Shown here: piece after piece, positions 1-22,489 of the stretch
How the letters are laid out: each line of letters begins with the position of its first letter
How positions within the stretch are numbered: the first letter of the stretch is position 1
Source: a virus
Length of the DNA stretch: 22,489 nt
Strand: one strand, 5' to 3'
IMG/VR virus record: IMGVR_UViG_3300017782_000249
Coordinates: 1 to 22,489 of that record
Translations under genes and position numbers: made by a program
The notes under the pieces: generated by a model
Told to the model about the DNA's origin: nothing
Seen by the model: the letters and a program-made list of their open reading frames with translations, nothing else
Database searches by the model: none

Positions 1-39
1 GAAGATGAAAGTGAAAGTTTTAAAAAGAATAACAATTAA
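1..39 (+). CDS. 3' end of an upstream gene (partial)
   Basis: Frame 1 reads EDESESFKKNNN and then TAA at 37-39, so the window probably opens in the last 12 codons of an upstream gene. The acidic/polar residues look like a normal protein tail. This also explains why the next gene should start at 50 and not at the ATG at position 5, which would overlap these codons. Nothing can be said about function. Confidence 0.4.
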   Translation, partial: EDESESFKKNNN

Positions 40-49
40 AATTTATATT

Positions 50-328
50 ATGAGCAACAATGTTTTAATAGACGGTTTTTTTATCAATGATAATAACCAA
101 GAATGGATTGAATACGACTTAGTATTTAACGCAGAAAAATTTGCAAAAATGCTAATAGAGCATAAAGAAGTTTTTGCGGCAAATAAAGGTAATGCTAGGA
201 TTTCACTATGTAGAAGTAAGAACGGAAAACTATATGGTAGTTTGTCTACTTACAAACCAGCACCAAAACAAGAAGTTACTGCTGCGGCACATATGCCTGA
301 CCGCGAAGACAATGACTTACCATTTTAA
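50..328 (+). CDS. Small SSB-like single-stranded DNA-binding protein (putative)
   Basis: A 92-residue protein starting MSNNVLIDGF. The main clue is its C-terminus, DREDNDLPF: an acidic stretch ending in LPF like the tip of bacterial SSB (DDDIPF-type), which recruits replication and repair proteins. It is shorter than typical SSB (about 110-180 residues), and I cannot confirm an OB fold by eye. An upstream in-frame ATG at 5 would add 15 Lys-rich residues but would overlap the end of the preceding gene; the ATG at 50 sits behind an A-rich leader (aacaattaaaatttatatt), as usual in Bacteroidota. The neighbouring helicase-like ATPase and RecE-like exonuclease suit a replication/recombination role. 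A strong terminator follows directly. Confidence 0.6.
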   Translation: MSNNVLIDGFFINDNNQEWIEYDLVFNAEKFAKMLIEHKEVFAANKGNARISLCRSKNGKLYGSLSTYKPAPKQEVTAAAHMPDREDNDLPF

Positions 329-333
329 TTATA

Positions 334-358
334 GGGGGCTTAATTGCCCCTTTTTTTT
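334..358 (+). terminator. Rho-independent terminator
   Basis: GGGGC (335-339), loop TTAATT (340-345), GCCCC (346-350), then eight T residues (351-358). It lies 6 nt after the stop of the SSB-like gene, and the T tract runs into the ATG of the next gene at 359. It probably ends or attenuates the transcript of the SSB-like gene, so the downstream genes may be expressed by read-through. Confidence 0.85.
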
Positions 359-850
359 ATGAAATATTACGAAATAAAATACCCACAGATATTTAACCAT
401 TTAGCTATTGAATTGGCTAAAGATAGGGTAAAAGGTATGCACAAAAATTACAAGGACAAGAAATATTATTGGGGTGACAAGTGTGAAGAACAAAATATTA
501 AAGGTGTTTTAGCTGAAATAATTTCGCAGTATTATTTTCAAACATTAGAAATAAAATTTAAAGCACTAAGTTATTTAGGACAAGAGCCTGAAGTTGAAGC
601 AGACATAGTTATTAACAATTACAAATTAGATGTTAAATATATACCACATTATGGTAAGTTTTTACTAGTGAATTATGAAGCACATAATAACCCAAAAAAA
701 AAGATTGACAAGTATATGTTTATACAACCTTTTCAGGTCGCATACAAAGGTTATTGTAAGGCTAAGATATGGTTTATAGACCACGATGGAGTTAACAAAT
801 GGTTTAAAGAAAAAAGTACATTAACAAATGTTTATAAATATATTATATGA
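359..850 (+). CDS. PD-(D/E)xK nuclease-like phage protein (putative)
   Basis: A 163-residue basic protein starting MKYYEIKYPQ. I prefer the ATG at 359 to the in-frame ATG at 344, which lies inside the terminator stem. Residues about 55-95 resemble a restriction-endonuclease-like core: a helix containing GVLAE, then D82 in EADIVI, a short strand, and D91-V-K93 in LDVK, matching D-(x8)-DxK spacing. The motif is short and could be coincidental. If real, the protein would cut DNA, for example as a resolvase or repair nuclease. It sits between SSB-like and helicase-like genes, which fits DNA metabolism. The 49 bp after it are A/T-rich, with an AAACAATA leader before the next gene. Confidence 0.55.
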   Translation: MKYYEIKYPQIFNHLAIELAKDRVKGMHKNYKDKKYYWGDKCEEQNIKGVLAEIISQYYFQTLEIKFKALSYLGQEPEVEADIVINNYKLDVKYIPHYGKFLLVNYEAHNNPKKKIDKYMFIQPFQVAYKGYCKAKIWFIDHDGVNKWFKEKSTLTNVYKYII

Positions 851-899
851 TTATAAAAAATTTTTAATAAATTTCAAGTAACAATAAAACAATACCAAT

Positions 900-1814
900 A
901 TGCTGATTAATTTAAAAGAGACTTACGAGCATTTAGATAAAATACGTAAGGGAATAATAAAAGAAGGCTTAAAATTAGGCTTTACGGACTTTGACAATCA
1001 TTTACGATTTAAGTATGGAAACTTTAATGTAATACTAGGACACGCAAACGTAGGTAAAACTACTGTTATACTTTACTTAATGTTACTGTACTCAAAGAAG
1101 CATAGTATAAAGTGGCTAATATTTTCAAGTGAAAACGAACCTTATAGTGTTATACGTAAACTTGTAGAGTTTTTAGAACAAAAACCAATTAATAAAATTA
1201 ATGATAAAATCTATACAACGCATTTAAAGTGGATAGACGAACATTTTAAAATAGTTGATACAAGTGAGTTATATACATATAGAAAACTAATAGAACTAGC
1301 AACAGATATTAAAGGCGCTTGGAATTATCAAGGGTTACTTATAGACCCATACAATAGTTTAATTAAAGACACTGAAATAATTAAAAATTTAGGTGGACAC
1401 GAATACGACTATCAGGCAACAACAGAAATGAGAATATTTTGTAAAAAACATAATGTATCAATTTGGCTTAACACACACGCTAATACAAGTGCTTTAAGGA
1501 TTAAACACCCTATTGGACACAATTACGTTGGACACCCTATACCACCTTTAGCTAGTGATGTTGAGGGCGGTGGTAAGTTTGTAAATAGAGCAGACGATTT
1601 TATTGTTATACATAGGTACACGCAACACGCTTCAGATTGGACCAAATCAATGTTGCATATACGCAAAGTAAAAGAAGTAGAAACAGGTGGCAGACCTACT
1701 TCAATGGACGAACCTATTGTATTAAATAGCATACCAAATAATGTAGGCTTTGAACTTGATGGCAAAAGATTATTAGAAGAACCTATAAAAGAAGAATTTA
1801 AACCTTTAATATGA
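900..1814 (+). CDS. DnaB/RecA-type ATPase, probable replicative helicase
   Basis: A 304-residue P-loop ATPase. Walker A is GHANVGKTT (residues 47-55), preceded by the LGFTDFDNHLRFKYGNFNVI region typical of DnaB C-terminal/AAA_25 domains, in which the sheet leads into the P-loop. Walker B is GLLIDPYNSL (D near residue 149), and WLNTHAN near 188-194 fits the sensor segment. KVEVETGG-like residues near the C-terminus match the DnaB-family tail. The protein lacks the N-terminal DnaB domain and any primase domain, so it resembles the stand-alone helicase C-domain ATPases found in many Bacteroidota phages. It likely unwinds DNA at the phage fork. It starts behind an AAACAATA leader and overlaps the next gene by ATGA. 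A non-helicase RecA-like role is possible. Confidence 0.8.
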   Translation: MLINLKETYEHLDKIRKGIIKEGLKLGFTDFDNHLRFKYGNFNVILGHANVGKTTVILYLMLLYSKKHSIKWLIFSSENEPYSVIRKLVEFLEQKPINKINDKIYTTHLKWIDEHFKIVDTSELYTYRKLIELATDIKGAWNYQGLLIDPYNSLIKDTEIIKNLGGHEYDYQATTEMRIFCKKHNVSIWLNTHANTSALRIKHPIGHNYVGHPIPPLASDVEGGGKFVNRADDFIVIHRYTQHASDWTKSMLHIRKVKEVETGGRPTSMDEPIVLNSIPNNVGFELDGKRLLEEPIKEEFKPLI

Positions 1815-1996
1815 TTGTAAACGGATTTCATATACAATGGACTAGATTGTACGGTATATTACTTGGGCTGGTTTACTATGACCCAAATATAGAATACGAC
1901 TTAGGAAACATAGATCAAAAAGTTGACCCTTTAGAATACTACCAAGAAGTGACATTCTGCTTTTTATTTTTTGGAGTTAAAATAACGTGGTGGTAA
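1811..1996 (+). CDS. Small hypothetical phage protein
   Basis: A 61-residue protein coupled to the ATPase gene by a 4-bp ATGA overlap. It has an aromatic N-terminal strand (VNGFHIQW), a hydrophobic segment (YGILLGLVYYDPN), an acidic middle, and ends in alternating hydrophobic residues (FCFLFFGVKITWW). The pattern suggests a small beta-rich domain and not a membrane protein. I recognise no motif. Its coupling to the helicase-like gene suggests an accessory role in replication. Confidence 0.65.
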   Translation: MIVNGFHIQWTRLYGILLGLVYYDPNIEYDLGNIDQKVDPLEYYQEVTFCFLFFGVKITWW

Positions 1997-2026
1997 AGTT
2001 TTTAAATATATATAAACAAATAAAAA

Positions 2027-2944
2027 ATGAAAAACCCTAAAGAAAAAATATTAGTAAGTTTTAGTGGTGGTGAGACAAGTGCTTATATGATTAACCATTT
2101 ACTTTTAAAGTACCCAAACCACAAATATAAATTCGTTTTTATGAACACAGGTGAAGAAAACGAGGAAACTTTAATTTTTATAAAAAAGTGTGAAGAATAT
2201 TTTAACATTGAAATAACTTGGTTAGAGTTTGACGTTAAAGATGATAAGCCAAGTTTCAAAATAGTTAATTACGAAACTGCATACAGAAGTAATAAAAAAG
2301 GTGAAAAAGAAAATGGTTATATAAACCACCCTTTTAGGAAAGTTATAAAAAGGTACGGTGTACCTTCAGTTAAAACGCCTTTATGTTCATCAAGATTAAA
2401 AGCCGATGTACTTTATAGGTATATGAGTAGTATAGGTTGGAAATCAAAAAAAGAATACAGTTTAGCTATAGGTATCAGGGCAGATGAAATTGATAGGTGT
2501 GGTGAACATTGGTATCCATTAGTTAAAGCAGACATAACTAAACCTTTAATTAATTCTTTTTGGGCTAAAATGCCTTTCAGGTTAGAATTAAAAGGCTATC
2601 AAGGAAATTGCAAAACCTGTTGGAAAAAATCTTTCAGAAAATTAGCAACTATTTACAAAGAAAACCCTGAACACTATGATTTTTTTAAAGAAATGGAAAA
2701 CCAATTTGAAAACAAACCTATAACGAAAAAAGATAAAAAAACAGGTTTAGATAAAATAATAAACCCACCTTTTAGGTTTTTTAGGGGAAATAAGTTAGTT
2801 GCTGATATTGAGAAAATGAGTAAAGAAAATTTTGAATTACCATTTGACGATAGTAGAAATACAAACTACCAACATTCTCTTTTACACGACGGTACTGAAT
2901 TAGATGTTTCAAACGGTTGTATTGAAAGTTGTGAAGTATTTTAA
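2027..2944 (+). CDS. PAPS-reductase-family PP-loop protein (phage)
   Basis: A 305-residue member of the phosphoadenosine-phosphosulfate reductase/adenine nucleotide alpha-hydrolase superfamily. The PP-loop is SFSGGETSAY (SGGxTSA, residues 13-19), followed by FMNTGEENEE, a family hallmark. Cysteines lie in CSSRLK (near 119) and CKTCWKKS (near 196), with two more at the extreme C-terminus (CIESCEVF). GIRADEIDR is the conserved middle segment. Relatives activate substrates by adenylation and include sulfate-assimilation reductases and DndC of DNA phosphorothioation. The phage members have unproven substrates, and sulfur transfer to a nucleic acid is one possibility. No DndB, DndD or DndE partner is visible. 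It starts behind an A-rich leader (ataaacaaataaaaa) without Shine-Dalgarno and ends 6 bp before the sigma-like gene. Confidence 0.85.
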   Translation: MKNPKEKILVSFSGGETSAYMINHLLLKYPNHKYKFVFMNTGEENEETLIFIKKCEEYFNIEITWLEFDVKDDKPSFKIVNYETAYRSNKKGEKENGYINHPFRKVIKRYGVPSVKTPLCSSRLKADVLYRYMSSIGWKSKKEYSLAIGIRADEIDRCGEHWYPLVKADITKPLINSFWAKMPFRLELKGYQGNCKTCWKKSFRKLATIYKENPEHYDFFKEMENQFENKPITKKDKKTGLDKIINPPFRFFRGNKLVADIEKMSKENFELPFDDSRNTNYQHSLLHDGTELDVSNGCIESCEVF

Positions 2945-2950
2945 AATAAT

Positions 2951-3445
2951 GTGGAGGTAAATGTATTAAATATAATTAGCAAACAACACGACAAGTGGGT
3001 TGACGTAGTACGCAGTTTTGGAATGCACAATTATCCAGAAGACATAGTGCAGAATATGTATGTTAAAATACATAAGTGGGGGGGCAAATATGATAGCTCA
3101 ATAATGTACAATGATACTGAAATAAATGAGTACTTTATATTTAAGGTTTTACGCAATTTGTTTATAGATTACCACAGGACAAAAAAAATTAGCATAGACA
3201 CTAAATTTTATGAAGCACCTAATTCAGATATATCTAAATATATATCAAAGTACGAATACGAAGAAAGGCTTAAATTAATTAAAGACGAAATAAAAACGTG
3301 GCACATATACGAGCAAAAAATATATGAGTTAATTTTTTTGGAAAACAAGTCAATGTTAGAATTATCTAATAAGACAGGTATAAACTATTATTCTATTCGT
3401 AGAACAGTTAATAAAATAAAAAAAATTTTAATACAAAAATTATGA
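2951..3445 (+). CDS. Sigma-70-family RNA polymerase sigma factor-like protein
   Basis: A 164-residue protein. The N-terminal half (HDKWVDVVRSFG, then YPEDIVQNMYVKIHKW) matches sigma region 2, including the DIVQ core-binding helix. NEYFIFKVLRNLFIDYHR corresponds to the region 2.3-2.4 helix. The C-terminal half (LIFLENKSMLELSNKTG, then YYSIRRTVNKIKKIL) matches the region 4 helix-turn-helix that reads a -35-type element. The size fits ECF-like phage sigma factors. The start is GTG at 2951: the ATG at 2949 is out of frame and stops after three codons, and the first in-frame ATG would delete the start of region 2. It probably directs host RNA polymerase to phage promoters, possibly late ones. Confidence 0.8.
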   Translation: MEVNVLNIISKQHDKWVDVVRSFGMHNYPEDIVQNMYVKIHKWGGKYDSSIMYNDTEINEYFIFKVLRNLFIDYHRTKKISIDTKFYEAPNSDISKYISKYEYEERLKLIKDEIKTWHIYEQKIYELIFLENKSMLELSNKTGINYYSIRRTVNKIKKILIQKL

Positions 3446-3612
3446 AACTTGGGGACTTTGTGTACAAGATAACTAAGTACACAGGAATTAAATGGCTAGT
3501 TAAAAAAGTTACTAAATTTTATGGCATAGATGATTGCGGTTGTGACAAAAGACGTAAAGAGTGGAACGAAATAGAAATAGACATAAACAGGTTTGACAAA
3601 TGGCTAAAATAG
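3442..3612 (+). CDS. Small basic protein with CGC motif (56 aa)
   Basis: The ATG at 3442 overlaps the sigma-like gene's stop (ATGA), giving MKLGDFVYKITKYTGIKWLV and ending RFDKWLK. IDDCGCDKRRKEWN contains a CxC pair followed by basic residues, which could bind metal or nucleic acid. I recall similar short proteins with a CGC-ERRKKWN pattern beside sigma-like genes in flavobacterial phages, which argues that it is a real gene. Function is unknown. It overlaps the next start by 13 bp. Confidence 0.7.
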   Translation: MKLGDFVYKITKYTGIKWLVKKVTKFYGIDDCGCDKRRKEWNEIEIDINRFDKWLK

Positions 3613-3824
3613 AATTTTTTACAGACAAAGACAGGAAAGACTGGGAACTTTTTAGAAGTCAAAACAGAAGTAAAATTACAAGGAACGAGTACAAAATGAT
3701 TTCACAATTACACGCTAAATATTATAACCACCCATACCACGAACCTTGTACTTGCAACCCACAAACTATTAAAAATTGGATTAGGCAACTTAACGATATA
3801 TATGAAAGAAATAACAACAACTAA
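3600..3824 (+). CDS. Small conserved phage protein with PCTC motif
   Basis: A 74-residue polar protein. The notable segment is HAKYYNHPYHEPCTCNPQ, with His and Cys residues spaced as a possible metal site, followed by TIKNWIRQLNDIYE, an amphipathic helix. The same layout (H..Y....PC.C.P..I..WI..L) occurs in unnamed phage proteins as I remember them; function is unknown. It overlaps the gene before it by 13 bp and the one after by 23 bp, typical of a tightly packed phage operon. Confidence 0.7.
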   Translation: MAKIEFFTDKDRKDWELFRSQNRSKITRNEYKMISQLHAKYYNHPYHEPCTCNPQTIKNWIRQLNDIYERNNNN

Positions 3825-4218
3825 TAAATTTGAAAAGGCATTAGTTTTATTTCTGAATACATTTGACGGTTGGAAACTTGAATGGGTGGGAGACGAAAAC
3901 CTATGCTATGACGCTATTGGTAAAACACCAAAAGGTCACGATTGCGTTATGGAAATGAAATTTAGAAAAAAATACTACGAAACTAAATTACTTGAAAAAA
4001 AGAAGTACGATAACCTAATGGCTTTAGGCAAAGACATTATAAAAATATATTTTGTAAGTGACCCTAAAGGCAGCTACTATTTTTGGTTAAATAAAATGAT
4101 TGACTTAGAAATGTTAACCCAGCAAATGCCTAGCACAACGTTTTGGCGCAAACATAAAATCGAAAAACAAGTCTATATGTTAAAAGAAGAATGGGCTAGT
4201 ATAATTAACAAAAGTTAA
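3802..4218 (+). CDS. PD-(D/E)xK nuclease-like protein (putative)
   Basis: A 138-residue protein. D37 in LCYDAIGKTP and E51-M-K53 in CVMEMKFR, separated by a short beta-hairpin, fit the D-(x13)-ExK core of PD-(D/E)xK nucleases. KIYFVSDPKGSYYFW and a C-terminal tail ending LKEEWASIINKS surround it. Such small nucleases in phage early regions cut branched or damaged DNA; the substrate here is unknown. It is the last gene before a strong promoter at 4235-4265, so this transcription unit probably ends or is reinforced here. Confidence 0.6.
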   Translation: MKEITTTNKFEKALVLFLNTFDGWKLEWVGDENLCYDAIGKTPKGHDCVMEMKFRKKYYETKLLEKKKYDNLMALGKDIIKIYFVSDPKGSYYFWLNKMIDLEMLTQQMPSTTFWRKHKIEKQVYMLKEEWASIINKS

Positions 4219-4225
4219 AAAAGTT

Positions 4226-4245
4226 TTATTAAAATTTGTTTATAA
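4226..4245 (+). repeat. 20-bp promoter-upstream repeat, copy 1 (copy 2 at 9128-9147)
   Basis: TTATTAAAATTTGTTTATAA is identical at 4226-4245 and 9128-9147, and both copies are preceded by an A-rich AAAAAAG stretch. Each copy carries the TTTG that forms the upstream promoter element, so this is a duplicated promoter region and not random AT-rich similarity. Confidence 0.85.
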
Positions 4246-4265
4246 CTTATGTTTGTTTATATTTG
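4235..4265 (+). promoter_or_regulatory. Bacteroidota-type host promoter
   Basis: TTTG at 4235-4238, 19 bp, then TATATTTG at 4258-4265, an exact match to TAnnTTTG. This is the primary-sigma consensus of Bacteroidota (-33 TTTG, -7 TAnnTTTG, 19-21 bp spacer). Expected start is near 4272, giving a leader of about 23 nt before the ATG at 4295. It should drive the 4295-6215 genes, including the RecE-like and DnaA-like genes. Confidence 0.75.
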
Positions 4266-4280
4266 TAGTGTTAAACAATT

Positions 4281-4297
4281 AAACAATAGAAATTATG
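4281..4297 (+). repeat. Leader repeat AAACAATAGAAATTATG (copies at 4281 and 9382)
   Basis: The 17 nt including the start codon are identical upstream of the genes at 4295 and 9396, the same two genes that follow the duplicated promoter. Shorter AAACAATA or AAACAAATA versions precede the starts at 900, 2027 and 9803. These A-rich leaders lack a Shine-Dalgarno and probably act as translation-initiation signals. Confidence 0.75.
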
Positions 4298-4531
4298 AAA
4301 AATTACCCTACCCTTTACGAGCAATTAAAAGCCGAAAACAAAATACTTGTTGATGAAGCATTAATTAAATACCCATTTACAGGCAAGAGGTTATTAGACT
4401 TTTTAAACGAGGAACATTTTCAGATTAACATACCTTTAGGTTTGGCACTAGATTTAACTTTATATTGTAACAAAGGATATACCAGCGATTTTGGTGTTAT
4501 ACTAAGTTTATTTAATAATGATGAAAAGTAA
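4295..4531 (+). CDS. Hypothetical phage protein (78 aa)
   Basis: First gene after the 4235-4265 promoter, with the shared leader AAACAATAGAAATT before its ATG. The protein begins MKNYPTLYEQLKAENKILVD and is helical in character, with hydrophobic NIPLGLALDLTLYC near the end and a polar tail. No recognised domain. It overlaps the next gene by 14 bp. As a promoter-proximal early gene it may be highly expressed. Confidence 0.7.
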   Translation: MKNYPTLYEQLKAENKILVDEALIKYPFTGKRLLDFLNEEHFQINIPLGLALDLTLYCNKGYTSDFGVILSLFNNDEK

Positions 4532-4829
4532 AATAGAAACTTTGCGAGACTTAGAGTTTTATGGCTCTTATGAGTATTGCCTAGACACCTGCAAAAAGTG
4601 GTTAGATTTAAAGCCTGACAACCCTGAGTTGAAACAAATGGCTCAGGAGTTGTCTAGCATATTCTTTTATGTTACTTATATGCAACAGAATGAAAGACAT
4701 TATAAGTTAGCATTACAAGAATTTAGACGAGATAAACTAAGGGCAGTACAAAGAGCAAGGAAATCAGAAAAACAAAACGAAGAACTAAAAAAAGAAATTA
4801 ATAAACTTAAAAACTTAACAGGACTATGA
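4518..4829 (+). CDS. Helical/coiled-coil phage protein (103 aa)
   Basis: A highly charged 103-residue protein beginning MMKSKIETLRDLEFYGSYEY. LDTCKKWLDLKPDNPELKQM resembles a TPR-like helix pair. The C-terminal third (RRDKLRAVQRARKSEKQ, then NEELKKEINKLKNL) has heptad spacing and is probably a coiled coil. No known family is recognised. It overlaps the gene before it by 14 bp and the next by ATGA. Confidence 0.7.
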   Translation: MMKSKIETLRDLEFYGSYEYCLDTCKKWLDLKPDNPELKQMAQELSSIFFYVTYMQQNERHYKLALQEFRRDKLRAVQRARKSEKQNEELKKEINKLKNLTGL

Positions 4830-4981
4830 AACCACGCATTAAAAAATTATCAACAGGCATTTATTGCCTACAAGACCACAAAGGCAACGTAGGCGTTTAC
4901 AATGAAGCAGAGTTTACTACTATTATGAATAAGCATAACAACTGGTGGAAGGTAATAACTAGAAAATACTTTGCTATATGA
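4826..4981 (+). CDS. Short hypothetical protein (51 aa)
   Basis: Starts MKPRIKKLSTGIYCLQDHKG and ends NNWWKVITRKYFAI. It is linked by ATGA overlaps to both neighbours (4826-4829 and 4978-4981), which strongly suggests a translated gene although it is short. Basic N-terminus, then a small beta-like segment (GIYCLQDHKGNVGVYN). Function unknown. Confidence 0.65.
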   Translation: MKPRIKKLSTGIYCLQDHKGNVGVYNEAEFTTIMNKHNNWWKVITRKYFAI

Positions 4982-5754
4982 AGACCATTGACTTATTAGA
5001 CGGCACAACCGAATGGCAGAATGTTTTAGAGCAGAAAGCAATTAACGATAACTATTACTATGGCGAACTAAATACAAAGGCTTTAAGCAGTTCTGCTATA
5101 AAGTTATTAGTAGATAGCCCAAAAAAATACCACTTTGTAAATAAATACGGAAACCCTGAAACACAGGGGCTAAGGGACGGTAGGCTATTACACACCTTTA
5201 TTTTAGAACCTGAAAAATTTGGCAAGTTTCACTTTGTAGACGTAGCAAGTAAGAACACAAAAGCCTATAAACTTGCAGTAGAAGAACACGGAACTGCTTA
5301 TACATCAAAAGAAAAAAAAGACTGTGAAAGATTAGCAGACGCATTACTTAGAAACGAAGTAGCATTACAATATCTTAATGGCGGTGCTTATGAAGTGCCT
5401 AAAGTAGATACTATAAATGGCATACCTTTCAGGGGTAAGGCAGATATACTAACTCCAAAAAAAGGAATTTGCGACATTAAAACTACAACTGATATTAAAG
5501 CATTTCGATATTCAGCAAACAAATATGGCTACGATCTACAATGCTATATTTATTGTCAATTATTTAATTGCACTCACGAAGAATTTACTTTTTTGGTTTT
5601 AGACAAATCTAGTCTAGACATAGGAATTTTTAAATGCTCTGAGGAATTTTATTTACGTGGCAAAGAGAAAACAGAACTAGGAATACAACGTTACTTAGAA
5701 TTTATTAGTAACGATTTTGATTTAGATAACTATTATATACAAGAAACATTATGA
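4978..5754 (+). CDS. RecE/exonuclease VIII-like PD-(D/E)xK exonuclease
   Basis: A 258-residue protein of the phage exodeoxyribonuclease VIII (RecE)-like family. LSSSAIKLLVDSPKKYHF is the family N-terminus, followed by GRLLHTFILEPEKF. The catalytic core is GKADILTPKKGICDIKTT, with D156 and D166-I-K168. The helix with YDLQCYIYCQLF supplies the Q/Y residues usual after the DxK strand. Such enzymes resect double-stranded DNA ends to 3' overhangs for recombination, usually with a RecT- or Erf-type annealase. I see no annealase in the window; the SSB-like protein at 50-328 may partner. The length is close to that of similar phage exonucleases. ATGA overlaps join it to both neighbours. Confidence 0.85.
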   Translation: MKTIDLLDGTTEWQNVLEQKAINDNYYYGELNTKALSSSAIKLLVDSPKKYHFVNKYGNPETQGLRDGRLLHTFILEPEKFGKFHFVDVASKNTKAYKLAVEEHGTAYTSKEKKDCERLADALLRNEVALQYLNGGAYEVPKVDTINGIPFRGKADILTPKKGICDIKTTTDIKAFRYSANKYGYDLQCYIYCQLFNCTHEEFTFLVLDKSSLDIGIFKCSEEFYLRGKEKTELGIQRYLEFISNDFDLDNYYIQETL

Positions 5755-6215
5755 AACAATTAGACAAAATTGCTAACCAAATAAACCAGTTAGCTCAATT
5801 AGATATTTTTAAGAATACAAGGAAAGTTGAATACGTAGAAGCTAGGTCGCTATTTTCAGTAATAGCTTATAAATATATTGGTGTTAATTTGATAGGTATT
5901 GCAAGGTACTTAAAAAGCAAAGGAAAACACAGTGACCACAGTACAGTTTTACATTCTTTTAAAAACTTTGAAATGTATGCTAAATACACACCAATACTTT
6001 ACGTTTGGCTGGAAGATATTGTTAAGGAAGTAGATGATATAAAATTTCAACAGAAACAAAAATTAGTTACCCATAAGGTTAAGCAATTAACAGAAAAAAA
6101 CCTTGTAACCCTTATACAACTTTTAGAGCCTATATACGAAAAAAACAAATTAGATTTAGAGCAAGAAATTTTAGAAGAACAAAAAAAAAGTAAAATTTTA
6201 GCAAACAATCGTTAA
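5751..6215 (+). CDS. DnaA domain IV-like DNA-binding protein
   Basis: A 154-residue protein whose residues 24-72 resemble the C-terminal DNA-binding domain of the bacterial initiator DnaA: RKVEYVEARSLFSVIAY, then a helix-turn-helix ending in SDHSTVLHSF. DHSTV(L)H (residues 62-68) is the DnaA-box recognition signature. No ATPase domain is present; the rest is charged helix (LTEKNLVTLIQLLEPIYEKN) ending EEQKKSKILANNR. It could bind DnaA-box-like sites at a phage origin, compete with host DnaA, or act as a regulator. It overlaps the exonuclease gene by ATGA and contains the AATCGTTAATA motif over its own stop codon. Confidence 0.75.
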   Translation: MKQLDKIANQINQLAQLDIFKNTRKVEYVEARSLFSVIAYKYIGVNLIGIARYLKSKGKHSDHSTVLHSFKNFEMYAKYTPILYVWLEDIVKEVDDIKFQQKQKLVTHKVKQLTEKNLVTLIQLLEPIYEKNKLDLEQEILEEQKKSKILANNR

Positions 6216-6217
6216 TA
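6207..6217 (+). promoter_or_regulatory. Recurrent leader motif AATCGTTAATA, copy 1
   Basis: AATCGTTAATA lies 8 nt before the ATG of the ParB-like gene (6226) and overlaps the stop of the DnaA-like gene. The same or nearly the same sequence occurs at 10709-10719, 20464-20474 and 22177-22188, each just before a start codon. Its function (translation signal, part of a phage-specific promoter, or binding site) is not shown. Confidence 0.5.
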
Positions 6218-6225
6218 AATTAAAT

Positions 6226-6807
6226 ATGGAAACAGAATTGGTGCCAGTAAGTGCAGTAAAAGAAAACCCAAACAACCCACGTTTTATAAATAAAGTAAAG
6301 TTTAAAAAGTTGGTTAATAGCATAAAGCAGTTGCCTGAAATGCTACAAATTAGACCAATAGTTGTTAATGAAAATAATGTAATATTAGGCGGAAATATGC
6401 GATATAAGGCTTGTATAGAAGCAGGGCTTGATAAAATACATATTGTTAAAGCTAAAGGGTTAACAGAAGAACAACAAAAGGAATTTATAATAAAAGACAA
6501 TGTAGGGTTTGGGGAATGGGATTGGGATATATTAGGCAATACTTGGGATAATCAAAAATTGAATGAATGGGGGCTTGATGTTTGGCACCCAGAAGAAAGT
6601 GTAAGTAATGAAAAAGATTATAGTATAAATAGCCTAGATGAAAAACTTGGAAGGTTTTTAGACGCTAAAATTAAAAACATAACAATACCTTTTGAAACAG
6701 AAGAATTTTCAAAAGTTGTAGAAAAACTTGAAATACTTTTAGAAAGGTATAAATGTGAAGATTATAGGGCATTAATTTATAAAATAATAGAAAATGAAAA
6801 GGTATAA
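6226..6807 (+). CDS. ParB-like nuclease-fold protein
   Basis: A 193-residue protein with an N-terminal ParB/Srx-type domain: LVPVSAVKENPNNPRF (residues 5-20), KFKKLVNSIKQL, RPIVVNENNVILGGNMRYKA (GGNMR, residues 55-59) and the helix ACIEAGLDKIHIVKA. The part after residue 75 (EFIIKDNVGFGEWDWDILGN) matches phage ParB proteins, which are not chromosome-segregation ParB. It lacks the usual helix-turn-helix DNA-binding domain. It overlaps the oxygenase gene by 14 bp. ParB-like domains recur beside TET/JBP oxygenases in phage DNA-modification clusters, so a link to modified DNA is plausible here. A CTPase or nuclease activity cannot be decided from the sequence. Confidence 0.8.
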   Translation: METELVPVSAVKENPNNPRFINKVKFKKLVNSIKQLPEMLQIRPIVVNENNVILGGNMRYKACIEAGLDKIHIVKAKGLTEEQQKEFIIKDNVGFGEWDWDILGNTWDNQKLNEWGLDVWHPEESVSNEKDYSINSLDEKLGRFLDAKIKNITIPFETEEFSKVVEKLEILLERYKCEDYRALIYKIIENEKV

Positions 6808-7627
6808 TTTAGTAAAACACCAAGACAGTACACGGTTACTAAAAACAACACCAAGTAAAGAACACTATGATACAGTAATAAATGAAGACACTGCATTTTA
6901 TTTAGATGATATTTGTATTGGTATATATGTAAACATAGACAAAGAACTTTTAAGCTATGTAAGGGAAGCAGTTAAAGAAACTAAATATGTAGAAACATAC
7001 AGGGCAAATACATTACCAACTAAAAGCAGTGTATTTGGTGCATTACCTAGAGTGGCTTTAAGGAATGACTTTTGCAGGTTTAGCAATAAAACTAACGAAG
7101 AAAAACAAAACACCAATAAATTATTCACTTTCCAAAAAACGCTATGCGATATATATAAAAAGCATTTGCCTGAACTTTATGAATATGATTTAAATAAAGC
7201 GCGTGAAACTGTAAATGATGACTACAGGTTAATAGACACACCTTATACAACTGCAAACATAAACGTTAACCACGCTATAAAATACCATAAAGATAGCGGA
7301 AATATAAAAGATAGTTATAGTAATGTACTTATACTAAAAGAAAATTGCACAGGTGGCGAACTTGTTTTGCCTGATTATAGGGTAGCTTTAAAACAAAGTG
7401 ACGGTGCATTATGTATATTTAGCGGTCAAAAAGAAATACACGGTGTTATGCCAATAAAACCACATAAAGAAAATTTTTACAGGGCAAGTATAGTCTATTA
7501 TACTTTAGCACAATTAGAACACTGTTACCCATATAAACAAGAAGTAACAAGGCTAAACCTAAAAAAAAGGGAAAGGGCTTTAAAAAGAAAAGATAACATA
7601 GACCCACGTATAAATGGACAAAAGTAG
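6794..7627 (+). CDS. TET/JBP-like 2-oxoglutarate/Fe(II) oxygenase
   Basis: A 277-residue protein. The double-stranded beta-helix core runs from about residue 150: YTTANINVN, then H165-K-D167 (first two iron ligands), SNVLILKENCTGGELVLP (GGeLvlP strand), GALCIFSGQKEIHGVMPI with H216 (third iron ligand), and YRAS with R230 (2-oxoglutarate anchor). FGALPRVALRNDFC near residue 78 and the charged insert before the core match the phage TET/JBP-type branch. Known members hydroxylate thymine or 5-methylcytosine in DNA. Substrate and base are unproven here. It overlaps ParB-like and small-terminase genes by 14 bp each, so it is expressed with packaging genes. A protein or free-nucleotide substrate is possible. 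Confidence 0.8.
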   Translation: MKRYNLVKHQDSTRLLKTTPSKEHYDTVINEDTAFYLDDICIGIYVNIDKELLSYVREAVKETKYVETYRANTLPTKSSVFGALPRVALRNDFCRFSNKTNEEKQNTNKLFTFQKTLCDIYKKHLPELYEYDLNKARETVNDDYRLIDTPYTTANINVNHAIKYHKDSGNIKDSYSNVLILKENCTGGELVLPDYRVALKQSDGALCIFSGQKEIHGVMPIKPHKENFYRASIVYYTLAQLEHCYPYKQEVTRLNLKKRERALKRKDNIDPRINGQK

Positions 7628-7973
7628 ACATATAAAAAAAGAAAGTTTATTAAAAGCATTAGAAAAGAGTTTAGGTGTTGTAACAGTTGCCTGTAAAAAC
7701 GCTGATATACCTAGAAGCACATTTTATAAATGGCTAAAAGAAGATAAAGTATTTGCAAGTGAAGTGAAAGATATTGAAAATATAGCTTTAGACTTTGCAG
7801 AAAGCCAACTACATAACCAAATATCAAGTGGAAATACAAGTGCTACTATATTTTATTTAAAGACTAAAGGCAAAAACAGAGGGTATGTAGAAAGACAAGA
7901 AATAACAGGTGCAGAGGGGGAAAAGTTGTTTAAAATAAAAATTATAGATACCGATAGTGGAAATACAAACTAA
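7614..7973 (+). CDS. terS: Terminase small subunit
   Basis: A 119-residue protein. A helix-turn-helix is visible near residues 20-45 (LGVVTVACKNADIPRSTFYKW), followed by helices with FAESQLHNQISSGNTSATIF and YLKTKGKNRGY, the usual pattern of small terminases. It recognises phage DNA and loads it onto the large subunit. It overlaps the oxygenase gene (14 bp) and the large terminase gene (17 bp), the expected gene pair. Confidence 0.85.
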   Translation: MDKSRHIKKESLLKALEKSLGVVTVACKNADIPRSTFYKWLKEDKVFASEVKDIENIALDFAESQLHNQISSGNTSATIFYLKTKGKNRGYVERQEITGAEGEKLFKIKIIDTDSGNTN

Positions 7974-9108
7974 CAAAGTATTTAGGCACTGCAATAACGC
8001 TACAAAAAAAATATTAGTTGAACAGGGTGGGACACGCTCAGGGAAAACTTACAATATCCTACTATGGATAATATTCAAATATTGTTACGAGAATGAAAAG
8101 AAAATTATAACAATATGCCGCAAAACTTTTCCAGCAGTAAGGGGTACAGTTATGAGAGACTTTTTAGACATACTAAAAACACATAAAATATACAATGAAG
8201 AAAACCACGCTAAAAGTGCAAACGAATATTATATAAACGGTAATTTAATTGAGTTTATAAGTTTAGACCAGCCACAAAAAATTAGGGGGCGTAAAAGGGA
8301 TTTGCTATTTGTTAATGAAGCTAACGAAATAAACTTTGAAGATTGGCAGCAATTAATATTTAGGACTAACGACAGAATAATAATTGATTATAACCCTAGT
8401 GACGAATTTCATTGGATATATGATAAGGTGCTAACTAGGGGTGACGTAGAATTTTACCAAACTACATATAAAGATAACCCTTTTATTAGCCAAGAAATAA
8501 TACAAGAAATAGAAAGGCTAAAAGACACAGATGAAAACTATTGGCGTATTTATGGTTTAGGTGAACGTGGACAAGCTAAGTCGCTTGTATTTACATTTAA
8601 AACAACTAAACACATACCTACAGAAGCGAAACTAATTGCTAGGGGGCTAGATTTTGGTTTTTCAAACGACAGTACTGCATTGGTAGAAACTTACATACTA
8701 GACCAAGATATGTACGTTAATCAATTAATATACAGAACTGGTATGACTAACCAAGATATTGGTAATGAGTTCCACAGGCTAGGGCTAGATAGGCGTGATG
8801 AAATATTTTGCGATAGTGCCGAGCCAAAAAGTATAGAAGAAATACACCGTATGGGGTGGAACGTAAAACCTACTTACAAAGGTTCTATAAATATTGGAAT
8901 AGATATGATTAGGCGCTACAAATTAAATGTAACAGAAAGTAGCTTAAATATTATTAAGGAACTGCGAAACTATAAATACATAGAAGACAAGAACGGACAA
9001 CTAACCAACAAACCTATTGACGCATTTAACCACGCAATAGACGCTTTACGTTACTCTATAGTTAATAAATTAGGCAGACCTAAATACGGTACATACGCTA
9101 TAAGATAA
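7957..9108 (+). CDS. terL: Terminase large subunit (packaging ATPase-nuclease)
   Basis: A 383-residue protein. Walker A is GGTRSGKT (residues 24-31), Walker B DLLFVNEAN (catalytic E121). The C-terminal RNase-H-like nuclease supplies metal-binding acidic residues in GLDFGF (near 230), FCDSAEP (near 280) and DAFNHAIDALRYS (near 355-365). It packs DNA into proheads and cuts the concatemer. The length is typical of the PBSX-like/Terminase_3 group. The start is GTG at 7957; the first in-frame ATG would remove the Walker A motif. Downstream lies a promoter and a structured non-coding stretch instead of a portal gene, which is unusual. Confidence 0.92.
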   Translation: MEIQTNKVFRHCNNATKKILVEQGGTRSGKTYNILLWIIFKYCYENEKKIITICRKTFPAVRGTVMRDFLDILKTHKIYNEENHAKSANEYYINGNLIEFISLDQPQKIRGRKRDLLFVNEANEINFEDWQQLIFRTNDRIIIDYNPSDEFHWIYDKVLTRGDVEFYQTTYKDNPFISQEIIQEIERLKDTDENYWRIYGLGERGQAKSLVFTFKTTKHIPTEAKLIARGLDFGFSNDSTALVETYILDQDMYVNQLIYRTGMTNQDIGNEFHRLGLDRRDEIFCDSAEPKSIEEIHRMGWNVKPTYKGSINIGIDMIRRYKLNVTESSLNIIKELRNYKYIEDKNGQLTNKPIDAFNHAIDALRYSIVNKLGRPKYGTYAIR

Positions 9109-9127
9109 AAAAAAACTAAAAAAAAAG

Positions 9128-9147
9128 TTATTAAAATTTGTTTATAA
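9128..9147 (+). repeat. 20-bp promoter-upstream repeat, copy 2
   Basis: Identical to 4226-4245 (TTATTAAAATTTGTTTATAA). It contains the TTTG upstream element of the promoter at 9137-9168. The spacing to the -7 element differs by one base from the first copy. Confidence 0.85.
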
Positions 9148-9168
9148 GTAAAAAAGGTTTTATGTTTG
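9137..9168 (+). promoter_or_regulatory. Bacteroidota-type host promoter driving the structured RNA
   Basis: TTTG at 9137-9140, 20 bp, then TATGTTTG at 9161-9168, an exact TAnnTTTG match. Expected transcription start is near 9175, just before the 13-bp helix at 9179. It could drive a stand-alone RNA, or the genes from 9396 with a leader of about 220 nt. Confidence 0.75.
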
Positions 9169-9174
9169 GGTATA

Positions 9175-9368
9175 AATAAATTGTTAATGAGTTCAACACG
9201 GGGAAGTAGGGGGACGAAAGTTTAATGAGTTGCAGAACACCATATGCCGTTAAGAATTCATTGACAATTAAAAATAATATCAATAACAATAAACAATAGG
9301 CGTAGGTGGTTAAGATGATTGTCTTAGTAATAAGAATGGTGTACGTGCCTTAACTACCTTTCGCTTTT
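9175..9368 (+). ncRNA. Candidate structured non-coding RNA (or long structured leader)
   Basis: No long reading frame fits this stretch after the promoter. Two domains fold by eye. Domain 1: 9179-9191 pairs with 9257-9269 (13 bp, two G-U pairs), enclosing ACGG 9198-9201 with CCGT 9247-9250 and a small GAAA-capped hairpin near 9212-9223. A 10-bp direct repeat TTAATGAGTT (9184-9193, 9222-9231) allows an alternative fold. An A-rich linker runs to about 9298. Domain 2: 9304-9314 pairs with 9349-9359 (11 bp, one G-U), extended by GCG 9300-9302 with CGC 9362-9364, and contains a hairpin UCUUA/UAAGA with a GUAA tetraloop (9327-9330). TTTT follows at 9365. It could be a free RNA of about 190 nt or the leader of the gene at 9396. 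I cannot name a known family. Confidence 0.5.
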
Positions 9369-9381
9369 AAAATTAAATTAT

Positions 9382-9398
9382 AAACAATAGAAATTATG
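9382..9398 (+). repeat. Leader repeat AAACAATAGAAATTATG, second copy
   Basis: Identical 17 nt to 4281-4297, ending in the ATG at 9396. It follows the structured RNA directly, so the gene at 9396 uses the same initiation context as the gene at 4295. Confidence 0.75.
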
Positions 9399-9620
9399 CA
9401 ATTAGAAAACACAATTTATTACCACGATGTTGAACTAGAGTTAATGTACCAATTTAAACCTGCTGAAGAAGATACATACGACTATCAGGGTTGTGACGCA
9501 GTAGCAGATATTATAGAAGTTAACGTAGGCTGCGTAGACATTATTGGCATACTTAACCAAGACCAATTAGAAGAAATTGAGCAATTATTAATCTTTGAAC
9601 ACTCAATTGGTAGGTTATGA
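9396..9620 (+). CDS. Small acidic hypothetical protein (74 aa)
   Basis: A strongly acidic protein beginning MQLENTIYYHDVELELMYQF. It has a central polar segment (EDTYDYQGCDAVADIIEVNV) and a helix near the end (NQDQLEEIEQLLIFEH). The alternating strand at the start and the final helix suggest a small alpha/beta fold. No known family recognised. It is the first gene after the structured RNA and shares its leader with the gene at 4295. Confidence 0.7.
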   Translation: MQLENTIYYHDVELELMYQFKPAEEDTYDYQGCDAVADIIEVNVGCVDIIGILNQDQLEEIEQLLIFEHSIGRL

Positions 9621-9772
9621 GAACGCAGCTAACAGACTTAACAAACGAGTTAAAAGAAGTAAGGCAAACCATAAGGTTATGCGAATACGAAAAAGCAGAA
9701 GACACATATTTTTACAAGTGGCTAAAAAACAAAGAGGACAAAATACTTTGTACTATTATTAATATTCAGTAA
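9617..9772 (+). CDS. Short hypothetical protein (51 aa)
   Basis: Starts MRTQLTDLTNELKEVRQTIR and ends NKEDKILCTIINIQ. ATGA overlap with the gene before it supports translation. The first half has heptad-like spacing and is probably helical. Function unknown. Confidence 0.65.
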   Translation: MRTQLTDLTNELKEVRQTIRLCEYEKAEDTYFYKWLKNKEDKILCTIINIQ

Positions 9773-9802
9773 ATTAATCACAAACAATAAAAAATCAAAA
9801 CA

Positions 9803-10075
9803 ATGAAATTTAAAGTAAGAAATTTTACAAGCAAAAGAAGTGGAAGCGAAATAGCTAACCAGTTTATTATTGAAACACCAAAAGGCACATACTTTCAATC
9901 CTACGATAGTATTATAGTTTTTAAAAGGAATGACGGACAAGTATTTTTAGACAAGCAATACTGGAACTATAGTGTAACAACAGGCAAATACAGAAAACTA
10001 TTTTTAAATGAGAATATTGCAGAGACTAGGTACAAAATACTTATGAAGGAGTACAAAATTAAAAACCTAAACTAA
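9803..10075 (+). CDS. Small conserved phage protein (90 aa, DUF8033-like pattern)
   Basis: A basic 90-residue protein: IIETPKGTYFQSYDSIIVFK, then VFLDKQYWNYSVTTGKYRKL and ending ETRYKILMKEYKIKNLN. The combination of FQSYDSI, LD..YW.YS.TTGKYR and a short C-terminal helix matches small phage proteins I recall as DUF8033-like; function unknown. It starts behind an AAACAATA leader with about 30 bp from the previous stop. Confidence 0.7.
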   Translation: MKFKVRNFTSKRSGSEIANQFIIETPKGTYFQSYDSIIVFKRNDGQVFLDKQYWNYSVTTGKYRKLFLNENIAETRYKILMKEYKIKNLN

Positions 10076-10149
10076 TGGTACGTACTAAAGATATGTATAT
10101 GTACTACATACAAATTGTAGTAAATGAATACGAATTACAAAAAGACTAA
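10075..10149 (+). CDS. Possible 24-residue peptide
   Basis: A TAATG overlap starts a 24-codon frame (MVRTKDMYMYYIQIVVNEYE, ending LQKD) that runs 26 bp into the next gene. The junction type is normal for this phage, but the length is too short to judge coding. It may only couple translation to the glycosyltransferase gene. Confidence 0.25.
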   Translation: MVRTKDMYMYYIQIVVNEYELQKD

Positions 10150-10690
10150 AAATAACTCTATTGTTTTAGTTGGAAATGGTGGCTCACTCTTAAATTCTAA
10201 TAAGGGTGTTGCCATCAATTCTTTTAAAGACGTTGTTAGATTTAATAACTTCAGGATAAATGGCTATGAAGCAGACGTAGGCACCAAAACTACAATTTGG
10301 TTTACCGTAAATTGCAACCTAGCTAAATTAAAAGGCAAATACAAAAAAGTATATTTCCATAGCTGGGAGTGGGACAGAAGTAAAACAAAATGTTATTATA
10401 CGCTTTTAGGCGCATTTCCTGCGCTTTTAAACACAGAAAGGCAAGATTGTATAGAATTAAAAGAAAAGTTGCCTAAATACCCACATATGGCTTTTAGCAC
10501 TGGTTTAATTGCTATCCACTTATTGTTAAAAGAATACGAGCATTTACATTTAGTTGGTTTTGATTGGCATTTAAACAGTTACCCACACCATTACGGAGAT
10601 ACAGAACCAAAAGGGCATTTGCACAACCCATATTTAGAATGGGAATATATAAGCAGATTAAACAGAATGGGCAAAATAACCTTCCTATAA
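10124..10690 (+). CDS. GT29 sialyltransferase-like glycosyltransferase
   Basis: A 188-residue protein with motifs of glycosyltransferase family 29. The L-type motif is IVLVGNGGSLLNSNKGVAI (residues 13-31), followed by DVVRFNNF and GYEADVGTKTTIW. The S-type motif is FSTGLIAIHLLLKEYEHLHL (residues 124-143), ending VGFDW. YPHHYGD and HLHNPYLEWEYI supply the downstream His and Glu (motif III and VS region). It is shorter than animal enzymes (about 300 residues), as bacterial and phage relatives are. It probably transfers a sugar from a nucleotide donor, CMP-sialic acid or a related acid sugar. The acceptor is unknown: modified phage DNA, virion protein, or host surface. Confidence 0.8.
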   Translation: MNTNYKKTKNNSIVLVGNGGSLLNSNKGVAINSFKDVVRFNNFRINGYEADVGTKTTIWFTVNCNLAKLKGKYKKVYFHSWEWDRSKTKCYYTLLGAFPALLNTERQDCIELKEKLPKYPHMAFSTGLIAIHLLLKEYEHLHLVGFDWHLNSYPHHYGDTEPKGHLHNPYLEWEYISRLNRMGKITFL

Positions 10691-10708
10691 TTAAAAATAA
10701 AATTAAAA

Positions 10709-10719
10709 AATCGTTAATA
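10709..10719 (+). promoter_or_regulatory. Recurrent leader motif AATCGTTAATA, copy 2
   Basis: Exact AATCGTTAATA, 4 nt before the ATG at 10724, at the start of the tail module after a 33-bp gene gap. It may mark the beginning of a late operon. Confidence 0.5.
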
Positions 10720-10723
10720 CTAT

Positions 10724-11386
10724 ATGAAACTAAAAATTAATATACCTAATAAATTATCAGAAATTACACTAGAGCAGTACCAAAAGTATTTGCAGTTGTT
10801 GGAAGACAATGAAGATGAAGCAGTAAATTCTATATTTTTTAGAATGAAATTACTAGAAATTTTTTGTGGCATACCATACCCTGAAATGCACAATATTAGG
10901 GTTAAAGATATTGAAGAAATTGTACAAATTATTTTTGATACGCTAGACAATAAACCTGATTTGGTTTTAAATTTTAAAATGGGCGATACAGAGTTTGGCT
11001 TTGTGCCTAATTTAGAAGATATGACTTTTGGCGAATATATTGACCTAGACACATATATTGGCGATTGGAAAAACATTCATAAAGCTATGGCAGTATTGTA
11101 TAGACCCATAGAACATAAAAAAGGTAACAAATATACTATACAAGAATACAAGGGGGACAACTATCACGATATTATGAAGTATATGCCACTTGACGCAGTT
11201 TTTGGTTCTATTGTTTTTTTTTATCATTTAGGGATAGATTGTTCGAGAGGTATGACGAATTATTTGGAGGAACAAGCGAAACAGGAGGGCTTCGACAAGG
11301 CTTTGGACATAAGTGGGGTTGGTATCAATCAATATACTCACTTGCTAAGGGAGATATTAGACGATTTAAAAGTATCACTAAATTAA
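10724..11386 (+). CDS. Tail assembly chaperone, frame-0 product
   Basis: A 220-residue protein beginning MKLKINIPNKLSEITLEQYQ. IHKAMAVLYRPIEHKKGNKY (residues 119-138) and VFGSIVFFYHLGIDC (near 158-172) match the chaperone proteins encoded before tape measure genes in flavobacterial phages. These bind the tape measure protein during tail assembly. At residue 166 the gene reads through a T9 run (11214-11222). A second frame opens exactly there and continues to 11475, as in the gpG/gpGT pair of lambda-like phages. Both frames read as protein over 11221-11386, so this is the unshifted product. It follows the AATCGTTAATA leader. Confidence 0.75.
   Translation: MKLKINIPNKLSEITLEQYQKYLQLLEDNEDEAVNSIFFRMKLLEIFCGIPYPEMHNIRVKDIEEIVQIIFDTLDNKPDLVLNFKMGDTEFGFVPNLEDMTFGEYIDLDTYIGDWKNIHKAMAVLYRPIEHKKGNKYTIQEYKGDNYHDIMKYMPLDAVFGSIVFFYHLGIDCSRGMTNYLEEQAKQEGFDKALDISGVGINQYTHLLREILDDLKVSLN
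11214..11222 (+). promoter_or_regulatory. Slippery T9 run, probable -1 frameshift site
   Basis: Nine T residues in the frame GTT TTT TTT TAT give the heptamer T TTT TTT (11215-11221), an X XXY YYZ slippery sequence. A -1 slip continues at 11221 as TTA TCA TTT into a frame open to 11475. A weak 6-bp stem (TTGTTC 11239-11244 with GAACAA 11270-11275) lies downstream. Transcriptional slippage on T9 would give the same product. Confidence 0.7.
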
Positions 11387-11475
11387 ATTTAAATGAGTGC
11401 TTGACAATGTTAGCATTTTTAAAAGACAAATCAGAAGTTGAAAACAAAATAATAAAGCAAAAATTCAAACAATAA
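11221..11475 (+). CDS. Tail assembly chaperone, -1 frameshift extension
   Basis: This frame opens at the T9 run and reads LSFRDRLFERYDELFGG, then HKWGWYQSIYSLAKGDI, RRFKSITKLNLNECLTML and AFLKDKSEVENKIIKQKFKQ. The WGWY-SIYSLAKGD and KDK-E-E pattern is that of the second (T-like) half of tail chaperones. No ATG occurs in this stretch; the only early internal start is TTG at 11239. Expression as an extension of the upstream frame is therefore more likely than independent initiation. The full fusion from 10724 would be about 250 residues. It ends with TAATG into the next gene. Confidence 0.7.
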   Translation, partial: LSFRDRLFERYDELFGGTSETGGLRQGFGHKWGWYQSIYSLAKGDIRRFKSITKLNLNECLTMLAFLKDKSEVENKIIKQKFKQ

Positions 11476-11978
11476 TGGCAACAGAAAATGCAGGTTCAAT
11501 AAATTATTTACGCTTAATAACTACACTAGAAAGCCACTTGCGGCAAATGGAATACGTAAACACCGTAACAACAGGTGACATAGCAGAAATTGATTTAAAT
11601 AAAAGGACTATTTTTCCACTGGTACATATAATAGTTAACTCAGTTGCTATGGGTGGCGATAGTGGTGTATTAACTTACAATATAACTATTATGGCTATGG
11701 ATATAGTAAACGAGTTTAAAAGCGATGATGATAGCATAGAAGACCCTTTACTATTTGGCAACGATAACGAGCAGTTTGTTTTAAATAATACGCTAACGGT
11801 CTTAAATAAAATTAATGAGTTTTTATACAGGGGTAGCTTACATAATGGAAACTTTGAAATACAGAGTGCAGGGAGTTGTACACCTTTTTTTGATAGGTTT
11901 GAAAACAGACTAGCAGGGTGGGCATATACTGCTGATATTTTTGTGAATAATAACTTAGACATTTGTTACCCATACTAA
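11475..11978 (+). CDS. Phage tail/head-tail connector-like structural protein
   Basis: A 167-residue protein beginning MATENAGSINYLRLITTLES. It has LITTLESHLRQMEYVNTV as an N-terminal helix, a strand-rich middle (IFPLVHIIVNSVAMGG, YNITIMAMDIVNEF), and NTLTVLNKINEFLYRG as a helix before the C-terminal CTPFFDRFENRLAGWAYTAD. The size and position between chaperone and large tail genes fit a tail-completion or terminator protein (gpU-like role), but no diagnostic motif is seen. TAATG overlaps join it to both neighbours. Confidence 0.65.
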   Translation: MATENAGSINYLRLITTLESHLRQMEYVNTVTTGDIAEIDLNKRTIFPLVHIIVNSVAMGGDSGVLTYNITIMAMDIVNEFKSDDDSIEDPLLFGNDNEQFVLNNTLTVLNKINEFLYRGSLHNGNFEIQSAGSCTPFFDRFENRLAGWAYTADIFVNNNLDICYPY

Positions 11979-12508
11979 TGGCAAAAAAAAACACATACCC
12001 TAGAACAATGGCAATGATAACCCAGTTTAGGAATGAACTGATTGCTGAAATGAAAAAAAACCTACAACCTAGTAATGCTTCAGGCAGACTTTCTGAAAGT
12101 ATAAAAGGAACACCAATAACTATTGCAAACGACAAAGTTTCTTTTTCTGTAGAAATGGAAGACTACGCAGACTTTGTAGACAAGGGTGTAAAAGGCTCAA
12201 ACCCTAGTGCTATGAAGAACGGAGTACAAAAAGCACCCAATAGCCCATACTCTTATAAGGATAAAATGCCACCACCAAAAGCATTGGATAGTTGGACAAT
12301 AAGAAGAGGTGTTGCACCAAGAGACGAAAAAGGCAGGTTTGTGCCTAGAAAGTCAATGCGTTTTGCTATTGCTAGAAGTATATTTTATCAAGGATTGAGA
12401 CCAACGTTTTTTCTAACTAAAGCATATAAGAAATATTTAACCCCACAATTTGAACTAGATTTAATGTTAGCATATTCTAGGGACATAGAAGAAAATTTAA
12501 GAAAATGA
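11978..12508 (+). CDS. HK97 gp10-like tail-completion protein (putative)
   Basis: A 176-residue basic protein starting MAKKNTYPRTMAMI at 11978, directly after the previous stop (TAATG). SGRLSESIKGTP, EDYADFVDKGVKGSNP and SYKDKMPPPKALDSW are the pattern of HK97 gp10/tail-completion proteins; RRGVAPRDEKGRF and AIARSIFYQGLRPTFF continue it. It likely joins tail to head or completes the tail tube. An alternative in-frame ATG at 11963 adds five residues but overlaps the upstream gene by 16 bp. Confidence 0.7.
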   Translation: MAKKNTYPRTMAMITQFRNELIAEMKKNLQPSNASGRLSESIKGTPITIANDKVSFSVEMEDYADFVDKGVKGSNPSAMKNGVQKAPNSPYSYKDKMPPPKALDSWTIRRGVAPRDEKGRFVPRKSMRFAIARSIFYQGLRPTFFLTKAYKKYLTPQFELDLMLAYSRDIEENLRK

Positions 12509-13653
12509 GTACAACAATAAAACTTAGAAGTCCATACTACGTTAAAACAACGCCAACAACAAATACAAGCTATGTGGCTATTGGTTTAAAAATGTGGCAA
12601 GGCAATATAACTTCTGCACCAGCAACCTATACATATAACCTGACAAAGTTTGTAGTTGATAACCAAGACTTTGTAATTTTTGAAATAAGCAACTTAGGCA
12701 GAGATTATTTAAAACTTACTTATGACGGTACACTTTCTGCTGATAGTGCTTTGTTTTTACGGTACGACTATACTTGTTATGATAGTACAGGGACTAGCTT
12801 ATTTAGTTTCGGTGAAGTACTACCCTGTGCAGACGGTTATACTGAGTTTAAAGACGGAATGAATTACAGACCTACAAATGAACATTTATTACAATCTAAC
12901 CTATGTATGCAAGTACCTGTAAACGCTAAAACTTGTATTGCAGTAAATGGTGCTAACACTAATTCTGTTAAGTTTTATGAGCAAGGTGCAATAGTAAATA
13001 ACGTTGGTGTTAGTTGGTTAAACAACACCCAAACACTAAACCAACACATTTGTTATGAAGTAGACCAAGACGATTACTATACAAGGGTAGAAAACATAAC
13101 TAATGGTAATGTAGTTAGAAACATTTGTGTAGATAGTTTCTACGGTAGTATTGATTATGGTGCAGTTGACAAAATTGTAGTAGAAGAAAACGACCCTGCA
13201 TTTAGTTCTACTATACAGGTGCAAAGGCTAAGTGAATGCAAGTACCCTATACATAAAATTACATTTGTAAATAAATTTGGTGTTATGCAAGACTTGTATA
13301 TGTTTAAAAACTCTAAGGAAAAAATGCGAGTAACAGACAAAACATTTAAAAGAAACTTGCTAACTGAAAGCACATTTAACTATGATACTACAGAACACCA
13401 AAAAAGGACTATACTAAAACAAGGTAATAAAGAAATAAGGCTAAACAGTGGTTATATTGGCGAGTGCTTAGTTGTGGCATTTGAAGAACTATTTTTAAGT
13501 GAACAAGTATGGCTAACTGACAATGCTAGTAACATATACCCTGTGTACCTAAAAGACAAAAATTTAGATTACAAGACAAGTTTAAATGATAAACTAATAA
13601 ATTATACTATTAATTTTGAGTATGCTTTTGACGCTATAAATAACATAAGATAA
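12505..13653 (+). CDS. Tail/baseplate structural protein (382 aa)
   Basis: A 382-residue strand-rich protein beginning MSTTIKLRSPYYVKTTP. It has alternating Thr/Tyr strands at the N-terminus, several Cys, and FEISNLGRDYLKLTYDG, CKYPIHKITFVNKFGVMQ and NDKLINYTINFEYAF as further clear beta segments. This Bacteroidota-phage type (RSPYY start) is a structural protein of the tail or baseplate as I recall it, but no enzymatic motif helps. It lies between tail-completion genes and a large modular tail protein and overlaps both. Confidence 0.65.
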   Translation: MSTTIKLRSPYYVKTTPTTNTSYVAIGLKMWQGNITSAPATYTYNLTKFVVDNQDFVIFEISNLGRDYLKLTYDGTLSADSALFLRYDYTCYDSTGTSLFSFGEVLPCADGYTEFKDGMNYRPTNEHLLQSNLCMQVPVNAKTCIAVNGANTNSVKFYEQGAIVNNVGVSWLNNTQTLNQHICYEVDQDDYYTRVENITNGNVVRNICVDSFYGSIDYGAVDKIVVEENDPAFSSTIQVQRLSECKYPIHKITFVNKFGVMQDLYMFKNSKEKMRVTDKTFKRNLLTESTFNYDTTEHQKRTILKQGNKEIRLNSGYIGECLVVAFEELFLSEQVWLTDNASNIYPVYLKDKNLDYKTSLNDKLINYTINFEYAFDAINNIR

Positions 13654-16600
13654 TGCAGGAACTAATTTTATACATAAAATCAGGCATACAAGATACTGAC
13701 CAATATGTAAAAGTAGATTTATACAAGGACGAAGTTGTAAACCTGACAAGTAAGATACAAGACGTTAGAAATATTGAAAAAATATTTACTGATTTTACAA
13801 AGTCTTTTACGTTACCAGCTAGTAAACTCAATAACGGACTATTCAAACATTGGTACAATCCTGACATAGACGGTTTTAATGCTAACTATAAACCTGACGC
13901 TATTATTGAATTAAACTATTTACCTTTTCGCAAAGGATTAATAAAACTTAATGACGTAAAGCTAAAAAATGGAATACCTGAATTTTATAACGTAACATTT
14001 GTAGGTGAAACTATAAACCTTAAAACATTTTTGCGTGAAGAAGAATTACAAGACCTTAGTTGGCTAGATAATTTTTCACATATAAATAACTTTCAATCTA
14101 GGCTAAACTCGCTAAAACAAGGGCAAACTAAGACTGTGGACGGAGTAACATACGATAAAGCTATTATAATACCTCTTATTAGTCACACACAAAGATTTTT
14201 TTATGATAGTTCAGGGAGTTTTGATAGGGCAGACAATATTGCGTGGAAAGGTCCAGTAGCAGACCCACTAAGAGACAAAAGGGGAGTTTTTCCTGAAGAC
14301 GTAAAATACGCAATAAAAGTATTTTTAATAATTAAGGCTTTAGAAAAAAGGTACACAGTTGCAAATGGTTTTAGAAAGAACCTAGTATTTAGTGAAGACT
14401 TTTTTTATAAAGAAAACCCAGCACTAGAAAATTTATATTTGTGGTGTCACAGAAAAAAAGGCAAAGAAGTAGGTCCAGGGCAAAGGGACGTAGTAAACTT
14501 TAACGAAAATTGCCAAGACATAGGTGGTGGCGGTTGTAATACAATTTTAAACCCACCAGCCCCTTGGAGTTTTGGAAACCTAGAATACAATCAGGGTTTT
14601 ATGTTTTGGATACCACAACAGAACACAGAACGAATGTTTATGAAGTGGACAATAGTACCAGCAGCAGGGTACTTGTCAACAAGGTATGATATACGTGTAA
14701 TATTACAAGAGCAGGGTATTGGCGAAGAAATAATAGCAGAAACTAATGAAAATCAGGGTACAACTAGCATAGAAGTAGCGTGGGACAATTTCACTGCAAC
14801 AGATAGACCTTTTACACCAAACGTTGATTTAATAGAAACTTTTGCAAGGGTAAACTCTTTAGATGATTTTGCTTTTGGTTATGAATTGGAAATACAATGG
14901 AGTTACAACGATATTAACGGTACTAGGTCAACTGCAAGTGCAAGGTTTAGTAGCACACAAACTAGCATTGATTTATTAGAAGATTTTACACCTACATTAC
15001 AAGTCCCTAAAATTAAAAATATTGATTTTTTAACAGGTATTTTTAAGCTATTTAATTTAACTGCTTATGTAGATGAAATTACAGATACAATAATAGTGCA
15101 ACCCTTAGACGAATTTTATGCTAGTAGCACACAGTCTTTTGATTTAACAGATATTGTAGAAAGTGCAAGTCACCAAGTTAACGAAGCGTTACCATTTACA
15201 GATATTGATTTTAAATATCAAAAACCTAAAACTATACTTGCAACACAATTCAATGAAAGAAACAATGCAGAGTACGGTAATTTAACATTTTCAGCTAAAG
15301 CAACTAAAGAACAAAAATATCAAATTAGTGTACCTTTTGAACATATGTTATTTGAACGGTTATCAGACGGTGCTAATTTTACTCAAATACAACAGGGTAG
15401 TTTTATTGACGATGATTTAAATCCAGCCTTTGGTTCGCCTTTGCTATTTTATGCGTTAGAACAAGACATAACTAATGACCCTATAAATTATGTAGATACT
15501 TTTAGACCAGAAGAAGGAGACCCAGTACAGGCAGGAACGGTTTATAAAGTTAGCAGGGTAATGATACCAACAAACTCTAGTGACGTTTCTAGTAGCACAA
15601 TACCTAGTGATAATAACTTAAATTTTGGTTCAGAAGTAAACCCTTTTACTTTTACAGATTATGGGGGCAATAACAATAGTTTATTTCAGAAGTTTTACAT
15701 TAATTACATACGGTCAGTTTTTGACCCACGTAATAGGATTTTTAAATTTAAGGCTAGGCTACCTTTAAAGTTTCTTTTAAATTTTGGTTTACAAGACAAG
15801 GTACTTATAAGGGACAGAGAATATAATATTAACTCAATAAACGCTAACCTACAAACAGGCGAAGCTAGTGTAGAATTAATTAACCTTTTTGACTTAGATA
15901 TTAGTAACGCAATACCTATCACGACAACAACAACTACGACAACAACTACCACTACTACTACTACAACTAGCACAACTACTGAAGCACCTAAATTTAGATA
16001 CAAGGTTGTTAAATTATTTGAGCCACTATGTAATACTGATGTGACAATATTTAGGCACATAGAAGTAGACGCAAGTTTAACACTAAACGTATCGGTAGTA
16101 GAACTAAACGAATTGTATGGGTGTTACTTAGTTATAGAAACTACAACAGAAGAACCTAGTGCAACGGTTGCTGATATTTATTTAGACTGTTTAGATTGTT
16201 TTAGTTCTGTACCAAGTACAAGTACAACGCAAAGACCTGTATATTACTATTTAGCTAACTGGTGTGGTAGCACAACTACTCAGGCAGTATTTACTTATTT
16301 AGAGGGTGTACAAGTTGGAGACGTAATACAATATGTTTATAATAGTGCAACAATTTGTGCCACAATTAAGCAGCCTACTGACCCCACACCTAGCGCAGTA
16401 GAATTTGACATAATAGGTTTTGAAGATTGCAACGATTGTTTAGGTATAACTACAACTACTTCATCGACAACAGAAGCACCTTGCGTTACTGGAGATAGTT
16501 TTGCAGAACATTTTTGGAGTGACCCTGCTACAACAGGTACATTTGAAGTTGCACCAAACGCATTTGCAGTTATGACTATTAATATTAGCATACCTGAAGA

Positions 16601-17312
16601 CCTATTACACCCACAATGTAACGCTACGTATGGCGATTTTCTTTTACAATTAGACGGAAGCAGTGTTTTAGTTTTAGACGCAGACAACCCAAATGATTAC
16701 CCTGTGCCACAGGCAACTAGGGGATTTGCAGCAGTACATTCTAGCAATATTGCAATCAACAATGACGGAGACAAAACTTACACATATTATATTCAAGGTA
16801 ACACAGATATTGCAGAGGGTGACAAATTATTTAGTTACTCACTAGACCAATTAGCTAACCCTGACCCTGTTAATTGCGACGCATTTGCAGGATTTGCTTC
16901 AATGGAAGTATTATGCTCACCTTTACCTACAGTAATAAACTCAGACGCAGACTATTTTGAAGTTACATTTAACCTAGATACAAAGACAAGAAGTTTTGAA
17001 CTTGTAGACGGAAACCAGTTTATAAAATTAGCTATTGAAAACTTTGGTGCTAGAGTTGGTGGCATTTGTTTTAATTATGCAAAATTAACATATGAAATAA
17101 AACTAGACGGACAAGTTTATAATACAGGTTTTATAGAAAACAATGGCGATTGTACAGGTACGCCTATTACAACTTCTAGGACATTTACACTAGACGAAGC
17201 AGGTGTATATGAAGTTACAATACTTTTAGAATTGCAAACAAATAGTGTGTTGACTGTACCACCATACGCAACAGGCAGTTTTGAGTTATTTCAACCAGCA
17301 CCTAATTTTTAA
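13653..17312 (+). CDS. Large modular tail protein with Thr-rich linkers
   Basis: A 1219-residue protein. The first ~750 residues are strand-rich phage tail or baseplate sequence (IFTDFTKSFTLPASKLNNGL, NYLPFRKGLIKLNDVKL, FLLNFGLQDKVLIRDREYN). From residue 757 comes a run of 16 Thr, Ser, three Thr and EAP; then two Cys-containing modules ending LDCLDCFSSVPSTSTTQRP and EDCNDCLGITTTTSSTTEAP, and a C-terminal region with more strands (TYTYYIQGNTDIAEGDKLF). This suggests a tail fibre or host-contact protein with flexible, possibly O-glycosylated, linkers. The gene ends 4 bp before a glycosyltransferase gene. Confidence 0.7.
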   Translation: MQELILYIKSGIQDTDQYVKVDLYKDEVVNLTSKIQDVRNIEKIFTDFTKSFTLPASKLNNGLFKHWYNPDIDGFNANYKPDAIIELNYLPFRKGLIKLNDVKLKNGIPEFYNVTFVGETINLKTFLREEELQDLSWLDNFSHINNFQSRLNSLKQGQTKTVDGVTYDKAIIIPLISHTQRFFYDSSGSFDRADNIAWKGPVADPLRDKRGVFPEDVKYAIKVFLIIKALEKRYTVANGFRKNLVFSEDFFYKENPALENLYLWCHRKKGKEVGPGQRDVVNFNENCQDIGGGGCNTILNPPAPWSFGNLEYNQGFMFWIPQQNTERMFMKWTIVPAAGYLSTRYDIRVILQEQGIGEEIIAETNENQGTTSIEVAWDNFTATDRPFTPNVDLIETFARVNSLDDFAFGYELEIQWSYNDINGTRSTASARFSSTQTSIDLLEDFTPTLQVPKIKNIDFLTGIFKLFNLTAYVDEITDTIIVQPLDEFYASSTQSFDLTDIVESASHQVNEALPFTDIDFKYQKPKTILATQFNERNNAEYGNLTFSAKATKEQKYQISVPFEHMLFERLSDGANFTQIQQGSFIDDDLNPAFGSPLLFYALEQDITNDPINYVDTFRPEEGDPVQAGTVYKVSRVMIPTNSSDVSSSTIPSDNNLNFGSEVNPFTFTDYGGNNNSLFQKFYINYIRSVFDPRNRIFKFKARLPLKFLLNFGLQDKVLIRDREYNINSINANLQTGEASVELINLFDLDISNAIPITTTTTTTTTTTTTTTTSTTTEAPKFRYKVVKLFEPLCNTDVTIFRHIEVDASLTLNVSVVELNELYGCYLVIETTTEEPSATVADIYLDCLDCFSSVPSTSTTQRPVYYYLANWCGSTTTQAVFTYLEGVQVGDVIQYVYNSATICATIKQPTDPTPSAVEFDIIGFEDCNDCLGITTTTSSTTEAPCVTGDSFAEHFWSDPATTGTFEVAPNAFAVMTINISIPEDLLHPQCNATYGDFLLQLDGSSVLVLDADNPNDYPVPQATRGFAAVHSSNIAINNDGDKTYTYYIQGNTDIAEGDKLFSYSLDQLANPDPVNCDAFAGFASMEVLCSPLPTVINSDADYFEVTFNLDTKTRSFELVDGNQFIKLAIENFGARVGGICFNYAKLTYEIKLDGQVYNTGFIENNGDCTGTPITTSRTFTLDEAGVYEVTILLELQTNSVLTVPPYATGSFELFQPAPNF
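15921..15980 (+). repeat. Threonine tract in tail protein
   Basis: Sixteen consecutive Thr codons (15921-15968), then AGC and three more Thr codons. ACG, ACA, ACT and ACC are all used, so the tract is maintained at protein level and is not a pure triplet repeat, although its length could still vary by slippage. It separates the tail domain from the Cys-rich modules. Confidence 0.85.
15982..16490 (+). repeat. Two tandem Cys-containing modules with Thr-rich linkers
   Basis: Within the tail protein, residues about 777-866 and 867-946 share a pattern: a beta segment, CYLVI or CATIK, PSATVADIYLDCLDC versus PSAVEFDIIGFEDCNDC, then a Thr/Ser-rich linker ending QRP or EAP. The repeat is clear at protein level and weak at nucleotide level, suggesting old duplication. 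Confidence 0.6.
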
Positions 17313-17316
17313 AATT

Positions 17317-18240
17317 ATGATATACTTATGCGCACAACCTGATAGCATTTATTACGCGTGGCAAGTTGAAGTTATGCTAGAAAATTTTTTAGATAAAAAT
17401 ATTAAGCAGGAAGACATACATATTGTAGTAGGGTACAGAGATACTATTTCGCCACAATTTAAAAAACTTAGGAAAAAATACAGACAAGTTAATTTTGGTT
17501 TTATTTATGAAAGACGTAAAATGTGCAATTACGTTTCTAGCATAAGACCATATATTTTAATGAAGTATTTTAGAAAAAATTGGCAGTTAAAATACAAGAC
17601 AATATTTTACCACGATTGCGATATGTTATTTACTAGAGAACCTGTATTAAATGATTTTTTAGCAGATAATGTTTGGTATCAATCAGACACCAATAGCTAT
17701 TTAAACTATGATTATATAAAGTCTAAGGGGCAAGACGTATTAGACTTAATGTTAGAAATTGGTGGGATAAGCGAAGAAACGCTAAAAAACAATAATTTTA
17801 ATAGTGGTGGCGCACAGACCATAATGAAAAACGTTGACAGTCATTTTTGGCAGCAAGTTTATTTTATGAGTGAACAACTTTTTGAGCAGGTAAGTTTATT
17901 GAATAGAAAAAAGAAAAAAGAAAACCCTAAATACCACCCTTTGCAAATTTGGTGTGCTGATATGTGGGCTTTAAATTTTGTTTGTTGGAAACAAGGTAAC
18001 AGAACAATGATTAGTAAATATTTAAATTTTACGTGGGCTACAGATATGGTTGACAAATGGAATGAAAACCTAATATACCATAATGCAGGTGTAACAGATA
18101 CACACGATAAATTATTTATGAAAAATAAATTTACAAATATTTTACCTTATTTCGTTAATATAGAAATAGACAAAAAAAGAGCAAATAGTAAATACTATGA
18201 TTTAGTAAGAAAAATGCGAAGCAAAACTTGTTTATTATGA
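17317..18240 (+). CDS. GT-A type glycosyltransferase (putative)
   Basis: A 307-residue protein starting MIYLCAQPDSIYYAWQVEVM at 17317; a TTG at 17281 in the same frame lies inside the upstream gene and is unlikely. The Rossmann-like first half leads to YKTIFYHDCDMLFTREP, where D100-C-D102 is a DxD nucleotide-sugar site. NNFNSGGAQTIMKN, IWCADMWALNFVCW and ENLIYHNAGVT match small phage and bacterial glycosyltransferases. The sugar is unknown. Its place between the Thr-rich tail protein and the tape measure gene suggests it may act on a virion protein; modified phage DNA is the alternative. It shares an ATGA overlap with the next gene. Confidence 0.75.
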   Translation: MIYLCAQPDSIYYAWQVEVMLENFLDKNIKQEDIHIVVGYRDTISPQFKKLRKKYRQVNFGFIYERRKMCNYVSSIRPYILMKYFRKNWQLKYKTIFYHDCDMLFTREPVLNDFLADNVWYQSDTNSYLNYDYIKSKGQDVLDLMLEIGGISEETLKNNNFNSGGAQTIMKNVDSHFWQQVYFMSEQLFEQVSLLNRKKKKENPKYHPLQIWCADMWALNFVCWKQGNRTMISKYLNFTWATDMVDKWNENLIYHNAGVTDTHDKLFMKNKFTNILPYFVNIEIDKKRANSKYYDLVRKMRSKTCLL

Positions 18241-18383
18241 TTAGAGATATACTTGTAGCACTTAAATATAACTTTGACACAGATAGTGAATACATAGCTA
18301 TTGCGAAAGGTAAATATAAACTTCCTACAAACTTAAAAGAGGGCTTTAAAGAAATTAAAAAACAATGGTTAAAAAAGAACTAG
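18237..18383 (+). CDS. Short basic hypothetical protein (48 aa)
   Basis: ATGA overlap after the glycosyltransferase gene and a 19-bp overlap with the tape measure gene. Starts MIRDILVALKYNFDTDSEYI and ends EIKKQWLKKN. Basic, no motif. The overlaps support translation. It might be a small tail component; unknown. Confidence 0.55.
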   Translation: MIRDILVALKYNFDTDSEYIAIAKGKYKLPTNLKEGFKEIKKQWLKKN

Positions 18384-20458
18384 AAATAAACGTAGATTTA
18401 GGACAGGCTGCAAAGCAACTAGAATTTTTAAACAAGGAATTAGAGGAAGCAAAAAACTTAACAGACGATTGGGAAAAGGAACTTTTTCAACTTGAAAAGC
18501 AGTTAAAAGCAGTACCTAAAAACAACCTTGCACAACAGAAGAAGTTAAGAGACGAAATTACTAAGCAGAAAGACCTTATTAAAGAACAAAAGTTTGCAGT
18601 TAAAGACTTAACTAAGCAAAGGCAAAAAGCTAATGAAGTAGTAAAAAATGCTACTAAGAACGAAGCAGACTATTCAGGGGTTACTTCACTAGCAGATAAA
18701 GCAACAGGTGGGTTGTTTAGTAAACTAGGTGCATTAACTAAAGGGTTAAAAGGTGCTATAACAGGTTTTAAAGGGCTAAGAATTGCTATAATTTCATCAG
18801 GGATTGGTGCATTGGTTTTAGGTGTAGTGTCGCTTATACAGGCTTTTAAAAGAAGTGAAGAAGGGCAGAAGAAGTTTAAAAAACTTATGGGTGTAATTGG
18901 TGCAGTTGTTAACCAAGTTTTAGATTTAGTTGCTGATTTAGGCGAAAAAATAATAGAAATATTTAGCAACCCTAAACAAGCATTGATTGATTTCAAAGAC
19001 GCACTACAACAGAATGTTATAAATAGGATAAATGCAAGTGTAAAACTATTTGGTTTTTTAGGTAGTGCAATTAAAAAGGTATTTAGTGGCGATTTTAGTG
19101 GTGCATTAGACGAAGCAAAAAAAGCAGGTAGTGCCTTTGTAGATACCTTTACAGGTGTTGAAAATACGGTAGGGAAAGCTACAGAAGCAGTAAAAGATTT
19201 TGCAAAAGAAACTGCTGAAGAAGCAAGTAAAGCAGCAGATATAGCAGATAAAAGAGCAAAGGCAGATATACTTGAAAGAAAACTTATAGTTGATAGGGCT
19301 AAAGCTAACAGGGAAATAAATAAATTAAGAGAACAGGCAGAAGATATAGAAAAATTTAGTGCTAAAGAACGCCTAGAATTTATACGACAAGCCGCAAAGT
19401 TAGATGAAGAAATTACTAATGCAGAAATAAAAAACGCTAGGTTAAGGGCAACTGCAAAAGCAGAAGAAAATGCTTTAGGAAAATCTACAACTGAAGATAA
19501 AAAAGAACAAGCGATACTAGAAGCAGAACTTATTGGCTTAGAAACAAGGCAATTAAGAAAAAAACGTGCATTAACTGCAAGGGAAACCAGTTTAATACGT
19601 GAACAGGCTGCTGAAGAAAAAAAGATAGCTACTGAACGTATAAACCTACTGAAACAAATTGCAGAAGCAGAAGCAAATACGATTGATGAAAAACGTGAAC
19701 TACAATTACAAAAGGAACAAGAACGTTATGACGCACTAATTGCTCAGGCTGACGCTAATAACCTAAATACAGATGAACTTGAATTATCTCGCGAAGAAAG
19801 ATTAAAAGAAATGCGAGACAAGTTTGCCCAAGAGGACATAGACAGAGCAAAAAAGGTTGCTGATGAAAAGGAAGCCGCTGAGAAAAAAGCTCTAGACGCA
19901 CAAATAAAAGCAATAAAATCAGAAGAAGCAAATAGACAAGCACAAATTTCAATGGTAGGTAATGCTATAAATAACATTGGTAAAATATTTAGTGCATTTG
20001 GCAAAGAAAGTAAGGCACTAGCTATTGCAGGTATTGTTACAGAGCAAGTTTCAGCAGTATCTAAAATAATATCAAATTTAGCAGTTGCAAACTTAAAAGC
20101 AGTTAGTATAACACCTGGAACTTTTGGACAACCTTTTGTTGGTATCAATACCGCACTTGCAGGTTTGTCTATTGCAGGGAGTATAGCAGGTGCAAGTAAA
20201 GCTATTGCAGATTTAAAAAGCAATAAAAAATCAGCTAGTACAGGTGGCTCTAGTTTACCGAGCAGAAGTGGTGGTGGTACAAGTGCAGTAGAAAGCGCAC
20301 CACCAGCATTTAATATAGTTGGACAAAGTGACACTAACCAATTAGCTGAAGCAGTAGCAGGACAAGAACAACAACCAATACAAGCATATGTAGTCTCTAA
20401 TGATGTTACAAGCGCACAATCAATGGACAGAAATATTGTAGAAAATGCAAGTATTTAA
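18365..20458 (+). CDS. Tail tape measure protein
   Basis: A 697-residue protein with coiled-coil-rich ends (LGQAAKQLEFLNKELEEAK near the start; long Ala/Glu/Lys/Arg heptads over about residues 280-540). A hydrophobic stretch GLRIAIISSGIGALVLGV (137-154) and further hydrophobic segments in the C-terminal region (ALAIAGIVTEQVSAV, GLSIAGSIAGASKAIA) resemble tape-measure membrane parts. The C-terminus (NQLAEAVAGQ, QPIQAYVVSNDVTSAQSM) matches tape measure ends in Bacteroidota phages. It sets tail length and helps DNA entry. At 697 residues it predicts a tail of roughly 100 nm by the usual 1.5 Å per residue. The chaperone pair at 10724-11475 is its expected partner. Confidence 0.8.
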   Translation: MVKKELEINVDLGQAAKQLEFLNKELEEAKNLTDDWEKELFQLEKQLKAVPKNNLAQQKKLRDEITKQKDLIKEQKFAVKDLTKQRQKANEVVKNATKNEADYSGVTSLADKATGGLFSKLGALTKGLKGAITGFKGLRIAIISSGIGALVLGVVSLIQAFKRSEEGQKKFKKLMGVIGAVVNQVLDLVADLGEKIIEIFSNPKQALIDFKDALQQNVINRINASVKLFGFLGSAIKKVFSGDFSGALDEAKKAGSAFVDTFTGVENTVGKATEAVKDFAKETAEEASKAADIADKRAKADILERKLIVDRAKANREINKLREQAEDIEKFSAKERLEFIRQAAKLDEEITNAEIKNARLRATAKAEENALGKSTTEDKKEQAILEAELIGLETRQLRKKRALTARETSLIREQAAEEKKIATERINLLKQIAEAEANTIDEKRELQLQKEQERYDALIAQADANNLNTDELELSREERLKEMRDKFAQEDIDRAKKVADEKEAAEKKALDAQIKAIKSEEANRQAQISMVGNAINNIGKIFSAFGKESKALAIAGIVTEQVSAVSKIISNLAVANLKAVSITPGTFGQPFVGINTALAGLSIAGSIAGASKAIADLKSNKKSASTGGSSLPSRSGGGTSAVESAPPAFNIVGQSDTNQLAEAVAGQEQQPIQAYVVSNDVTSAQSMDRNIVENASI

Positions 20459-20463
20459 ATTTT

Positions 20464-20474
20464 AATCGTTAATA
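20464..20474 (+). promoter_or_regulatory. Recurrent leader motif AATCGTTAATA, copy 3
   Basis: Exact AATCGTTAATA 4 nt before the ATG at 20479, in a 20-bp gap between tape measure and protease genes. Same spacing as at 10709. Confidence 0.5.
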
Positions 20475-20478
20475 AACT

Positions 20479-21366
20479 ATGGACATAATAGAATTAATAC
20501 TAGACGAAGAACAAGACAATTTTGTAGAAGCAATTAGTGTAGTGGAATACCCAGCTATTGAAGAAGACTTTGTAGCTTTAAAATCACAAAATTTTAATTT
20601 TGCACAACAGGCTAAAGACAAGAAATTGTTAATTGGACCGATACTAATACCTAATAAACCTATATTTAGGAAAAATGGGGACGAGGAATACTATATTTAC
20701 TTTAGTAGAGATACGGTACAAAAAGCTAGTCAATTATACCTAAAACAAGGTATGCAACACAATTCAACCTTAGAACACGAAATGAAAATAAAAGGCTTGA
20801 CACTTGTTGAAAGTTGGATAATAGAAGACAAAGAAAACGACAAGTCTAATATGTACGGAATGGACTTGCCTTTAGGCACTTGGGTAGGCTCAATAAAAGT
20901 AGACAACGATGAAATATGGAATAACTACGTGAAAACGGGGTTAGTACGAGGGTTCTCAATAGAGGGCTACTTTGCAGACAAGGTACAACCTAAAGTAAAT
21001 GAAGAAGAAGAACTTAGTATAGAATTATTAGAAGAAATAAAAGACGTTTTGAACGAAGTAGAACTAGAAACGTATAACGACTATCCGCAAGGGGCAGTAA
21101 ATAATGCAAAAAGGGCTATAGAATGGAAAAAGAAAAACGGAAGTAGTTGTGGAACTAGGGTGGGGTGGACTAGAGCAGCCCAAATTTCACGTAAAGGGAA
21201 ACTCAGCAGGTCAACGATTGCTAGAATGGCTAGTTTTAAAAGACACCAACAATATAAAGACGTGCCTTATTCTGAAGGTTGTGGTGGTATAATGTGGGAC
21301 GCTTGGGGCGGTTCAGCAGGTATTAACTGGGCTATAAGTAAACTGAAACAAATAGATAAGAAATAA
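20479..21366 (+). CDS. Prohead protease, XkdF-like
   Basis: A 295-residue protein. The first part (FVEAISVVEYPAIEEDFVAL, IGPILIPNKPIFR) is the N-terminus of XkdF-like serine peptidases. HNSTLEHEMKIKGLTLVES contains the likely catalytic His (94 or 100), and VRGFSIEGYF carries the Ser (S160). Residues about 200-295 form a separate module (NAKRAIEWKKKNGSSCGTRV, SRSTIARMASFKRHQQ, SEGCGGIMWDAWGGSAGI) that is also common in Bacteroidota phages. The protease matures the head shell and scaffold. It starts the head module and carries the AATCGTTAATA leader. Confidence 0.8.
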   Translation: MDIIELILDEEQDNFVEAISVVEYPAIEEDFVALKSQNFNFAQQAKDKKLLIGPILIPNKPIFRKNGDEEYYIYFSRDTVQKASQLYLKQGMQHNSTLEHEMKIKGLTLVESWIIEDKENDKSNMYGMDLPLGTWVGSIKVDNDEIWNNYVKTGLVRGFSIEGYFADKVQPKVNEEEELSIELLEEIKDVLNEVELETYNDYPQGAVNNAKRAIEWKKKNGSSCGTRVGWTRAAQISRKGKLSRSTIARMASFKRHQQYKDVPYSEGCGGIMWDAWGGSAGINWAISKLKQIDKK

Positions 21367-21509
21367 TGCCAATACCTAAAAAAAAATCTAACGAAAGTAA
21401 AAAGCAATTTATTCAACGTTGTATGTTAACACCTTTAATGGTTAAAGAGTACCCTAATATAGAACAAAGGACTGCTATATGCTATAAACAAACAAAAAAT
21501 GAAAAATAA
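21366..21509 (+). CDS. Small conserved phage protein (47 aa)
   Basis: TAATG overlap after the protease gene. Starts MPIPKKKSNESKKQFIQRCM and ends ICYKQTKNEK. The pattern P.P...ES...FI.RCM...EYP...QR.AICY is one I recall from small phage proteins near the prohead protease, sometimes fused to it. Two Cys residues. Role unknown, perhaps a head-assembly accessory. Confidence 0.7.
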   Translation: MPIPKKKSNESKKQFIQRCMLTPLMVKEYPNIEQRTAICYKQTKNEK

Positions 21510-21708
21510 AAAAACTTGGAGCAATTCTAGTCCAAAAAATAGTCGCAGGGGTTGTTTGTGTAAAGACAATACATACCACGTAGATTGTTGCGATGGTAGT
21601 TTAATGGCACAGGGCATTGGCAGAATAACAGGTGTGGATAGGTTTATATTACAAGAAAACGGAAACTACATATTACAAGAAAACGAAAGTAAATTAATAA
21701 CAGAATAA
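21499..21708 (+). CDS. Small Cys-rich phage protein (69 aa)
   Basis: Starts MKNKKTWSNSSPKNSRRGCL and contains RGCLCKDNTYHVDCCDGSLM, four clustered Cys suitable for metal binding or disulfides, followed by AQGIGRITGV. The RGCLCKDGTY-CCDGSLQAQGIG form recurs in flavobacterial phages. LQENGNYILQENE contains a short internal repeat. It overlaps both neighbours slightly. Function unknown; virion component is plausible. Confidence 0.7.
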   Translation: MKNKKTWSNSSPKNSRRGCLCKDNTYHVDCCDGSLMAQGIGRITGVDRFILQENGNYILQENESKLITE

Positions 21709-22157
21709 TGGCAGACAAGAAAATATCGCAGTTAGATAGTGCTAGTGCTTTAACAGGCAGTGAAACTTTTCCGCTAGTGCAAAGTGGTACAACTAAAAAA
21801 GGTAGTATTAACCAAATAAGTAATTTTTTAACACCTACTAGCATATTAGTTGAAAAAGACGTAGACGTTGACCTAGCAGATAGTCAATATGCTAACATAC
21901 AATTAGTTAAACTAAGTTGGAGTGGTGGTGCAGGTAATATGACCTTAACATTACCTAGTGCAAGTTCAAGTCAAAACAGGGCTATTAGATTTATTTCTAA
22001 TGACGGTTTTAATACAAATACAAGGGTATATTTAACACCAGCAGGTAGTGACACTATAGACGGAAGCACAAATTACTACGAAATAAATAAACAATACGAG
22101 GGAATTTACATTTGGTCGGACGGACAGGAATGGTTTATAATTCAAAAAAAGGCTTAA
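21708..22157 (+). CDS. Short virion-associated protein (149 aa)
   Basis: Starts MADKKISQLDSASALTGSET and continues FPLVQSGTTKKGSINQISNF. This SQL-(T/S)A....G-E-FP-VQ-GTTK start is common to short phage structural proteins, including fibre or decoration-type proteins. The C-terminal half is a beta sandwich-like stretch (NMTLTLPSASSSQNRAIRFI, IYIWSDGQEWFIIQK). It probably forms part of the virion surface. Joined to the upstream gene by a TAATG overlap. Confidence 0.65.
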   Translation: MADKKISQLDSASALTGSETFPLVQSGTTKKGSINQISNFLTPTSILVEKDVDVDLADSQYANIQLVKLSWSGGAGNMTLTLPSASSSQNRAIRFISNDGFNTNTRVYLTPAGSDTIDGSTNYYEINKQYEGIYIWSDGQEWFIIQKKA

Positions 22158-22176
22158 ACGCAAAATTAAAATAATT

Positions 22177-22188
22177 AATCGTTAAATA
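22177..22188 (+). promoter_or_regulatory. Recurrent leader motif AATCGTTAAATA, copy 4
   Basis: AATCGTTAAATA, one base longer than the other copies, 13 nt before the ATG at 22202. The A/T-rich leader between motif and start (TAAAAATTAAATT) differs from the other three. Confidence 0.4.
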
Positions 22189-22201
22189 TAAAAATTAAAT
22201 T

Positions 22202-22489
22202 ATGAGTGCAACTGATACTTTAAACAAAGTTAGAACTATGCTAGGTTTAGAAGCTAAACTAGAGCAGATGAAACTAGAGAACGGTACATTACTTGAAGCC
22301 GATAAATTTGAAGCAGGTCAACCTGTATTTATTGTTACAGAAGACGAAAAAGTAGCTTTACCTGTAGGTGTTTATGAAGTAGAAAACGGATTAACATTAA
22401 AAGTAGAAGACGAAGGTGTAATTGCTGCACTAGAAGAAGTTAAAGCAGAGGAAGTGGAAGAAGAAGTAACAGAAGAAGTTACTGAAGAA
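22202..22489 (+). CDS. Acidic scaffold-like protein (partial, runs off the end)
   Basis: A frame of 96 codons open to the end of the window, starting MSATDTLNKVRTMLGLEAKL. The middle is VFIVTEDEKVALPVGVYEVE, and the end is strongly acidic (EEVKAEEVEEEVTEEVTEE). Helical start, short beta middle and a Glu-rich tail are typical of phage scaffold or assembly proteins placed between protease and major capsid genes. The remainder lies outside the window. Confidence 0.65.
   Translation, partial: MSATDTLNKVRTMLGLEAKLEQMKLENGTLLEADKFEAGQPVFIVTEDEKVALPVGVYEVENGLTLKVEDEGVIAALEEVKAEEVEEEVTEEVTEE

Follow-up and report, generated by a model that had tools for sequence, protein, structure and literature searches.

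The window, by which we mean the whole stretch of DNA analysed here, corresponds to one virus record of IMG/VR, 22,489 bases long, and its gene content is consistent with that of a Bacteroidota tailed phage. Its genes follow the order helicase, PAPS reductase-like protein, sigma-like protein, exonuclease, ParB-like nuclease, TerS, TerL, a group of small genes together with a GT29 sialyltransferase-like gene, and then probable structural genes. Related loci, 80 in all, were gathered via TerL. The gene at 10124–10690 matches glycosyltransferase family 29 (sialyltransferase; Pfam E 2.8e-17) and is common to the relatives L004, L005, and L007. Upstream, a queuine tRNA-ribosyltransferase-like gene (6794–7627, PHROG 6059), present in three relatives only, possibly encodes a DpdA-type 7-deazaguanine DNA modification enzyme.

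The end of terL (9108) and the start of the next + strand gene (9396) are separated by a gap of 287 bases, in which no + strand ORF of at least 30 aa was found. This is the longest non-coding stretch behind terL among the surveyed phages, with the exception of L080 (3484–3963), which appears to be an open coding frame whose start has been cut off. We found no coding similarity between the gap and the small ORFs of the relatives, and a decayed gene was rejected as an explanation since no coding relic of the relatives' genes is present. Three mini-ORFs (9187–9225, 9225–9299, and 9315–9353), two of them lacking an A at -3, gave no support for translation, and ARAGORN returned no tRNA or tmRNA match in the candidate RNA. 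The features of the gap are listed in Table 1; downstream of the two-stem stretch there is a run of about 13 kb of genes on the same strand.

Table 1. Features predicted between terL and the gene starting at 9396, with positions numbered from the first base of the window.
Feature	Position	Strand	Basis or remark
-33 element TTTG, Bacteroidota sigma-A type	9137–9140	+	Pattern scan
-7 element TATGTTTG	9161–9168	+	20 nt after the -33 element; G at -9 atypical
Predicted transcription start	9173–9175	+	Inferred from the -7 register in PMC6847099
Domain 1	9179–9269	+	16-bp helix 9179–9194/9254–9269; inner ACGG/CCGU 9198–9201/9247–9250; purine-rich interior
A/U-rich linker	9270–9297	+	Mostly unpaired; like the 5' UTRs of phage genes nearby
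Domain 2	9298–9366	+	Helices 9298–9302/9362–9366 and 9304–9314/9349–9359; hairpin 9322–9326/9331–9335 with GUAA loop
CGCTTTT end, weak terminator candidate	9362–9368	+	From sequence
5' UTR TAAACAATAGAAATT of the 9396 gene	9381–9395	+	Copy of the UTR at 4280–4294 (downstream of the promoter at 4235)
74-aa gene, unknown family	9396–9620	+	Conserved in L004–L007

An earlier note on this DNA had placed a "strong Bacteroidota promoter" ahead of a structured RNA. The promoter match stands, with -33 and -7 elements at the right spacing, but the word strong does not. In F. johnsoniae promoters, for which the consensus is TAHHTTTG, the -7 box hardly ever carries a G at -10 or -9 (PMC6847099), and TATGTTTG departs from the Bacteroidota sigma-A -7 box in precisely this respect; the same G at -9 is also seen in two relatives, L023 and L024 (TAAGTTTG). 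The pattern of TTTG about 20 nt before TAnnTTTG, found here at 9137–9168, has four matches in the window versus 2.0 expected by chance. Both of the intergenic matches have an upstream block in common, the sequence TTATTAAAATTTGTTTATAA before the -33 element being common to the promoter at 4217–4265 and to the post-terL promoters of the relatives, in which a promoter after terL is retained. At a larger scale, the regions 4207–4300 and 9109–9401 look like two promoter-UTR units with blocks of 39 and 21 nt in common.

Downstream of this promoter match, the predicted fold of 9175–9368 contains the helices that had been described before. The closing helix of domain 1, given as 13 bp (9179–9191 with 9257–9269), does pair and is actually a continuous helix of 16 bp with two G-U pairs (U9185–G9263 and G9191–U9257). 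The 11-bp helix of domain 2 and its UCUUA-GUAA-UAAGA hairpin (9322–9335) are also present in the fold, to which we can add an outer helix, AGGCG/CGCUU. The minimum free energy of the stretch is -47.1 kcal/mol versus a shuffle mean of -35.8 (z -2.93), with none of 200 shuffles as good, and the whole gap (9106–9395) has a fold z of -3.71. The complementary strand folds worse (-34.0 versus -47.1), and each of the four non-Watson-Crick positions in the main helices is a G-U pair on the + strand and would be A-C on the - strand. Since the imperfect pairs are all + strand wobbles and the - strand folds worse, an RNA made from the strand that the promoter would transcribe is favoured over a DNA palindrome. 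When the gap was shuffled 300 times, a stem of at least 16 bp appeared twice; shuffling the whole window gave one in 85 of 300 cases (28%). The strongest local fold of the window is found elsewhere, at 10101–10300 (z -5.1, + strand); this stretch lies where the GT29 sialyltransferase-like gene begins, and its long hairpin falls within coding sequence. Given the frequency of such stems in whole-window shuffles and a best fold that coincides with the beginning of a coding gene, the predicted structure is of moderate significance, notable for its place and not extraordinary in itself.

The CGC-TTTT end listed in the earlier note is a weak terminator candidate that the analysis did not confirm. 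A scan finds no terminator-like site, and the end falls short of an intrinsic terminator, in which a U-rich tract comes after a compact G+C-rich hairpin: it has only four U followed by AAAA, and the 69-nt hairpin of domain 2 runs on into UUUUAAAA. Nor did the pattern scan yield a promoter match in the stretch from 9368 to 9396. From the predicted start to the ATG at 9396 the distance is about 223 nt, far above the median flavobacterial 5' UTR of 24 bp (PMC9723704), and the start region of the 9396 gene is mostly unpaired in the predicted fold (0.29). The sequence TAAACAATAG appears on either side of domain 2, at 9290–9299 (the domain edge) and at 9381–9390, hinting at an insertion or duplication of leader modules.

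With the 9396 protein alone as query no relatives were found, and those of its gene were found through synteny with terL. The nearest one, L004, shares 95% terL identity and keeps the syntenic set 9396-9617-9803-10124-10724. In L004 the interval between terL and the 9396 homologue holds a promoter, a gene of 107 aa, and a simple GGGGGGCGAAAGCCCCCTTTT hairpin, and lacks the RNA seen in the window. Other small genes occupy the same place in L005–L007, and the relatives carry the same operon behind ordinary short leaders. The post-terL slot is hypervariable, with different small genes in each relative. In L004 (4090–4115) and behind terL in L005, L006, L007, and L042, G-run/C-run hairpins with T-tracts (e.g., GGGGGGCGAAAGCCCCCTTTT) separate small accessory genes, and some of them have no new promoter behind, so that these terminators must either be leaky or be overcome by antitermination. 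The RNA of the window is absent from L004 and from all other terL-bearing loci searched. A role in packaging, which the earlier note had allowed for from the position beside the terminase genes, is consequently unsupported and unlikely, as phages with the same terminase do without the RNA.

Homologues were also looked for well beyond these loci. Rfam 15 covariance models gave no match to the RNA above the gathering score, and five pieces of the RNA, run as exact and gapped patterns against IMG/VR, returned either nothing or coincidences that lay mostly in coding sequence. Two single-sequence covariance models were built, one of the whole RNA and another of domain 2. The former found nothing convincing in 98 + 60 + 32 loci, 44 records, and 395 Bacteroidota genomes, its best genome scores (22–30 bits) being at chance level for 395 genomes, and the latter found nothing convincing in 98 loci and 30 records. 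A DNA search of the 395 Bacteroidota genomes matched mainly the A/T linker. Overall, no homologue of the RNA body was found in the contigs of the relatives, viral contigs, phage and plasmid records, or the 395 Bacteroidota genomes, so that the RNA is, in the terms that the earlier note had set against its own proposal, poorly conserved. Absence from the collections searched is not proof of uniqueness, and as matters stand the candidate rests on a single sequence.

A different non-coding element is found in the same slot of L006 (86% terL identity), at about 4375–4470. Its core of about 95 nt, with the pattern GTGGGGAATG...CCGTGAAAGTTGACGAAC...GTATCCAAGTTCATTTG.AGCCCGCCCCAT, is kept almost unchanged across a dozen further viral contigs (L192, L193, L196–L199, L202, and L204–L208), and in several of them it is flanked by TAACG...GTTAT. 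The element has no Rfam match, was not found in the 395 Bacteroidota genomes, and has an unexceptional predicted fold energy (z -0.1). As read from the alignment, one position of the closing helix is A-U, U-A, or C-G across contigs, i.e., it shows paired variation. By analogy, the element is reminiscent of an integron attC site or of a mobile structured RNA, and it is possibly a better lead than the RNA of the window. One could go further and suppose that the post-terL slot exchanges mobile structured RNA modules along with small genes, the modules of the window and of L006 being self-contained RNA regulators or host-interaction RNAs of undescribed families, but we regard this as improbable.

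The reading that we prefer, at a probability of roughly 45% and therefore tentatively, is that of a lineage-specific structured insert in the accessory slot, which would make up about 200 nt of an approximately 223-nt 5' leader of the 9396 operon. Transcription would begin at the post-terL promoter and pass through the two hairpins to the ribosome-entry stretch of the 9396 gene, the unpaired A-rich stretch 9367–9395 keeping the start codon open. Such a leader would serve the accessory small-gene operon 9396–10690 and perhaps the structural genes that follow, and its 5'-terminal hairpins may protect the mRNA, tune the passage of polymerase beyond the leader, or both. Transcription, read-through, and any regulatory effect are all inferred. 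In favour of a leader are the promoter match in register, the promoter kept behind terL in relatives, the fold better than its shuffles and than the - strand, a stem rare for the gap, the + strand wobbles, the unusual length of the gap and its lack of a + strand ORF of 30 aa or more, and the mostly unpaired start region of the 9396 gene; against it are the lack of homologues in the collections searched, a nearest relative without the RNA, and the atypical -7 box. The earlier note had left the choice between a free RNA and a leader, and what survives is a structured non-coding stretch behind a promoter match, for which we prefer the leader because there is neither a good terminator nor a second promoter before 9396.

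An independent small phage RNA of about 195 nt, with the domain 2 hairpin and CGC-UUUU as its 3' end and with host or phage RNAs as its targets in trans, would account for the promoter match, for the compact two-domain fold, and for the UUUU that follows the hairpin at 9365–9368. It appears nevertheless rather improbable, as the four-U tract runs into AAAA with no terminator-like site detected by the scan, the next gene lies 27 nt on without its own promoter and would need read-through, and no homologue is known from the collections searched. A serious rival, although in our judgement still an unlikely one, is that there is no selected RNA at all and that the fold arose by chance in leftover or shuffled intergenic DNA of a fast-changing accessory slot. 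The different small genes in the slot of each relative, the absence of the RNA from a phage with 95% terL identity and from every collection searched, the 28% of whole-window shuffles with a 16-bp stem, and the better fold at a coding-gene start all speak for chance; yet so long a non-coding gap is unusual in the slots of the relatives, the stem is rare within the gap itself (2/300), and the imperfect pairs of the main helices are all wobbles on the + strand.

Two more specific mechanisms appear far less probable. The promoter-proximal two-stem RNA ahead of the same-strand gene run of about 13 kb could be compared with an antitermination or attenuation leader, like HK022 put or lambda late PR'-tR', that lets polymerase pass hairpins of the downstream late operon, and put RNAs are indeed two stem-loops behind early promoters (PMC9378689). 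This is very doubtful, given that the same operon has ordinary short leaders in the relatives and that put, at about 70 nt, is active without this architecture. Hardly more credible is a bistable translational switch in which the 5' half of domain 1 (9177–9213) would pair with codons of the 9396 gene (9412–9456) while a second TTAATGAGTT copy (9222–9231) takes the 3' arm. The 10-nt direct repeat, the near-equal energies predicted at one transcript length (-49.5 versus -49.3), and the fact that only 7 of 1000 target shuffles are as good speak for it. On the other hand, domain 1 wins (P about 1.0) once the transcript reaches 9500 or beyond, the complementarity ranks 80 among 3452 genome windows, and the homologous codons of L004, which lacks the RNA, score -19.2 versus -22.0. 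From the genome rank and the L004 control, this long-range pairing was judged not exceptional and was rejected.

Returning to the structured leader, if it is expressed, the accessory slot behind the terminase would carry regulatory RNA besides protein genes, in a group of phages whose non-coding RNAs are scarcely explored. Known systems offer partial likenesses. The lambda late leader, PR'-tR', is a 194-nt "6S" transcript, and the candidate resembles it as a promoter-proximal RNA of about 190 nt that lies ahead of late genes and may end short of the first one, but differs in that its terminator is unconvincing, no regulator like Q was identified, and the relatives have no counterpart. The pRNA of phi29, a non-coding packaging RNA, is similar in being non-coding, phage-borne, and located near packaging genes, although the phage of the window has a TerS/TerL pair and the RNA is missing from relatives that share its terminase. 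HK022 put shares the two hairpins soon after a phage promoter with an operon downstream; however, it is about 70 nt long and has been aligned across several phages (PMC9378689), whereas the candidate has about 190 nt and no relatives found. Structured 5' UTRs have also been described among the 5' cis-regulatory RNAs of the Flavobacterium psychrophilum transcriptome (PMC9723704); our candidate differs from them in being phage-borne, without a family match, known as a predicted transcript, and followed by a gene of unassigned function, and is like them in that a TAnnTTTG promoter precedes a leader that is long and structured.
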